From positions 1 to 64,000 of the forward strand of contig SUYU01000010.1 in the NCBI GenBank assembly GCA_015060245.1: a stretch of DNA of 64,000 nucleotides. The letters are read 5' to 3'. Every line of letters begins with the position of its first letter. The stretch's first letter is position 1. The notes beneath the pieces were generated by a model, which was not told the origin of the DNA, ran no database searches, and was given only the letters and a program-made list of their open reading frames with translations. Both the position numbers and the translations under genes were made by a program. This stretch comes from Bacteroidales bacterium. GTDB lineage: Bacteria; Bacteroidota; Bacteroidia; Bacteroidales; UBA932. Shown here in pieces: positions 1-64,000 of this stretch.

Positions 1-179
1 AAATTAAATTTCGGTCTGGTTAAAACAGAGTAATACTCCGCCAAAATATCATCATTATAAATTGGTGTAATGTCTCCCAGAATCAAGTGCTGCATCAATT
101 GCACAGTGCTTGTATTCTTAAAACGGGACAGTAGCGCTGATACAATCACATTGGTGTCAATAACTGCATAGATTTTCAT
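1..179 (-). CDS. PIN-domain toxin, partial (runs off the left edge)
   Basis: Only the N-terminal 59 codons are visible. The reading starts MKIYAVIDTNVIVSALL, which has the first conserved acidic residue of PIN-domain ribonucleases (Asp8 in DTNVIVSAL) and the usual following stretch with ILAEYYSVL and RPKF. PIN toxins of type II systems cleave RNA and are neutralised by a partner antitoxin. The ATG lies one base after the stop codon of the ribbon-helix-helix gene upstream, so the two are almost certainly co-transcribed and translationally coupled. The catalytic C-terminal half is outside the window, so activity cannot be judged. Confidence 0.8.
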   Translation of the reverse strand, partial: MKIYAVIDTNVIVSALLSRFKNTSTVQLMQHLILGDITPIYNDDILAEYYSVLTRPKFN

Positions 180-180
180 A

Positions 181-474
181 TTACTCTCCCCTTCTCGTCA
201 ATCTTATCTCCTCATTAATCTCCTCAAGACTCATTCCCGCAACGCCATTTTCTTGTGCAATTGCTCTAAGTTTGTGAAATGCGGCAAGTCCTTTTGCCCG
301 GATTTCTTCTTCTGATTCTGTGCGCAACTCAAACGGAATACGCTGCTCCCGCACTGCGGCCTTCATAAAAATTGTCACTGCTGCTGAATTGCTCAAGCCT
401 ATTTCATTGCATAGTTCATCAAAGCTCTTTTTCAGTTTATCATCTACCCTAATTGATATAGTTGACTGTCCCAT
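181..474 (-). CDS. RelB/DinJ-type ribbon-helix-helix antitoxin
   Basis: This 97-residue protein begins MGQSTISIRVDDKLKKSF, the beta strand and first helix of a RelB/DinJ-like ribbon-helix-helix fold. LSNSAAVTIFMKAAVREQRIPFEL then matches the DinJ core. It would bind its own promoter and, through its charged C-terminal part, the PIN toxin encoded one base downstream. The longer open frame reaches 567, but its first 31 residues are hydrophobic and AT-rich, so the internal ATG at 474 is chosen. DinJ-type antitoxins classically pair with YafQ; here the partner is a PIN protein. Confidence 0.85.
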   Translation of the reverse strand: MGQSTISIRVDDKLKKSFDELCNEIGLSNSAAVTIFMKAAVREQRIPFELRTESEEEIRAKGLAAFHKLRAIAQENGVAGMSLEEINEEIRLTRRGE

Positions 475-563
475 AATTATTATATTTTGTATTGCAAATA
501 TATTACATTGTATCAACAAATACAATACATATATGTTTAAAATAGGGTTATCAAATAAATAAT

Positions 564-1349
564 TCACTCCACATACGCCAGCGTGGCGATATAGACCTTG
601 CAGTCATAATGGGCGAGCAGCAGGTTGGCGCAGGCATCGAGGGTTGCGCCTGAAGTGAGGACATCATCGATGAGCAGGATTCTTTTGCCGTTGAGATCAT
701 ACTTTGCCATAGAAGCAGGATTGAGCCTGAAGGCGCGGCTCACACTCTCCCATCTGCCGAGCCTGTCCTTATGCGTCTGGGTTTGGGTAAAGATCCGGCG
801 CTGGAGCAGGTCTGTAACTATTTTGGGAGATTTTGCCCTTTCACACCTCCTTTTAATGGAATTTTCCGCCAAACCACACCCCGGCATATCCGCAACATCT
901 TCTGCTCCATGCGCAGCATCACTTCGGGAGATGATACCCTTTACCACGCCCCTTGCAATGATTTCAGACTGGTTGTAGCCTCTGAGCCACTGCTTGCGCC
1001 AATGGAGCGGAACGGGTATTATGCAGTCTGTCGGGAAGGGTATTCTGGAACCCAGCATCTGCCCCATCCACAAACCGGCCTTTACATTTGAACGGTATTT
1101 GAGCGAGTGGACAAGTTTTTTATAGGAATCTGTATAATAAAAAAGTGAGCATACCCCCTCAATACGGGCACGGCCCCAGAATGAGCGCTCAGCGGGATTC
1201 TCTTCAATTTTCCAGAAATAGGTCAGCGGCAACTGGGCATAGCACTCCAGACAGAGAAACTTTTCATTCAACATCAACTCCCTGCCACAAACCTCACAAC
1301 ACCGCGGAAACAGCAGATCTGCTACCGCCCTCCAGAGTTTAAGAACCAT
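564..1349 (-). CDS. comF: ComF family phosphoribosyltransferase-like protein
   Basis: The protein has 261 residues. An N-terminal zinc-ribbon-like part carries CCEVCG and CLECY cysteine pairs. The C-terminal part is a type I phosphoribosyltransferase fold with the PRPP-binding loop ILLIDDVLTSGAT. This arrangement is that of ComF/GntX proteins, associated with DNA uptake in naturally competent bacteria; the reaction is not established. The frame is open to 1406, but that start would overlap plsY, and the ATG at 1349 gives the usual MVLKLWRAVADLLFPRCC beginning. It lies 34 bp after plsY on the same strand, probably in one transcript. Confidence 0.88.
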   Translation of the reverse strand: MVLKLWRAVADLLFPRCCEVCGRELMLNEKFLCLECYAQLPLTYFWKIEENPAERSFWGRARIEGVCSLFYYTDSYKKLVHSLKYRSNVKAGLWMGQMLGSRIPFPTDCIIPVPLHWRKQWLRGYNQSEIIARGVVKGIISRSDAAHGAEDVADMPGCGLAENSIKRRCERAKSPKIVTDLLQRRIFTQTQTHKDRLGRWESVSRAFRLNPASMAKYDLNGKRILLIDDVLTSGATLDACANLLLAHYDCKVYIATLAYVE

Positions 1350-1383
1350 AATGAACAATTTTTGGGGTAAGAAGCGCAGTGCA

Positions 1384-2067
1384 CTACCTCTGTGCGACGT
1401 CCTCACCCTTCTTGAGTGCCTTTTTCAACCTGAATTTCTCCTCTTTGCCATGCCACAGACGCTTGAGATTGCTCAAATGGGTAAGCCAGATGGTTACACC
1501 CACAACTATGCTGAATATCTTTATTGCAAGGGTCTCTTTAGGATCGAGCCACAAGGCAAAGAGCGAGTTTACAAGAAAAGGGAAACAGGTAACCGCTGCA
1601 ATTACGCTTACAGAGATATACCTTGTAAAGAAAAATACCACAAGAAATATTGCCGTACAAATAAGCACAGCAAAGGGGTGTATTGCAAGAAGCACTCCAC
1701 AAAGGGTTGCCACGCCCTTGCCGCCTCTGAAGTTGTGGTAAACCGGAAATATATGCCCCAAAATTGCAGCCAGTCCAAACACAATCTGTGTTATTACAAA
1801 ACTGTTGGTTTCGGGCTTGAAAGGGAAGAAGAATACAAGCGAAGCCGCCGCCACACCCTTGAGCAGGTCAAATACCAGAACAACGAGCCCCATCTTCCAG
1901 CCGAGTATTCGCTGGGTGTTGTTTGCCCCGGGATTCAGGCTGCCGTACTTGCGCACATCAATGCCGTAAATGGCCTTTCCAAGCAGAATAGAACTTGAAA
2001 TTGAACCTATCAGGTAGGCAAGCAAAATGAATATTATATAGGCAACAATGCCTTCAGGGGGTAGCAT
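1384..2067 (-). CDS. plsY: Glycerol-3-phosphate acyltransferase PlsY
   Basis: PlsY is an integral membrane enzyme that transfers an acyl group from acyl phosphate to glycerol-3-phosphate, the first step of phospholipid synthesis. The 227-residue sequence has the family motifs in order: an N-terminal membrane helix with YLIGSISSS, the GSLNPGANNTQR loop, a membrane helix through VLVFDLLKG, and HNFRGGKGVAT, the glycine-rich phosphate-binding loop. It is slightly longer than typical PlsY through a charged C-terminal tail. It is divergent from mutS2 with about 94 bp between start codons, so the two promoters lie close together. Confidence 0.95.
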   Translation of the reverse strand: MLPPEGIVAYIIFILLAYLIGSISSSILLGKAIYGIDVRKYGSLNPGANNTQRILGWKMGLVVLVFDLLKGVAAASLVFFFPFKPETNSFVITQIVFGLAAILGHIFPVYHNFRGGKGVATLCGVLLAIHPFAVLICTAIFLVVFFFTRYISVSVIAAVTCFPFLVNSLFALWLDPKETLAIKIFSIVVGVTIWLTHLSNLKRLWHGKEEKFRLKKALKKGEDVAQR

Positions 2068-2102
2068 TCAAAATATTTTATTATGTAAAGGTATAACTTT
2101 TT

Positions 2103-2110
2103 TATCTTTG
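2103..2110 (+). promoter_or_regulatory. Bacteroidetes-type -7 element ahead of mutS2
   Basis: TATCTTTG fits the TAnnTTTG -7 consensus of Bacteroidetes vegetative promoters. It lies 52 bp upstream of the mutS2 ATG. No clear TTTG -33 box sits at the expected distance, so this is a partial match only. Confidence 0.5.
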
Positions 2111-2161
2111 CACAACTTATAAATCGCCTATTTTTTATTTCGCCCGTATTTGAGAGGTATT

Positions 2162-4705
2162 ATGGAGAATTATTTGAAAATAGAACAGAAGTTGGGATTT
2201 GACAAGATAAAGGAGTCCCTTGCATTGAGGTGTTCCACCAATTATGCAAAGGAGCGTATTGGGCGTGAGAAGTTTTCTGTAAATCCGCAGGCTATAGAGA
2301 AGAGGCTTGCCCTTACTGATGAAATGAGGCTCATATGCATGTTTGAGCCCTCTTTTCCATCTGAAGGGTATATCGACAGCATTGAGTACCTAAGGCCTTT
2401 GGAGACCCCTTCTTCTGTACTTACCGTTGAGAACATGAGGAGGCTCCAGACCTTTCTGGAGAATTTGCGCTCCATACTCTCATTCTTCGGCAAATGCAAG
2501 CCGGAACAGTATCCTAATCTTAAAAAGATGGCGGAACCCATCCTCTATTTTCCGGAGATTGGCCGCAGGCTCGACCTTATCCTCGACCGGAACGGCGATA
2601 TAAGGGAGAATGCCTCACCCGAACTCTTTACCATCTGCCGGAGCATAAAGGAGAAGGAAAATTCAATTTCAAGAAAGATCCAGTCAATCCTCCGCAAGGC
2701 CCAGGAGGAGGGTATTGCAGATGAAGATGCAACCGTTTCGGTAAGGGACGGCCGTATGCTCATTCCTGTGGCAAGCGGCAACAAGAGGAAACTTCAGGGA
2801 TTTGTTTACGATGAGTCGGCAACAGGCAAGACTGTATACATAGAGCCAGCAGCAGTCGTAGAACTGAACAACGAGGTAAAGGAACTCTATTTTGCAAAAC
2901 AGAGGGAGATCTACAGAATATTGAGGGAGTTCTCTGACTTCTTGAGACCCTACCTTCCGGAACTCATTGCCGGTGCAAGATTTATTGGCGAGATAGATTT
3001 CATAAGGGCAAAGGGTTACCTTGCCATGCAGATGGAGGCAGGAAAGCCCATACTTTCGCAAGAGAACGAACTTAAGATAATAAAGGGACGCCACCCTATA
3101 CTGGAGGCAGCCCTAAAGAGGGAAAAGAAGGAGATTGTTCCGCTTACCCTTACACTCACTCCCCAAAAACATATACTTGTAATATCGGGCCCCAATGCCG
3201 GAGGCAAATCTGTATGCCTCAAGACTGTGGGCATACTCCAATATATGCTCCAATGGGGATTGCTGGTACCCGCATCGGAGGTGAGCGAATTCAGGTTGTT
3301 CGAGAATATATTCATTGACATAGGAGACGAGCAGTCTATTGAGAATGACTTGAGCACATACAGTTCTCACCTTACCAACATGAAGGAACTTGTATCGCAG
3401 GCCAACGGCAATACACTTGTGCTTATTGATGAGTTCGGCTCGGGAACCGAGCCTGCAGCGGGTGGAGCAATTGCCGAAACCATTCTTGCGAACATTGAGA
3501 AGAAGGGTGTCTATGGTATAATAACTACCCACTATACAAACCTCAAACTCTACGCAAGCAACAGTACAGGAGCCATCAACGGAGCAATGCTCTTTGACAC
3601 TGCCAACATCAAACCCCTGTACAAACTGGAGGTTGGTCTGCCGGGCAACTCCTTTGCCTTTGAACTGGCCCGCAAGATCGGTCTGCCTGAATCAATTATA
3701 AAGGAGGCAGAGCAGCGCGCCGGAACCTCTTTTGTTGACATGGAGAAGCAACTTCGCAAAATCTCAAGAAACCGCCGTCAACTTGATGAGAAACTGCTCA
3801 AGATAAAACATACCGACAAGACCCTTGAGAACATTACAGAGCGTTATCAGAAGGAGTTGGAGGAGATCCAGAGTTCAAAGAAACAGATAATCGCCCAGGC
3901 CAAGGAGGAGGCGCAGGAGATTCTCCAGCAGGCCAACAGGCAGATTGAAGCAACCATCAGGAACATCAAGGAGGCACAGGCAGAGAAAGAGCGCACCAAA
4001 CAGGCCCGCAAGGAACTTGAGGAGTTCAACAAATCCCTCAAGGAGGGTTCCGACAGCGAGTCTGACAAAAAGATTGCCGCAAAGATGCAGCAACTCATCG
4101 AGCGCAAGAAGCGCAAGGAGGAGCGCAAGAGAGAGGCCGGCAAACGTAAAGGAGAGAATGGCGGCACACAGGAGGGCTCAATGGAGCCTGCAGCAGACAA
4201 CGCCTCAAACAAGAGCCTCCAGGAGGAGAACAGGCCACTGGCAGTTGGAGACAAGGTGCGTGTGAAGGGCAACGGCCTTACCGGCGAAGTTATGCAGATT
4301 GGAGGAAACAGTGTAACCATTTCTGTCGGGAATATAATGAGCAAGATGGGCAAAGATGCAGTTGAACGCATCTCGAACAGGGAATTTGGAAAAGCAATGG
4401 CAGCACAGCCCAAACAGATGAGCGGCCACAGTGCGAGCCTGAGCGAAAGGAAACTGAATTTCAAACCGAGCATAGATGTCAGGGGCGAGAGGCTTATGGA
4501 TGCCCTGGATATTGTAGGCAGGTTCATTGATGATGCCCTCATGGTTGGAATGGACCAGGTGAAGATTCTTCACGGAAAGGGCAATGGTATCCTCAAAGAG
4601 GAACTGCGCAAATATATAAAGACCATTCCGGGAGTGGAGTCGTGCAGGGATGAGGATATAAGGTTTGGTGGCTCCGGCATAACAGTTGTAACATTTACAG
4701 AGTGA
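2162..4705 (+). CDS. mutS2: Endonuclease MutS2
   Basis: MutS2 is a MutS paralogue that suppresses homologous recombination and acts on branched DNA or collided ribosomes, rather than in mismatch repair. The 847-residue protein has a helical clamp/core region, a Walker A motif GPNAGGKS near residues 343-350, Walker B LIDEFG with Asp423-Glu424, a long charged coiled coil near residues 510-680, and a C-terminal Smr nuclease domain with DVRGERL near 771 and HGKGNG near 804. The MutS mismatch-recognition domain is absent, as expected. A TTG codon at 2150 is in frame, but the ATG at 2162 is preferred. Confidence 0.95.
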   Translation: MENYLKIEQKLGFDKIKESLALRCSTNYAKERIGREKFSVNPQAIEKRLALTDEMRLICMFEPSFPSEGYIDSIEYLRPLETPSSVLTVENMRRLQTFLENLRSILSFFGKCKPEQYPNLKKMAEPILYFPEIGRRLDLILDRNGDIRENASPELFTICRSIKEKENSISRKIQSILRKAQEEGIADEDATVSVRDGRMLIPVASGNKRKLQGFVYDESATGKTVYIEPAAVVELNNEVKELYFAKQREIYRILREFSDFLRPYLPELIAGARFIGEIDFIRAKGYLAMQMEAGKPILSQENELKIIKGRHPILEAALKREKKEIVPLTLTLTPQKHILVISGPNAGGKSVCLKTVGILQYMLQWGLLVPASEVSEFRLFENIFIDIGDEQSIENDLSTYSSHLTNMKELVSQANGNTLVLIDEFGSGTEPAAGGAIAETILANIEKKGVYGIITTHYTNLKLYASNSTGAINGAMLFDTANIKPLYKLEVGLPGNSFAFELARKIGLPESIIKEAEQRAGTSFVDMEKQLRKISRNRRQLDEKLLKIKHTDKTLENITERYQKELEEIQSSKKQIIAQAKEEAQEILQQANRQIEATIRNIKEAQAEKERTKQARKELEEFNKSLKEGSDSESDKKIAAKMQQLIERKKRKEERKREAGKRKGENGGTQEGSMEPAADNASNKSLQEENRPLAVGDKVRVKGNGLTGEVMQIGGNSVTISVGNIMSKMGKDAVERISNREFGKAMAAQPKQMSGHSASLSERKLNFKPSIDVRGERLMDALDIVGRFIDDALMVGMDQVKILHGKGNGILKEELRKYIKTIPGVESCRDEDIRFGGSGITVVTFTE

Positions 4706-4784
4706 TTTTGCGCCCGCAATTAAAAACAGGAAAACAAAAAACAGACACAAACGGATTTATAACATACAACCGGAACAGAGAGTC

Positions 4785-5222
4785 ATGAAACAGATAAATT
4801 TTAAAAATGCCCTTATAATGGCATTCGCAGCCCTTCTATTGCAGGCGTGTTCAAGCGGTCCTAAACCCGAAGATACCGCTACAGAGTTCTTGAAAGCCTA
4901 TTTTTCTACCGACTATGCCAAAGCGGCAGAGTTCTGCACCCCTGAGTTGGGGAAAGACCTCACAGATGCTGTCAAGGAGTTGGAGAGCCTCTCGCCGGAG
5001 GTCAAGGAACTCATGAAGAGACATACCCGCAACTATACTCCACAGATTGGACTCGTGGAGGGGAGCAAGGAGAGCGACACAGTTATAGTAAGTTACACCA
5101 TTGTAAACTTGCCACAGGCCGACTCCATTTCTACCGGAGGTGAAGCGGTCATTGAAAAACAACTCTCACTTGTAAAAGTTGAAGAGGGATGGAGAGTTGC
5201 AGCCCTAAACAACAACAGATAG
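4785..5222 (+). CDS. DUF4878-like lipoprotein
   Basis: This 145-residue protein starts with a lipoprotein signal peptide ending LLLQACSS, where the cysteine would be lipidated. After EDTATEFLKAYFSTDYAKAAEFCTPE the layout resembles DUF4878, an NTF2-like alpha/beta fold of about 110 residues common in Bacteroidetes lipoproteins. The function of that family is not established. The gene follows mutS2 on the same strand by 79 bp and is convergent with the antiporter gene, with one base between the two stop codons. Confidence 0.75.
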   Translation: MKQINFKNALIMAFAALLLQACSSGPKPEDTATEFLKAYFSTDYAKAAEFCTPELGKDLTDAVKELESLSPEVKELMKRHTRNYTPQIGLVEGSKESDTVIVSYTIVNLPQADSISTGGEAVIEKQLSLVKVEEGWRVAALNNNR

Positions 5223-5223
5223 G

Positions 5224-6540
5224 TCAGAACAGCAGCATATAGGTGACCATTCCTGCAATATAACCCAGGAATGCTCTCCATGTTATGTTTTTCATATACC
5301 ACCCAAAGGATATTCTGGTCATGCCCATTGCCACAACACCTGCTGCCGAACCTATAATGAGAAGGCTTCCGCCGACTCCGGCACAATAGGCAAGCAGTTC
5401 CCAAAATATTCCGTTCTGAACAAATGCTGCCGCATAGGTGCCGGCCTCAACCACTACCGGATCTGCCAACGGATACATTCCCATGGCAGCAGCCACCAAA
5501 GGCACATTGTCAATAATGGAAGAAAGGACTCCTATTATACCTGTTACCAAATAAACATTCTGGGTCATTGAGTCAAGTTTTCCAGCCAACTCTTTCAACA
5601 GACCCTGTTCCTGAAGTGCCCCTACCGCCATAAGGATTCCAAAAAAGAAGAGTACGGTAGGTATATCAACAACCTTTATAACCTTTGGAATACGTAGTTT
5701 ATTGCTCTCGCTTATCTCCTTATGCTTCGTATACATTATCTCTGTTATAAGCCACAAAAGTCCCATTACAAAGAGAACTCCCATAAATGGTGGCAAGCCG
5801 GTAAGGGCCTTGAAAACAGGTACCGAAACAAGACCAAGAACTCCAACTGCCGATATTATGGCCTTTTCAATCCTCGTAACCTGCGGATAGAGTCTCTCGC
5901 CCTCTTCAAAAGCCCCGGCATTAGGGTCATCCAATGCATTGCCGCTTATCTTGCCCAAAGACAAAAGCAAAGGTACCACCAGAGAGACTATACTTGGCAA
6001 AATAAGATGCGGGATTATTGCCTCCGATGTAACATTACCCTTTACCCACAGCATAATTGTGGTAACATCTCCAATAGGCGACCATGCGCCACCTGCATTT
6101 GCAGCCAGCACTATCATTGAGGCAAACCACAATCTTACGGTAGGATCCTGTATCAATTTGTACATTATGGCTATCATAATGATGGTTGTTGTCATATTGT
6201 CAAGGGTAGCCGACATAAAGAATGTGAGCGCAGAGAGTATGAGCAACAACAATTTTCTGTTCTTTGCCTTAATTATATGGGCGACAAGTGAAAAACCGCC
6301 ATAGCGGTCAACCATCTCCACAACCACCATTGCTCCAAAGATAAAACATACAATTGACGAAACCTCTCCCAACTGATGAAGGATCTGCACAGGAGCAGAT
6401 TCCGGCGCAATCAGCGCATACAAAACCCACAAGCATGTTGTTATCAAAAGGGCAACAGCCGCCTTATTTACTTTTGTGATATGCTCCATTGCAATGGCCA
6501 AGTACCCCACAATGAAGAGAATAATCATTGAAATTTCCAT
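5224..6540 (-). CDS. nhaD: NhaD-type Na+/H+ antiporter
   Basis: This is a 438-residue polytopic inner-membrane protein of the ion transporter superfamily, NhaD branch, predicted to expel sodium in exchange for protons. The N-terminal IVGYLAIAMEHITKVNKAA, the central ATLDNMTTTIIM and GGAWSPIGDVTTIMLW segments, and the later SSIIDNVPLVAAAMGM segment (the Asp-Asn-x-Pro half repeat) are hallmarks of NhaD and related ArsB-like carriers. The gene is divergent from the PHP-domain gene with about 105 bp between. Ion specificity is inferred from the family. Confidence 0.9.
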   Translation of the reverse strand: MEISMIILFIVGYLAIAMEHITKVNKAAVALLITTCLWVLYALIAPESAPVQILHQLGEVSSIVCFIFGAMVVVEMVDRYGGFSLVAHIIKAKNRKLLLLILSALTFFMSATLDNMTTTIIMIAIMYKLIQDPTVRLWFASMIVLAANAGGAWSPIGDVTTIMLWVKGNVTSEAIIPHLILPSIVSLVVPLLLSLGKISGNALDDPNAGAFEEGERLYPQVTRIEKAIISAVGVLGLVSVPVFKALTGLPPFMGVLFVMGLLWLITEIMYTKHKEISESNKLRIPKVIKVVDIPTVLFFFGILMAVGALQEQGLLKELAGKLDSMTQNVYLVTGIIGVLSSIIDNVPLVAAAMGMYPLADPVVVEAGTYAAAFVQNGIFWELLAYCAGVGGSLLIIGSAAGVVAMGMTRISFGWYMKNITWRAFLGYIAGMVTYMLLF

Positions 6541-6633
6541 ATCTGATTAATTTGGTGTAATCTATTTAATAAAACGGCACGAAGTTATACGCAATTTGTT
6601 ACAAAAATATTAAATCCAACATTTATTTGTTCC

Positions 6634-6641
6634 TATCTTTG
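6634..6641 (+). promoter_or_regulatory. -7 element immediately before the PHP gene
   Basis: TATCTTTG matches the Bacteroidetes -7 consensus and ends only four bases before the ATG at 6646. If it is used, the transcript would start at or very near the start codon. No -33 box is clear at the standard distance. Confidence 0.4.
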
Positions 6642-6645
6642 CCGG

Positions 6646-7461
6646 ATGAAATTTTTTGACACTCATATCCACAGCACCTTTTCGCCCGACAGCAGGGCCT
6701 CCATTGAACAATATGCAATTGCCGCCAACCATACGGGAGTTGCCGCAATTACAATTACTGACCACCTTGACATTGACGCCCCACTGAGGGAGTGTGACAA
6801 GGAGAATCTCTTTCTCTTTGATCCGGTTGAACGCAACAAGGAGATTGACCGCGTAAAGGAGATATATGGAACAACCATTTACAAGGGTATTGAAGTAGGA
6901 TTGCAGCCCCATTGTCTTGAAGAGATAAAGGAGTTCACAGGCCGATACAAGTTTGATTCGGTAATCGCATCGCTCCACTTCATTGACCGGGAAGACCCCT
7001 ATTTTGGAGACTACTACACTGGCAAAAGTGCCAAAGAGGCCTACGGCCACGCATACGAAGTGATGTACAGAACCGCTGTAGAGTATGGAGATTTTGACAT
7101 TCTGGGCCACTTTGACTACATTGCCCGCTATGCGCCATATCCTGTAAAGGATATTACCTACAGGGAGTATTCAGATGCCCTTGACCCGCTGTTGCGTTTT
7201 CTTGCCCAGGAGGGAAAGGCCCTTGAGATAAATACCAAGACTTACAGGGAGCATAACGGATACACTCCTGCCCTTGATACAGACATTCTCAAACGCTTCA
7301 GGGAGTTGGGCGGAGAGTGCATAAGCCTCGGTTCAGATTCGCATGAAGAGACACGTCTTGCCGAGAACTTTGAAAAGTTTGCCGCTATAATAAAAGAGTG
7401 CGGCTTCTCAAGACTTGTATACTTCAAGGAGAGAAAACCGCAGTTCTATAACATTGACTGA
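6646..7461 (+). CDS. PHP-domain histidinol-phosphatase-like phosphoesterase
   Basis: The 271-residue protein opens with FFDTHIHSTFSPDS, motif I of the PHP superfamily. It also has ITDHLDID (motif II), a conserved HFDYIARY segment and GSDSHEETRLA near the C-terminus; together these supply the histidines and aspartates that bind a multinuclear metal centre. Length and motif spacing match HisJ/HisK-type histidinol-phosphatases, which dephosphorylate histidinol phosphate. No other histidine-biosynthesis gene is nearby, so a general phosphoesterase role remains possible. It is convergent with the next gene. Confidence 0.85.
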   Translation: MKFFDTHIHSTFSPDSRASIEQYAIAANHTGVAAITITDHLDIDAPLRECDKENLFLFDPVERNKEIDRVKEIYGTTIYKGIEVGLQPHCLEEIKEFTGRYKFDSVIASLHFIDREDPYFGDYYTGKSAKEAYGHAYEVMYRTAVEYGDFDILGHFDYIARYAPYPVKDITYREYSDALDPLLRFLAQEGKALEINTKTYREHNGYTPALDTDILKRFRELGGECISLGSDSHEETRLAENFEKFAAIIKECGFSRLVYFKERKPQFYNID

Positions 7462-7476
7462 ATATGACGGGGGCCG

Positions 7477-7917
7477 CTACTGCTTTGATTTGGACTTGGC
7501 CTTCTGTTTTGCCAGATCCTCTTTCTTGTGGTAGAGGCCGTCCTTGCCCTTTTTATACTCCTTGCCACGGCCTATAGCCTTAAGGTAGGCAATATATTGC
7601 TGTTCGTCAAGGACCTCCTTCATGGCAACCACATTCTTCTCTACCCATTTGCCCTGAACAGCCCTGTATGTATCGGGACTCTGCATACCCATGCCCCTCA
7701 TCCTCTCAATATCATCAAACATGCATTTGTAGTTATGATTGAGTATTGAATCAACATAGAATGTCTGGGTTGGAGTAAGTTCAAGCAAAGTTTCCCAATG
7801 CTCAACCTCTGTTGCCGCCACCTGTTCAGGTCTCTTTTCGGGTTGCTCCTGTGCTGTTGCAACAACTGCGCTCAAGGTGAAAAGGGCGCAAAAAATGAAT
7901 TTATATAACTTGTCCAT
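7477..7917 (-). CDS. Small secreted protein of unknown function
   Basis: I do not recognise a named family. The 146-residue product has an N-terminal signal peptide (hydrophobic FIFCALFTLSAVVATAQ, cleavage likely after Ala-Gln). The rest is helical: LLELTPTQTFYVDSIL is reminiscent of Spy/CpxP-like LTxxQ segments of Bacteroidetes periplasmic proteins, followed by EVLDEQQYIAYLKAIG and a lysine-rich tail. It probably lies in the periplasm or on the outer membrane. The gene is monocistronic, between convergent and divergent neighbours. Confidence 0.6.
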   Translation of the reverse strand: MDKLYKFIFCALFTLSAVVATAQEQPEKRPEQVAATEVEHWETLLELTPTQTFYVDSILNHNYKCMFDDIERMRGMGMQSPDTYRAVQGKWVEKNVVAMKEVLDEQQYIAYLKAIGRGKEYKKGKDGLYHKKEDLAKQKAKSKSKQ

Positions 7918-7950
7918 AAGAGTTTGTCTTTATTTGTCAATTATAAATAG

Positions 7951-7958
7951 TATATTTG
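7951..7958 (+). promoter_or_regulatory. -7 element of the C69 dipeptidase gene
   Basis: TATATTTG matches TAnnTTTG and lies about 75 bp before the dipeptidase start. TTTG boxes exist 14 and 24 bp upstream, neither at the usual 19-21 bp spacing. Confidence 0.4.
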
Positions 7959-8033
7959 TGGTAATCCGTCATTCACCGGCGGACTACAAAGTTAATTAAA
8001 ATTATGCAATTATAAAACTATTTGAAAATCAAC

Positions 8034-9800
8034 ATGAATATGCTGAAAGGAACAAAATTTCTGACACTTCTTGCTGCGCTTCTTCTCATGAACGCGGCAA
8101 ACGCCTTTGCCTGCACCAACATTCTTGTAACAAAAGGGGCCAGCAAAGACGGCTCGGTAATGGTAACATATGCGGCAGATGCCCACACTTTATACGGTGA
8201 GTTGTACCACACTCCGGCAGGACTCTTTCCAAAGGGGAGTATCCTCAAGGTCTTTGAGTGGGATACCGGAAAATTTATGGGAGAGATTGCCCAGATTGAG
8301 AAGACCTTCTCAACCATGGGAAACATGAATGAGCACCAGTTGATTATAACAGAGACCACTTTTGGCGGCCGCGAGGAACTTACCGACACTACCGGTATAA
8401 TCGATTACGGTTCACTTATTTACATAACACTCCAGAGAGCACGTACTGCCCGTGAGGCAATTTCTGTAATGGCATCGCTTGTTGAGGAGTATGGTTATGC
8501 TTCGGGTGGAGAGACCTTTTCAATTGCCGACAAGGAGGAGGTCTGGATTATGGAGATGGTAGGAAAAGGAACAAAACTCAACAAAAAGGGTGTAAATGTA
8601 AACAAAGGTGCTGTTTGGGTTGCAGTGCGTATTCCCGACGGTTATATCTCCGCCCATGCCAACTGTTCAAGGATTGACCGTTTCCCTCTCAACGATCCTG
8701 AAAACTGCATCTACCACAAGGATGTGATTGACTTTGCAAGGGAGATGGATTACTTCAATGGCAAGGATGAGGAGTTCAGTTTCTGCGATGCTTATGCCCC
8801 AGCCTGTTATGAGACCTTGAGAGGCTGCGAGACCCGCGTATGGAGTGCATTCAACATACTTGGCAAAGGAAAGATCGGAGACAAAAATGCCGAGGAGTAT
8901 TTTGACTATGCCTTGGGTTTGAACGCAAAGAACAAGATGCCTCTCTATATCAAGCCTTATGACAAACTCTCACTAAAGGAGGTTGCCGACGTTATGCGTG
9001 ACCACTTTGAAGATACACCGCTTGACATGCGCAAGGATGTGGGAGCCGGCGGCTCTGAAACCCCATACAGATGGCGTCCTATGGGATTTACCGTAGGTGA
9101 TGAGGAGTTTGCCTTTGAGCGTGCAATTGCAACACAGCAGACCGGTTTCTGGCTGTTGGGTCAGGCCCGCAACTGGCTTCCTGATGAGATTGGCGGCATT
9201 TTATGGTTTGGTGTTGACGATGCAGCAACTTCTTGTCTTACACCAATCTACTCATCATCATTGAGAGTTCCCGAGTGCTTTGCCGTAGGCAATGGAAACA
9301 TGACAACATACTCTCCTACATCAGCATTCTGGCTCTTCAACAGAGTTGCCCAGTTTGCATATTTGAGATACAATCTGCTGGCACCCGAAATCAAGAAGGC
9401 TGCCGACGAGCATGAAAATGGGGCATTGGAGATCATAAAAATTGTGGACACACAGGCCAAAAGGCTTCACAACACCAATCCTGATGAGGTAAAAGAGTAT
9501 CTTACAGGCTGGTCAGAGATGTTTGCCCAAAGGATGTTCAGAAGATGGGAAATCCTTGACCAATATCTTCTCATCAAATTTATTGACGGCAACATCAAGG
9601 CCCAGAACCCTGACGGCACCTTCAAGGACAACGGCAATGGCAGAGGAATACCTGCCAACCCGCAATATGGCGGATACACACAGAAATTCTTTGAAGCAAT
9701 TGCAGCAGACCCTGCAGCAGCCATAAGCAAGGTACCCAAAGCGGAACCTGAAGTAGCCGAGACCCCTGCAACAGAACCACAGCAGGCTCAAACAGAGTAA
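8034..9800 (+). CDS. C69 family dipeptidase (secreted, N-terminal nucleophile)
   Basis: Peptidase family C69 (PepD-like, formerly U34) enzymes are Ntn-hydrolases that release dipeptides from small peptides. The product carries a signal peptide ending NAFA, followed directly by CTNILVTKGAS. Cys27 would therefore become the new N-terminus and the catalytic nucleophile, as the family requires. The later WIMEMVGKG, DRFPLNDPENC and RVWSAFNILG segments fit. The C-terminus is a low-complexity Pro/Glu/Ala/Thr tail. A TTG codon at 8022 is in frame upstream; ATG codons at 8034 and 8040 are both plausible starts. Probably periplasmic or surface exposed. Confidence 0.88.
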   Translation: MNMLKGTKFLTLLAALLLMNAANAFACTNILVTKGASKDGSVMVTYAADAHTLYGELYHTPAGLFPKGSILKVFEWDTGKFMGEIAQIEKTFSTMGNMNEHQLIITETTFGGREELTDTTGIIDYGSLIYITLQRARTAREAISVMASLVEEYGYASGGETFSIADKEEVWIMEMVGKGTKLNKKGVNVNKGAVWVAVRIPDGYISAHANCSRIDRFPLNDPENCIYHKDVIDFAREMDYFNGKDEEFSFCDAYAPACYETLRGCETRVWSAFNILGKGKIGDKNAEEYFDYALGLNAKNKMPLYIKPYDKLSLKEVADVMRDHFEDTPLDMRKDVGAGGSETPYRWRPMGFTVGDEEFAFERAIATQQTGFWLLGQARNWLPDEIGGILWFGVDDAATSCLTPIYSSSLRVPECFAVGNGNMTTYSPTSAFWLFNRVAQFAYLRYNLLAPEIKKAADEHENGALEIIKIVDTQAKRLHNTNPDEVKEYLTGWSEMFAQRMFRRWEILDQYLLIKFIDGNIKAQNPDGTFKDNGNGRGIPANPQYGGYTQKFFEAIAADPAAAISKVPKAEPEVAETPATEPQQAQTE

Positions 9801-9850
9801 TTGCCAAAACAGAGCCTGTAAGTTTGCAAAAAGGCTATCAACATGAACAG

Positions 9851-9898
9851 ACGCCCACCCTCCCCGGAAAAGAGAACCGGCAAAGGCGGGCGTTTTTT
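9851..9898 (+). terminator. Rho-independent terminator after the C69 dipeptidase
   Basis: The arms ACGCCCACC and GGCGGGCGT pair with one mismatch and are followed by six T residues. The hairpin lies about 50 bp after the dipeptidase stop codon. Confidence 0.75.
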
Positions 9899-9939
9899 CT
9901 TGCGCACCGCCGCATAGGGGGAGATCTCTACCGAATAGT

Positions 9940-11736
9940 CTACACAACAGGAAGTTCCTCAAGGCCGAGTATACCCTCCCTGTTCATCATTACCCTGTAC
10001 CTGTATTGCGAGACTGCCCCGTTGCAGGTAAACTGGAATATGAAATTTATGTAGTAAATCTTGTTTACCGGTATTGAACTGACTTTTATACCTCCACTGT
10101 CATACGGTTTGCCGGCATTTGTGCCGGGTTCCCCGTCTGAGGCACACTCCTCTCCGTTGAATACATTGGCTGTTACATAGGGATAGTTGACGCGCGGATT
10201 ATCCATTTTCTTTATAAATGAAGAGAAGTTGAAGAGCAGTATCTTGTTGATTCCTTCAATTTCATACTCCGAGGTTGACTCCAGCCGTTCTCCATTGAGT
10301 TCAATAAGGTTTCTGTAGAAAAGGATGCTCTCCCTGTTCAATCTGTTCTCCACATCAACTATAATGGAGCGGTTACGGATCTCCATGATATGCGGCGGCA
10401 CTTTTGCCTGCGGCATAAAATCAAAACCCTCCCTGCTTCTGCCAATAAGGGTATCCTTTACTCCCAGAATTGTGCTGTTATCAAAATATTTCAGTTTCCT
10501 GTTGCTTGCAAATGCCGAGCGTACAAGTTCCTTTATTCTGTCCTTGAGCATATAACTCACAACCAGCGCTACAAAAAGCGGCATGGTAAAATTGCCGTAC
10601 TTCTGCTGGAAAGTAAATGCCACGGCGGTGGCAAAAATCATTGAAAGGCCTGCCGCCAGACTGTAATATACCTGCTCTGCAATGACTCCGCTCCGGCGTT
10701 TGTCAACACTGAGAAAGAGGTCACTCTCAATATACTTCTTGAGCACACTCCACCTGTAGAGCAGATTTGCATTATGCACCTCCCTGTTCTCCTCAAGTAC
10801 GCTGTAGCCCCTCTCCCGCTTGTAATTTCCCAACTTGAGGATAATCTCGGCAAGAAGAGCCTTGATTTTAAGGCCATTCACCCCATTTCTTGCACAGCAC
10901 CCGCAATCTTGCCCTAAACTCTTTTGGCAGCGGCTTCTATGGGCATCGCTGCCGGACTCTGCTGCAATACTTGCCGCCAAATCATTTACAGACTGGCTGT
11001 CGGTTACATAACCATTGAGTTTATGCACATACATCTGTGCAAGATTTATCATGAACTCCTCGCCAAAAGTATAATAATCATAGAGTTTTTCATCAATTTT
11101 CCCTTTAAGCATTCCGCCCAGGACTCCATAGCAGTGGAGCACAGCAAATATATCCTTGCCAAAATCCTCAATCATGTCATCTTCTCCAACCACTCCGGCA
11201 ACGCAATCCGATGATGAATATTCCGGCTCTCCTCCGTTGGACGGGGCAGTCTCTGCAGGCTCCCGGGAAGTACAGAGTTCCTTGAGCATTGTGTATCTCT
11301 CCCTGCAGGCACTCTTGAATATTGCACAGAACATCTTTATCTGGTACTCATACTCTGCAATATTTGCTTTTGTAGGGAACTCCATTGCTGTAAGCACCGC
11401 ATTGGTAAGAAAACCCAACGGAGATGAAGCCGAAGGATCAATTTTTGGTTCACTTGTACCGGGCATTGCATGCTCCTGCGGGCCCTTTACCATCTGTGGA
11501 AGTGTATATACCGGAGTTATTGCCCTGTAGTAACTGGTAATGTCGGAATAGAACTGATCCCTGCTATAGGTCAAGGCATTAATATCCAGCGAGGCTGGAA
11601 CAAAAACCCAGCACTCCTGCCGGAACTGCTCCAACTTTTTTCCGATTCCTTTGCCTGCATGGCAGTTTCCCTTTGCATACCAGATTTTGAACTCCAGCGA
11701 GAACTTGTCATGAATTCTTGTACGTACCTTAACCAT
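9940..11736 (-). CDS. Membrane-anchored protein of unknown function (~598 aa)
   Basis: I do not recognise an annotated domain. The N-terminal part starts MVKVRTRIHDKFSLEFK and includes CWVFVPASLDINALTYSR. I have an impression of having seen similar openings in uncharacterised Bacteroidetes and proteobacterial proteins but cannot name a family. A hydrophobic pair near residues 385-435 (SLAAGLSMIFATAVAFTF, then MPLFVALVVSYML) suggests two membrane helices that put both ends on the same side. A C-terminal soluble domain of about 170 residues follows. A Cys-rich spot, CGCCARNG, lies near residue 285. Upstream in-frame ATGs at 11766 and 11775 are possible. It follows the RND pump on the same strand after 160 bp. 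Confidence 0.65.
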   Translation of the reverse strand: MVKVRTRIHDKFSLEFKIWYAKGNCHAGKGIGKKLEQFRQECWVFVPASLDINALTYSRDQFYSDITSYYRAITPVYTLPQMVKGPQEHAMPGTSEPKIDPSASSPLGFLTNAVLTAMEFPTKANIAEYEYQIKMFCAIFKSACRERYTMLKELCTSREPAETAPSNGGEPEYSSSDCVAGVVGEDDMIEDFGKDIFAVLHCYGVLGGMLKGKIDEKLYDYYTFGEEFMINLAQMYVHKLNGYVTDSQSVNDLAASIAAESGSDAHRSRCQKSLGQDCGCCARNGVNGLKIKALLAEIILKLGNYKRERGYSVLEENREVHNANLLYRWSVLKKYIESDLFLSVDKRRSGVIAEQVYYSLAAGLSMIFATAVAFTFQQKYGNFTMPLFVALVVSYMLKDRIKELVRSAFASNRKLKYFDNSTILGVKDTLIGRSREGFDFMPQAKVPPHIMEIRNRSIIVDVENRLNRESILFYRNLIELNGERLESTSEYEIEGINKILLFNFSSFIKKMDNPRVNYPYVTANVFNGEECASDGEPGTNAGKPYDSGGIKVSSIPVNKIYYINFIFQFTCNGAVSQYRYRVMMNREGILGLEELPVV

Positions 11737-11897
11737 AGTCTTCAAGTCTTTATACCGCAGGGCCATATCAAACAATGGTCCTCAAATGCCATCTTACCCT
11801 ACTATAACCTCAGTATTGCACATTTTCACTCCGGTCAGCAAGCCGTACAATTATCGGGCACCACTGCAAAACACATCATCCGCGCGGAGGCTGCCAC

Positions 11898-14800
11898 TTA
11901 TCTGAAAGAGCCCAAAGCCTTAAGGTAAGTGGCCCTTGCCACCCTGCTTCCCAGCAACAACTCAACATATCTGCTCTCTGCCTGAAGCCAGGTCACTTGC
12001 GACGAAAGCACATCGACTATCGCAAGCCGCCCCTCCGTATAACTGAATGTATTGAGTTCCAGATTGGTCTGGGCAATCTCCCTTGCCTGCCGGGCCATCT
12101 CAAGTTGCCTTATGCTCTCCTGGTACTCCACCCTTGCATTGGCTACCTCCTTAACAATATTGTCGGCAACCCTCTGCATCTCAAGCCTGGCCTCTGAAAT
12201 AAGCGATCTCTGCCACCTTATACGCTTGTATCTGGCTCCCCATTCAAACAGAGGTATATTTACCTTTGCATAAATGCCTGTATTGAATTGGGGGTTGCCC
12301 GTAAAATTGAGGGCTGGAGTTCCCCAACTCTGCTGTACTCCTGCCTCTATTTGAGGATTATAGTTACTTTTCACCAAATTTAACTCTTTTTCTCTATAAT
12401 CCACATCCAATGAGGCAATTTTATACTCGGGTCTTCTGGCAAGAAGTTCCTGGAGCGACGGCTGCCAATCCGGCAATGGGGCATCAGAAGAGTCCTGTAC
12501 CCCCTCCACCTCATGAAAAGAGGCAGATACCCACTCCTGATTTCCGGCAAAACATAATGTGCTGTCGCTCCCTCCTCCAAAGGATGTTACAAGTTTGACC
12601 GGAGTATCGGGACTCTCTCCCATCATAACATTGAGGTTCTGAAGTGAAATCACGTATGACTTGTAGATATTGCTCCTGCCAATCAGTGCCTCCTTGAGTC
12701 TGCTCAAGATCTGAAGGTAATCGGTCTGCGCAATTGCTCCTTCATTGTATCTCTCTCCAAGCAGCGTTTCAAGTGAGCCAATTATTTCAACGTAACTGCA
12801 CATTACCTCATAGAGTTCCCCCTGTGCCACACTACGCCAATATGCCGTCTCGGCAGCGTAAAGCACATCATTATATGTGAGTTCTTCATTTGCTATTGCC
12901 TTGTTTTCATTTACCCGGGCCATTCCATAACTCGCTTTGACACCTCCCCCATAGACCACCTGCGACATCCGGGCAACCACACTATATGAGTCGTGCGGCA
13001 TATCAAATGACTCGGCTCCAAAATTCATGCTGCTGCCATTTATTCTGTACTGGCCATCGGCCTGCAGGGCAACACTCGGGTATAACGCACTCTTTGCAAA
13101 GGCCACAGCGCTCGCCATGGCTTCACGCCCGGCCCCACTCTGCATAATCTCCCTACTGTAGGCCGCCACCCGTTTTTTATAGGACTCAACATCAAGCAGC
13201 AAAGTATCTGTTCGTCTCTGTTGTGGCTGCACTGCAGAGCCCAATGCCGGCAAAAGAAGCAACAGAATCAGAAGGGTACAACCTGCGCCGGAAGCCCAAG
13301 AGCCGCAGTTACCGGCCTTGCCTCTGCCTGTTGTGGCAGTAGAAAAATCTGGGGCAATGCTTGAAGGGGTGCCGGGGTTCGAAGTTTTGTCAGATTGCGG
13401 AGCAATCCCAAAAAAGATACAGTAGGTTACCGGAAGCACAAAAATTGTAAGTAGAGTTGCCATAAACAAACCTCCCATTATAGTTGCAGCCATACCGGCA
13501 AACATGGCATCAAAGAGCAGGGGAACCATTCCGAGTATTGTAGTGCCCGAAGCCATTGTCACAGGAACTATCCTGCTCTTTGTGGCCTGCACCACAGCCC
13601 TGAGAGGCTCCTCTCCGGCCTGCTGCTCCAGCCCGATCTGTTCAACAAGTACAATTGCATTTTTAATATTCATGCCAATAAGGCCCAAAAGTCCCAGTAT
13701 GGCAAAGAAATCCATTGATTTGCCAAAGATTATAAGCCCCCACACCACGCCAATGAATATTAGCGGGAGCATGGCCATTATCACTACTGGCTTTCTGAAT
13801 GCCGTAGGAAAGAGCAGCAGCAATACAAAATAGATGAGCAGGAATGTAAGCGGCACATACTTTCCGAGTGCGCTGTTTGACCTCTCCTGCTGCCTCTGCT
13901 CTCCAAAGAATGCGAGCGAATAGCCCTGTGGCACATTTATGGAGTCTGCTATTTGGGCATAAAGCGACTTGAATGCAGCAATGCCATTTGTTCCACGGTG
14001 CGGATCACACTGCATAAGCATAACCCTTTCGCGGTTATGACGCTTGATCTTGCCATACCGGTACTTGACATCAAAAGCGTCGGAGACCTGCCCTACAGAT
14101 ACCTGTGCCGACTTTTTGCTGTATACCGGCAACCCACGCAAATCATTTATACCAATGGAATCTGATGATGCATCCTTCAGCAGAATGGGCATTATAAGGT
14201 CAGAACTGCGGAAACCGCCCATTGGCACACCTGTGGTGGCCATCTTGAGTGAGTAGGCAAACTGCTCACGTGTTATTCCCAGGCGCAGGCCCTTCTCCTG
14301 AGAATAGAGAGGCATTACAACAGGAATGGGATTGCCCCAACTGTTGCGCACATCCATGACCATACTGTTGCCTCTTGCCATATCCATTGCACTGGCGACA
14401 AGTCTTATAAGAGTATCTATATTGCGCCCGACAAAGCCTATCTCTATCTTTGCTTCAGGAGCAGGAGAGAGCATAAAGAGACTTGAACGGGTTATTATAT
14501 CGGGGTAGTTGACAGACATATAGTTATAGAAATCTGCCTCAACAGCCGGCGACTCCTTTGAGTCGTATGTCTCTATAAGCACATTGGCATAGTTGGGCAT
14601 AGGCCCGTAAGATGCACTGGCAAGATAATACCTGAGCGGAGAACTTCCCATTGTTATGGAGTAGTTCTTTATCCGGCTCTCCCCTGCAAGATATTTTTCT
14701 ATTTCAACAACCTCTTTCTGTACCCTCTCTATTGAGAATCCGTCGGGAAAGATGAGGTCGGCACGCGAATAGGGCTTGTCCATTGACGGGAAAAAACTCT

Positions 14801-16433
14801 GCGGCATAATGCTCATGACCCACAATGAGATAACCAGCAGCGCCACGACTCCCCCTAAAGTAATATATCTGTAACGTATCAGTTTGCCGAGAATCCGCTC
14901 AAAACGGCTGTAAAATTTACCGCTGTAGGGCTGCTGCACAACCGCTCCTTTATTGGATTTGAGAATAAATGAGCCGAACAGAGGGGTCTGGCTCATGGCA
15001 AGAAGCCAACTCAAACCCAAAGAAATGGCAAGCACTATAAAGAGAGGCTTTACAATCTCCGCCACCGATTCCGGAGCAAGATAGAGCGGCAAAAAGGATG
15101 CAACCGCTATAAATGTGGCGCCGAGAAGGCCCCACTGCGGAAGAGTTGCACCTGCAATAAGTGCCTGTACACGATCCATTCCCCTTTTGATGCCATTCTG
15201 GGCATTGTCGGTAACTACAATAGCATTATCTACAAGCATTCCCATTGCAATAATGAAGGCCGCTAAAGAGGTTCTGTTGAGTCCCACGCCAAAAAGCAGC
15301 ATAACCAGCAGTGTGCCTCCAACCGAGAAGAGCAGGGAACTGCCTATCAGCACACCGGCCCTCACTCCCATTACAAGCAGGATTATTGCAATCACAATAA
15401 CCAGAGACTCAACCAGATTGAGTATAAAGCCATTGTTTGCTTCACGCGCTATCTCATTCTCCGGATAGAGTGTCACTATATCCATACCAACAGGAAGTTG
15501 CGAATCAAAACTGCGCAGATACTCCCCAACCAGGTCACCAACGGCAACCACATCATCCTCCTTGCCGGTTGCAACGCCAATACCTATAGCCCATTTGCCG
15601 TTTACCCTCATAAGGGTTGACGGAGGATCCAGATATCCCGCTTCAACAGTGGCTATGTCTCCTATTCTTACCTCCCGGCCATCTCTTGATACTATTATCT
15701 GGTTGCGGATATCCTGCAGGGAGCCATAAGTTCCGTCGGCAACAACCTTTATCTGATACTTCCCTGCCCCAATCTCTCCGGTTGGCACAAGAAGATTCTG
15801 AGCCTGCATCACGGCAATTATGGAGTTTACATCCACCCCAAGATTGGCCATGACAGAAGGCTGCACAAAAATATTTACAACCTCCTGGCGCTCACCATAG
15901 AGTTGCACCTTCTGCACCCCCTCCAACGGAGTGAGCCCCTTCTTTATCTGCTGGGCCACGTTGCGCAAATCTGCAAAGGAGAAGCCATCATCCATAACAA
16001 GGGCGTAATAGATGCCATAAACATCTCCAAAATCATCATTTACAACAATCTGCGATGCACCTTGAGGCAATTGGGACTGAATGTTGGAGACCTTTCTCCT
16101 GAGTTCATCCCACTTGACAGGCATCTGGTCAGGGGGTATGTCGGGTTCCAGGTCTATGGTGATTTTTGAAACACCGTAACCCGATTCGGAGTTTATCTCC
16201 CTTACCCTGCCCATTGACTGTATCTCGCGTTCAATAGGCTCTGTGACAAGTTCCTCAACCTCCTGTGGCGATGCACCGGGATATTGTGTAACCAGTACCG
16301 CACTCTTTATACTGAAGGGAGAATCCTCCTTTTTAGGGAGTTTGAGAAAAGCAACAACACCACCAATTACCATTACCGCAAGAATAAACCATATAACCTT
16401 GCTGTTTTCTATAGAGTACCGAGGTATATTCAT
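11898..16433 (-). CDS. RND efflux permease fused to a TolC-like outer-membrane factor
   Basis: One 1511-residue frame contains two normally separate pump parts. Residues 1-1008 are a complete AcrB-type RND permease: NIPRYSIENSK start, periplasmic porter domains, the proton-relay helix with MGMLVDNAIVV, and a final helix ending VLPVTYCIFFGIA. A Gly/Ser/Thr-rich linker (about 1009-1045) leads to a hydrophobic stretch TLLILLLLLPALGSA resembling a signal peptide. Residues 1063-1511 form a TolC-like protein with two long-helix repeats, ending VLSSQVTWLQAESRYVELL. The permease C-terminus is cytoplasmic, so the hydrophobic segment would carry the TolC part across the membrane. The gene lies 54 bp after its adaptor. 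Substrate unknown. Confidence 0.9.
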   Translation of the reverse strand: MNIPRYSIENSKVIWFILAVMVIGGVVAFLKLPKKEDSPFSIKSAVLVTQYPGASPQEVEELVTEPIEREIQSMGRVREINSESGYGVSKITIDLEPDIPPDQMPVKWDELRRKVSNIQSQLPQGASQIVVNDDFGDVYGIYYALVMDDGFSFADLRNVAQQIKKGLTPLEGVQKVQLYGERQEVVNIFVQPSVMANLGVDVNSIIAVMQAQNLLVPTGEIGAGKYQIKVVADGTYGSLQDIRNQIIVSRDGREVRIGDIATVEAGYLDPPSTLMRVNGKWAIGIGVATGKEDDVVAVGDLVGEYLRSFDSQLPVGMDIVTLYPENEIAREANNGFILNLVESLVIVIAIILLVMGVRAGVLIGSSLLFSVGGTLLVMLLFGVGLNRTSLAAFIIAMGMLVDNAIVVTDNAQNGIKRGMDRVQALIAGATLPQWGLLGATFIAVASFLPLYLAPESVAEIVKPLFIVLAISLGLSWLLAMSQTPLFGSFILKSNKGAVVQQPYSGKFYSRFERILGKLIRYRYITLGGVVALLVISLWVMSIMPQSFFPSMDKPYSRADLIFPDGFSIERVQKEVVEIEKYLAGESRIKNYSITMGSSPLRYYLASASYGPMPNYANVLIETYDSKESPAVEADFYNYMSVNYPDIITRSSLFMLSPAPEAKIEIGFVGRNIDTLIRLVASAMDMARGNSMVMDVRNSWGNPIPVVMPLYSQEKGLRLGITREQFAYSLKMATTGVPMGGFRSSDLIMPILLKDASSDSIGINDLRGLPVYSKKSAQVSVGQVSDAFDVKYRYGKIKRHNRERVMLMQCDPHRGTNGIAAFKSLYAQIADSINVPQGYSLAFFGEQRQQERSNSALGKYVPLTFLLIYFVLLLLFPTAFRKPVVIMAMLPLIFIGVVWGLIIFGKSMDFFAILGLLGLIGMNIKNAIVLVEQIGLEQQAGEEPLRAVVQATKSRIVPVTMASGTTILGMVPLLFDAMFAGMAATIMGGLFMATLLTIFVLPVTYCIFFGIAPQSDKTSNPGTPSSIAPDFSTATTGRGKAGNCGSWASGAGCTLLILLLLLPALGSAVQPQQRRTDTLLLDVESYKKRVAAYSREIMQSGAGREAMASAVAFAKSALYPSVALQADGQYRINGSSMNFGAESFDMPHDSYSVVARMSQVVYGGGVKASYGMARVNENKAIANEELTYNDVLYAAETAYWRSVAQGELYEVMCSYVEIIGSLETLLGERYNEGAIAQTDYLQILSRLKEALIGRSNIYKSYVISLQNLNVMMGESPDTPVKLVTSFGGGSDSTLCFAGNQEWVSASFHEVEGVQDSSDAPLPDWQPSLQELLARRPEYKIASLDVDYREKELNLVKSNYNPQIEAGVQQSWGTPALNFTGNPQFNTGIYAKVNIPLFEWGARYKRIRWQRSLISEARLEMQRVADNIVKEVANARVEYQESIRQLEMARQAREIAQTNLELNTFSYTEGRLAIVDVLSSQVTWLQAESRYVELLLGSRVARATYLKALGSFR

Positions 16434-16487
16434 AACAATTCACTTTAATTTTAAGACTCTTGGCTTAACAATGCCACTCATGCCTGA

Positions 16488-17669
16488 TCACTTTGCTGCA
16501 CTCTCAAGCAGAGTAACCCTTTCACCGTCGGCAAGCCTTGCCGCTCCCGCACTCACTACCAGATCACCGGGAGCCACACCCTGGGTAACTACCATATAAC
16601 TTCTCTCCACAATCTCTCCTCCGGAGATTCTCTGCTGCCTCACTCTCCCGCTTATGGTGTCATAGATAAACACATATTTGTTTCCGTCGGCCATCTGTAC
16701 TACTCCCGACAACGGCACAACGGCACCGGGGCCGCCCACAGTCGGGCCGTCAACTGAACCCACATTTGGGCCACCTGATGCCCCCGACTTATCTGAATTG
16801 CGGATTTTGGCAAGATCAACTGCCAGTTCCACCCTGCAGGAGAAACCTATTGCCACCCGATAATCGCGCAGATTAAAGCGGGGATCTGTTACCTCAACAA
16901 AAATGGGCACTCCGGAGCCGTCGGGCGAGGATTGGACATATTCGGTTATTGCGGCACTGAAGCGCTCGCCCCTGTAGGCATCAAACTCAACCCAAAGAGT
17001 TGGACTGGAGGTTATGTAAGAGAGAGCCCTGTCGGGAAGCGTTGCCTGAATCTGCAATTTATTTGGATTGACAAGGCAGACTATCTTCTGCCCCGGAGTA
17101 ACCTCCTGATAATTTTCTACATACCTCTCCTGAATAAAGCCGTCAAATGGGGCCCGGAGCGTTGTCTGCTCCAGAATTGAGCGCGAATTCTCATAAGCCG
17201 CCCTGGCGTTTTCATATTGAGCGGCAAGTGACTCATAATCCTGTTTAGAAACGGCATTGCGCTCCAACAACCTGGCGGCACGCTCCATCTGCTGCTCTGC
17301 GGTGAGGAATGCAGCCCTCTTGGCCTCCATATCGAGCCTGTAGTCTGCAGGATCAAGTACAGCAACGGCATCGCCGGCCTTTACGCTCTGTCCCTCAACT
17401 ACATTCACTGCAACAAGCGGTCCGCCCATTCTGAATGCAAGATTTACAAACTCCTTTGGTGCAACCACTCCACTATAACTCTCCCTTGCCACTCCATACG
17501 TCCCGGCCGCCTCTACCTTAACAGGCCTTACATGCCCAGGAGGCCGGTCACTGTTATGGCAGGAGACAAATACAATTGGAACAACTGCCAAAACACAAAA
17601 CGCAAACAGGGTTTGCCAACTCACTCCATCATGGAGCCTCTGCTGTAAAGATCCAAAACAACTCTTCAT
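16488..17669 (-). CDS. RND efflux periplasmic adaptor (membrane fusion) lipoprotein
   Basis: This 393-residue adaptor connects the RND permease with the outer-membrane channel. A hydrophobic leader ends VFVSC, a likely lipoprotein cysteine. The split lipoyl domain (GPLVAVNVVEGQSVKAGD and TTLRAPFDGFIQERYVENYQEVTPGQ) flanks a helical hairpin near residues 120-165. Beta-barrel and membrane-proximal domains follow. A Gly/Pro-rich insert, GGPNVGSVDGPTVGGPG, interrupts the C-terminal region. It is the first gene of a minus-strand operon with the fused permease-TolC gene 54 bp downstream. Confidence 0.92.
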   Translation of the reverse strand: MKSCFGSLQQRLHDGVSWQTLFAFCVLAVVPIVFVSCHNSDRPPGHVRPVKVEAAGTYGVARESYSGVVAPKEFVNLAFRMGGPLVAVNVVEGQSVKAGDAVAVLDPADYRLDMEAKRAAFLTAEQQMERAARLLERNAVSKQDYESLAAQYENARAAYENSRSILEQTTLRAPFDGFIQERYVENYQEVTPGQKIVCLVNPNKLQIQATLPDRALSYITSSPTLWVEFDAYRGERFSAAITEYVQSSPDGSGVPIFVEVTDPRFNLRDYRVAIGFSCRVELAVDLAKIRNSDKSGASGGPNVGSVDGPTVGGPGAVVPLSGVVQMADGNKYVFIYDTISGRVRQQRISGGEIVERSYMVVTQGVAPGDLVVSAGAARLADGERVTLLESAAK

Positions 17670-17734
17670 ACGCCTGATATTTTAAATATAAACAACGGGA
17701 GTGGCCACAAGTTGAAGAGTGCGCCCAAAAAGGT

Positions 17735-17882
17735 ATGATGAAGTTCAACGGATTGCTCATAGGCCTGTGTACTTTTCTCATCATTGGCCTTTTTCACCCG
17801 CTTGTAATAAAGGGAGAGGGTGTTCGAACAGCGCGAGCGTGTGCGCAAAGGGTGGTTTCCAAAGAACCCCAAACGCAAATAA
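17735..17882 (+). pseudogene. DUF4491 family gene with internal deletion and frameshift
   Basis: The plus strand encodes MMKFNGLLIGLCTFLIIGLFHP with LVIKGE, the first membrane helix of DUF4491 proteins (about 95-100 residues). The typical DUF4491 C-terminus, FEQRERVRKGWFPKNPKRK and stop, follows almost immediately from 17823 in the +1 frame. The central 50 or so residues, including the other membrane helices, are missing, and the junction falls in a GGAGAG sequence. A perfect terminator follows the stop, as expected for the intact gene. The continuous open frame runs on to 17959 with an unrelated tail. Family assignment is from recall of the conserved ends, not a search. Confidence 0.75.
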
Positions 17883-17888
17883 AAAGAG

Positions 17889-17921
17889 ACCCTGCAAGCC
17901 ATTCAAACAGACTTGCAGGGT
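17889..17921 (+). terminator. Rho-independent terminator of the DUF4491 remnant
   Basis: ACCCTGCAAG and CTTGCAGGGT form a perfect 10-bp stem with a 13-base loop, followed by TATTT. It starts seven bases after the remnant's stop codon. Confidence 0.8.
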
Positions 17922-17977
17922 TATTTCATCCGGGTACACCTTCAACACCCGGCATATAAAAGAGATGCTCCCCTTCC

Positions 17978-18448
17978 CTAAAAGGCCTTGCCTTTGAATG
18001 AGACAGGATATGGTCCGCATTTCATTGTAAAGGTCATATCTTCTCCGGTAACAGTGCCCGAAAGGTTGGTAATGGTATACTGTTCAAACGGGCCTCCCAT
18101 TGCATAAGGAACAATATTGTTGCCCACAATGGCAATGTTTGAAGCGGTTACAGTATAACCCACACCTGAAACCGTCATATCAAGCCTCACTGGCATACGC
18201 TCGGCAAACTTCACCTGATAAAAGATCATGGTTGCAGTAGCGTTTTCGGTATCATAGGCCACACTTATCTTGACACCTTTGTCGGTATAGGTTGTACCGT
18301 CATTCTGGTCTATAACAAGGTCGCCCATAAATGTAGTGCTCACAGGGTCAATTACTGGAACCTCATCTTCATCACCAGTAGTACATGCTGCAAATAGAAT
18401 CAGGGCTGCCGAACATAGCAACAATCTGAAAAATGCTTTAATCTTCAT
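17978..18448 (-). CDS. Calycin-like lipoprotein
   Basis: The 156-residue product has a lipoprotein signal peptide (LILFAACTTGDEDE). Its mature domain is rich in beta strands and begins VSTTFMGDLVIDQNDGTTYTDKGVKISV. This resembles the calycin-like beta-barrel lipoproteins of Bacteroidetes, some of which (HmuY-like) bind haem or other ligands; the assignment is by fold impression. The gene lies 54 bp downstream of the TonB-dependent receptor gene on the same strand, so it may capture a ligand for the receptor at the cell surface. Confidence 0.65.
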   Translation of the reverse strand: MKIKAFFRLLLCSAALILFAACTTGDEDEVPVIDPVSTTFMGDLVIDQNDGTTYTDKGVKISVAYDTENATATMIFYQVKFAERMPVRLDMTVSGVGYTVTASNIAIVGNNIVPYAMGGPFEQYTITNLSGTVTGEDMTFTMKCGPYPVSFKGKAF

Positions 18449-18502
18449 ATCAATATCTTTTAAAATTATTATTCATCCCTATTTTGGGCCATTACCGCCC
18501 AA

Positions 18503-20983
18503 CTACAACTCCATGCCCAGCGTTACTCCATACTGCACAGGCTTGCCCTTTGAAAAGAAGGCATTGCCTACAGATACAAAATAGAAGGCATTATAGCCGG
18601 TATCCGTAAGGTTCTTGCCCCACAATTCAAGTGAAAACTTGCCTTTATGTGCATATATTGCACCGTTAAGGAGCGAATAGAAATTCTGGTTCAAGGTATT
18701 TGCCTCATTCCAGTATATTTTTCCCACTCCATTATAGCCCAATCTGAAAGAGAGCCTGTCAAGCACTCTGCCAAGGGAGTAAATGGTATACTGCAGATTG
18801 GCCGAGAGTGTATTCTGGGGTACATATGGCACATATTTGCCCTTGAAATCCTCTATTCCGTTGTTGTATTTTGTAAACTTTGCATTTGTATATCCGTAGG
18901 CAACTCCCAAGTCAAGGCCGTCGGCCAAATTTGCATTGATGGAGAGTTCTGCGCCAATGCTTCTTGTACGGCCGGCATTTGTCATCATGCGGCCTGTTGT
19001 CTTGCCCGACGGAAATACTGTAAGTTGCTGGTCTGTACAATCAATGTAGAAGAGGGCTGCATCACCCTTGAGCCTTCCGTCAAACCAGTTGAAGTGGCCT
19101 CCAACCTCGTAGTTCCAACTATACTCCGGCTTGTACGCTATAATCTCACCAACGGAATAGCCGGCAGTTCCTGCATCGTCGAAATAGACTCCCAGGTCGG
19201 CCATCAGACCACTCTTCATCTGATTCTGCAAAATGTCTGAAAACATCTGGGTATTATATCCGCCAGCCTTGAAACCCCTTGAGACCGTTGCATAAAGATT
19301 GCTGCCCTTCCCGAATGAATATTGCACCGAGAATTTTGGAAGAGGCTCAATATAATCCCTCTTTTCCACCCCCTTGAGTTCCGACTCAAACCTCTTGAAC
19401 TGGGGCATGGTAAGGGTAAACCTGTAGTGGAGCGCGCTATGCGAGTGATAATCAAGTTCGGCATGCTCATAATCCAGCCTCAAACCTGCAGTAAATGTGA
19501 ACCTTCCAACATTGAATTCCGACTGGTGATACAGGGCTGCTCCAAAGACCGGAGAGCGGAAATTGCTGAAAATGTCAAACTCATCCTCCTCAAAGAGAAC
19601 ATCGGCATCGGGAAACGCAGTATGTATTCCATTGTTCATATTGGTAAGGATAAGTTCCTCTATACCATCCTTTTTGAAACGGACAGGGGCATCCATTTTC
19701 ATATTCTTGTAAAAAATGGTTGCTCCGTTCAGCCAGTTCCATACTCTTTCCGGCTCACTTGCTCCCCTCTCCTTGCTCCTGAAGACAAGATCCTGGGTCA
19801 GGGTGTGCTCATTCTGCGCCTGCATGAGGGTAAACATGCTCTTTGGAGTAAAATCCTGGTCAAGTTTCATGCAATCGTCAAGATATTGCCACGTTGTAAC
19901 ACTTGACAACAAGTAGTCTCCACCATCATAATCCAGAGTGAGGCCATACGAGAGGTTTGTGCGTCTGTAACCGCTCTTGTCGTTATAGTTTACCGGCTCC
20001 AGTACTCCGGTTGACGAATCATACAGCGAATAGGCATACCCGCCCTGGTCAACATGGCCTGCGGTAAAAATATTGTCCAGAGTCAAACGGCTGTTCGGTT
20101 TGTAAACGACCCTCACCCTGCCGCTTCCGCCAATCATCCAGTCGCAGTCCCGGCCATCATAGGAATTGTCAAAAAAACCGTCAGTAGAGTAGAAATTGCC
20201 GCCAACACTCAAGCCCACCTTCTCTCCCAACTTATGGTAGGTCGAGGCCTTGAGAGTATATGTATTGCCATTCCCATAAGAGGCAGAGAACCTTGACCCC
20301 TGATACACCATAGGCGAAAGGGTATACACATTTATGATGCCGCCTATTGTATTTCTGCCATACAATGTACTCTGCGGCCCTCTGAGCACCTCCATACGCA
20401 TCACATCCCACAGGTCTGAATCAAAACCGTTCTTGTTCAAATATGGGATGCGGTCAACATAGAGCCCCACAGCCGGATTATCCATCCTGCTGCCCAGTCC
20501 CCTGATGTAGATTGATGACGTTATTCTTGAACCATAATCGGGAATATGGAGATTGGGGGTATTTGAGGCAAAATCACCAATGGAAGCGATCTGCCTTCTC
20601 TCAAGAGCCTCCAGCCTTATTGTTGTAGCACTCAAAGGCTCCATCCGCAAATCATTTTTCTGTTTGAGTTGGGCAACTATCGCCACTTCAGACAAAGCCT
20701 CAACACTGTCCCTTACCGGAACTCCTCCGGCAGATTCCCTGGCTCCTCCGGGAGATTCCCCTGCTCTTTCTTCTGCTTCTGCTTCTGCTCCTGCTCCTAT
20801 ACCGGCTCCTTCTCCCGGACTTGCAACAACTTCAACTACAGCATCTCCAACTGCAGAATTCCAGGCTGCACAATCTGTTTCAACAGCAGCATTGGAACTT
20901 TTCCAATTGTCGGCACAAAAACCTTTTGCCGGAACAGCACAGAAAATTGTAAAAATTAATAATGATATTATTGACAACAGCAT
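18503..20983 (-). CDS. TonB-dependent outer-membrane receptor
   Basis: The 826-residue protein has a signal peptide, an unusual low-complexity Gly/Ala/Glu-rich spacer (about residues 50-90), and a TonB-box-like EALSEVAIVAQ. The plug domain contains IYIRGLGSRMDNPAVGLYVD and MEVLRGPQSTLYGRNTIGGIINVYT. A 22-strand-type barrel ends with SKGKPVQYGVTLGMEL. There is no carboxypeptidase-like N-terminal extension, so it resembles siderophore/iron-complex receptors more than SusC. It would import a ligand with TonB energy. The 3' neighbour encodes a calycin-like lipoprotein, probably its partner. Substrate cannot be told. Confidence 0.9.
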   Translation of the reverse strand: MLLSIISLLIFTIFCAVPAKGFCADNWKSSNAAVETDCAAWNSAVGDAVVEVVASPGEGAGIGAGAEAEAEERAGESPGGARESAGGVPVRDSVEALSEVAIVAQLKQKNDLRMEPLSATTIRLEALERRQIASIGDFASNTPNLHIPDYGSRITSSIYIRGLGSRMDNPAVGLYVDRIPYLNKNGFDSDLWDVMRMEVLRGPQSTLYGRNTIGGIINVYTLSPMVYQGSRFSASYGNGNTYTLKASTYHKLGEKVGLSVGGNFYSTDGFFDNSYDGRDCDWMIGGSGRVRVVYKPNSRLTLDNIFTAGHVDQGGYAYSLYDSSTGVLEPVNYNDKSGYRRTNLSYGLTLDYDGGDYLLSSVTTWQYLDDCMKLDQDFTPKSMFTLMQAQNEHTLTQDLVFRSKERGASEPERVWNWLNGATIFYKNMKMDAPVRFKKDGIEELILTNMNNGIHTAFPDADVLFEEDEFDIFSNFRSPVFGAALYHQSEFNVGRFTFTAGLRLDYEHAELDYHSHSALHYRFTLTMPQFKRFESELKGVEKRDYIEPLPKFSVQYSFGKGSNLYATVSRGFKAGGYNTQMFSDILQNQMKSGLMADLGVYFDDAGTAGYSVGEIIAYKPEYSWNYEVGGHFNWFDGRLKGDAALFYIDCTDQQLTVFPSGKTTGRMMTNAGRTRSIGAELSINANLADGLDLGVAYGYTNAKFTKYNNGIEDFKGKYVPYVPQNTLSANLQYTIYSLGRVLDRLSFRLGYNGVGKIYWNEANTLNQNFYSLLNGAIYAHKGKFSLELWGKNLTDTGYNAFYFVSVGNAFFSKGKPVQYGVTLGMEL

Positions 20984-21005
20984 CTTCCACTACTTTTTCA
21001 AGGTG

Positions 21006-21013
21006 CAAAAGTA
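21006..21013 (-). promoter_or_regulatory. -7 element of the TonB-receptor operon
   Basis: Read on the minus strand, TACTTTTG matches TAnnTTTG and lies 23 bp before the receptor ATG. No clear -33 box is present. Confidence 0.35.
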
Positions 21014-21094
21014 ATACTAATTATGGAATGATGTTAGGATATACAACTCTCCTATTAGGACAAATCAATCATTTGAAACTTCTCATGACACAAA

Positions 21095-21121
21095 TTTACA
21101 AAAGTGTAAAATTCCTTTACA
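21095..21121 (+). promoter_or_regulatory. Putative activator-binding site upstream of the TolC gene
   Basis: TTTACA (21095), four bases, TGTAAA (21105), five bases and TTTACA (21116) form an inverted repeat plus a third half-site 21 bp from the first. The same arrangement recurs at 26352 upstream of the ABC ATPase gene. In both places TGGCAC follows exactly 83 bp after the first half-site. The locus encodes a sigma-54 activator, so these are candidate enhancer sites for it; the link is inference. Confidence 0.6.
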
Positions 21122-21177
21122 CCACATACGCTCCAATAAAAATTATATCCAACTGAATTTCTGCGCATTAACATGTA

Positions 21178-21183
21178 TGGCAC
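21178..21183 (+). promoter_or_regulatory. Candidate sigma-54 -24 element of the TolC operon
   Basis: TGGCAC lies 58 bp before the TolC-gene ATG and 83 bp after the putative activator site. The -12 position reads GTGT instead of TTGC, so only the -24 half fits the sigma-54 consensus. Confidence 0.4.
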
Positions 21184-21235
21184 ACATAGTGTTCCAATTT
21201 GGTACAAACAGGAACAATAATGTTATATCCGCTTT

Positions 21236-22594
21236 ATGAAGATTTATTCAACTATAAAACCTATCTGCCTGGCACTTGCTCTTGGCTCTGTCATTTCATC
21301 TTATGGACAGGAGAGTTTCACTCTGAAAGAGTGCATGCAGTATGCAATTGAAAACTCTGCAAAGATGAAGATGCAGCAGATGGATATTGATGATGCCAGA
21401 ATTGCACGCAGGGATGCGGTAATGAATTTATTTACCCCACAGATCTCTGCAGGCACATACGCATATTCAAACTTTGGCCGATCAGTGGACCCGGAGACCA
21501 ATACCTACGTATCAACAACATCATTCAACAACGGTTATCAGATAGGTGGAGGAATTACCCTTTTTGACGGGTTCAATGCCGTAAACAATTATAAAATAAG
21601 CAAGACAGCCCTTAAGATGGGCATCAGCCGCGAGGAACTTACCCGAGATGAGATATGTCTGGCAACAATGGAAGCATTTTACAACGTTGTATATTTCCAA
21701 CAACTTGAAGAGATACTTGCTGCACAAATCCTGACAGCCAAGAATGCCCTCAGGCTTGCAAGCAAGCAGGAGGAACTCGGGCAGAAAGGTTACACCGACG
21801 TCATAGAGATGGAGGCTGAACTTGCCGACAGAATATATCAGATGACCAATGCCGGGAACAGGCACGCAGATGCTCTGCTTACTCTCAAAGATCTGATGTT
21901 CTGGCCTGTAAATGAAGAACTGGCAATAGACACAACCCTGCCAGATGCCTGCATAATTGACGCAATCACATCAGATGAGGAGAGAACAAATATCATAGAA
22001 AGCGCCTTGGAGAGCCATCCGTCAATTACCATTGCAAAAGGGGCCATGGATAATGCCATGCTCCACCTTAAGAGTGCCAAATGGAGATTTACACCGAGCC
22101 TTTCACTGAATGCAGGCTGGTCAACCAGTTACTATACCTATCCGGGAATGGACGGATATGTTCCGGCACCTTTCCACACACAGTTCAAAAACAATGGCGG
22201 CGAGTACATACAATTATCACTCTCCTTCCCGATTTTTGACCGTCTTTCAACATTCTCGAACCTCAGGAGAAAGAGAAATGAAAGCAGACGTGCCACAATA
22301 GAGTACGAACAGAAGGTCAGGGAGGTGAAGGCCGAAGTAATACGTGCCCTTCAGGATCGTGACGGCGCTGCCACTGCCCTCCATCAGGCAGAGCGCAGAG
22401 TGGCACTTCAGGAGGAGGCCTACCATCTGAACCTCAAGAAACTGGAGCAGGGGCTAATTTCTCCTATCGACTTCCAGAGGGTTTCTGACAACTGGCTCAA
22501 TGCAAAGACAGGCTGGTTGGATGCTCTCCTGAAGTTCTATATCAAACGCAGCGTGGTAAACTATTACAATGGCATAAGTTATATTGACCAATAA
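21236..22594 (+). CDS. TolC family outer-membrane efflux protein
   Basis: The 452-residue protein has a signal peptide (LALALGSVISSYGQ) and the TolC/OEP double repeat. FTLKECMQYAIENSAKMKM starts the first; long helices with EEILAAQILTAKNALRLASKQEELG follow, then the second repeat with SARWRF-like SAKWRFTPSLSLNAGW and REVKAEVIRALQDRDGAATALHQAE. It would form the trimeric outer-membrane and periplasmic tunnel of an exporter. It is the first gene of a plus-strand locus with an HlyD-type adaptor and FtsX-type ABC parts, so it is most likely their exit duct. Confidence 0.92.
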   Translation: MKIYSTIKPICLALALGSVISSYGQESFTLKECMQYAIENSAKMKMQQMDIDDARIARRDAVMNLFTPQISAGTYAYSNFGRSVDPETNTYVSTTSFNNGYQIGGGITLFDGFNAVNNYKISKTALKMGISREELTRDEICLATMEAFYNVVYFQQLEEILAAQILTAKNALRLASKQEELGQKGYTDVIEMEAELADRIYQMTNAGNRHADALLTLKDLMFWPVNEELAIDTTLPDACIIDAITSDEERTNIIESALESHPSITIAKGAMDNAMLHLKSAKWRFTPSLSLNAGWSTSYYTYPGMDGYVPAPFHTQFKNNGGEYIQLSLSFPIFDRLSTFSNLRRKRNESRRATIEYEQKVREVKAEVIRALQDRDGAATALHQAERRVALQEEAYHLNLKKLEQGLISPIDFQRVSDNWLNAKTGWLDALLKFYIKRSVVNYYNGISYIDQ

Positions 22595-22653
22595 CTTGAA
22601 AATGCCTGCTCCACACATCAGAAACAGAGTAGAAAAAGTAATATACAAAAACT

Positions 22654-23910
22654 ATGGACAAGATAATTGAAAAGAAAAAAGGAATTGCAGTGGCCTTTAC
22701 CAAAAAGGCTCTCCCATACTGGTTTGGAGCCTTTATGGCAGCACTCATTCTCTGGCTCGTGCTTCGTGACGATGCGAGCACACTCCGGGTTAACGGCGAA
22801 ACCCTCTCAATCAGCGAGGTACTCAGCGGAGAGTTCAACGACTATATCCGCATCAGCGGACAGGTACAGCCGATGACCACTATACAAATAAGTCCTCTGG
22901 AGGGCGGAATCGTTCAGGAAATCATCATTGAAGAGGGATCAAAGGTGAGTGTTGGCGATGAGATCATCCGTCTGAGCAACGACAATCTCGACCTGCAGAT
23001 CCTCAATTCCGAGGCGGAACTGGCCGAAAAGGAGAACCTTCTCCGCAATACTATGATCTCTATGGAACAGCAGAGGCTCAGCGTGCAGCAGGAGAAACTT
23101 CAACTCCAGGTTGAGGTAAAGAGGCTCAAGAGAAAGTATGAACAGAACAAGACCCTGTACCAGGAGAAGTTGATTGCCCGCGAAGAGTATCTGACCGCAC
23201 AGGAAGATTACGAACTTGCTGCCGGAAGACTTGAACTTGTGAAGGAGCGTGCCACTCAGGACAGTCTCTACAGAAGCGTGGAGATCCGTCAGATGCAGGA
23301 GAGCCTTGAGAATATGAGACTCAATATGCAGATGATACGGCGCAGGAAAGAGAATCTTACCATCAAGTCACCTATATGCGGTGAGTTGGGACTGCTGGAT
23401 GTGACACTCGGCCAGTCAATAGCAAGCGGGACCAAGATAGGCCAAATCAATGAACTTGGAAGTTACAAGATTGAGGCTCAGATTGACGAGCACTACATCG
23501 ACAGGGTAGCATCGGGTCTGACCGCTACATTTGAACGGCAGAACGACTCATACGATGCTGTAATAAGAAAAGTCTATCCTGAAGTACGCGACGGCAAGTT
23601 CAAGGCAGATTTCAAGTTCAGCGGAGAAGAGCCGGCCAATATCCGCACAGGACAGACCTACTATCTTAATCTGCAACTCGGCCAGCCGGAGAAGGCCATG
23701 CTGATTCCACGCGGCACATTCTACCAGAAGACCGGCGGCAAGTGGATATATGTGGTGGCACCCGAAGGAGGAAAGGCAGTAAAGCGTGAAATACGCATCG
23801 GCCGTCAGAATCCGCAATTCTATGAGGTTCTGGAGGGATTGGAAGCCGGAGAAAAAGTGATAACTTCGGGCTATGATAACTTTGGCGACAATGAAGTACT
23901 AGTATTCTGA
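22654..23910 (+). CDS. HlyD/MacA-type periplasmic adaptor
   Basis: The 418-residue protein has an N-terminal membrane anchor (YWFGAFMAALILWLVL), a lipoyl half (GGIVQEIIIEEGSKVSVGDE) and a long coiled coil near residues 110-220. The second lipoyl half is IKSPICGELGLLDVTLGQSIASGT. A beta-barrel and membrane-proximal domain ends with EGLEAGEKVITSGYDNFGDNE. This matches adaptors linking MacB-type ABC exporters to TolC. It lies 59 bp after the TolC gene and 101 bp before the first permease gene, consistent with one transcript. Confidence 0.92.
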   Translation: MDKIIEKKKGIAVAFTKKALPYWFGAFMAALILWLVLRDDASTLRVNGETLSISEVLSGEFNDYIRISGQVQPMTTIQISPLEGGIVQEIIIEEGSKVSVGDEIIRLSNDNLDLQILNSEAELAEKENLLRNTMISMEQQRLSVQQEKLQLQVEVKRLKRKYEQNKTLYQEKLIAREEYLTAQEDYELAAGRLELVKERATQDSLYRSVEIRQMQESLENMRLNMQMIRRRKENLTIKSPICGELGLLDVTLGQSIASGTKIGQINELGSYKIEAQIDEHYIDRVASGLTATFERQNDSYDAVIRKVYPEVRDGKFKADFKFSGEEPANIRTGQTYYLNLQLGQPEKAMLIPRGTFYQKTGGKWIYVVAPEGGKAVKREIRIGRQNPQFYEVLEGLEAGEKVITSGYDNFGDNEVLVF

Positions 23911-24011
23911 CACTTTTAAGAGAGATTCCGCACCGCAGGAAGAGTGGGAGATGCTTTGCTCGCTCACAACCTGCAACTGATTAAAACTATAACCGCAAAA
24001 GAAAACCTGAC

Positions 24012-26348
24012 ATGAAAATTAAAGAAACAATAATAAAGGCTTTGTCTCTCGGTACGGGAGTGGCCATAGGTCTGATTCTCATAGCAAAGGTATGCTTCGA
24101 GATGAGTTATGACACCTGTTATGCCGATTATGGCCAGATCTACCAGATTCGCACTATATACACCCAGCACGGCGAGGATGAGGACTACCCACAGATTTCA
24201 GGAGCCATTGCTCCAGGATTCAGGGAGCATGTACCTGGCGTGGAAGTGGCTACAAGATGGACATTCATCTTCAACAGCGACAAGTTCATTGACCAGCAGA
24301 AGAATGTGGTTACCGGAGAGTGCATAGTAGCAGACTCCTGCTTCTTTGATATTTTTGATACAGAGATCCTTTCTGGCAATCCAAAGGAGGCGTTCTCCAA
24401 AATTGCCGTGGCCATGGTATCCGAGTCCTTTGCCAAGAAACTTGGCGGAGTGTCAGAGGCTGTCGGCCAGATAATATATAATGAGGAGATGCCTAACTTC
24501 AAAGTTGAGATTGGCGGAGTATTCAAGGATTACCCATATCACAGTTCCATCAGGAATGATGTAGTGATCTCTATGGCAAGTCTTATCAAGGAGTCAACCG
24601 AAAACTGGTTTGGAAACGACCGTTACAGAGGATATGTAAGACTGGCTGAAGGTACTGATCCTAACCTGCTTGCACCGGCAATCAGACTCATGCAGGAGAA
24701 AAACTATCCGCCGGAGATAAAGCAGATGGCAGAGACTTCAGGATTTGACATTCATTTCTTCCTTGCCCCTCTGAAGGGTGAACACATCTCTTCTGCAAGA
24801 ATGAAGAACATGATGGTCATACTTACTATAGTAGCCATACTTCTTATCATGATTTCACTCCTGAACTATATCCTTATGTCGGTATCGGCATTGGTAAAGA
24901 GATCAAAGGAGATGGGAGTACGCAAGTGCTATGGAGCAGCCGGTGCAAACATCTACGGAATCATGTTCAAGGAGGCGGCAACTGATGTAGCGGCGGCATT
25001 GGCAGTGGTTGCGGCTATTGTGCTTTCACTTAAGAGTGTCATTGAGGATATAGTCGGGGTTCCTGCCGAGGCCCTTCTTGTAAAAGGAACATATATGACT
25101 GTCATAGGGGTCATACTGGCAGTATTCTTCATTGCGGCGCTTGTGCCGGGTTATCTCTATTCGAAGATTCCTGCCGGAGCAGCCATCAGAAACTACAAGG
25201 AGAACAGGAAGATCTGGAAACTGGGACTTCTGTTCATCCAGACCGGAATCTGTGCGCTTCTGCTCACATTGATGGGCGTAATCTCCGCACAATACAACAA
25301 AGCCGTGAATGACAAACCTGGATATGAATATGACAATCTTCTCTGGACAGTACTTACCGGAACCAACAGGAGTGCTCATCAGGGAATCATAAATGACCTT
25401 AAACTGCTTCCCGGAGTGGTTGACGTTCAGGTCTCATATTCGCTTCCTCTTGAATCGTCATCGGGAAACAATGTGTATATGCTTGACAACGGACAGGAAA
25501 ACCTCTTCAATATAGCCGACCAGTATTGTGGATCAGAAGGACTGTTTGAAATGCTTGAGATTCCATTCATTGAAGGCCGATATCCCCGCTCTCCCACAGA
25601 GATTGCTGTTAGCGAGAGTTTTGTGAAGAAGATGATGGAGTTCAGGGACTGGAGCGACGGTGCAGTAGGAAAGCAGGTATATATCACTGAACATGATGAA
25701 AAGATTGGTGCAGTAACTGTCAGCGGAGTGTATAAGGATTACCGCATAAATACATTGACAAATCAGGACATGCGTGCGAGCATAAAGTTTTATGGAGAGG
25801 TTGGCAAAGACCATATGCCGTTCATGGCCATAAAAGTGACAGAGGTTACGGCGGAGATGATGGCAAAGGTTGAAGAGGTGATCCAGGCAAGGATAGAGAA
25901 CAAGGATGTGGTCGTGAAGTCATACAAAGACTCTATGCGGGAGGCCTATTCAAGCGAAAGGAGGATGAGAAATACGGTCATCATAGGATGTCTGGTCTCA
26001 ATTATCATTGCCCTTTTCGGCCTCATCGGATATGTCCGCGACGAGTCGCAACGCAGAAGCAAGGAGATGGCTGTACGCAAGATCAACGGAGCAACCGTCA
26101 AGGAGATAATGGAAATATATGTGGTGGAAATCATGAAACTCGCCATTCCTGCAATAATTATGGGTAATGTGGGGGCATACTTTGCGGCATCGGCATGGCT
26201 CAGGAACTTCTCGGAGAAGATTGCACTTTCACCTTGGTTCTTCATCCTTGCGGATGTGGTTATAATCCTGCTGGTATCTGGTTGCGTGATACTCAACAGC
26301 CTGCAAATATCAAGGAGCAATCCGGTGGAATCACTTAAAAATGAATAG
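24012..26348 (+). CDS. FtsX-type ABC transporter permease 1
   Basis: This 778-residue permease has the double MacB_PCD-FtsX layout usual in Bacteroidetes: an N-terminal helix, a periplasmic domain, three helices around TIVAILLIMISLLNYILMSVSAL with KEMGVRKCYGAAG, a second half starting near FIQTGICALLLTLMGV, another periplasmic domain, and three final helices with SKEMAVRKINGATVKEI. The C-terminus, SNPVESLKNE, is shared in form with the three paralogues downstream. Such proteins couple ATP hydrolysis to movements of an adaptor/outer-membrane duct rather than moving substrate through the membrane. Its partner ATPase follows. Confidence 0.9.
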   Translation: MKIKETIIKALSLGTGVAIGLILIAKVCFEMSYDTCYADYGQIYQIRTIYTQHGEDEDYPQISGAIAPGFREHVPGVEVATRWTFIFNSDKFIDQQKNVVTGECIVADSCFFDIFDTEILSGNPKEAFSKIAVAMVSESFAKKLGGVSEAVGQIIYNEEMPNFKVEIGGVFKDYPYHSSIRNDVVISMASLIKESTENWFGNDRYRGYVRLAEGTDPNLLAPAIRLMQEKNYPPEIKQMAETSGFDIHFFLAPLKGEHISSARMKNMMVILTIVAILLIMISLLNYILMSVSALVKRSKEMGVRKCYGAAGANIYGIMFKEAATDVAAALAVVAAIVLSLKSVIEDIVGVPAEALLVKGTYMTVIGVILAVFFIAALVPGYLYSKIPAGAAIRNYKENRKIWKLGLLFIQTGICALLLTLMGVISAQYNKAVNDKPGYEYDNLLWTVLTGTNRSAHQGIINDLKLLPGVVDVQVSYSLPLESSSGNNVYMLDNGQENLFNIADQYCGSEGLFEMLEIPFIEGRYPRSPTEIAVSESFVKKMMEFRDWSDGAVGKQVYITEHDEKIGAVTVSGVYKDYRINTLTNQDMRASIKFYGEVGKDHMPFMAIKVTEVTAEMMAKVEEVIQARIENKDVVVKSYKDSMREAYSSERRMRNTVIIGCLVSIIIALFGLIGYVRDESQRRSKEMAVRKINGATVKEIMEIYVVEIMKLAIPAIIMGNVGAYFAASAWLRNFSEKIALSPWFFILADVVIILLVSGCVILNSLQISRSNPVESLKNE

Positions 26349-26351
26349 AGT

Positions 26352-26378
26352 TTTACAAAAGTGTAAAGAAATCTTACA
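26352..26378 (+). promoter_or_regulatory. Putative activator-binding site upstream of the ABC ATPase gene
   Basis: TTTACA (26352), AAAG, TGTAAA (26362), five bases and CTTACA (26373) repeat the arrangement seen before the TolC gene, including the 21-bp distance between first and third half-sites. TGGCAC begins 83 bp downstream at 26435. Confidence 0.6.
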
Positions 26379-26434
26379 GGTCCAAAATATGCACAAACAA
26401 CCAAACATCCTGTAAAACAAAAGATTAAATATCT

Positions 26435-26464
26435 TGGCACAATACTGATAGAGTATTGGCACAA
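26435..26464 (+). promoter_or_regulatory. Candidate sigma-54 -24 element and repeated TTGGCACAA
   Basis: TTGGCACAA occurs at 26434 and again at 26456, with the inverted pair AATACT/AGTATT between them. The first TGGCAC (26435) is 83 bp after the activator motif and 63 bp before the ATPase ATG. Neither copy has a consensus TTGC at -12. Confidence 0.4.
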
Positions 26465-26497
26465 CAACGGAATATTAACAATAAAAACTATAACAAA

Positions 26498-27178
26498 ATG
26501 ATTACAGTAACTAATCTCAGCAAGGTTTTCCGTACAGAGGAAATCGAGACAACAGCACTAAATCAGGTTTCATTCGAGATCAGGGAGGGCGAATTCGTGG
26601 CAATCATGGGCCCTTCGGGATGCGGCAAGTCTACCCTACTCAACATCCTCGGACTTCTTGACAATCCTACAGACGGCAGTTATATGCTTCTCGGCCAGGA
26701 GGTAGCAAAACTCAAGGAGAAGGACCGCACCAAGTTCCGCAAGGGCAACATAGGCTTTGTGTTCCAGAGTTTCAACCTTATTGATGAACTCAATGTGTAT
26801 GAGAATGTTGAACTTCCTCTACGCTATCTCAACATCAGTTCATCTGAGCGTAAGGCACGCGTAACAGAAATACTCAAGAGAATGAACATCAGCCACCGCG
26901 CACAGCACTTTCCACAGCAACTTTCCGGCGGTCAGCAGCAGCGCGTTGCCATTGCCCGTGCTGTTGTTTCAAACCCCAAACTGATCCTCGCCGATGAGCC
27001 CACAGGTAACCTCGACTCAAAGAATGGCAAGGAGGTTATGGACCTGCTTACAGAACTCAACAAAGAGGGCACTACAATAGTAATGGTGACCCACTCTCAG
27101 AAGGATGCATCTGTAGCCCAGAGGGTCGTGAACCTCTTTGACGGACAAATCGTAAGTGACGTAAAGAACGAACTTTAG
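26498..27178 (+). CDS. MacB/LolD-type ABC transporter ATP-binding protein
   Basis: The 226-residue nucleotide-binding protein has Walker [10 protein letters not shown] at residues 38-46, the Q-loop in GFVFQSFNL, the signature [14 protein letters not shown], Walker [10 protein letters not shown] and the switch histidine in MVTHSQ. It is of the MacB/LolD/FtsE class that pairs with FtsX-type permeases. It is the only ATPase among four permease genes, so it probably serves all of them. The open frame begins at a TTG at 26456, but the ATG at 26498 gives the normal [11 protein letters not shown] start. A separate promoter region precedes it. Confidence 0.95.
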
Positions 27179-27210
27179 CAGATTGTTCAACATAAATATT
27201 GGACTTTACA

Positions 27211-29616
27211 ATGGCATCATCAAACATATTCAGACGCGGCAACTCTGCTATCTCCGGCATACTCAATGTGCTGGGAATGGCGGTTGCTTTTGCTGCCTTC
27301 TATATCATTCTGGTTCAGGTAAACTATGATCTGAACTTCAACAAGGGCATCAATGATTCGGAGAAGGTCTTTATCCTTTCGGTAAATGCACAAGGAGAAG
27401 CAAAGTACAACTCGCTTTATTACTGCCGTCCACTTGCCGAAATGCTCATGCACTCCTCGCCCAACATTGAATTTGGAGGTATCATCAATCTGACCAACAC
27501 CGCAGATGAGAGTTTCTGGATCGAGAGGAATGGTGTAAAAGAGGTGCTGAGCATGAATCACACAGATATCAGCGGAACAGCCCTCAAGGCAGTAGGATTT
27601 GAAGCACTGGAAGGATCGCTTGATGATGTTGTAAACCGTAATACCTTGGCTATCAGCCAAAGTGCCGCAAACAGATTTGACCTTAAAGTTGGAATGAGTC
27701 TCGGTCAGGGAACCAATATGCGCACAATAGTTGCAATCTTCAAGGATATGCCTGACAACTCCCATTTCAAGGATCTGGATCTGTTGAGCAATATGGGTGA
27801 AAGGAGTCTTGAAAATTTCACAGAGTGGGGATTTACCCATTTTGTAAAATTGCACGATCAGTCTCAGGTAGAGGAGATGGAGAGAGAACTGGCAGAGGTC
27901 AGCCGCAAATATTACATGGAGAAGTTCTTTGGGAATATGCCTTCACCTGAAGAGATGGGAATGTCACAAGAAGAGTTTGACAAGAGGGTAAATGAAATGT
28001 TGAACATGGCTGTAGCCGACTTCATTCCTCTGGAAAGCCTCTATTACAACAATGCACAACTTGAAAGAGGAAACAGAACTGCCACAATGATACTTCTGAT
28101 TGTAGGTATCCTTATCATAGCCATTGCCTTCATCAACTACATCAACTTCTTCTTTGCACAGATTCCTGAACGTATCAGAAGTGTGAATACAAAGAAGGTG
28201 CTGGGCTGCACACGCCGTGAACTTATCATCAGCACAGTTGTAGAGAGTGTTGCTCTAATCCTCTTTGCCCTTGCTCTTGCATTTGCCTTTGTAATGCTCT
28301 TCAATATGAGCCAACTGACTCATCTTATAAGTGCGGAGAGCAGTTTGGGTGCAAACATCCCGGTGGCTATCCTTACTGTAGCCATTGCTACAATCATTTC
28401 GTTTGTATCAAGCCTCTATCCGGCATTCTATGTCACTTCATTTGAGCCGGCATTGGTGCTTAAGGGCTCTTTCAGCGGCACCAGAGCGGGCAAGAGACTA
28501 CGTTATATCCTTGTAGGACTTCAGTTTGTGATTTCCATTATTCTCATTGTCTGCTCAGGCTTCATCAACCTGCAGCGCGATTATATGGTCAATTTTGACA
28601 TGGGATTTGACAAGGAGCAACTTCTTTATGTCCGTACCACAAATTATATCGGATACAATGCCGAGGCGGTTGAAGAGAAGTTGAAAACCAACCCTCAGAT
28701 TGCTGATGTAACCTGGGCTGCCGGAGAGTTGATAGCAGAAGAGAGAATGGGCTGGGGCCGGGAATGGAATGCACAAAACATCAGTTTTGAGTGCTATCCG
28801 GTTGCATACGACTTCCCTGAATTCATGGGAATCGAGATTATAGAGGGCAGGACCTTCCTGCCACAAGACCACCAGAGCAAGAACGGTGTGTTCATCTTCA
28901 ACGATGCTGCACGCAAGGAGTTCGGATTCACTCTCGAAGATAAGATTGTAGGCCATGCTCACCTAACGGATATTGTTGGATTCTGTGAAGATTTCAGTTT
29001 CCAGTCTCTCAAATATCAGGTTAGTCCGCTCGCACTCTATATTTTTGGATCAGAACCTTGGTGGTATCCGTCAACGGCATTCATCAGAGTCTCTGCAGGT
29101 GCTGACTATCAGGCTGTAATGAAGCATATTGCAGGAGTTTTGAGCGAATGGGAATACAATATTTCGCCAGAAGAGTGGAATATCAAATTCTTTGACGACA
29201 ATATAAATGCCACTTACAAAAAAGAAAAGGCCCTTTCTGAACTGATCAGCCTCTTCACTCTGATTGCAATCATCATTTCGCTTATGGGAGTATTCGGTTT
29301 AGTGATGTTTGAGACACAGTACCGCCGCAGGGAAATTGCTCTTCGTAGGGTAAACGGAGCAACAGTCAACGAGATACTGGCAATGTTCTGCCGCAGATTT
29401 GTAAAGATTGTCCTCGCATGCTTCGCTGTTGCCGCTCCGCTGAGTTGGGTAATCGTAAAGAACTATCTCGCAACATTTGCACACAGATGCCCTCTATACT
29501 GGTGGGTATTCGCTCTTGCACTTGTGGCTGTACTTGCCATAACCATCGGTGTGGTTGTAATAAGAAGTTGGAAAGCCGCAACTGCAGATCCTGCCGGAGC
29601 ACTTAAAACTGAGTAG
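27211..29616 (+). CDS. FtsX-type ABC transporter permease 2
   Basis: This permease has 801 residues in the double FtsX layout. An N-terminal helix GILNVLGMAVAFAAFYIILVQV is followed by a periplasmic domain, a helix triplet with FINYINFFFAQIPERIRSVNTKKVLG, a second half starting RLRYILVGLQFVISIIL, and a last triplet with RRREIALRRVNGATVNEI. It ends SWKAATADPAGALKTE. It begins 32 bp after the ATPase stop codon and ends 10 bp before the next permease, which has nearly the same C-terminus, indicating tandem duplication. A TTG start at 27199 is possible; ATG 27211 is preferred. Confidence 0.9.
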   Translation: MASSNIFRRGNSAISGILNVLGMAVAFAAFYIILVQVNYDLNFNKGINDSEKVFILSVNAQGEAKYNSLYYCRPLAEMLMHSSPNIEFGGIINLTNTADESFWIERNGVKEVLSMNHTDISGTALKAVGFEALEGSLDDVVNRNTLAISQSAANRFDLKVGMSLGQGTNMRTIVAIFKDMPDNSHFKDLDLLSNMGERSLENFTEWGFTHFVKLHDQSQVEEMERELAEVSRKYYMEKFFGNMPSPEEMGMSQEEFDKRVNEMLNMAVADFIPLESLYYNNAQLERGNRTATMILLIVGILIIAIAFINYINFFFAQIPERIRSVNTKKVLGCTRRELIISTVVESVALILFALALAFAFVMLFNMSQLTHLISAESSLGANIPVAILTVAIATIISFVSSLYPAFYVTSFEPALVLKGSFSGTRAGKRLRYILVGLQFVISIILIVCSGFINLQRDYMVNFDMGFDKEQLLYVRTTNYIGYNAEAVEEKLKTNPQIADVTWAAGELIAEERMGWGREWNAQNISFECYPVAYDFPEFMGIEIIEGRTFLPQDHQSKNGVFIFNDAARKEFGFTLEDKIVGHAHLTDIVGFCEDFSFQSLKYQVSPLALYIFGSEPWWYPSTAFIRVSAGADYQAVMKHIAGVLSEWEYNISPEEWNIKFFDDNINATYKKEKALSELISLFTLIAIIISLMGVFGLVMFETQYRRREIALRRVNGATVNEILAMFCRRFVKIVLACFAVAAPLSWVIVKNYLATFAHRCPLYWWVFALALVAVLAITIGVVVIRSWKAATADPAGALKTE

Positions 29617-29626
29617 TAAAATAGCC

Positions 29627-32041
29627 ATGAATACACATTTGTCAAATTTCTGGATGACACTTCGTCGTTATAAAGCAGCGTCAGTGCTCAATGTAGTAGG
29701 ACTTACATTTTCCTTTGTTGCTTTCTACGTGATTGCATCTCAGGTGTGGTATACTCTTACATATAATGATTCTCTCAAAGATGCAGAGAATACGTATCTT
29801 ATTTCTCCCAATTTTGGAGATCCCAGCAATATAAGTTGGAGTACTAATTCTCCTGGGGCATTGGCATATGAGACAATGGATTTCTTTCCTGATGCTGAAG
29901 AAGTAGCCTCTATTGTCCCTTATCCTAAAATCAGTAGGATTTGGGTAAAAGAAAATGATTATCACTTTGAATCATTCAACGATTATGTATATCAAGCAAC
30001 CTCAAATACACCTGCTTTTTTTGGGTTCAAGTGTTTGGACGGAGATTTTTCTGAATTAAAGAATCCTAATACCGTCATTGTATCCCGCTCTATGGCTGAT
30101 AAGTTAGACGTTGGAGTAGGTGAAACTATATGGTTTGAAGGTGGGCAAAAATTTGATGACGGCAAGGCCACTTATCCGCAGACGGTTGTTGCAATATATG
30201 AGGATATGCAAAAAAACTGCATTTTTGGACATTGGGGCATAATACAAAATGATGAAGGCGTATTTTCTTCAGGCAACAATAACTGGAACTATAGCAACTA
30301 TGTCCGTTTCAGAGAAACTGCAGACTTGAATGGATATATTGAGATATTCAAGCAGCGTTATGCTGAATGGTATCTTGGCATGGTTCAGAAATGGGTTGCT
30401 GAAGATCCGGAGGAAGAGGAGTACCTAAAGGAGGAGATTGAGAATGGAGTACATCTTCTGGCCACCAGACTTGTGCGGGTTGACAAGATGTACTATACAG
30501 AGTTCCACAACTCCGGTAACTTTCAGACAGGGAAGAAGTCTACTCCAATCATTCTTTCAAGCATCGCTCTGATCATAGTTCTTATAGCCTTTATAAATTT
30601 CATAAACTTCTTCTTGGCACTCATACCTGTCAGGATGCGTTCTGTGAATATTTGCAAGGTGTTTGGTGCCAGTCAAAGAGCACTGAGATGGAGTTTTCTT
30701 TTTGAGGCTATAGGTCTGGTACTTATATCAATGGTGTTTACATTATTGCTGGTCATTGCGATTGAAAACAGTTTTATTACTGACTATTCTATTTGTTCCT
30801 TGGCTATAGGAAACAATATCCCGGTTATAATGATGATTATCTGTCTGATAGTGTTAATTGCTGTAGTAGCAACTTTATATCCTGCTTTCTACATCACTAA
30901 GTTTAATGCATCAATGGGTGTGAAGCGTGGTTTTGCACACTCGGCTGCAGGAAGAAGAATGAGATCCATTATAGTAGGTATCCAGTTTACCGTGGCTATA
31001 TTTCTTATTATCGTGACATCTGTCTTTTTCCTTCAGTATCGCTATATGGTCAATTATGATCTTGGATTTGATAAGGAGAACATAGTGACATTTGCTTCAT
31101 GGGACCTTGGCACTCGTTCTGAAACGGTGGTTGAAAGATTGAAGCAACACCCAGACGTTATGGATGTGACAACATCTCAGATGAACTTGCTCCATTGTAT
31201 TCAGAGATGGGGACGTACATATGGTGATAAGCAATATCATATAAGAGCAAATGGCGTCCGCTGGAATTTCCTTCAGTTCTTTGGGTTTGAGGTTGTTGAT
31301 GGCAATGGCTTTACTCAGTCTTCCAACAAGAGTAAGGATATGATTATGACACAACGTCTGCATAGGGATATAGGTATTCCTATTGGAAATGATGAGGGTG
31401 ATTTTACTTATGTAGGAATCATTAAAGATGTTCGTCTGCAGTCAATTGGTCAGTCTGAAGAGTATAATGCTTTCTACTGTGCTTCTGAGGCCGACAGAAT
31501 GAGCCATTTCTATGTAAAATTGCATAAGGGAGCCAATAATAAGGCATTTGCGGATTATGTTAAAGACGTTTCCAAGGAACTCGCACCTGCTGCAAGTAGA
31601 CCTGAGGTGAGATATATGGAGCAGATTGTAGAGGACCTTTATTCCCAGACTAAGAAGGACATGGTTTTGATTGGGCTATTTGCTGTACTTGCGATTGTTA
31701 TCACCTTGATGGGTGTATTTGGCGTGGTTATGTTTGAGACCCAGCACAAATATTCGGAGATTGCTGTTCGTAAAGTATACGGGGCAACTAGCAGGCAGTT
31801 GATTTCAATGTTGAATAGCCGATATGTATGGATAATCCTCTACTGCTTCTTTATTGCTGCCCCATTGGCCTGGTGGTTCAGTTCAAACTGGTTACAGCAG
31901 TTTGCAAATCGTATTTCCACACCATATTGGATCTATGCATTAGCATTATTTGCCGTTATGGCAGTAACAGTAGGTATTATAACATTGCGTTCATGGAAAG
32001 CAGCAACTGCTGATCCGGCCGAAGCATTGAAAACTGAATAG
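29627..32041 (+). CDS. FtsX-type ABC transporter permease 3 (AT-rich paralogue)
   Basis: The 804-residue permease has the same domain order as permease 2: FWMTLRRYKAASVLNVVGL, a helix triplet with FINFINFFLALIPVRMRSVNICKVFGAS, and a final SEIAVRKVYGATSRQL, ending SWKAATADPAEALKTE. Its DNA looks clearly richer in A and T at third codon positions than the flanking paralogues over most of its length, while its two ends resemble permease 2. This suggests recent replacement or acquisition of the central part by recombination. Ten bases separate it from permease 2. Confidence 0.9.
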   Translation: MNTHLSNFWMTLRRYKAASVLNVVGLTFSFVAFYVIASQVWYTLTYNDSLKDAENTYLISPNFGDPSNISWSTNSPGALAYETMDFFPDAEEVASIVPYPKISRIWVKENDYHFESFNDYVYQATSNTPAFFGFKCLDGDFSELKNPNTVIVSRSMADKLDVGVGETIWFEGGQKFDDGKATYPQTVVAIYEDMQKNCIFGHWGIIQNDEGVFSSGNNNWNYSNYVRFRETADLNGYIEIFKQRYAEWYLGMVQKWVAEDPEEEEYLKEEIENGVHLLATRLVRVDKMYYTEFHNSGNFQTGKKSTPIILSSIALIIVLIAFINFINFFLALIPVRMRSVNICKVFGASQRALRWSFLFEAIGLVLISMVFTLLLVIAIENSFITDYSICSLAIGNNIPVIMMIICLIVLIAVVATLYPAFYITKFNASMGVKRGFAHSAAGRRMRSIIVGIQFTVAIFLIIVTSVFFLQYRYMVNYDLGFDKENIVTFASWDLGTRSETVVERLKQHPDVMDVTTSQMNLLHCIQRWGRTYGDKQYHIRANGVRWNFLQFFGFEVVDGNGFTQSSNKSKDMIMTQRLHRDIGIPIGNDEGDFTYVGIIKDVRLQSIGQSEEYNAFYCASEADRMSHFYVKLHKGANNKAFADYVKDVSKELAPAASRPEVRYMEQIVEDLYSQTKKDMVLIGLFAVLAIVITLMGVFGVVMFETQHKYSEIAVRKVYGATSRQLISMLNSRYVWIILYCFFIAAPLAWWFSSNWLQQFANRISTPYWIYALALFAVMAVTVGIITLRSWKAATADPAEALKTE

Positions 32042-32173
32042 CGCATGATAGAGCAACACACAACTTCCTACCCTACAACATCTTACACCAAATACCTGCT
32101 GCACACACAGCAGACATCCAGTATAAAAAATATTAATAACCAAATACTTGAATACTACCTATAGAACAATAAA

Positions 32174-34597
32174 ATGAAAAGTTACCTGAGATTTTTGTCA
32201 AGAAACAAACTTTATACTGCAATCCAAGTCGTTGGATTGAGCCTGTCGCTCGCATTTGTCATAGTACTGGCAAGTTGGCTGGTCAATATTCTCAAAATGG
32301 GAAAGGAACATCCCCACTATGACAGGATATATGCCGTTGCATATCAGAATTCCCTCCACACCACTTGGGCATTGGGCGAGTATTTGTGCGACAATATTCC
32401 AGAGATTGAATCAACCTGTACTCCACTGCTTTATCCGGGACACTTCACACTCAACAATATTGACTGCGTAAAGATCAACTGGTGCGAAGAGAACTTCTTT
32501 GATTTCTTTCCGCAGGAGTTCATAGAAGGAGATGCCGGGTTCCTTAAGGTACCTTCAGAAGTGGGAATCTCGGAGAGTTTCGCCAATATTATATTTCCCG
32601 ACGGAGATGCCATAGGCAAAACTGTCACCCTCCTTGATAAGGAGTATACCATTACCGCTATATATAAAGATTTTGGGGAAGGTCTCATCAAATACAATGA
32701 CATGATTATGTCAATGTCCTCACGTGGTGAAAAGAATCCCTCATTGCCGAGACAGGAGATGCTCTCCGGTATAGTCACAATGGTCAAACTTAAAGAAGGC
32801 GCAGATGTTGGTGAGGCTGAAAAAAAGATAAAAGAGTTCACTCTCAGGCACTATAAGGAGACAGGAGATGATTTCATCAATAACACCGCCAAGACATCTG
32901 GAGAAAATGAATACACACAATATATCAGAAAGGCCATAGGCAACATACTTAAAGATGAAAGTTGCAGGCTTGTGAGATATGACCGGATAACATATGATGA
33001 AACCAATGAGTATTTCACAGTCAACACAAAGTTCACCATTCAGATAATCATCATACTTGTTGTGCTTCTGCTGATGATGTCACTGCTGAATTATGTCAAC
33101 CTCAACGTTGCCCTGGCCGGGAAAAGGGCAAAAGAGGCTGCGACAAAGAACCTTCTTGGATTCAGGAGGAGCGCAATATACTTCCAATTCATACGGGAGG
33201 CTTTTATGGTAACCCTTGTCTGCACAGTAATGGGAACATGTATAGCAATATCTGCACTTCCCGGCATCAACACTCTGCTTCAAGGCTACGATGGTCTCGG
33301 CAGCAAGTTCTGCATCTCATTTGAGCCGTTGACAATTGCAACCATTCTGGTCATTCTTTTGATGACCTCTGCACTGGCAGGAATCATACCGGCACATTAC
33401 GTCTCCCAATTCAGTGCATTGGACATTACCAAAGGCTCTTTCAGATTAAAGAGAAAGACCGTACTTAATAAGGCCTTTATCTGCGGACAGACTCTTTTGG
33501 CAACAGCCTTCATCACATTCAGCATCATCATTCAGATTGCATACAACAACATGATCAATATTGAAAGCGGGTGCAACCACGAAGACCTCTTCTACCTGCT
33601 CCCAAGCGACAGGCTGGAGCCTGAAAGGAACTGCTTCACCCATTATGATGCCCTACGGAACGAACTGCTCTCCCATCCTGAAATTGAAGCAGTTGAGTAT
33701 ACCAACAAGACAATATTCCGTTGTGATGTCTACCCTGTCCCATTGGATGAAAATGCAAACCAGTCGACTGATGTCTTTAACATATTCTGCACTCCTGAAG
33801 CATTTGAGACGTATGGGTTCAATATAAAAGAGAGGTACAGCGATGAGAAATATGGAATTTGGGTTACTGAATCTTTTAAATCTGTTATTGACAGGAGTCC
33901 CTACCTGCAACAATCATTCGGATATGATATTTTAGGAATCATCGGAGATTTCCCTATGCACGGCAATCCATCCTTCGTCGGTACCGACAACAAGCCGTCG
34001 GGTTTCATTGTAACAGATACTAAAAATGAGATAAACGATTATTACCTTGCCTATATCATCCGCACCAAAGGCGACCATGAAAAGGCCCGTCGGGTCATTG
34101 CTGAAGCATATGAAAAGATAAGCGGTTGCATAGTGGCAGATGCCAGACATATAGGCCGCGAATCAATGTATCTGACCGAAATGCTCAAACAGGATTTGCA
34201 GAAGATAGAATTCATAAAGAATGCGGTAACAGGTATCTCTGTAATAATTGTTCTTATTGCAGTTCTCGGACTTGTAGGAATAAGCACTTATTATGCAGAT
34301 GAAAACACTCATCAGACTGCTGTCAGGAAGGTATTTGGCGGCACAATTGCCTCAGAGACAAAACGCAACCTCTGGAATTTCCTCAAGATTGTGCTGATAG
34401 CAAATGTTGTGGCCGTACCCATTACAATATGGTTGGTTCTGAAGCAGAAATGGTTTGACCTGGCAAATATCCCGGGTTGGGGCTGGTACGCCGTACTTGC
34501 TACACTCCTCTCTTTTGCCATCTCCATCCTGGCTGTTTTGTGGCAAAGCCTCACCTCTGCCCGCACCAACCCGGCCGAAGCGCTTAAGAAAGAGTAA
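32174..34597 (+). CDS. FtsX-type ABC transporter permease 4
   Basis: This 807-residue permease diverges more from the other three. It has an N-terminal helix AIQVVGLSLSLAFVIVLASWL, a helix triplet with LLMMSLLNYVNLNVALAGKRAKEAATKNLLG, a second half at FICGQTLLATAFITFSIII, a final triplet with ENTHQTAVRKVFGGT, and the C-terminus NPAEALKKE. It is separated from permease 3 by 132 bp, which contain the inverted pair CTGCTG/CAGCAG and a CTTACA half-site. A terminator follows 49 bp after the stop, so this is probably the last gene of the export operon. Confidence 0.9.
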   Translation: MKSYLRFLSRNKLYTAIQVVGLSLSLAFVIVLASWLVNILKMGKEHPHYDRIYAVAYQNSLHTTWALGEYLCDNIPEIESTCTPLLYPGHFTLNNIDCVKINWCEENFFDFFPQEFIEGDAGFLKVPSEVGISESFANIIFPDGDAIGKTVTLLDKEYTITAIYKDFGEGLIKYNDMIMSMSSRGEKNPSLPRQEMLSGIVTMVKLKEGADVGEAEKKIKEFTLRHYKETGDDFINNTAKTSGENEYTQYIRKAIGNILKDESCRLVRYDRITYDETNEYFTVNTKFTIQIIIILVVLLLMMSLLNYVNLNVALAGKRAKEAATKNLLGFRRSAIYFQFIREAFMVTLVCTVMGTCIAISALPGINTLLQGYDGLGSKFCISFEPLTIATILVILLMTSALAGIIPAHYVSQFSALDITKGSFRLKRKTVLNKAFICGQTLLATAFITFSIIIQIAYNNMINIESGCNHEDLFYLLPSDRLEPERNCFTHYDALRNELLSHPEIEAVEYTNKTIFRCDVYPVPLDENANQSTDVFNIFCTPEAFETYGFNIKERYSDEKYGIWVTESFKSVIDRSPYLQQSFGYDILGIIGDFPMHGNPSFVGTDNKPSGFIVTDTKNEINDYYLAYIIRTKGDHEKARRVIAEAYEKISGCIVADARHIGRESMYLTEMLKQDLQKIEFIKNAVTGISVIIVLIAVLGLVGISTYYADENTHQTAVRKVFGGTIASETKRNLWNFLKIVLIANVVAVPITIWLVLKQKWFDLANIPGWGWYAVLATLLSFAISILAVLWQSLTSARTNPAEALKKE

Positions 34598-34645
34598 TGC
34601 CCGATATCAAACAAGAAGAGAGATTGAGAGCAAACTGGAAACACT

Positions 34646-34673
34646 AAGGCCGTAAGCATTCACTTACGGCCTT
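34646..34673 (+). terminator. Terminator of the ABC export operon
   Basis: AAGGCCGTAAG and CTTACGGCCTT form a perfect 11-bp stem with a six-base loop, followed by GTATAA. The T-run is short, but the position after the last permease gene fits. Confidence 0.7.
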
Positions 34674-34737
34674 GTATAACCAGACGGCTGCGGAGCTTGA
34701 TATAATCGTGCCTATATGCAACTCTCATCTTTCCCTG

Positions 34738-34764
34738 CAAATGTAGTTATTTAATCCCAATTAA
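34738..34764 (-). promoter_or_regulatory. Minus-strand promoter inside the operon's 3' gap
   Basis: On the minus strand TACATTTG (-7, 34738-34745) is preceded at 19 bp by TTG, matching the Bacteroidetes promoter pattern. It points back toward the export operon. Nine bases downstream an ATG at 34728 opens a 22-codon frame ending in the terminator loop. Confidence 0.4.
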
Positions 34765-34807
34765 CAAGCAATTATCCATTTTGTTTCCCGCACAATTACC
34801 GGGTATG

Positions 34808-34858
34808 AGCCTCACCTCTGCCCGCACCAACCCGGCCGAAGCGCTTAAGAAAGAGTAA
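34808..34858 (+). repeat. 51-bp exact copy of the permease 4 gene's 3' end
   Basis: Bases 34808-34858 repeat 34547-34597 without a mismatch: the last 16 codons and the stop codon of permease 4. The copy is 261 bp downstream and has no start of its own. It looks like the tail of a lost permease copy or the product of a local duplication. The remaining gap holds the terminator, the minus-strand promoter and an AT-rich stretch. Confidence 0.9.
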
Positions 34859-34925
34859 CCTGGTTTTGCCAAATTTTCATTGAAACTTATCTATTTTTTA
34901 GCACTTTTGCGTAAGATTTGGCAAA

Positions 34926-35087
34926 ATGAAAGGTTTTTTGGAAAAATCTCGGAGATACAGGAAAAATTTTGTAGATTCGTTTAATCAAGGAGAATATAAG
35001 CCTGAGGTTCTGTTTGATGACCATGAAATCGTTGAAAGGATCAAGGAGCATCCGATGGCTTTATGGAAGATGAATGAAGTTGAGTGA
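34926..35087 (+). CDS. 53-residue ORF directly upstream of the response regulator
   Basis: The frame encodes MKGFLEKSRRYRKNFVDSFN and continues with YKPEVLFDDHEIVERIKEHPMALWKM. It ends two bases before the ATG of the sigma-54 response regulator, so translation could be coupled. The second half resembles what I recall of C-termini in Bacteroidetes nucleotidyltransferase-like (AbiEii-type) proteins, so it could be a truncated remnant; this is a weak recollection. The ATG overlaps the right arm of an 11-bp inverted repeat (34864-34874 with 34916-34926), which could be a control site. Confidence 0.5.
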   Translation: MKGFLEKSRRYRKNFVDSFNQGEYKPEVLFDDHEIVERIKEHPMALWKMNEVE

Positions 35088-35089
35088 TT

Positions 35090-36439
35090 ATGGCAAAAAG
35101 CAGAGCAAAAATATTGGTTGTTGACGACAACAACGGCATAAGGGCGGCACTTAAGGTGCTGCTGCCGCTCCATTTTGCGCAGGTGGAACTGATTCCCTCT
35201 CCGAAGGAACTTATGTCCAAGATTGCAGACTTCCGTCCGGACGTGGTGCTGCTTGACATGAACTTTCATACCGACATCAATACCGGCAACGAGGGTCTTT
35301 ACTGGCTTTCACAGATCAAGAAGCGCACACCCGATATAGAGGTGATACTCTTTACAGCGTATGCCGACATCCAGTTGGCTGTTGAGGGGATGAAGCGCGG
35401 TGCATTTGACTTTATAGTAAAGCCTTGGGATAATGACAAACTTGTCGCCACACTCAGGGCCGCATACAACAGCAAAAACAAGGAGGCTGTCACAAATGTT
35501 GCAACCGTCTCCTCTCCAACAAAGATGTATTGGGGAAAAGGTGCAGCAATGAGCGGTATAAGGCAGACTGTAGAGAAGATTGCCCCAACCGATGCAACCG
35601 TACTGATTACAGGCGAAAACGGCACAGGAAAGGATGTGCTGGCTGGCGAAATTCACAGGATGTCTGAGAGATCTTTCAAGCCTATGGTATGTGTAGATGC
35701 AGGAGCAATCACCGAGACTCTTTTTGAAAGCGAACTCTTCGGCCACGTAAAGGGGGCATTTACCGATGCACATACAGACCATGTGGGCAAATTTGAGCAG
35801 GCCAACGGCGGCACCCTTTTCCTTGACGAGATTGGCAACATACCGCCTCATCTTCAGGCAAAACTTCTCCGCGCACTCCAGAACAGATGTATAACAAGGG
35901 TAGGCGACAGCAGGGAGATTCCTGTTGATATAAGGCTTATTTGTGCCACAAACAAAGATCTGAAGAGGATGGTCAACAACGGAACTTTCCGTCAGGACCT
36001 TTACTATAGGATCAATACTCTTGAACTTCATCTTCCCGCCTTGCGTGAAAGGAGTGATGAGATCATTCCTCTTGCAGAGATCTTTATGACAAAGTTTGCA
36101 GAGAAATACAGGCGCAAAGTAACCGCCCTCTCGGCAGATGCCGCGCAGTTGCTCAAGAGTCATTTATGGAGCGGCAACATACGCGAACTTTCAAACTGTA
36201 TTGAGAAGGCAGTAATTCTTTCTGATAGTGAAACACTCACTGCCGCAGACATTGAAATAGAGCAGACAAGGCCCGCCGGATCAATTGAAGTTTCAAGCAC
36301 CGACACTCTTGAAGAGACCGAAGAGAAGGCAATCCGTGCCGCTATGGCCCGTTTTGGAGGCAACCTCTCAATGGTAGCAAAGTCATTGGAAATAAGCAGA
36401 CCGACATTATATTCAAAACTGAAGAAATATAATATTTAG
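35090..36439 (+). CDS. Sigma-54-dependent response regulator (NtrC family)
   Basis: The protein has 449 residues in three domains. A receiver carries the phospho-acceptor Asp56 in VVLLDMNF and the conserved Lys in VKPWD. A central AAA+ domain has Walker A TGENGTGKD, the sigma-54 contact loop read as GAFTDA instead of GAFTGA, and Walker B GGTLFLDEIG. A C-terminal Fis-type helix-turn-helix ends LEISRPTLYSKLKKYNI. It should bind enhancer-like sites and activate RpoN promoters. The kinase gene follows after eight bases. The adjacent export operon with its repeated motif is the obvious target. ATG 35090 is chosen over GTG 35084. Confidence 0.93.
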   Translation: MAKSRAKILVVDDNNGIRAALKVLLPLHFAQVELIPSPKELMSKIADFRPDVVLLDMNFHTDINTGNEGLYWLSQIKKRTPDIEVILFTAYADIQLAVEGMKRGAFDFIVKPWDNDKLVATLRAAYNSKNKEAVTNVATVSSPTKMYWGKGAAMSGIRQTVEKIAPTDATVLITGENGTGKDVLAGEIHRMSERSFKPMVCVDAGAITETLFESELFGHVKGAFTDAHTDHVGKFEQANGGTLFLDEIGNIPPHLQAKLLRALQNRCITRVGDSREIPVDIRLICATNKDLKRMVNNGTFRQDLYYRINTLELHLPALRERSDEIIPLAEIFMTKFAEKYRRKVTALSADAAQLLKSHLWSGNIRELSNCIEKAVILSDSETLTAADIEIEQTRPAGSIEVSSTDTLEETEEKAIRAAMARFGGNLSMVAKSLEISRPTLYSKLKKYNI

Positions 36440-36447
36440 TCTGAAAT

Positions 36448-37656
36448 ATGAGCAACATGGCAATCATATCGCTTTTATTGACAGCAGTTGCCTTGTCAGC
36501 AACAGTCAGTTCCATGCTCACATCAAAAAAGATGAGACGCAAGGTCGCCTATATGCTGGATGCCCTTGAAGACAAGGAACTGAACTTCAGATTTGATGAA
36601 AGGCGATTAAGAGGCCGCAAGTTCAACCGCACCCTTAACCGTCTGCGCAACATTTTTGACAAGGAGAGACGCGAAATAATAGAGCAGGAGAAGTATTTTG
36701 GACTTCTGCTCGACCACGTAAAGACAGGAATCACTGTAATTGAGCCCGACGGCCGGGTCAATTACTGCAACAACACTGCACTGGTTCTGCTTGGGATTGC
36801 CACCTTGGGCCACATAAGGCAGTTACGTACAGTCAGCGAATCTCTCTACAATACGTTTCAAACCATTTCCGACACCAAAGAGGAGAGGGTAAGTTATTAC
36901 AATGAAAGCGGTAAAATAACAATCTCCATAACAGCATCGGCAGCAACAATAGGCAAGGCACAGGTCAAGGTCATAGCATTCAATGACATCAGTAACGAGA
37001 TTGCCGAGAATGAACAGCAGTCATGGACAAAACTCATAAGGGTCCTTACCCATGAGATTATGAACACCGTAACCCCAATTGCATCGCTAAGTGAAACCCT
37101 TCTGCGCTTTGATGGAATAAACGGGGAGATCAAGAGCGGACTGAACACCATTTCACAATCATCGAGAGGGCTCATCAAGTTTGTTGATTCATACAGGAAT
37201 CTTACAAAAGTGGCACCGCCTGTAAGGAAGGCATTCTACTTCAGGGAACTTGCAGAAAGAGTGATTGGACTTACAAAAGAGCAGACTTTAATCTGCGGTG
37301 CGGTATGTACCTACATTGAAAAGACAGATGACATTATCCTCTACGCAGATGAGGGACAGATAACACAGATTCTGATCAATCTGGTAAAGAATGCCATTCA
37401 GGCCGACGCCCGAAAAGTGGAAATCACTGCCGAGATAAACGTTTCGGAACATATCATCATAAATGTTATAAATGACGGCACACCTATAAGCAAAGAGAGT
37501 CAGGAAGAGATTTTTGTTCCATTCTTCACTACAAAACAAGAGGGAACCGGTATAGGGTTGAGCCTTTCACGTCAGATAATGCGTATGCACAACGGCACGC
37601 TCTCACTTACCCGAAGCGACAACAAGTGTACAATATTCACCATGATATTCAAATAA
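36448..37656 (+). CDS. Sensor histidine kinase
   Basis: This 402-residue kinase has one short N-terminal hydrophobic segment (AIISLLLTAVALSATVSSML), a linker helix, a PAS-like domain (GLLLDHVKTGITVIEPDGRVNYCN), a phospho-acceptor helix with His202 in VLTHEIMNTVTPI, and an ATPase domain with LVNLVKNAIQA (N box) and GTGIGLSLS (G box). Without a periplasmic sensor domain it probably senses an intracellular or membrane signal. It is encoded eight bases after its cognate response regulator and ends convergent with the AraC gene. Confidence 0.92.
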   Translation: MSNMAIISLLLTAVALSATVSSMLTSKKMRRKVAYMLDALEDKELNFRFDERRLRGRKFNRTLNRLRNIFDKERREIIEQEKYFGLLLDHVKTGITVIEPDGRVNYCNNTALVLLGIATLGHIRQLRTVSESLYNTFQTISDTKEERVSYYNESGKITISITASAATIGKAQVKVIAFNDISNEIAENEQQSWTKLIRVLTHEIMNTVTPIASLSETLLRFDGINGEIKSGLNTISQSSRGLIKFVDSYRNLTKVAPPVRKAFYFRELAERVIGLTKEQTLICGAVCTYIEKTDDIILYADEGQITQILINLVKNAIQADARKVEITAEINVSEHIIINVINDGTPISKESQEEIFVPFFTTKQEGTGIGLSLSRQIMRMHNGTLSLTRSDNKCTIFTMIFK

Positions 37657-37684
37657 CAACTGCTTTTGGCAATTATAACCAGAT

Positions 37685-37741
37685 AATCATCTTCGAAACT
37701 GCCTAAAGGGCCTTTCCGTTACGGCTGTCGGGAAGATGATT
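37685..37741. terminator. Inverted repeat between convergent kinase and AraC genes
   Basis: AATCATCTTC (37685) and GAAGATGATT (37732) are a perfect 10-bp inverted repeat with a 37-base loop that contains AAAGGGCCTTT. It sits at the convergent 3' ends and overlaps the AraC stop region. It may act as a two-way terminator; T-runs are weak. Confidence 0.35.
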
Positions 37742-38552
37742 TGGACCTGTAAAGCGTGGGGGTTATACCCTCATGGCGTTTGAAGCGGCGGGCAAAGTAT
37801 GACTGGTCATGGATACCCAGTTCAGATGCTATCTCGCTCAACGGTTTTGATGTGTTGCGCAAAAGCATTTTTGCCTTTACCATTATGGCCTCCTCAATCC
37901 ATTCCGAAGGAGATTTGCCTGTGACACCCTTGATTACCTTGTTCAGATGGTTGGGTGTAATGTTGAGCCGGGCGGCGTAGGCCGTAACAGGCTGCTTGAT
38001 CTGCATATCATCGCTACGGAAAAGAAGATCAAGGAACCGGTTGCACAACGGCTCTCCCCCTCCATTGCCCGAGGCAGAAATCTGCCTGCTGTAAATGGCA
38101 TCTGCCTCTACAAGAAGTGTTGTAAGATAGGCTGCTATTATCTCGCTATTAGGATTTTCGAGGCTGTTTTCCTGGTCAAGCCTCTCAAAAAGGGTATTGA
38201 TTCTTGCACTCGCCTCCCGCCCAAGAACTATTTTGGGATTCCCCCACACCCTCAAAAAAGAGAAGCGGTTCATTGGAGCCTCCTGCTGGTGCAGTCCCAT
38301 AACGCACTGGGAGTGGAATCCGCCCATAAAACCCTGGCTTCCTTCATAATAGCGTACCTTGAACATTTGTCCCGACGGTATTATTACAAGGTCATCTGCC
38401 TGTATGAAACAGGTCTTCTCTCCTATATCAACAAGTACTGTACCCTCCTTCAGATAGAAGAAGCAATGAAGCGGAGAACGGGCAGGATGTACCCCCTCCT
38501 GCCGTTCATAACACTTCTTGTCAAGTTTACGTATTACAAAACTCCTTGCCAT
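37719..38552 (-). CDS. AraC family transcriptional regulator
   Basis: The 277-residue regulator has an N-terminal cupin-like sensing domain (PLHCFFYLKEGTVLVDIGEK, DDLVIIPSGQMFKVRYYE). The C-terminal domain is a double helix-turn-helix with YAARLNITPNHLNKVIKGVTGKSPSEWI and LSEIASELGIHDQSYFARRFKRHEGITP, the classic AraC signature. Its ATG lies two bases after the stop codon of formate-tetrahydrofolate ligase, so the two are co-transcribed. The inducer is unknown. Confidence 0.9.
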   Translation of the reverse strand: MARSFVIRKLDKKCYERQEGVHPARSPLHCFFYLKEGTVLVDIGEKTCFIQADDLVIIPSGQMFKVRYYEGSQGFMGGFHSQCVMGLHQQEAPMNRFSFLRVWGNPKIVLGREASARINTLFERLDQENSLENPNSEIIAAYLTTLLVEADAIYSRQISASGNGGGEPLCNRFLDLLFRSDDMQIKQPVTAYAARLNITPNHLNKVIKGVTGKSPSEWIEEAIMVKAKMLLRNTSKPLSEIASELGIHDQSYFARRFKRHEGITPTLYRSKSSSRQP

Positions 38553-38554
38553 TA

Positions 38555-40273
38555 TTAGAAGAGACCTGTTATCTCACCATCATCGGTTATGTCTATTCTC
38601 TCTGATGCAGGTTCCTCAGGCAAGCCAGGCATACGCATGATTTCGCCTGTAATAGGTATAAGGAATCCCGCTCCGGAGGCAATCTCAATCTCCCTGACTG
38701 TTACCACAAAATCCTTTGGCCTTCCCAATAGGTTTGGATTGTCTGAAAGCGATTTCTGGGTCTTGGCCATACAGATTGCAAGGCCGTCGAGCCCCAAATC
38801 TGCAATCTTCTTCAAATCGGCCTTAGCCTTTGGCGTATAGTCTACGGCCTGGGCTCCGTATATTCTGCGGGCAATGGTCTCAATCTTCTCCGTAACCGGC
38901 TTTTCAAGATCATACAACGGTGTAAACTTATGGTCTGCAGGCACCTGCTCAATCTGACGGGCAACCATGTCGGCCAACTCCAAAGCGCCTTCGCCGCCCT
39001 TGCTCCACACTTCCACAATAGAGGCCTGGGCTCCCATACTGTTGCAATACTCCTTAATGAACTCCAACTCCTGCGGAGCATCAGTCACAAAACGGTTGAT
39101 TGCCACAATTGGAACAAGGTTGAACTGCTTGATGTTCTCAATATGCTTCTGCAAATTCTCAATTCCTCTCTTTACAGCCACAAGCCTACGTGTTATCTCC
39201 TCTACAGAACATACACCATCTGCACAGGCGGTAGTCTCCTCCTTAAGTTCCTTCAACGACATTCCGCCATGATATTTGATGGCCCTTACTGTAGCAACAA
39301 GCACAACAGCCTGAGGATTGAGCCCCGCAAAGCGGCATTTTATATCAAGGAACTTCTCTGCTCCCAAATCAAAACCGAAACCGGCCTCTGTAATTGTGTA
39401 ATCAGAGAGTGCCAATGCGGTTTTGGTGGCAATTACAGTATTTGTTCCCTGTGCAATATTTGCAAACGGACCACCATGAATAAAGGCCGGCGTACCCTCA
39501 AGAGTCTGCACCAGATTAGGTTTGATGGCATCCTTCAAAAGTGCCGCCATTGCTCCATGGGCATTCAGATCACGCGCATAAATCGGTTTCTTGTCAAATG
39601 TGTAGCCAATAAAAATATTGCCCAATCTTCTCTTCAAATCTTCAATATCATTTGAAAGACAGAGGATAGCCATAACCTCCGATGCTGCTGTAATGTCAAA
39701 GCCGGTCTCACGCGGAATACCCGAAGTTGTACCGCCCAATCCAACAACAATCTTTCTCAACGAACGGTCATTCATATCCATTACCCTCTTCCATGAAATG
39801 GTACGCGGGTCGAGGTTCAAAGAGTGCTTCTTGCTCTGGATATTGTTGTCAATCAAGGCTGCCAAAAGATTATGCGCCTTCTCAACTGCCGCAAAATCAC
39901 CGGTAAAATGAAGATTTATATCCTCCATAGGCAGAACCTGTGAATATCCGCCACCGGTTGCACCGCCTTTAATACCAAATACAGGGCCGAGAGATGGCTC
40001 CCTCAATGCCACTGTTGCCTGTCGGCCAGACTTGTTCAAAGCCTGGGCAAGACCAATTGAAACTGTAGTCTTTCCCTCACCTGCCGGTGTTGGAGATATG
40101 GCCGAAACCAAAATCAGTTTTCCGCCCGGATTCTTCTTCTCCTTGTAATTCAACGGCACCTTTGCCTTATACTTTCCATAGAGTTCCAGATCATCCCTAT
40201 CAATATTCAGAAGATCTGCCACCTCAACTATCGGACGCATCTGCGCCTGTTTTGCAATCTCAATATCTGTCAT
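38555..40273 (-). CDS. fhs: Formate-tetrahydrofolate ligase
   Basis: The enzyme makes 10-formyltetrahydrofolate from formate, tetrahydrofolate and ATP for purine and one-carbon metabolism. The 572-residue sequence has the P-loop TPAGEGKTT, GPVFGIKGGATGGGYSQV, the INLHFTGDFAAVEKAHNLL segment and HGGPFANIAQGTN, all typical of Fhs. The longer open frame to 40312 adds a lysine-rich 13-residue stretch; ATG 40273 (MTDIEIAKQAQMRPI) is the normal start. It is followed by an AraC gene two bases downstream. Confidence 0.97.
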   Translation of the reverse strand: MTDIEIAKQAQMRPIVEVADLLNIDRDDLELYGKYKAKVPLNYKEKKNPGGKLILVSAISPTPAGEGKTTVSIGLAQALNKSGRQATVALREPSLGPVFGIKGGATGGGYSQVLPMEDINLHFTGDFAAVEKAHNLLAALIDNNIQSKKHSLNLDPRTISWKRVMDMNDRSLRKIVVGLGGTTSGIPRETGFDITAASEVMAILCLSNDIEDLKRRLGNIFIGYTFDKKPIYARDLNAHGAMAALLKDAIKPNLVQTLEGTPAFIHGGPFANIAQGTNTVIATKTALALSDYTITEAGFGFDLGAEKFLDIKCRFAGLNPQAVVLVATVRAIKYHGGMSLKELKEETTACADGVCSVEEITRRLVAVKRGIENLQKHIENIKQFNLVPIVAINRFVTDAPQELEFIKEYCNSMGAQASIVEVWSKGGEGALELADMVARQIEQVPADHKFTPLYDLEKPVTEKIETIARRIYGAQAVDYTPKAKADLKKIADLGLDGLAICMAKTQKSLSDNPNLLGRPKDFVVTVREIEIASGAGFLIPITGEIMRMPGLPEEPASERIDITDDGEITGLF

Positions 40274-40336
40274 AACTAACTTTTTTATTTTTCTTAACAC
40301 CAATAAAACCACATTGTTTTAAAGCCTCTCTCCTGC

Positions 40337-40550
40337 CGCCGGCCGCTCCTTGGCCAAACATCCGGCACTCCGAGAATTACACCCTTGTTTTCAAGTCTTT
40401 CTTTCTCGCCGGCTGCACCTTGGGCAAATGCCTGATATCAAATGCCTGATATCCAAAAATTACAGACCTGTGGGCAAGACATCTGTCCTACCGGCTGCAC
40501 CTCGGCCAAACACATGACACCAGGGAAATTACGCCCAATATCCAAGGCAT
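40337..40550. repeat. Degenerate tandem repeat, about 72-bp period, three units
   Basis: Units starting near 40337, 40409 and 40491 share a beginning like GCCGGCTGCACCTTGGGCAA, a middle ATCC or CTCC motif and a following AATTACAGACC-like stretch. The second unit carries a perfect 14-bp tandem duplication, AAATGCCTGATATC (40427-40440 and 40441-40454), which explains its greater length. No ORF is evident in the 480-bp gap between fhs and the tRNA; the rest is AT-rich sequence. Confidence 0.55.
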
Positions 40551-40699
40551 CCCGCACCCGGTCAGTATGGCGCAACACCAAATCAACACCAAATTACGGG
40601 AGAGCCAATTGATGAGCCTAAAAAACAATGCTCTTCAGAGGTTGAAAATACGAAAAATTCCAAAAAATTAAAAATCTTTAAAAATTTTTGAAGTTTTTT

Positions 40700-40730
40700 T
40701 TGGATATTTAAAAAATAGTCTTACCTTTGC
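40700..40730 (+). promoter_or_regulatory. Promoter of tRNA-Glu
   Basis: TTTG (40700-40703), a 19-bp spacer and TACCTTTG (40723-40730) form a full match to the Bacteroidetes vegetative promoter. The tRNA begins 21 bases downstream. Confidence 0.8.
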
Positions 40731-40751
40731 AATCCCAAACGACAACTAATT

Positions 40752-40826
40752 GGTGGATTCGTCTAACGGTTAGGACGGAAGATTCTCAATCTTCAAATAG
40801 GAGTTCGATTCTCCTATCCACTACCA
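40752..40826 (+). tRNA. tRNA-Glu (anticodon CTC)
   Basis: The cloverleaf is complete: acceptor GGTGGAT with ATCCACT (one G-U pair), D arm GTC/GAC, anticodon stem GAAGA/TCTTC enclosing loop TTCTCAA with anticodon CTC, and T arm AGGAG-TTCGATT-CTCCT. Discriminator A is followed by an encoded CCA (40824-40826). It has its own promoter and terminator. Confidence 0.95.
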
Positions 40827-40832
40827 AAAAAG

Positions 40833-40859
40833 AAGCGGACTCAAAAAGTCCGCTTTTTT
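40833..40859 (+). terminator. Terminator of tRNA-Glu
   Basis: AAGCGGACT and AGTCCGCTT form a perfect 9-bp stem with loop CAAAA and a run of six T, seven bases after the CCA end. Confidence 0.9.
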
Positions 40860-40946
40860 CGTATACCCACTCTCCGGGCAACAACTATTTTGAAAAAAGC
40901 AGGAGTTACTTTTGAAAGCAATCCTGCTCTTGTTATCTGGACTTTT

Positions 40947-40991
40947 GCATCAGCCAATTCTCGGCGACTTAGCATGCATCAGCCAATTCTC
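40947..40991. repeat. 16-bp direct repeat, 29-bp period
   Basis: GCATCAGCCAATTCTC occurs at 40947-40962 and 40976-40991. Looser repeats of GGCTTGAGC follow to about 41030. No gene is visible between the tRNA terminator and the serine hydrolase gene. Confidence 0.7.
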
Positions 40992-41032
40992 AGTGGCTTG
41001 AGCGGCTTGAGCGACCTGGCATGCCTCAACCA

Positions 41033-41127
41033 GGCAGTCATCTGTTTATTTGGCAGTCTTCTATTTCTTTGGCGGTCATCTGTTTCTTTGGCGGTCATCT
41101 GTTTCTTTGGCGGTCGTCTATTTCTTT
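41033..41127. repeat. 19-bp tandem repeat, five units, overlapping a stop codon
   Basis: Five contiguous 19-bp units start at 41033, 41052, 41071, 41090 and 41109. Units 3 and 4 are identical (GGCGGTCATCTGTTTCTTT); the others differ at two to four bases. The fifth unit contains the last codons and stop of the minus-strand serine hydrolase gene (stop at 41118). Confidence 0.9.
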
Positions 41128-42239
41128 GTAATCCAATCGGAGACTGCAATAGGCATGGTATCTTTTAAAAGCAGTGAGGTCAACGGGTTTATGATGTCGT
41201 GGCCGTGGGCACTGTTTGTAAAATATACAAGGGTGGTCTGCTCAGAAGGTATGACAAGGAAAAGGGCCTTGAAACTGCCGTTGTCGCCCCAATGCCATAG
41301 AATCTTGCCATGGTTGGCATTCTCTTCTGTACCGATTCCCATAGCCCAGGCAATCTTTTTGTCAATCTCCCTGTTGTTGTCGCTGTATCTGAATGCATTG
41401 CCGGTATTTGCGTCAAACATAACCTCAAAGGTTTCGGGTTTGAGGCCTGTGCCGTTGAGAAGGGCCTGCACAAATTTTGAGTAATCTGCAGCACATGTTC
41501 TCAAGGTGTAGCCCACATTGGCTCTCGGATGGCGGCCCTTGCCCCTGTTCTCGCCACTCTTGTTGTAACCGTCAACGGCCAACGAGTCATAAACAGGCAA
41601 CCAGTTGTAAGAGGTATACTCCATACCAAGCGGATCAAAAACAATCTCCTTTGCAATGGCATCAATATCCTTGCCCTTTATTGCCTCAACGGCTCTCTGC
41701 AAGAATGCAAAACCCTCTCCCGAGTAGCCGAAGCATGAATCGGTCGCAAACTTGAACTCAATGGTTGATGTAGGCCATTCATCAGAAGATGGGCTCTTGC
41801 TCCAGTTGGGGAGTCCGGTCCTGTGGTTGAGCACAATGCGCGGTGTAAGGAGTTTTGCACGCTCCTTGTCGGCAAAACGATCAATGTCGGTATATTCACA
41901 AATGGGCTTGTCGAGGTCTATTTCGCCATTTTCATAGAGTTTCATTACAATGTATGCAAATACCACTTTGCTCAAAGATGCGGCCTGAAAAATTGCGGGC
42001 TGCGGAACGGCAGTGCCTTGAGCAATCTTTACCGAATCATAAAAGGCCGGATTTGCCACCTGCACAGAGAGTTTCTCCTGCGGAGAAACATACTCCAACT
42101 GAATGAGCGGAACCTCGCCCTGTGCTATTATTTTTGCAATTTCATCTTTGTAGAACTCATCCTTGCCCTGCTGTTGTGAGCATGCTCCCAAAATTGCCGC
42201 CAAAGCAAAAAGGGCGGCATAAAGAAGATACCTTTTCAT
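41118..42239 (-). CDS. Serine hydrolase, beta-lactamase class C / PBP4-like family lipoprotein
   Basis: The 373-residue protein has a lipoprotein signal ending ILGAC (Cys20). The penicillin-binding fold follows: S88-L-S-K91 is the SxxK catalytic motif, YSGEGF supplies the tyrosine motif, and HWGDNGSF corresponds to the H/K-x-G motif on the last strand. It may act as a D-Ala-D-Ala peptidase or esterase on the cell envelope; resistance activity cannot be inferred. The stop codon lies in the last unit of a 19-bp tandem repeat. Confidence 0.88.
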   Translation of the reverse strand: MKRYLLYAALFALAAILGACSQQQGKDEFYKDEIAKIIAQGEVPLIQLEYVSPQEKLSVQVANPAFYDSVKIAQGTAVPQPAIFQAASLSKVVFAYIVMKLYENGEIDLDKPICEYTDIDRFADKERAKLLTPRIVLNHRTGLPNWSKSPSSDEWPTSTIEFKFATDSCFGYSGEGFAFLQRAVEAIKGKDIDAIAKEIVFDPLGMEYTSYNWLPVYDSLAVDGYNKSGENRGKGRHPRANVGYTLRTCAADYSKFVQALLNGTGLKPETFEVMFDANTGNAFRYSDNNREIDKKIAWAMGIGTEENANHGKILWHWGDNGSFKALFLVIPSEQTTLVYFTNSAHGHDIINPLTSLLLKDTMPIAVSDWITKK

Positions 42240-42417
42240 ATTGATATGATTTTAATATTGTTTTCAAACAATCCGGCCGCTTCCCGACAGCCATTTCAAA
42301 TATCAAAGATAGATAATTTTAGCCCCACTTGGCAACAGCACTGCAAATAAAAATGTGGATTATCCAAACAATCGGCAAAGAGCGTTGTTCTAAAGAAAAC
42401 AGATAAACTGATACGTT

Positions 42418-42843
42418 ATGATCTACAATTTTCTTTTCCCAAAATATGACAATAACAGGCTGTCGGGAATATTATTGGCAGTGCGGATAATTTTTGGAGG
42501 ATTGCTATTTTACCATGGTTTCACAAAAATAATGGCACTCAACGCATTATCGTTTACATTTCCTGACCCGTTGGGCATTGGTGCGCCCACCTCACTGTGG
42601 CTTGTAATATTTGCCGAAGTCTTCTGCTCGCTTGCCTGCATATTTGGCCTGCTGTTCAGACTTGCACTCCTGCCAATCATCTTCTCAATGGGAGTTGCAT
42701 TCTTTGTTGCCCACGCCGGTGACCCCTTTGCAGCAAAGGAACTTTCGCTGGTGTACCTACTTGTATTTATAATACTCTACATAACCGGTCCGGGCAGTTA
42801 TGCCCTTGACTGTTGGTTTGCACGTTTGAAAAAAGAGCAGTAA
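42418..42843 (+). CDS. DoxX family membrane protein
   Basis: This 141-residue protein has four membrane helices. ILLAVRIIFGGLLFYHGFTKI carries the DoxX N-terminal pattern, followed by LWLVIFAEVFCSLACIFGLLFRLALLP and a final helix ending LDCWFARLKKEQ. DoxX/DoxD-like proteins are linked to thiosulfate:quinone oxidoreduction or membrane redox processes, but most are uncharacterised. It is 12 bp upstream of a thioesterase gene on the same strand, so the two are probably co-expressed. Confidence 0.85.
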   Translation: MIYNFLFPKYDNNRLSGILLAVRIIFGGLLFYHGFTKIMALNALSFTFPDPLGIGAPTSLWLVIFAEVFCSLACIFGLLFRLALLPIIFSMGVAFFVAHAGDPFAAKELSLVYLLVFIILYITGPGSYALDCWFARLKKEQ

Positions 42844-42855
42844 TTTTGGCACATT

Positions 42856-43311
42856 ATGGCAAGACACTCCAGACAGATATTCTCAGAACCCGCACTTACC
42901 CACAGAATAAAGATAAAGGTAAGGTTCAGCGAGGTAGATGCCATGCGCGTTGTCTGGCATGGCGAATATGTAAGATACTTTGAAGACGGACGCGAGGCCT
43001 TTGGCGTAAAATATGGCGGTCTCAACTACAATACTATAACAGATGAGGGTTACTACATTCCAATAGTAAAACTCGAACTCAACTATCTTATGCCCCTTAA
43101 ATGTGGCGAAACCGCCATTGTTGAAACACGTTTCATAAACACCAACTCCGCAAAGATCATATTTGAATATATCATCTACCGCGAGAGCGACATGGCAATA
43201 GCCGCCACCGGAAAGAGCCTTCAGGTCTTTACCCACGTGGAGAGTGGCGAGATTGAATTGAGCGCCCCCGACTTCTTCATAAAGTGGAAAAAGGATTTGG
43301 GCATAATCTGA
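42856..43311 (+). CDS. Acyl-CoA thioesterase, 4HBT hotdog family
   Basis: The 151-residue protein begins its domain with IKVRFSEVDAMRVVWHGEYVRY. This is the YbgC/4-hydroxybenzoyl-CoA thioesterase motif, where an Asp near the DAM position and the HGEY segment form the active site of a hotdog dimer. KLELNYLMPLKCGETAIVETR continues the fold. It would hydrolyse an acyl-CoA; substrate unknown. It follows DoxX by 12 bp and ends just before an array of 16-bp repeats. Confidence 0.9.
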   Translation: MARHSRQIFSEPALTHRIKIKVRFSEVDAMRVVWHGEYVRYFEDGREAFGVKYGGLNYNTITDEGYYIPIVKLELNYLMPLKCGETAIVETRFINTNSAKIIFEYIIYRESDMAIAATGKSLQVFTHVESGEIELSAPDFFIKWKKDLGII

Positions 43312-43385
43312 CACCGTTGGGCATAATCTGACGCCGCAATCCGCTGCATAAGACAACATACCGTTCCGGCAGCACTGTAATTCGC

Positions 43386-43561
43386 CCGGACCGTCTGAAA
43401 CCCGGACTGACTGAAATCCAGGCCGTCTGAAATCCGGACTGACTGAAATCCGGACTGACTGAAAGCCGGACCGTCTGAACCCCAGACCGTCTGAAACCCG
43501 GACTGACTGAAATCCGGAGTGACTGAAATCCAGACCGTCTGAAACCCGGATTGCATGAAAG
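43386..43561. repeat. 16-bp tandem repeat, eleven units
   Basis: Eleven contiguous 16-bp units of the form CCGGACYGWCTGAAAY run from 43386 to 43561. Two versions alternate irregularly: CCGGACTGACTGAAAT and CCRGACCGTCTGAAAC. Just upstream, GGGCATAATCTGAC also occurs twice around the thioesterase stop codon. There are no spacers, so it is not a CRISPR. It occupies the convergent gap before the YeiH terminator. Confidence 0.95.
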
Positions 43562-43563
43562 AG

Positions 43564-43600
43564 AATTCCCCTGAAGTACAAAAAATACTCCAGGGGAATT
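43564..43600. terminator. Bidirectional terminator between thioesterase and YeiH genes
   Basis: AATTCCCCTG and CAGGGGAATT form a perfect 10-bp stem. An inner AGTA/TACT pair shortens the loop, and ATTTT follows on the plus strand. It can serve both convergent genes. Confidence 0.8.
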
Positions 43601-43659
43601 ATTTTAGGTATTTTAAAGGCCGGCACCATTATCTCAGGCACCCGACTCCAAAATCTCTG

Positions 43660-44964
43660 TTATAGGCCAAACGATGGTTTAACTACGCCGAACAGCAAGT
43701 AAGCAAGAACCAAAGTTACAACAATGTTGAAGCACTGTGCTATAAGGAACGAGTAGAGAATTGAACGGTTCTCCTTTGAAACAATATCCTTAAGGCGTGT
43801 ATCAAGACCAATGCACACAAATGCCAAAGAGAAGAACAACTGTGAGAAGGTCTTTGCCAAAGAGGTCTCAACCAATTTCGATTTTGAAGCATCTGGGAAG
43901 ATGTCGCCGCTCTGACACAAACTGAATACCAATGATGCTGCAACAAAACCAATAATGAATTTAGGGAACTTCTCCCACACAATGCCGAGAGAAGGTTTCT
44001 GTGACTCTCCGTCCTCACCTTTGGTTGAAAGGTAAAGGGCAATGAAGAATGCCACAAAACCAATAAGCACGTTCTGTGTAGCCTTAACAATCACACCGGT
44101 CTTATTGGCCAAATCGCCCATCTGGGCAAATGCCATCTCTGAAGAGGCTGCCACACCGCTGGTAGTATCAATTGTACCGCCGATCCATGCTCCGGCAATC
44201 TCCTGCTGCACAATAGGGTCAGAGGTCAAAAGCGGAACAATTGTCTCTGCAAGCCAAGGCATAAGATAGATCATTGGAACAACAACAATAAGCACAACAG
44301 AAACAATGTAAGAGAGTTTTCTGTCATCGGTTCCGGCAACGCGTGCTGCGGTAATACATGCCGACACTCCACAGATTGAAAGACCGCTTGAAAGAGTCAT
44401 GGCTGCAGAGCGCTCAACCTTGAATTTACGTGCAACGAAATATGCAAAGAACCATACTATTGATACAACAAGCACAGCCTGTATAAGACCCATAGAGCCC
44501 GATTTCATAACATCCCTGAAGAGGATTGTGGCACCAAGACATACAACACCAATCTTGATGAAATACTCACCCTGTATAGCAGGTTTCAACCATTCAGGTA
44601 TATGGAAACAGTTTCTGATAATAAGTCCAAAAATTACAGAGAAGAACACAGCCTCAAAACCGTAATACTTGATGAACGGAATTTTTGCAAGCCACAAGGC
44701 AAGTCCCGAGATTGCAAAAACAAATATAAAACCGCCCAAAAGCCTCTTTACGGGGCGTTTTAGCATAATATTTCCTGCAAAAAGAACCACAAGGGCAATA
44801 ACAAAAAGGGTTCCCAACTGTCCCCAAGCCTCCAAAGACCTCAAGTCTGTAGGAATGGCTATATTGGGAAGATGATAGGCAAAACCTGCAATCAGCAACA
44901 AAGGGATTGACATGATTACAACCACCCAATCCTCAACCATAAACTGCTGCCAGAATTTTTTCAT
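43660..44964 (-). CDS. YeiH-type putative sulfate exporter (UPF0324)
   Basis: This 434-residue membrane protein has about ten helices. Family features are SVIFGLIIRNCFHIPEWLKPAIQGEYFIKIGVVCLGATILF, SSGLSICGVSACITAA, and the internal repeat with WIGGTIDTTSGVAASSEMA plus FSLAFVCIGLDTRLKDI. YeiH/UPF0324 proteins are annotated as putative sulfate exporters, but transport evidence is limited. It has its own promoter-like element and is separated from the fimbrial operon upstream by a terminator. Confidence 0.88.
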   Translation of the reverse strand: MKKFWQQFMVEDWVVVIMSIPLLLIAGFAYHLPNIAIPTDLRSLEAWGQLGTLFVIALVVLFAGNIMLKRPVKRLLGGFIFVFAISGLALWLAKIPFIKYYGFEAVFFSVIFGLIIRNCFHIPEWLKPAIQGEYFIKIGVVCLGATILFRDVMKSGSMGLIQAVLVVSIVWFFAYFVARKFKVERSAAMTLSSGLSICGVSACITAARVAGTDDRKLSYIVSVVLIVVVPMIYLMPWLAETIVPLLTSDPIVQQEIAGAWIGGTIDTTSGVAASSEMAFAQMGDLANKTGVIVKATQNVLIGFVAFFIALYLSTKGEDGESQKPSLGIVWEKFPKFIIGFVAASLVFSLCQSGDIFPDASKSKLVETSLAKTFSQLFFSLAFVCIGLDTRLKDIVSKENRSILYSFLIAQCFNIVVTLVLAYLLFGVVKPSFGL

Positions 44965-45005
44965 AATAAAAACAAATAAGTGTAGATTAGACTTCAGTTA
45001 ACAAT

Positions 45006-45034
45006 AAAAGGGCTACAAAATAGTATACCCTTTT
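45006..45034 (-). terminator. Terminator of the fimbrial operon
   Basis: AAAAGGG (45006) and CCCTTTT (45028) pair, extended by an imperfect CTAC/GTAT inner pair. Read on the minus strand it lies about 100 bp after the last fimbrial gene and ends in CCCTTTTATT. Confidence 0.55.
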
Positions 45035-45046
45035 ACTTTCAGACCA

Positions 45047-45054
45047 CAAATATA
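45047..45054 (-). promoter_or_regulatory. -7 element of the YeiH gene
   Basis: TATATTTG on the minus strand matches TAnnTTTG, 83 bp before the YeiH start. It overlaps the end of the fimbrial operon region. No clear -33 box. Confidence 0.4.
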
Positions 45055-45137
45055 GTCAATTTTATTTATTGGCAGCATTATAATGTAAGGTTCTGCCTAC
45101 TGCACACATTTAAATGCGCCAAGCCACACAACTACTC

Positions 45138-48100
45138 CTATGGCAGATATCTATTCTTGCCGGTCACAGCCGGTATAACAGGGAAGGCCAAAGCCATGCT
45201 GCTCGAAGCCATAGGCCAAAGCACCGGTTTTGTTCCATTTGCGAAATAGAGCCTTGACGATCCTATCAAGAAATAGGGATTCAAGAACCCTTGCGACTGG
45301 TCATTGTTTGACCATTGTACACAAACCGGAGTTGATGTCAAGGCTGCACCGTACACTCCGTAGTTGGTAATTTTTCCTGTAGTATCAGAGCGGTGACCGA
45401 ATGCTCCAATCTTGAACGTATTTCCGTTCTCATCTTTAAAAGAGATACTTCCGTCGTTGGGGTCAAATTGCGGATTATATTTTGAGGTAAGGAGAAGGTT
45501 CTCCTCATAATTCAATCCACCTTGAGTCAATCCGGCAAAGGCATCAATCATTGGAAGTTCATATCCTGCAGGTGAAGGATCATAAATGGTCTTTTTCATA
45601 CCCCATGACAAAAGTGTTGTCAACTTGCTGTACACATCTTCAGAATGGACACCATCCGGATTGGAAGTAGCGTGATAACTCTTTGGATAAGTGAACATTG
45701 GCAACTGGCAGTTATTGTTATTCCATAGGTTTACATAAAACTCATTGACATTTACTTGAGCATCTCCATACCACATTCTTATCCTCAAAGTTGTTTGGGC
45801 CTCATCAGAAGGCAGATGGTGTTGTGGAGCCATGAACATTTGTCCGGGCAACTTTATTCCATCGGCAATAGTCATCCATATTTTATCATCAAGACTATGG
45901 AAACCCACTCTTCCGCCACCATAACCCTTACTGTACCTTGCCCTCATTTCGGTATAATATGATTTGTTTTTGTCACCACCTCCTACAGCATAAGCAGAAT
46001 GGATAGGATCCTTCCTTCCAAACTGGTAATACACCACATTATCAGGATGAGTAACTACAGAATCACTCTCGCCCACCTGTGTAATCTTAAAAGTTTTGGA
46101 GTCCCTTACCTCTCCATTCTCATATTGACGGAATGTAAACTCGTGATGCCTTGGTTTATAAGTCTTTGTTTCTCCATTACAGAAACCAAGAGGAACCTGC
46201 ATCAGTTGGAAATATCTTGATTCATAACTATCTTCTCCATTATCATAGAAATCCTCATCGGATTTCAAAAGAATATCCCTCTTTGTATCCTCATTTTTAT
46301 TCTTGTCAGTTACCCATATATGCCAACTCCAAAAGATGTCTCCCTTACCATAAGCGTTACTGCTATTCTCACCCTTGAGTTTTATTGCAACTACAGCATT
46401 ACACTCACAAATGCAATCTTCCCTTACACGGAAATAGAGATAGTTATCAATAATGGTATCCTCCATTATAACACAAGGCTCATCCTGCCATACAACTTCA
46501 GATTTTATATCATTTGCATTCACATGACCTCCTTCTTTTGTTATCCAAGCGCCGGTTATAGGAAATCCGGAACCTCCATAACTGAAAAAGTTTTGCATAA
46601 TATTATAGTTTACACCTATAGTTGTACTCTCTGTAGTGACAGGCTGCAGCATACCGTAGGAGTACAACCTATAATCAGCATGATCGGATGGGGGGCCACT
46701 ATATGTATAAGCACTCGTATTGGGACTGGGATTATCGGGATTACCGCCAACAATACCGTTTCCATACACCAACGGCAATTTGTAATAGCCGGGCGCATCC
46801 ACTATGTAGCAGTTTGCAGTATTCATTGTCTTTGGCTCGCCTGTCATAGAAAGGTCGTATGCGTTCTCAAGTGTCTTATTATTGTATAAATCACTAAAAC
46901 TCTTGAGATTCTCATGAGAGATACATTCAGGAGTCTGCGCTATTACATCATAATAGACTTCTTCAAAAGCAGACTCTGACTCTACACCTTCGCCTTCAAG
47001 GCAGGTAATCCGGTCAATCCAATCCGGAACACGAGAGGCCTCCTGGCCCTGGTCAATATCCCAGGCAAGTTTCTCATAAGTAGGCTCCTGTTGGCCAAGT
47101 TTTATGATTTTCTTGTAACTTGTTACCTTAAAACTCCTGCCAATCTGACCATAGAACGGAACAAAAGGAACATGACCGTTCTCAAGAGTATAAATTGTAT
47201 CATTGACCGGATCTTTCCTCAAATCATCCAACTCAACTGACACATCCTCAACGTCAAATACATACTCCACATCAATATCAGAGACAGAGATTTTATATAT
47301 CACATGTTGCCCCTTTTGCCAACTTTTGCCGTTGCCGCCTATTGAAGCCTGCAGTGTCACAGGCTCTTTTCTTACATCGTCACGACCGGCAAGAATAAGT
47401 GTTGCGTTCTCCGACAACTGCTGCGGCATAAGGAAAAGTATGAAGTTTCCTTCATTGAGCAGACGTTGGGTTGGCCTGTTATTGTCATCGCCTACAAATA
47501 GGAAACCGCCGTTGCCATCCACGCCATCTGCCTTCTCCAAATCTCCTTGGGTAAAATCAAGAAGATACTCCCCATCTTCCGTATCATCTGCGCTCCAGAA
47601 TCCATTCTCTTCATTCTCACTGTTATTGTATTTGTGTGCATAAGTATAGGTTCCGTTATTTTTAAGGCCAGTTAGTCGAATGCTTTCAATCAAAAGATTA
47701 TCAAGATCTTCCGCCATAAACTGAACTGCTGTAAGAGCATGTTTGAACGCCATTGGAACCTCCTTTCCAAAATCGGCATTGGGCACCAATTCCGAAGAGA
47801 CAAGCAAATCACTCTGCTCTGTAACATCGGCCGGAACGGTAAAGTCAAAAGAAGGAACTCCATTTGTCCAGGTTTGTGGCAGGGTTACATAATCGGCAAC
47901 TCCGTTATTCTTCTCGCCATTCTGTACATCACATGGCGCATACGCATAGAAGAGAATATAATCCTTTGACTGTGGCCAATACCTTGTACTCTTCCAGGGA
48001 GCAGAGAGGATATCATTTATAAAATAGAAATTTCCGGAACTATAATCTGCCGTTGCATCGCCGTCATAAACCCATGCCGAACCCCCCATCTGCTTGTCGG

Positions 48101-48476
48101 CCATTGTGTAATCGCCATCATTTGTAATGATGGTTCCTTTGGTATTTACCCCCTCTTTCTTCTGCAAACTTCCTGTTTCAGGCGTGCCGTTCCAAGGTTG
48201 TGAGACGGTATGCAAATAAAGTTTTTTATCTCCAATCCTCTGGTCCAATTGTTCAATGCTTACAATCTTGCTTTCTGTTGCATTCTTGTCGGCTCCAGAG
48301 ACTCCGGCCTTTGTAGTGGGAGTTTTAAAACCGCTGTTCAGGGCCAAATCAAAGCCTATTCTATTGGAAAACTCGGGTGCATGCTCATTCTTCTCATTAA
48401 TGCAAGAAAAGGCCACTGCTGCAGTAGCCACCAATAGAGAAAACGATGAAAATCTTTTTAATAATTTATGGACCAT
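45138..48476 (-). CDS. Large fimbrillin-family lipoprotein, probable tip or accessory adhesin
   Basis: The product has 1112 residues. A lipoprotein signal (LVATAAVAFSC) precedes an N-terminal fimbrillin-like domain: IGFDLALNSGFKTPTTKAG, YWPQSKDYILFYAYAP, the VPMAFKHALTAVQF segment typical of Mfa/FimA folds, and a WQKGQHVIYKISV strand. A long C-terminal region follows with many aromatic beta strands and a terminal SSSMALAFPVIPAV. It is the last gene of the fimbrial operon and three times longer than the preceding subunit, so a tip or minor adhesive role is likely. The frame is open to 48533, but ATG 48476 fits the signal peptide. Confidence 0.8.
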   Translation of the reverse strand: MVHKLLKRFSSFSLLVATAAVAFSCINEKNEHAPEFSNRIGFDLALNSGFKTPTTKAGVSGADKNATESKIVSIEQLDQRIGDKKLYLHTVSQPWNGTPETGSLQKKEGVNTKGTIITNDGDYTMADKQMGGSAWVYDGDATADYSSGNFYFINDILSAPWKSTRYWPQSKDYILFYAYAPCDVQNGEKNNGVADYVTLPQTWTNGVPSFDFTVPADVTEQSDLLVSSELVPNADFGKEVPMAFKHALTAVQFMAEDLDNLLIESIRLTGLKNNGTYTYAHKYNNSENEENGFWSADDTEDGEYLLDFTQGDLEKADGVDGNGGFLFVGDDNNRPTQRLLNEGNFILFLMPQQLSENATLILAGRDDVRKEPVTLQASIGGNGKSWQKGQHVIYKISVSDIDVEYVFDVEDVSVELDDLRKDPVNDTIYTLENGHVPFVPFYGQIGRSFKVTSYKKIIKLGQQEPTYEKLAWDIDQGQEASRVPDWIDRITCLEGEGVESESAFEEVYYDVIAQTPECISHENLKSFSDLYNNKTLENAYDLSMTGEPKTMNTANCYIVDAPGYYKLPLVYGNGIVGGNPDNPSPNTSAYTYSGPPSDHADYRLYSYGMLQPVTTESTTIGVNYNIMQNFFSYGGSGFPITGAWITKEGGHVNANDIKSEVVWQDEPCVIMEDTIIDNYLYFRVREDCICECNAVVAIKLKGENSSNAYGKGDIFWSWHIWVTDKNKNEDTKRDILLKSDEDFYDNGEDSYESRYFQLMQVPLGFCNGETKTYKPRHHEFTFRQYENGEVRDSKTFKITQVGESDSVVTHPDNVVYYQFGRKDPIHSAYAVGGGDKNKSYYTEMRARYSKGYGGGRVGFHSLDDKIWMTIADGIKLPGQMFMAPQHHLPSDEAQTTLRIRMWYGDAQVNVNEFYVNLWNNNNCQLPMFTYPKSYHATSNPDGVHSEDVYSKLTTLLSWGMKKTIYDPSPAGYELPMIDAFAGLTQGGLNYEENLLLTSKYNPQFDPNDGSISFKDENGNTFKIGAFGHRSDTTGKITNYGVYGAALTSTPVCVQWSNNDQSQGFLNPYFLIGSSRLYFANGTKPVLWPMASSSMALAFPVIPAVTGKNRYLP

Positions 48477-48578
48477 TGGACAAAAAATTATTGGAAAACA
48501 TTTAAAATTAGTAATCGGAAGGGGAACATTCAACCCCTTCCGACTGGAAAAAGAAATAGAATTTTCTATTATCTTATG

Positions 48579-49745
48579 TTATTTTTTCACCATCTCAACT
48601 TCTTGATCAAGAATCAAATCAAAATCATCAACAGAAACGGTATAATCAATTTGGAACAATACAGGATCTGTACCAGGTTTTGGATCTTTTGGATCGTCAC
48701 CACCTTGTGTACCACCATTGCCGTTTTTGAATAGGAATGTGTAAATATATTTTTTACCCATCTCCCAATTAATATCAATAGGAACCAATGCCCAACCTTT
48801 ATATAGTAGAGCGTCTGTAGCCTCAACATATGTATTACCTGCCATATTGTATATTTGGCAATATACGCCAATGTAAATCTCATCTCCAGCGACTTTTGTG
48901 TCTGTTGCTTGTGGCATCAACAACATGCTTCTGCTATAATAATTAGCAGTTGTACCATCCTCTGCTGCCAAATATGTTAGAGATTTATAGGTTGTTTTAT
49001 CTTTAGGAACCGACACATTATTTGCAAGCGCAACAACATACTCACCATTATTCTCGCCCGAAGTCTCCCATTTTTCATCTGTGTTATATGTATTGTCCTC
49101 ATCTGTTGAGTTATCATCGTGTTTTTGGAAATTTTGTGTTGTTGGATTTGTTGGGAAAGTAAATGTACCTGATTTTTTTACACCTGTAGCACAAACGTTT
49201 GAAATAACTACATGCAAATTATCTGATTCATTCTTTGCTTTGAATTCAATCAAAGACAATGCATGACGGAAATTCATGGCAACTGGGGCGCTGCTCTTGT
49301 CATCAAATGTTGCAGAACGTGCGAAAAGCACATCTTCTTGTTCAGCCACTGCATCTTTGATAGTATAAGCCACTGTTGGAGCAGTTACACCTTTTTCTGT
49401 CCAATCCAAATCTGTAGTTGTACCTGCCAATGCAAAGAATGTCATAGTTTGAGATTTATCAAAAGCAGGCCAGTAACGAACAACATCTGGAGTACAAGTT
49501 GTAGTTCCTTCGCTTACTGAAACTGCAACTCTCTCATCTGCGAAATATGATTCACCACCATATGATGCCCATACTGCAAATTCTGACATAGGGTTAGCAT
49601 TACAATAAACATCTGCAGCCTTTGTAGCCTTATTTGCTACAACATTGAAAGCGATTGTCTCTTGAGGGGTCTCAACAACCTGATCCTTTGAACAAGAAGC
49701 CATTGTGAATACCGCTAAAGCGGCAATAAGCAATGATTTTTTCAT
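48579..49745 (-). CDS. Fimbrillin family lipoprotein (probable structural subunit)
   Basis: The 388-residue protein has a lipoprotein signal ending TMASC (Cys18), and then QETIAFNVVANKATKAAD, the start of a Bacteroidales type V fimbrillin. VRYWPAFDKSQTMTFFAL and APVAMNFRHALSLIEFKAK are the conserved inner strands, and WEMGKKYIYTFLF the last strand of the second domain. These lipoproteins are exported, cleaved by a gingipain-type protease and polymerised by strand exchange. An 83-residue tail with a GGTQGGDDPKDPKPG linker follows or replaces the usual end. It follows the DUF5119 gene by 72 bp. Confidence 0.85.
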   Translation of the reverse strand: MKKSLLIAALAVFTMASCSKDQVVETPQETIAFNVVANKATKAADVYCNANPMSEFAVWASYGGESYFADERVAVSVSEGTTTCTPDVVRYWPAFDKSQTMTFFALAGTTTDLDWTEKGVTAPTVAYTIKDAVAEQEDVLFARSATFDDKSSAPVAMNFRHALSLIEFKAKNESDNLHVVISNVCATGVKKSGTFTFPTNPTTQNFQKHDDNSTDEDNTYNTDEKWETSGENNGEYVVALANNVSVPKDKTTYKSLTYLAAEDGTTANYYSRSMLLMPQATDTKVAGDEIYIGVYCQIYNMAGNTYVEATDALLYKGWALVPIDINWEMGKKYIYTFLFKNGNGGTQGGDDPKDPKPGTDPVLFQIDYTVSVDDFDLILDQEVEMVKK

Positions 49746-49817
49746 AATTGTTTGTTTTAAGAGTTAGTATTAAATTGTTAAATATTTTTTGTTTTGCCAT
49801 CCTTTTTGCTTGGAAAT

Positions 49818-50855
49818 CTATCGTGAACCCATAAGGATATCCTCCTCTATTGTATCCCAATCATCCACACTTGGATTGTATCCGCCGCCGTTCTGGATTG
49901 GTTTTGGAAGGTCAAGGCCGTCAATTATTATGTGTACACGCCTCTTGTTTGGCGCCTTGTGAATCTGGTCTGTAACGTTGAAACGCTCGCTGTCGGCACC
50001 AAAATAGAACTTGTCTCCACTGTTCATCCACACATACAGAAGCATTCTGTGAGGGTCGGCATTATCTTCATTGTGGCCAAAGGTGTAGAACTCGCCCCTT
50101 ACCTTGGCACTGTCTTTTATGATTCTTGCCTCAAGAGGAAGGGTTACGCTCTCTGAATGGAGCGCTTCGGTTGAGAGACGCATTCCTCCTGCCATGCCGC
50201 TCAAAGAGGCACACATCTGTGACGCATATTTTATATTCTCCACATTTCTGATTTCGTATGAGTAGAGACACATCTGGTCGGCAGGATAGAGTGTAATCAC
50301 ATGCTCCTCGCGCTCAACCTGAACATAATTGTCTTTGTCTTTCTCGGGAATACATGTATAACCTATGCCGGTGTCGGTAACCTCCACATCAAACGCCGGA
50401 CAACCCCACATCATCTCCGAAGTGATGACTATCTTCTCATCTTCAGTACCCGATGCCCTTGGGCCTGGAGCCGCAGCGCTGCCATATATAGGTTCAAAGA
50501 GGCCTCCCTCCCTTGAATATGCCTCATGCTTCTCAAAAGAACCGGCATTTGCAAAGAGGATTGACTCGGTATCGTTGTTGTAGGTTATGACATTATATTT
50601 GCCCACAGTCAATGTAATGGCTCCGCCCTGGGTACCCCTGAAATCATAACGTACAGGATCGCCTCCCTCTACCGGATAGAAAAAGACACACATTCCCTGA
50701 GGATTTGCATTGGGGGCATTGCGCCAGTCAAATTCAACCTTGAGTGTAACCTCATGCGGATGGTGCACACACAACTCCTTGTGCTGGCAAGAGACCGCAA
50801 CAATAACCATACAGAGTGCCACAAACGGCAGAAGCAACCTTTTTACTCTACTCAT
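49818..50855 (-). CDS. DUF5119 / FimB-Mfa2-like anchor lipoprotein
   Basis: This 345-residue lipoprotein (signal ending VAVSC, Cys23) shows the DUF5119 pattern: EVTLKVEFDWRNAPNANPQGMCVFFYP, GGDPVRYDFRGTQGG and KYNVITYNNDTESI. Proteins of this kind lie next to fimbrillin genes in Bacteroidales and are thought to anchor or cap the fimbria. Its start overlaps the 3' end of the DUF3575 gene by eight bases, indicating translational coupling. Confidence 0.85.
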   Translation of the reverse strand: MSRVKRLLLPFVALCMVIVAVSCQHKELCVHHPHEVTLKVEFDWRNAPNANPQGMCVFFYPVEGGDPVRYDFRGTQGGAITLTVGKYNVITYNNDTESILFANAGSFEKHEAYSREGGLFEPIYGSAAAPGPRASGTEDEKIVITSEMMWGCPAFDVEVTDTGIGYTCIPEKDKDNYVQVEREEHVITLYPADQMCLYSYEIRNVENIKYASQMCASLSGMAGGMRLSTEALHSESVTLPLEARIIKDSAKVRGEFYTFGHNEDNADPHRMLLYVWMNSGDKFYFGADSERFNVTDQIHKAPNKRRVHIIIDGLDLPKPIQNGGGYNPSVDDWDTIEEDILMGSR

Positions 50856-52155
50856 GACGGCCTCCTTTTCTTATTTTGTCTTTATTTATATTTCCACGGC
50901 CAATGAGCCATACCAAAGAGATCTCCGCTTTGGTAGGACCAAACCAGTGACGCTGTTTGGTTACCTGCCATACGTAACAATCATCTATTGGAAGATACTC
51001 CTTGTACTCGCCGCCGAGGTATCCTATACCCAGATTGAAGTCGAGATTGAGCCTCTTTGCTATTGGTGTAGAGTAGCCCACTGCCACGCCTCCTGCCCAT
51101 GACCAGCGGTCGCCAAGATAACCTCTTCCACCCCAATCAAAGTCATAGGTTACCATCTGTCCATAGAGGCCGACATGCCAGCCCTGCAGTGGTTTTTCCA
51201 ATGATTTGCGGCCAAACCACTTGCGGAACTCAAGGTCTCCGCCATAGGTACGGTGGTACCAACTGTCGGGATCTGACTTCCACCATGCATACATCCAGTT
51301 GCCTGCTACCGACCACCTTTTGCCAAGATAGAACTCTGCTCCTATATTTGGTGTAATCAATGCGTCGTAAAGAAGATTGGTCTTTATTGCCATATAGAAA
51401 TTGCCTGAATCTTCAGGAACCGGAAGTTCCTGCGGCTCGGGCCATGCTACAAAGTAACCCAATGATTTGGCCTTGATGTATGGACTTGAAGGAATTGTGT
51501 CGCCACCCGAAACCTGAACTTTTACCTCTTCATATTTCTCCCATTCAATTACAATCTGCAGATTGAAACTTCTCAAATGAGGAAAATAGTTCTTGTACAT
51601 ATATTGCCAAGGTTTGCCGTCGCGAAGGTACATGAGTCTGAGTTTACGCACCTCAACCATCCTGCCCTTGTCATTTTTCTGAAGTTCAGGAGCATTGTCG
51701 AGTTTGTCAAGAACCTCATCCTTGTATGGCATATTTGGATCGGCCACAACCATTTCGCGAAGGCCGGCCCAGTTGATGCCTCTTGAATCCTCCACAATAA
51801 CCGAATCTGGAAGCGAAATATAACTCTTGAGCACACCCCTTATACGGGTTGCCCTGTTCTTTGAGAGTTTCTGGTTCAACGCCCAACTACCCTCGGGAGA
51901 ACATCCAGAAACTATGTGAATCTTTGAGATCTTGTTGAAAACCCTGTCTCTGTTATGCAGGTCGCTGAAGCGCTTTACAAAAGCCTCCATTCTCTGGGCA
52001 TTGCCCATGTAAGAGGGATCCCATGTAGAATACCCCTGACGGAAATAGACCTCAAGTGTATCGGAAACATTCTCCACCTGCACCTCTACCCGAGTTTGGG
52101 AGAAAGCCGTCACGCTTACCAAGAAAGCAAATATTGCCAGAAAAACTCTTTTCAC
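50848..52155 (-). CDS. DUF3575 outer-membrane protein with OmpA-like domain
   Basis: The product has 435 residues. After a signal peptide (ending VTAFSQ) an OmpA-like periplasmic part appears (ISKIHIVSGCSPEGSWALNQKLSKNRATRIRGVL). A C-terminal DUF3575 beta-barrel-like domain follows: FYMAIKTNLLYDALITPNIGAEFYLGKRWSVAGNWMYAWW and LNLDFNLGIGYLGGEYKEY. DUF3575 proteins are the usual first gene of Bacteroidales fimbrial operons. It starts the four-gene operon here, 115 bp after the HTH gene and 86 bp from a 14-bp palindrome that may be an operator. Confidence 0.87.
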   Translation of the reverse strand: MKRVFLAIFAFLVSVTAFSQTRVEVQVENVSDTLEVYFRQGYSTWDPSYMGNAQRMEAFVKRFSDLHNRDRVFNKISKIHIVSGCSPEGSWALNQKLSKNRATRIRGVLKSYISLPDSVIVEDSRGINWAGLREMVVADPNMPYKDEVLDKLDNAPELQKNDKGRMVEVRKLRLMYLRDGKPWQYMYKNYFPHLRSFNLQIVIEWEKYEEVKVQVSGGDTIPSSPYIKAKSLGYFVAWPEPQELPVPEDSGNFYMAIKTNLLYDALITPNIGAEFYLGKRWSVAGNWMYAWWKSDPDSWYHRTYGGDLEFRKWFGRKSLEKPLQGWHVGLYGQMVTYDFDWGGRGYLGDRWSWAGGVAVGYSTPIAKRLNLDFNLGIGYLGGEYKEYLPIDDCYVWQVTKQRHWFGPTKAEISLVWLIGRGNINKDKIRKGGRHE

Positions 52156-52240
52156 AACTACCGGTCAGTTTTATAATGAGTTCAAGGGATGAAAATACAA
52201 TAAAATAACTGATTAAGCGATAATACTATATAGCCATTTA

Positions 52241-52254
52241 GTATACATGTATAC
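52241..52254. promoter_or_regulatory. 14-bp perfect palindrome, copy 1
   Basis: GTATACATGTATAC is a perfect palindrome, repeated identically at 52586. This copy lies 86 bp upstream of the fimbrial operon's first ATG and just past the HTH gene's stop codon. Confidence 0.6.
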
Positions 52255-52270
52255 CATTAGCATACATACA

Positions 52271-52480
52271 CTACTTGTCTTTCTTCAATAAAGCGGAATA
52301 CTCCTGAAAAAAGTCATAATCAAGAATTTTTGAAATTCTCATCAAATCATGTGTATCTATATAACTCTTGGAAAATATCTTGTATACATTGGTTCTGTGG
52401 CATGACAATTCGCTGGCAAACCACACAACGGTCTTGCCCTGTTTCTCCAATTCGCTACGTATTCTTTGTCCTATGTGCAT
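52271..52480 (-). CDS. Small helix-turn-helix (XRE-like) protein
   Basis: The 69-residue protein reads MHIGQRIRSELEKQGKTVVW, then FASELSCHRTNVYKIFSKSY and ILDYDFFQEYSALLKKDK. The helix-turn-helix is FASELSCHRTNVYKIF. Very similar small HTH proteins are common in Bacteroidetes; their role is mostly unknown. A longer frame to 52528 adds an unlikely leader. Two identical 14-bp palindromes flank the gene, one before it and one between it and the fimbrial operon on the same strand. It may therefore control itself and the fimbriae. Confidence 0.75.
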   Translation of the reverse strand: MHIGQRIRSELEKQGKTVVWFASELSCHRTNVYKIFSKSYIDTHDLMRISKILDYDFFQEYSALLKKDK

Positions 52481-52585
52481 CTCAAAAAAAATATAAGTGT
52501 TACAATCCTCTCCATAAAGAGACTCCAATAGTTATTTATAGACGACCAAGACTACTTGAATACACAAATTATTTGTATCTATTTT

Positions 52586-52599
52586 GTATACATGTATAC
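52586..52599. promoter_or_regulatory. 14-bp perfect palindrome, copy 2
   Basis: This is the second exact copy of GTATACATGTATAC, 105 bp upstream of the HTH gene's ATG, in its promoter region. Confidence 0.6.
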
Positions 52600-52647
52600 G
52601 CCATGGATACATTATTGCAAATTATATTAATATTTGGAGCAAGAGTC

Positions 52648-52739
52648 TGACTCAAAAGGTCACTCATCAAAGGAATAACCCCTATTAGAGTTCACTTTCT
52701 AACAGGGGTTTGCTATTCATAGAGATTCCATTTGAGTCA
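52648..52739 (-). terminator. Terminator of the M64 peptidase transcript
   Basis: An inner stem AACCCCTATTAGA (52677) with TCTAACAGGGGTT (52698) has one mismatch and an eight-base loop. It is enclosed by an outer pair TGACTCAAA (52648) / TTTGAGTCA (52731). It lies just after the M64 gene on the minus strand. Confidence 0.7.
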
Positions 52740-52751
52740 CCCTCATTTGCA

Positions 52752-54953
52752 CTATTTCTCTATAAAGCGACCATTTTCCCAATGACCCTCTATAAGTACC
52801 GGTGGAGCCAAAGGCAACAACTGCTCATAAGGAACCACTCCGGCGGTATTGCTGGCAACCGATGTCCGGTTCTCTGTTTGCTCAATTTTGAGTTGGCTGT
52901 CAAACTCGGTAAAGAGTTGGAGCGAACTCTGGAAATCGGGAGCGACCTCTACACCTGCCATTTTCATGAGCCTGTACCAGATTGCCCAACGCGATATTGC
53001 ATTGAAGAACTGGCCATTGGAAGAGAATTGCGAATTCATTGCACTGTTCTCAGTTGCACGGCAGTAGAAATTCAAATATGTGAATGCACTTTCATATACT
53101 CCCAAGCCCTCAGATTCACTGTAACCGCTAACCAAAGGGGTCCAATAGACATTCTCCGTTGTAGTCTGGATCAACTGGTCTTCGGGGTAATCTTCGCTGT
53201 AAACTATCGAATACTCATTCTTGTAGGCATCTTTCCAGTATTTGTCTACATTCCTGTAGAATCCGATTTTGTGGAATTGATCCAATTGGGTCCACAAACC
53301 AGTATTAAATTGCGTATATTTCAGTGCAACATACTCGTCGGCAAGTTTTCCAAAGCCATGTCCGCCGGCCTCATGAACCAATGTCCATTTTCTCATGAAA
53401 TCAGAGGTATTGAGTGCATTGTAGGCTACCGAATAGGTTTTGGCATAATCGGTTGAGTTGTCTATTCTGAAATAGCATGTTCCGGCATGGCACCGCACAT
53501 TCACAACTACAATAATAAGAGCCTTGTGGGCACGTTCTGTTGCAATCTTCTCATCATCACACGGGTTGCCGTTTACTCCGCCCTTTGCCATTATTGCCTG
53601 CTTTGCATATTGCACAGCAAGGTCATCATTTCCTGATATTGTTGTTTTGTTCGCAGTGAACTGGGTATTGAACCTTGTTACGGCGTTACCCTGCACTGCA
53701 CCGTTCGTAAGCGGTTCGGCATCGTGGTTGTCTTGCGAAACGGCGTTTATACAGTAAACATTGAAGTAATCCTTAAGTGCCTTGTAAGGCTCAACAGCAA
53801 AGAAATCCTCATAAGCCTGCTTCATATCGGAATAATACTGGCCCCCTTCTACAAACTTGTCAGAGGCATAGCCGTCGCCCATAATGATTATGTCAACACC
53901 TTCGCCCATTGTATGCTCCTGAAACAGTGTTACACCATCCTGCGGATTGTCAAGTCCGTCAATCATTTCGCTTTCTGTCCAGTTTGCACATGAAATTGTG
54001 TGCATAAGGCCGCCCTCAAGCACTACGCTTGGTTCAACCACCTTGTCGCAATAGTACACTGCGCCATCTTCTGTTGCTACTTTAACCCTCAAGGTTGAAT
54101 TGCTCTGCATCTGCACATCTGCATTTGACATCATCATATAGGCAAGAATATTATCTGTTGCCTCGAAATCGGCAAGTCCCATGCTCAAAATTGAAGTTTT
54201 GCTGTATATTGGAGAATATGTGCGACCTGAATCGTAATAGTAAGAGTCCATATAATTGTATTCCCAGAAGCAACTCTGCGGATTTCCCGACTTGTCAAAG
54301 CACTCAAGAGTAATCTTTACGGGCACAATTTGCGGCAAATTGGTCAAATTGAACTTCATGCAGGCAGACTCTTCTGCCTCGCTTCCCGACAGGTCAATCT
54401 CAAACCCGTCAAGTCCTATATAAGTATCAGAGGTGTATACATACCTGCTTGTGTGAAAATCCTTAAGATGCTCTGTATTGCCATTGCCGTGCTGAACCTG
54501 GCCCAAGTAAGAGGAATAAAGGAACTCTTTCTCCCAGGCTACCCTATCTGCAGGAAAGTAGATGACCCACTCCTTGGCTATATAATTGATTTTGTCACCC
54601 TGGAACTCGGCTGAGGTTTTACCCACGCCTGAAACTATAGACAATTCAGTCTGCTCTCCTTCAACATATTCACTGCCGGGGTTTAATGTTACTGCAATCT
54701 TGTCATCGGCAGACCACCTGGTAAGCATTGCTCTTTTCCCCTCAAAATCCACCTCATGGTAGGTTAGGCGAGTACGTACGCTGTCGCCGCCACCCAATTT
54801 AAGAAAAAGGGTCATCTTTTCGCCATTGCCCTGCAGGCCCTCTTGAAGTTCTCCCTCTGTAACGTTCAGAAGATCATCTGAACAGGCAACCGAGAATGCC
54901 ATAGCCACAACCATGGCTACAGACATAAGTAATTTGCTTATATATCTTTTCAT
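52752..54953 (-). CDS. M64 family (IgA peptidase-like) metallopeptidase lipoprotein with fimbrillin-like N-terminus
   Basis: The 733-residue lipoprotein (signal ending FSVAC, Cys24) has two parts. Residues up to about 320 look like a fimbrillin-type domain: MTLFLKLGGGDSVRTRLTYHE, ILAYMMMSNADVQMQSNSTLRVKV. The C-terminal half is a peptidase M64 domain starting VDIIIMGDGYASDKF, with metal-binding HEAGGHGFGKLADEY near residue 520, the HExxHGxGxxxDE motif with Ala-Gly in the variable places. The founding M64 enzyme cleaves human IgA; substrate here is unknown. An ATG at 54959 is also possible. A 46-codon gene precedes it. Confidence 0.88.
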   Translation of the reverse strand: MKRYISKLLMSVAMVVAMAFSVACSDDLLNVTEGELQEGLQGNGEKMTLFLKLGGGDSVRTRLTYHEVDFEGKRAMLTRWSADDKIAVTLNPGSEYVEGEQTELSIVSGVGKTSAEFQGDKINYIAKEWVIYFPADRVAWEKEFLYSSYLGQVQHGNGNTEHLKDFHTSRYVYTSDTYIGLDGFEIDLSGSEAEESACMKFNLTNLPQIVPVKITLECFDKSGNPQSCFWEYNYMDSYYYDSGRTYSPIYSKTSILSMGLADFEATDNILAYMMMSNADVQMQSNSTLRVKVATEDGAVYYCDKVVEPSVVLEGGLMHTISCANWTESEMIDGLDNPQDGVTLFQEHTMGEGVDIIIMGDGYASDKFVEGGQYYSDMKQAYEDFFAVEPYKALKDYFNVYCINAVSQDNHDAEPLTNGAVQGNAVTRFNTQFTANKTTISGNDDLAVQYAKQAIMAKGGVNGNPCDDEKIATERAHKALIIVVVNVRCHAGTCYFRIDNSTDYAKTYSVAYNALNTSDFMRKWTLVHEAGGHGFGKLADEYVALKYTQFNTGLWTQLDQFHKIGFYRNVDKYWKDAYKNEYSIVYSEDYPEDQLIQTTTENVYWTPLVSGYSESEGLGVYESAFTYLNFYCRATENSAMNSQFSSNGQFFNAISRWAIWYRLMKMAGVEVAPDFQSSLQLFTEFDSQLKIEQTENRTSVASNTAGVVPYEQLLPLAPPVLIEGHWENGRFIEK

Positions 54954-54968
54954 GGTCATTTCAATTCT

Positions 54969-55109
54969 CTATAATTCGTAACCTGGTCCAAAAAATGGCG
55001 AATTGCCCGGGTTCTCGGATGAGGCAAATCCTCTCTCCACGCTAACATCAATCACCTCCACAAGAGGTGCCTGATATGACAAATTCTCTGTCATGCTTGT
55101 CTTTTTCAT
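54969..55109 (-). CDS. 46-residue peptide gene upstream of the M64 peptidase
   Basis: The frame encodes MKKTSMTENLSYQAPLVEVI, then DVSVERGFASSENPGNSPFF and GPGYEL. The pattern with a basic start, APLVEVIDVSVERGFA and a Gly/Pro/Asn-rich tail resembles short unannotated Bacteroidales peptides (MKxTYxxPxxEVxExxxExGFAxS type) that I recall beside surface-protein genes. It ends nine or fifteen bases before the M64 start and follows a promoter with a long leader, so it is likely the first gene of that transcript. Function unknown. Confidence 0.65.
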   Translation of the reverse strand: MKKTSMTENLSYQAPLVEVIDVSVERGFASSENPGNSPFFGPGYEL

Positions 55110-55250
55110 AATAGTGTTAAATCGGTTCTATAATTGTAAATAATATTTCGGTTCAGATGCCCTCTGTTTTTCGGGGCTCACTTGCGGCAGATGCACCAAT
55201 TTGAACAAAGTATCAATTGTGTAAATCAACACCTTAGCGCATTGGGGCTG

Positions 55251-55283
55251 CAAAGGTATAAAATGTTTTATATTAAAGAACAA
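55251..55283 (-). promoter_or_regulatory. Promoter of the 46-residue peptide / M64 transcript
   Basis: On the minus strand TACCTTTG (55251-55258) fits the -7 box, with TTG about 22 bp upstream. Transcription would start near 55245, giving a leader of about 135 bases. The rest of the gap 55110-55459 shows no gene. Confidence 0.55.
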
Positions 55284-55495
55284 TTAAATTGAAATATATC
55301 AATGCCAATTCCTTTGAGAATTGCCACAAGGAGGCATTCTCCGCATAATTGGACAAGTGTTGTCATTTTCAAGACGGTAATTGAAGCAAATTGCTTCTAC
55401 TTAGGCAGTTAACATAGTAATTTTGCTAACATATCTGCAAACATAATGCTTGAGAATCTTGTAATTCTGACCTCGAAAGATGGCCCACCATAAAC

Positions 55496-55526
55496 AAAAA
55501 AGCACCTACAATTTCTTGTAAGTGCC
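55496..55526 (-). terminator. tRNA terminator, copy 1
   Basis: On the minus strand GCACTTACAA, loop GAAA and TTGTAGGTGC form a stem with one T-G pair, then six T. Identical to the copy at 57324. Confidence 0.8.
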
Positions 55527-55537
55527 TAATTTTTAAG

Positions 55538-55611
55538 TGGTCCCAGTGGGCTTGAAGCAGCGACCCCCTGATTATGAGTCAGGTGCTACTAACCAACTGA
55601 GATATAGGACC
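55538..55611 (-). pseudogene. Degenerate tRNA with CAT anticodon
   Basis: Compared with the intact copy at 57365, this 74-base version has G to T in the D stem (ATCTC for AGCTC), a C for G in the 5' strand of the T stem, and one base missing from its 3' strand, so the T arm no longer pairs properly. The acceptor and anticodon arms are unchanged. It probably is not a functional tRNA. Confidence 0.8.
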
Positions 55612-55755
55612 CGTACCTATAAATCAGATAGTTATGCAATTCACCTTGCTATATCTTCCACTCTGGTTTACACCATGGTTTACACAATTGCGTAAACTCG
55701 GAATTGGTTAAACATTAACTTGAACAATGTAGTCTAAGTGCTTTAAATATAAAAA

Positions 55756-56031
55756 TTACTTCTTAAATAATTCAGAATGGGACCCCAACCTTACCAACTT
55801 TATAATATCAGTCTCCTCATCAAACCATATGAGCAAAAAGTCATTCTCTATATGGCACTCCATAAATCCCTTATAGTTGCCTATCAAAATATGTGGCTTA
55901 TACTCATTTGGTACTGTTCCTGTCTCATGCAACCATTTCACCACCCTCTCCAAACTATCCATTTTACGTGGATTGTTCTGGTACCTCTTCAAGTCCTTCT
56001 TAAATTGGCTAGTCAGTTTTATAATTTTCAT
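55756..56031 (-). CDS. YafQ/RelE family mRNA-interferase toxin
   Basis: The 91-residue protein begins MKIIKLTSQFKKDLKRYQNN and ends IIKLVRLGSHSELFKK. The FKKDLKR start, GFMECHIENDFLLIW strand and C-terminal GSHSELF with its catalytic histidine match YafQ, a ribosome-dependent mRNase. Its ATG overlaps the antitoxin stop codon by four bases. The module sits inside the tRNA-flanked segment, where toxin-antitoxin pairs often stabilise mobile DNA. Confidence 0.9.
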   Translation of the reverse strand: MKIIKLTSQFKKDLKRYQNNPRKMDSLERVVKWLHETGTVPNEYKPHILIGNYKGFMECHIENDFLLIWFDEETDIIKLVRLGSHSELFKK

Positions 56032-56276
56032 AAGGATCTAACAAAGTTCCTGAAATTATCCACATCTAAAGTCTCAAGTTCGGCACCGCTTGCTGCCTCC
56101 TTCATGGCAGCCAATGTTTCCTCGTTAGGTTCATTATAAGCAACCTCCATAAGGGTGTACTCCACAAAATTATTCAGACTCCTGTTCTCCCTCTTGGCAA
56201 GAACCTTAAGCCTCTCCAACAAATCCTCACTTAAACGGAAAGTTGTTATTCTCTTTGCTGCTACTGTTGTTTTCAT
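56028..56276 (-). CDS. Ribbon-helix-helix antitoxin of the YafQ-type toxin
   Basis: This 82-residue protein has the N-terminal AAKRITTFRLSEDLLERLKVLAKRENRSLNNFVEYTL, a ribbon-helix-helix DNA-binding fold. An acidic helical tail, EETLAAMKEAASGAELETLDV, would wrap the toxin. It overlaps the toxin gene by four bases (ATGA type), and the pair probably represses its own promoter. Compared with canonical DinJ it is closer to CopG-like TA proteins of Bacteroidetes. Confidence 0.85.
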   Translation of the reverse strand: MKTTVAAKRITTFRLSEDLLERLKVLAKRENRSLNNFVEYTLMEVAYNEPNEETLAAMKEAASGAELETLDVDNFRNFVRSL

Positions 56277-56360
56277 TGTTATAATACTTTTAATTGCAAA
56301 TATATATCATTTGTAATACAATAACAAAATTTATCCCAGAGTGTTTCATATAAGGCTTAA

Positions 56361-56952
56361 CGGATCACCCGCTAAAAACTGTGGAGTGAATAGAGCCAGA
56401 AAAAATATGGTAAGCGGTTCTGCCTTACAGGCAAATAGTAGAAGATTGTCAAGGGGCATTTGCGAGTCAGGAAATCAGGCTCAGATGGAATAGATTGTTA
56501 GCCAAACCAAAGGCTCTTCCGCATTACCTGACAGAGCAGAACAGATTGCTTGAGATCTTCATTCTTTTAATCTAAGTTACTGACAGAGGATGCCGCTCCC
56601 GCTATATTTTATGATGACAAGTGACAATCACCTGGAACAATATGGGCAAACCTTAAAGATGTAACTATTTAATTATCTGAATATTGCACAAAACGCACCT
56701 AATCCATCTGTTCCAGGTGAAGCAAAATTGGATCACCTGGAACACAGACCGCCCCCAGAGGGCCTTAAAACAGGGGTTAGTGTTCCAGGTGAATGTCTGG
56801 AACCAGAGATCCTAAAAGAGATGAGCCTATGATGAACTATGCAAATGATGCAATGGGAAAGAAATGGCCGTTTTTGTCCCGCTGCGCATAGTGTAGACTA
56901 TCAAAAAATTTATGCATAAAATTTCCCTCCCCAGGGTTTAGCGGGAGATCCG
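56361..56952. mobile_element. 592-bp element with terminal inverted repeats, no intact gene
   Basis: CGGATCACCCGCTAAA at 56361 and TTTAGCGGGAGATCCG at 56937 are inverted repeats with 15 of 16 matches. With gaps in identity the similarity extends to about 29 bp, through CTG, GGAG and GAA. The interior has no convincing ORF and holds four copies of a 12-bp site. This is the layout of a MITE or of an insertion sequence that lost its transposase. No target-site duplication was established. Confidence 0.55.
56628..56792. repeat. Four TCACCTGGAACA sites in alternating orientation
   Basis: TCACCTGGAACA occurs at 56628 (plus), 56709 (minus), 56733 (plus) and 56781 (minus), all exact. A partial fifth, TCTGGAACC, follows. 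The middle pair is 12 bases apart. The arrangement suggests protein-binding or recombination sites. Confidence 0.85.
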
Positions 56953-56987
56953 GGAGGAATTGCTCCGTGATCCGTAATTTTGGCGGG

Positions 56988-57281
56988 GTGGACATTTAGT
57001 ATGATAAAATCCCTGCAATGAATTGATTTTCATATCTTTGTGAAGATTATCATTGATATGCTTAAAAAAATGCTTTTTCTGCGGGTCTCCGAATGTGGTC
57101 AGGAACGGCGTGAGAAGCCGAAAACAATTGTATAAATGCAAGGATTGCGGACGGCAATTACAGATCAAGTGCTGCGCGAACTCACCTGAAAGGCTCGCTC
57201 CGCACTTGACTGTTGATCGTCCATCCTACTTTTTGTCCATTAATGAAAAATCACAGACAAATCATCCTACTTTTTGTCCAC
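56988..57281. mobile_element. Insertion-sequence remnant with truncated transposase
   Basis: GTGGACATTTAGTATGAT at 56988 and the inverted counterpart of GTGGACAAAAAGTAGGAT ending at 57281 look like the two ends of an insertion sequence (14 of 18 bases matching). An extra copy of the right-end sequence, CATCCTACTTTTTGTCCA, lies at 57222 in addition to 57263. Between the ends is a transposase fragment. At under 300 bp the element has lost most of its coding region. Confidence 0.5.
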
Positions 57282-57292
57282 GTGACCTGTAA
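57053..57292 (+). pseudogene. Transposase N-terminal zinc-ribbon fragment
   Basis: The open frame contains CFFCGSPNVVRNGVRSRKQ followed by YKCKDCGRQL, the CxxC...CxxC zinc ribbon seen at the N-terminus of IS1-like and IS1595/IS256-variant transposases. After about 35 residues the similarity ends and the frame runs into non-coding and repeat sequence. No DDE catalytic domain is present. The first codon is TTG, so the true start may be lost as well. Confidence 0.6.
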
Positions 57293-57323
57293 TTCTGACC
57301 TCGAAAGATGGCCCACCATAAAC

Positions 57324-57355
57324 AAAAAAGCACCTACAATTTCTTGTAAGTGCCT
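57324..57355 (-). terminator. tRNA terminator, copy 2
   Basis: The GAAA-loop hairpin GCACTTACAA/TTGTAGGTGC on the minus strand with a run of T directly follows the intact tRNA. Confidence 0.85.
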
Positions 57356-57364
57356 AATTTTAAG

Positions 57365-57439
57365 TGGTCCCAGCTGGGCTTGAACCAGCGACCCCCTGAT
57401 TATGAGTCAGGTGCTACTAACCAACTGAGCTATAGGACC
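57365..57439 (-). tRNA. tRNA with CAT anticodon (tRNA-Ile2 or elongator tRNA-Met)
   Basis: The 75-base gene has acceptor GGTCCTA/TGGGACC (one T-G pair), anticodon stem CCTGA/TCAGG with loop CTCATAA, and T arm GCTGG-TTCAAGC-CCAGC. The D stem has three pairs (GCT/AGC) and an extra base in the loop. CCA is not encoded. The loop CTCATAA and the T arm resemble E. coli ileX, so tRNA-Ile2 read after lysidine modification is favoured over Met. Confidence 0.85.
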
Positions 57440-57488
57440 GAATCACATCTTTTGTGATCGCAAGTGCCATTTCTGGCAGTTGCGACCG

Positions 57489-57519
57489 CAAAGATAGTGA
57501 ATATTTTTATTTTATCAAA
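57489..57519 (-). promoter_or_regulatory. Promoter of the CAT tRNA
   Basis: On the minus strand TTTG (57516-57519), a 19-bp spacer and TATCTTTG (57489-57496) are a full promoter match. It lies directly behind the rpsJ stop codon. Confidence 0.75.
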
Positions 57520-57521
57520 AA

Positions 57522-57827
57522 TCAGACTTTGATTTCTACTTCAACACCGCTTGGCAACTCAAGTTTCATCAAGGCATCTACTGTTTTAGGAGTAGAACTG
57601 TAGATATCCAACAAACGGCGGAAAGAATTCAACTCAAACTGCTCGCGAGATTTCTTGTTCACGAAAGTTGAGCGGTTAACAGTAAAGATCTTTTTGTCGG
57701 TAGGAAGTGGAATAGGACCGCTAACTACAGCGCCAGTCGCTTTTACTGTTTTTACGATTTTATCGGCTGACTTGTCAACCAATGCGTGATCGTAAGATTT
57801 TAGTTTAATTCTTATCTTTTGGCTCAT
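57522..57827 (-). CDS. rpsJ: 30S ribosomal protein S10
   Basis: The 101-residue protein begins [20 protein letters not shown] and contains [19 protein letters not shown] and [19 protein letters not shown], the standard S10/NusE sequence. It has a ribosomal role and, as NusE, one in transcription antitermination. It follows fusA by 32 bp. In most Bacteroidetes rplC comes next; here a tRNA and an accessory segment follow. Confidence 0.98.
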
Positions 57828-57859
57828 TTTGTATATTGTTAACCAATTTATAATTCATT

Positions 57860-59977
57860 TTACTCTTCGTCATCACCAAGTCCCTTGTGACCAGACTTCT
57901 CGATTACCTCTTTAGCAAGAGTTGTAGGCAACTCTGCATAGTGAGAGAATGTCATTGTGCTGGTTGCTCTACCAGAAGACAAAGTTCTAAGGATAGTTAC
58001 ATAACCGAACTGCTCTGATAGCGGAACTTTAGCGTTAACGATTCTTGCATTAGATTTGGCGTCCATGCTTGTAATCTGGCCTCTACGTTTGTTAAGGTCA
58101 CCGATAACATCACCCATGTAATCCTCTGGAGTTACAACCTCAAGAGACATGATTGGCTCCATGATAACTGGAGTTGCCTTAGGCAATGCTTTACGGAATG
58201 CCTGACGTGCGCAGATCTCAAATGACAAAGCATCAGAGTCTACCGGGTGGAATGAACCATCCTTAAGGATAACTTTCATTGAAGTAACCTCGTAGCCTGC
58301 AAGAACACCGTTTGCCATAGCGGCTTTGAAACCTTTCTCTACAGCAGGGATGAACTCTTTAGGAACGTTACCACCTTTAACCTCGTCAACAAACTGCAAA
58401 CCAACTACACCCTCGTCAGCAGGTCCTATCTCAACGATGATATCGGCAAATTTACCTTTACCACCTGACTGTTTCTTGAACACCTCACGATGCTGTACAG
58501 TTGAGCGGATAGCCTCTTTGTAGTTAACTTGTGGAGCACCTTGGTTAATCTCAACACCAAACTCTCTTCTTAGACGGTCAACAATGATATCCAAGTGAAG
58601 TTCACCCATACCACTGATGATGGTCTGACCTGTATCGTGGTCTGCCTTAACTGTAAATGTAGGGTCCTCCTCTGATAGTTTACCAAGAGCAATACCCAAT
58701 TTGTCAAGGTCTTTCTGAGTCTTAGGCTCTACTGCCAATCCGATAACCGGATCAGGGAAAGTCATTGACTCAAGTACGATAGGATGGTTCTCGTCACAGA
58801 TTGTATCACCTGTTCTAAGATCTTTGAAACCTACCGCAGCACAAATATCACCTGCCTCTACAAACTCAATAGGGTTCTGTTTGTTTGAGTGCATCTGATA
58901 AAGTCTTGCAACACGCTCTTTCTTGTCTGAACGGGTATTCAAAACGTATGAACCTGCGTCAAGTTTACCTGAATATGCTCTCATAAATGCCAAACGGCCT
59001 ACGAATGGGTCGGTAGCGATTTTGAACACTAGAGCGCAGAAAGGCTCTTTTACTGATGATTTACGTGTTGCAGGCTCTTCTGTACGAGGATTTGTTCCCT
59101 CAACATCACCTTTATCAAGTGGAGAAGGCAAATATCTCATTACAGCATCCAATAGGAACTGTACACCTTTATTTTTGAATGATGAACCGCAACATACAGG
59201 AACAACGGCCATATCAATTGTTGCTTTTCTCAAAGCAGTGATAACCTCGTCCTCTGTAATGCTGTCAGCATCCTCAAAGAATTTTTCCATTAGGGCATCG
59301 TCATACTCAGCAGCGGCCTCGATAAGTTTACCTCTCCACTCCTCTGCCTCGTCACGTAGATGCTCAGGAATATCTCTTACTTCGTAGTTTACCAATTCTT
59401 TGCTCTCCTGGTCATAGAAATAACCCTTCATTGCAATAAGGTCAATGATACCCTGGAATTTATCCTCAGCACCAATTGGAAGACAGATTGGAACAGCGTT
59501 AGCACCCAATTTCTCCTTCATCTCAGAAACTACTGCAAGGAAATCAGCACCAATACGGTCCATTTTGTTTACGTAAGCAATCTTTGGAACTCTGTATTTG
59601 TCTGCCTGTCTCCAAACAGTCTCTGACTGTGGTTGTACACGACCTACTGCGCAGAATGTTGCAACAGTACCATCAAGAACGCGCAATGATCTCTCCACCT
59701 CTACAGTAAAGTCTACGTGGCCTGGGGTATCGATCAAGTTGATCTGATATGTATCGCCTTTGTAGTTCCAGAATGCAGTAGTAGCAGCAGAGGTAATTGT
59801 AATACCACGCTCCTGCTCCTGAACCATCCAGTCCATAGTGGCGCCACCCTCGTGAACCTCACCAATTTTGTGGGTTTTACCAGTGTAATACAAAATCCTC
59901 TCGGAAGTTGTAGTCTTACCGGCATCAATATGAGCCATGATACCGATATTTCTAGTGAATTTTAAATCTCTTGCCAT
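57860..59977 (-). CDS. fusA: Elongation factor G
   Basis: EF-G is the GTPase that drives tRNA-mRNA translocation on the ribosome. The 705-residue protein begins [28 protein letters not shown] (P-loop AHIDAGKT), with DTPGH and NKMD as the other G motifs. It has domain IV with [21 protein letters not shown] and a C-terminal [19 protein letters not shown]. Its length and its place between rpsG and rpsJ show it is the housekeeping EF-G. Confidence 0.98.
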
Positions 59978-59992
59978 TTTACCTTGGTAGTA

Positions 59993-60469
59993 CTAAAAAC
60001 GGAAGTGAGCAAATGCTTTATTGGCCTCAGCCATCTTGTGCATATCTTCTTTTCTCTTGAAGGCAGCACCCTCATTATTGTATGCAGCTAGTATCTCTGC
60101 AGCTAATTTTTCAGCCATTGAGCGGCCTGAACGTTTGCGTGCATAAAGAATCATGTTCTTCATACTCAATGAAATCTTTCTTTCAGGACGCACCTCAGTA
60201 GGAACCTGGAAGTTTGCACCACCCACTCTACGGCTTTTAACCTCTACCTGAGGGGTAATGTTCTCAAGCGCTTTCTTCCAAATTTCTATTGGAGCCTTGT
60301 CAGAATCTTTCATCTTCTCGCCAATCATGTCGATTGAATCGTAAAAAATAGCATAAGCGATACTCTTCTTACCCTGCAACATCAAATTATTCACGAAACG
60401 GGTTACCATTACATCGTGAAATTTCGGATCAGGAAGTAGAATCCTCTTTTTAGGCTTCGATTTTCTCAT
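59993..60469 (-). CDS. rpsG: 30S ribosomal protein S7
   Basis: The 158-residue protein starts [19 protein letters not shown] and includes [23 protein letters not shown] and [16 protein letters not shown], which are conserved S7 sequences that bind the 16S rRNA head and can repress the str operon. It lies 30 bp after rpsL and 15 bp before fusA in one transcript. Confidence 0.98.
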
Positions 60470-60499
60470 TTTTTCTTAAACTTTTAAATGATTAATGAC

Positions 60500-60883
60500 T
60501 TACTTCTTAGCTGCTTTAGGTCTCTTAGCGCCGTATAGTGAACGTGATTGTTTACGTCCGTCTACACCTGCAGTATCCAAAGCACCTCTAAGAATGTGAT
60601 AACGTACTCCTGGAAGGTCTTTAACACGACCACCTCTTACTAGCACGATTGAGTGCTCCTGCAAGTTGTGGCCCTCTCCAGGGATGTAGGCATTCACCTC
60701 TTTTTGATTTGTCAACCTTACACGGGCTACCTTACGCATAGCCGAGTTAGGTTTCTTAGGAGTTGTAGTGTATACACGTACACAAACTCCACGTCTTTGA
60801 GGACAAGCATCAAGTGCACGAGATTTTGATTTCTCTACAATAACCTCGCGACCGTTGCGAACTAACTGTTGAATTGTTGGCAT
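60500..60883 (-). CDS. rpsL: 30S ribosomal protein S12
   Basis: The 127-residue protein begins [13 protein letters not shown] and contains [31 protein letters not shown] and [28 protein letters not shown], the decoding-centre loops. The lysine of [10 protein letters not shown] and the KDLPG loop are the positions where streptomycin resistance changes occur, and they have the sensitive-type residues. First gene of the str operon. Confidence 0.98.
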
Positions 60884-60935
60884 AATTAATTGTTAATCTT
60901 TACTTTATACTAAAACCCGAGTATAAAACGGGTTG

Positions 60936-60966
60936 CAAAGATAGAATTAATTTCTTAAACTACAAA
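60936..60966 (-). promoter_or_regulatory. Promoter of the str operon
   Basis: On the minus strand TTTG (60963-60966), a 19-bp spacer and TATCTTTG (60936-60943) match the consensus fully. A stem AACCCG/CGGGTT (60914-60934) lies at the very start of the transcript and may stabilise or control the leader. Confidence 0.8.
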
Positions 60967-61100
60967 GATTTATAAAACTTTTTCTCCCGACAGCCCAAAA
61001 TTATCCCCAAATTATCAACAGCATAGAGAGGAGTGCCGGCCCTGCTGCAGAGTCAAAGCAGAGCGGCCCACAACTGCATGGATTCGGGGAGATTGCAGAA

Positions 61101-62798
61101 TCAGAAGCCGGGAAGCGTCATGTATACAGTAGGTACAAGCAGAAGGAAACCTGTCAGAATAAGCAGCAGTACAAACGGCAGCATCCACTTGAACCATTTG
61201 TTGTATGGTATACGGGCTATTCCCAGCACAGCAATGAGCACACCTGAAGTTGGTGTAATCATGTTTGTAAAGCCGTCGCCAAACTGGAACGCAAGCACTG
61301 TAGCCTGTCGGCTTACCCCTATGATGTCTGAAAATGGAGCCATTATAGGCATTGTTATGGCAGCCTTTGCACTTGCCGACGGTATTACAAGGTTTATTAC
61401 GGTCTGTATAGTATACATCATGCCAAGAGAGGCAAGTTCTCCCGCCTTGCCCAGGCCCGAAGCCATTGCATTGAGAATGGTATCAATTATATGCCCCTCT
61501 TCAAGGATATACACAATGCCTGCCGCAAGACCCACTATAAGGGCAGCGCTCAAGATATCCTTTGCACCGGCCATCAGTTCATTTACAATATTGTTTGCAC
61601 TCAGCCCCATTGCCATGCCGCTCAATATGCCCAGAGCAAGGAAGAGCGCAGAGATTTCACCTATATACCATTGGTATCCCAAAACACCTACAACCAGATA
61701 CAGGATTGTGAAGCCCAGCAATGACAATATGTAAAAGTGTACCGACTTGAATAGTGCATAGCCGCATACTCCCGCAAAAAGCAATGCACAAACAGGCAGG
61801 AGCCATGGCGTATGATAAGATGATGCTCCTATTGATATGCTGCAACTTCCACTGTAAACTGCTGTAAAACCGATGACCGCCAAAAGGGCTATGGCATACG
61901 AGACCTTTGACGCCACATTTGTATAATATTGGAGTTTGCCTCCATCCTGCGCCACCTGCTCCCTCCAATGTGCATCAAGTTCATACATTACCGATTTTTG
62001 CGGATTCTTCTTTATGCGGTTTGCATACCAGAGCACCACAGAGATCATGATTATGTTAAGGACCACCCAACAGAAGAGACGGTACTCTATGCCTGAAAAG
62101 AGCGGCAGTCCTGCAATATCCTGTGCAATGCCTATTGTAAATGGATTGAGAATGGCTCCGGCAAAGCCCACATGGGCGGCTACATACACCATGCACACAC
62201 CCACAATGGAGTCATAACCCATTGAAATGGCAAGCGGAATTATTATAACCACAAAGGCAATGGTCTCTTCGCTCATTCCGAACACAGCCCCAAAGAGGCT
62301 GAACATGAGCATTACAAGAGTAATGACAATATTGTTCACACCAATTCTGGCCAGCACCGGGTTCTTTTCGAGTTTTGTTACATACCCCAGGAAGGAGAAG
62401 ATTCCGGCATCTACTGCACGGCTCTTGTTTACAACCCAAAATGATGCCCCTATTATAAGTATGAAGACAATTATACCTGCCTGTTTGGTAAATCCGCTGT
62501 AAAAGGCTGAAAGTATCTGCCAACTCTGTCCTATAGCGGGCACCTCTGTAAAGGCCACAACAGTACCGCCTCCGGCAACCTCTGCTGCGCTGCCAGGCAC
62601 CACTGAGCCCTCCACGGCGGCAGTGGAAGAGCCGTCAGAGACCACAGCAGCACCTGCAGATTGATGTGCGGCAACCTCAACATACTCACCACCCGGCACG
62701 AGCCATGTGGCCAGGGCGCAAACAAGTATTATTGCAAATATTATTACATAAGTATTGGGAAACTCCCTTTTTTTCTTTTGAGTATCAATATGTGACAT
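61101..62798 (-). CDS. YfcC family membrane transporter
   Basis: This 565-residue protein has about twelve membrane helices and the YfcC/ArcD-like opening [66 protein letters not shown] and a C-terminal [45 protein letters not shown] repeat follow. Family members are putative basic amino acid or dicarboxylate carriers, mostly untested. A low-complexity Ala/Gly/Ser/Val insert (residues about 42-80) lies in the first periplasmic loop. Divergent from purT. Confidence 0.87.
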
Positions 62799-62889
62799 AT
62801 CCTTTTCTTTTGCTTGGGCACAAAGATAATAAAATGCACGTTATTTATATTTGCCTCTGTAAGGGGGCCATTATTTGGATATTATCAAT

Positions 62890-62897
62890 TATATTTG
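62890..62897 (+). promoter_or_regulatory. -7 element of purT
   Basis: TATATTTG matches TAnnTTTG and lies 27 bp before the purT ATG. No -33 box at the standard spacing was found. Confidence 0.4.
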
Positions 62898-62923
62898 TAA
62901 CCATAAATTTAAACGCGATTATC

Positions 62924-64000
62924 ATGACCAGAAAAATTCTTTTATTAGGCTCCGGAGAATTGGGTAAGGAGTTTGTTATTGCCGCAAAACGCAAAGGACA
63001 ATATGTTATTGCCTGTGACTCTTATGCCGGTGCTCCTGCAATGCAGGTTGCTGACGAGTTTGAAGTATTCAGCATGTTGGACGGCGACGCCCTTGAGGCC
63101 GCAGTTGCAAAGCACAACCCCGACATCATTGTTCCGGAAATTGAAGCCATACGCACAGAGAGGCTGTATGATTTTGAGAAACGCGGAATTCAGGTGGTTC
63201 CAAGTGCAAAAGCAGTAAATTACACAATGAACCGTAAGGCCATCCGCGACCTTGCCGCAAAAGAATTGGGTCTTAAGACTGCAAAATATTTCTACGCAAA
63301 ATCTCTTGAAGAGTTGAAAGAGGCGGCTGAAAAGGTTGGTTTTCCATGCGTGGTAAAACCTTTGATGTCATCTTCGGGCAAAGGCCAGTCTGTTGTAAAG
63401 AGCGCAGACGATATTGAGAAAGCCTGGATTTATGGCTGCGAGGGCAGCAGGGGCGACATTAAGGAACTTATCATTGAGGAGTTCATAAAATTTGACAGCG
63501 AGATAACACTTTTGACCGTAACCCAGCAGAATGGCCCTACCCTATTCTGTCCGCCAATCGGCCATGTACAGATCAGCGGAGACTACAGGGAGAGTTTCCA
63601 GCCTGCTCCAATCAGGCCAGACCATCTTGCCCAGGCACAGGAGATGGCAGCAAAAGTTACAGAAGCCCTTACAGGTGCCGGAATATGGGGAGTGGAGTTC
63701 TTCTTGAGCAATGAAAACGGTGTTTACTTCTCGGAACTCTCGCCTCGTCCTCACGACACAGGAATGGTAACCCTTGCAGGTACCCAGAACCTTTCAGAGT
63801 TTGAACTCCACTGCCGTGCCGTACTTGGTCTCCCAATCCCCGAGATCACCCAGGAGCGTTACGGTGCCAGCGCCGTTATCCTTTCACCTATTGCCAGCCA
63901 GGAGGCTCCGCGCTACAGAGGCGAAGAGGAGGTTTGCAAGGAGACAAACACCTATTTGAGGATTTTCGGCAAGCCGTTCACAAGAGTCAACCGCAGAATG
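62924..64000 (+). CDS. purT: Formate-dependent phosphoribosylglycinamide formyltransferase (partial, C-terminus off window)
   Basis: PurT makes formyl-GAR from GAR, formate and ATP in purine synthesis. The 359 visible codons begin [26 protein letters not shown] and show the ATP-grasp features: [50 protein letters not shown], and [31 protein letters not shown] with metal ligands. About 30 residues are missing beyond the edge. Together with fhs elsewhere in the window, the cell has two formate-using entries to purine one-carbon steps. Confidence 0.95.

Follow-up and report, generated by a model that had tools for sequence, protein, structure and literature searches.

Two putative sigma-54 promoters with a conserved operator-to-promoter spacing in an ABC export locus of a Bacteroidales bacterium

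Two intergenic regions in one ABC export locus of a Bacteroidales bacterium very probably act as sigma-54 promoters of a single two-component export regulon, each carrying a box that would be bent by an HU/IHF-family protein, and we put the probability of this reading at about 85%. It rests on the DNA elements and their fixed spacing, on their conservation, on the genes around them, on an rpoN gene and two HU-family genes in the same genome, and on a tie to the type of recognition helix in the regulator, all of which were computed. The window, which is the whole stretch of DNA analyzed here, comprises 64 kb of an assembly of 2.2 Mb that is 92% complete. Within the window, one plus-strand locus (21236-37656) encodes a TolC-like protein, an HlyD-type adaptor, a permease, an ABC ATPase, three further permeases, a regulator, and a kinase, as follows.

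21236-22594, plus strand: TolC-like outer-membrane efflux protein (OEP; PF02321, 5.6e-48)
22654-23910, plus strand: HlyD-type periplasmic adaptor (PF13437, PF16576)
24012-26348, plus strand: MacB/FtsX-type permease A (PF02687, PF12704)
26498-27178, plus strand: ABC ATPase (PF00005)
27199-34597, plus strand: three more MacB/FtsX-type permeases (27199-29616, 29627-32041, 32174-34597)
35084-36439, plus strand: NtrC-type response regulator with a receiver, a sigma-54 AAA+ domain, and a Fis-type helix-turn-helix carrying an SRPTLY helix (PF00072, PF00158, PF02954)
36448-37656, plus strand: histidine kinase, the proposed partner of the regulator (PF02518)

An earlier sequence-only reading had stated that the locus ends with a sigma-54 activator and a kinase, and the domain matches at 35084-36439 and 36448-37656 bear this out. 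Among named records, the closest regulator (96% identical) comes from a Bacteroidales bacterium from goat caecum. Between the last permease gene and the regulator gene, the window holds a remnant (34875-35080) whose frame ends in FVDSFNQGEYKPEVLF...MALWKMNEVE. The corresponding end in the locus L056 (15054-16004) is part of an AbiEii-type nucleotidyltransferase (PF08843, 3.3e-26), so a bacterial toxin-antitoxin or defence unit seems to have once stood here and to have since decayed.

The same reading had proposed that one motif with one spacer stands upstream of the TolC and ABC ATPase genes, and TTTACAAAAGTGTAAA (TTTACA-N4-TGTAAA, with AAAG as N4 in both copies) is indeed present at 21095-21110 and 26352-26367. 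The third half-site claimed 21 bp from the first was recovered as well, exactly at 21116 (TTTACA) and with one mismatch at 26373 (CTTACA). In each promoter TGGCAC, starting at 21178 and 26435, stands at precisely the stated 83 bp from the first half-site, and it lies 58 and 63 bp before the ATGs at 21236 and 26498, close to the 60 bp given. The exact TTTACA-N4-TGTAAA has two sites in the entire 2.2-Mb assembly, both at this locus, and allowing up to one mismatch gave 27 sites versus 11 for a backward control. TGGCAC occurs 31 times in the 64-kb window, both strands combined. Given that these are the sole two exact copies in the assembly and that TGGCAC is scarce in the window, the motif shared by the two promoters is not a product of chance. 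The suggested scan of relatives found the same arrangement in L055, whose regulator is 85% identical: TTTACA-N4-TGTAAA with TGGCA at +83 stands before its TolC and ATPase genes. A second TGGCAC at 26457 in the ATPase promoter was considered as the true -24 element and rejected, as it is absent from L055. The elements assigned to the two promoters are as follows.

21095-21100, plus strand: half-site 1 TTTACA, TolC promoter; putatively the right half of a second, degenerate operator some 21 bp upstream of the main one
21105-21121, plus strand: operator TGTAAAATTCCTTTACA (TGTAAA-N5-TTTACA dyad), TolC promoter, 73 bp before TGGCAC
21146-21170, plus strand: symmetric IHF-like box TATCCAACTGAATTTCTGCGCATTA, TolC promoter, centre 20 bp before TGGC
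21178-21183, plus strand: -24 element TGGCAC, TolC promoter; profile score 30.6, the best in the window
21190-21193, plus strand: -12 element TGTT, TolC promoter, standard spacing; predicted start near 21204
26352-26357, plus strand: half-site 1 TTTACA, ATPase promoter
26362-26378, plus strand: operator TGTAAAGAAATCTTACA (dyad with one mismatch), ATPase promoter, 73 bp before TGGCAC
26403-26427, plus strand: IHF-like box AAACATCCTGTAAAACAAAAGATTA, ATPase promoter; right half AAACAAAAGATTA
26435-26440, plus strand: -24 element TGGCAC, ATPase promoter; profile score 24.8, second best in the window
26446-26449, plus strand: -12-like TGAT, ATPase promoter, 1 bp closer than standard; predicted start near 26461

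A search for regulator orthologues was positive in 61 of 118 relatives at E ≤ 1e-100 and in 187 of 398 genomes of the family at E ≤ 1e-110, and 40 regulator loci, taken from 54 listed matches among the 118 relatives, were fetched and their genes called. A looser scan of these fetched loci showed that the operator conserved in relatives is the 17-bp dyad TGTAAA-N5-TTTACA, formed by half-sites 2 and 3. The sequence-only reading had paired other half-sites: the pairing of half-sites 1 and 2 (TTTACA-N4-TGTAAA) was rejected, because half-site 1 varies among relatives, which keep TGTAAA-N5-TTTACA or, in L060, L062, and L063, a 16-bp form. Half-site 1 would fit a second, weaker operator that lies about 21 bp farther upstream. 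In L056, L057, L064, L066, and L067, full dyads occur as pairs 19-22 bp apart, and TTTACA-N4-TGTAAA is the junction of two such adjacent operators, which is complete in L057 (TGTAAGGTTCCTTTACA-GATG-TGTAAAGAAATCTTACA). In L059, L060, L062, and L063, a 16-bp dyad (TGTAAAGACCTTTACA or similar) stands before a TolC gene located downstream of the kinase gene, and L059 and L062 carry a further dyad shortly upstream of the regulator gene, which suggests that the regulator may control its own gene there. No operator is evident upstream of the regulator gene in the window.

The distance between operator and promoter is nearly constant. In relatives, TGGC[A/C] begins 71-73 bp after the first base of the dyad. 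When the 398 family genomes were searched for the dyad followed by TGGCA with gaps of 41-71 bp allowed, 75 of them gave a total of 111 matches, and 85 of the 111 have gaps of 54, 55, or 56 bp (10, 35, and 40 matches, respectively), that is, three adjacent spacings of the 31 allowed, one of the 85 (G364) being a TGGC within a regulator gene. The backward pattern gave 7 matches in the same genomes. A dyad-free promoter profile applied to 80 named loci yielded 43 promoter matches and none in reversed sequences, a set that is not independent because 10 of these loci include, letter for letter, a promoter used for training; many of the same genomes had supplied training promoters, and the window was excluded from them. 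Before the profile matches, dyads were found at 71 (7), 72 (19), 73 (8), 92-94 (16), and 120 bp (2), and among the 62 named regulator loci that span 11 kb or more, only 26 have the full module. With the window kept out of training, the TolC and ATPase promoters scored 30.6 and 24.8, and the best unrelated site in the window scored 7.9. From -55 to -33, between the dyad and the box, conservation is weak (0.02 to 0.36 bits), so that the geometry is preserved over drifting sequence. The proposal of an activator site and a -24 element at a fixed distance is therefore supported by a spacing held within 3 bp across the family, together with the encoded rpoN and the tie to helix type described below. 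A check for close relatives that had lost the motif but retained the regulator and exporter showed no such loss in G012 and G041, the genomes with the most similar regulators, both of which have the dyad and TGGCA at +73 before the TolC gene and before the ATPase gene.

For the downstream genes, 100 modules were fetched, 84 being gap 54-56 matches outside the window's own genome and 16 more selected by eye. The gene following the module is TolC in 48, a permease in 30, an ATPase in 12, a regulator in 1, and unclassified in 9, so that 90 of the 100 stand before TolC, ABC-ATPase, or MacB-permease genes, where the class is the best BLASTP match (E ≤ 1e-4) of the first frame against the window's proteins, some at only 18-20% identity. 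Since the fetch pattern demanded both the dyad and TGGC, these two are conserved by construction in the 100 modules; the -12 element, the box, C at +5, and the gene class are independent of the pattern. A third module in the window's own genome, before another MacB-type permease gene (G000:C5:598-675), indicates that the regulon extends beyond the window. In this locus (L209), the module is followed by an additional full operator, TGTAAAGAAACTTTACA, which lies past the predicted start and ahead of the permease ATG and might there block rather than activate. At the level of the order, the dyad module was matched in 28 of 295 genomes versus 4 for the backward control, many matches being chance-like by eye, and the module thins out beyond the family. 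One genome of the same order and another family (G649) has seven dyad-TGGCA matches, possibly an independent expansion of the regulon.

The promoter elements have the layout of sigma-54 promoters. The profile set went from 102 modules to 81 non-redundant promoters after those at least 80% alike had been collapsed (two are the window's; L156, with TGGC inside the regulator gene, was dropped). In these 81 promoters the -24 element reads TGGC-A(0.96)-C(0.84)-R, and the -12 element is T (0.70) then G (0.84) at +12/+13, with T (0.47) or C (0.37) next. G occupies the standard -12 position, which lay outside the search query, in 83 of 99 modules and in 47 of the 48 modules fetched before TolC genes. 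The sequence-only reading had named as its weak point that neither -12 position reads TTGC. At the TolC promoter this worry is answered, because GTGTT at the standard spacing fits the family's TG[C/T] and is an ordinary member of the 81 promoters; at the ATPase promoter it persists, as TGAT lies 1 bp short. Among the 12 modules fetched before ATPase genes, TG is 1 bp short in 6, at the standard position in 3, and at neither in 3. In several orthologous ATPase promoters TG likewise sits 1 bp nearer (TGGCACAATACTGAT), so the shift is inherited and not a local accident. A strict search of the window's own genome for TGGCAC-N5-TTGCW gave 2 exact and 83 one-mismatch matches versus 22 for the backward control, and the two window promoters were not among the matches. 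The host encodes RpoN (PF04552 at 1.9e-53), whose 475-residue frame contains the RpoN box as ARRTVAKYRE.

Between the operator and the promoter lies a fixed box that the sequence-only reading had overlooked. The box, YAA-N4-YTGA-N3-TCAR-N4-TTR, is a near-perfect palindrome centred 20 bp before TGGC, and its register to the -24 element is T/C-A-A at -32 to -30, Y-T-G-A at -25 to -22, T-C-A-R at -18 to -15, and T-T-R at -10 to -8. The IHF consensus is WATCAR-N4-TTR (scored here as WATCAA-N4-TTR) and is asymmetric in E. coli. The box contains this consensus once per strand about the centre at -20, both halves matching WATCAR-N4-TTR in register. At least 7 of the 9 IHF positions are matched at offset -20 on the plus strand in 46 of 81 promoters (shuffled spacers: mean 1.1, maximum 5), and for the mirrored half, at -32 on the opposite strand, the corresponding count is 32 of 81. 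In the window, the right half of the ATPase box matches 8 of 9 positions and that of the TolC box only 6, a weak match. The genome also encodes two HU-family proteins (G000:C34 and G000:C18).

The box also occurs apart from this operator. Across the genus, a search for the box and TGGCA with 2 mismatches returned 90 matches in 35 of 39 genomes versus 5 for the backward control, many of them coding-like by eye; the unsorted matches may include further sigma-54 promoters. Across the phylum, with 1 mismatch, there were 20 matches in 19 of 335 genomes versus 5 for the backward control, with G at -12 in 12 of the 20, including all 8 of those with C at +5; the -12 tally covers all 20, and 14 of them, selected by eye, were inspected more closely. 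Five of the phylum matches have different dyads at 72-85 bp, namely L340-L343 (same class, other families) and L348 (another class); those outside the window's order include TGTACGATAATCGTACA at 81 bp in L340, ATGTCCAGTTACGGACAT at 72 bp in L341, and TTACGAAATTTCGTAA at 72 bp in L342. We offer only tentatively, at somewhat less than even odds, that sigma-54 promoters of Bacteroidota share a rigid layout, with an HU/IHF-type box at -20 and interchangeable dyads about 72-85 bp upstream. If true, sigma-54 activation in this phylum would work as a fixed assembly rather than through a flexible enhancer loop.

The operator goes together with the recognition helix of the regulator. In the 40 loci, the module is present in 20 of 21 with the SRPTLY helix (the sole exception being L061) and in none of 19 with other helices (p = 3e-10, kinship ignored), a tally that counts 16-bp dyads and one-mismatch dyads. 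This association lends indirect support to binding of the dyad by the regulator, though helix and operator could co-occur by descent, because SRPTLY regulators are mostly the closest relatives. Two non-SRPTLY loci (L081 and L084) have a well-scoring promoter after a different dyad, whose half-sites look TGTCA-like by eye. Among the 398 family genomes, the regulator (E ≤ 1e-110) was found in 52 of the 61 genomes with a strict module and in 135 of the 337 without one (kinship ignored), which leaves 9 module genomes showing no regulator at this threshold and 135 regulator genomes without a strict module. The AAA+ loop of the window's regulator reads GAFTDA, not GAFTGA. The other 40 aligned regulators have GAFTDA, GSFTDA, GAYTDA, or GAFTHA, in which T and F/Y are kept, and the fifth loop position is D in all 41 save one (H) and never G. 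In four genomes of the same genus, a paralogous regulator (47% identical) contains one in-frame TAA (G006:C145:8469-9821, G009:C17:18247-19599, G024:C63:3350-4699, and G007:C16:6610-7956), either from decay of the gene or from an assembly error.

The box could have a different occupant within the same sigma-54 module: another dimeric DNA-binding protein, acting as a second regulator in an AND gate, in place of an HU/IHF-type bender. Its near-perfect symmetry speaks for such a protein, given the asymmetric IHF consensus of E. coli, yet each half matches WATCAR-N4-TTR in register, two HU-family genes are encoded, and boxes are found with other dyads outside the order; we therefore regard a second regulator as rather unlikely. 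Also against it, the loop that joins enhancer and promoter in sigma-54 systems often forms with the help of IHF (PMC7057263, which places the enhancers about 100-150 bp upstream). A reading that concerns only the second promoter holds that the TolC promoter is sigma-54 dependent, with the ATPase promoter weak or inactive and its downstream genes mainly read through from TolC. This would agree with the -12 G, which falls 1 bp short at the window's ATPase promoter as well as in 6 of the 12 fetched ATPase-gene modules, but the dyad, spacing, and -24 element of the ATPase promoter are kept in G012 and G041 and, besides these, in G368, G412, and G426, and its profile score is 24.8, which makes such read-through improbable in our judgment.

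Bacteroidota housekeeping promoters have -33 and -7 elements, the latter with the consensus TAnnTTTG. If transcription started from such a promoter, the dyad could be a repressor operator, as palindromes are typical of repressors too and the dyad lies directly before the regulator gene in some relatives (L059, and G364 in L156). However, TAnnTTTG follows in just 2 of the 81 promoters, at differing places, on which ground the -33/-7 promoter was rejected; conservation between +15 and +55 is nowhere above 0.36 bits, and the -24/-12 geometry, rpoN, and an AAA+ activator are all present. We hold repression from a housekeeping promoter to be very improbable. That two AT-rich intergenic regions resemble each other by chance deserves hardly any credence: short motifs do arise in AT-rich DNA, but there are only two exact copies in 2.2 Mb, the module is kept in 20 of 21 SRPTLY loci, the reversed controls gave 0 profile matches, and the clustering of gaps in the family genomes also contradicts it.

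Under the favored reading of two sigma-54 promoters with a bent box, the kinase (36448-37656) would phosphorylate the NtrC-type regulator (35084-36439), whose Fis-type helix-turn-helix would bind the 17-bp dyad TGTAAA-N5-TTTACA, assisted by the weaker dyad about 21 bp, or two helical turns, upstream. A dimeric HU/IHF-family protein on the box centred 20 bp before TGGC would bend the DNA, and the bend would set the AAA+ ring of the regulator against RNA polymerase-sigma-54 parked on TGGCAC/TG[C/T]. ATP hydrolysis would then open the promoter, and the TolC-HlyD-permease and ATPase-permease transcripts would rise together. We infer binding by this particular regulator, bending by HU/IHF, use of sigma-54, phosphorylation, and the direction of control (activation).

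Known sigma-54 systems of the NtrC/NifA type with IHF include the glnA, nifH, and Pu promoters, and textbook enhancers tolerate varied distances. The system described here resembles them in its proposed two-component AAA+ activator, its tandem upstream dyads of about 17 bp, and its rpoN. It differs in an operator-to-promoter distance held at 71-73 bp across the family, in a two-fold symmetric box in fixed register, and in the operator sequence and target genes. A further likeness would be the putative IHF-type site between enhancer and -24/-12 promoter (for the role of IHF, PMC7057263). Our searches of open-licence papers turned up no report of this operator, box, or rigid spacing, nor of any operator or IHF site in Bacteroidota sigma-54 promoters. 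Sigma-54 control of such permeases in Bacteroidia has already been predicted: PMC12316311, in the sections relied on here, predicts it for COG0577 ABC permeases and calls the link new, and it shares with our case the kind of permease, the sigma factor, and the bacterial class. That study scored -24/-12 sequences and, in those sections, assigns to these genes neither an operator nor an activator nor a bending site; the term IHF is absent from its main text. In Flavobacterium psychrophilum, of the same phylum, sigma-54 promoters (motif SM4) have been mapped by 5'-end sequencing (PMC9723704), and the likeness to our case lies in the -24/-12 promoters, which in that species have experimental support, and in envelope-related genes; its genes are others, and the sections used here give no operator or spacing rule. 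With our results, the sigma-54 control predicted for MacB-type export in gut Bacteroidales becomes a concrete proposed regulon, one that has an operator, a candidate activator, and a searchable spacing rule; the results also suggest a candidate sigma-54 promoter layout for the phylum and a case of rigid rather than flexible enhancer geometry. Set beside these systems, the regulon would belong to a familiar kind, in which an NtrC-type protein activates sigma-54 promoters, and it would stand out by the unusual rigidity of its layout and by a symmetric, putative bending box.
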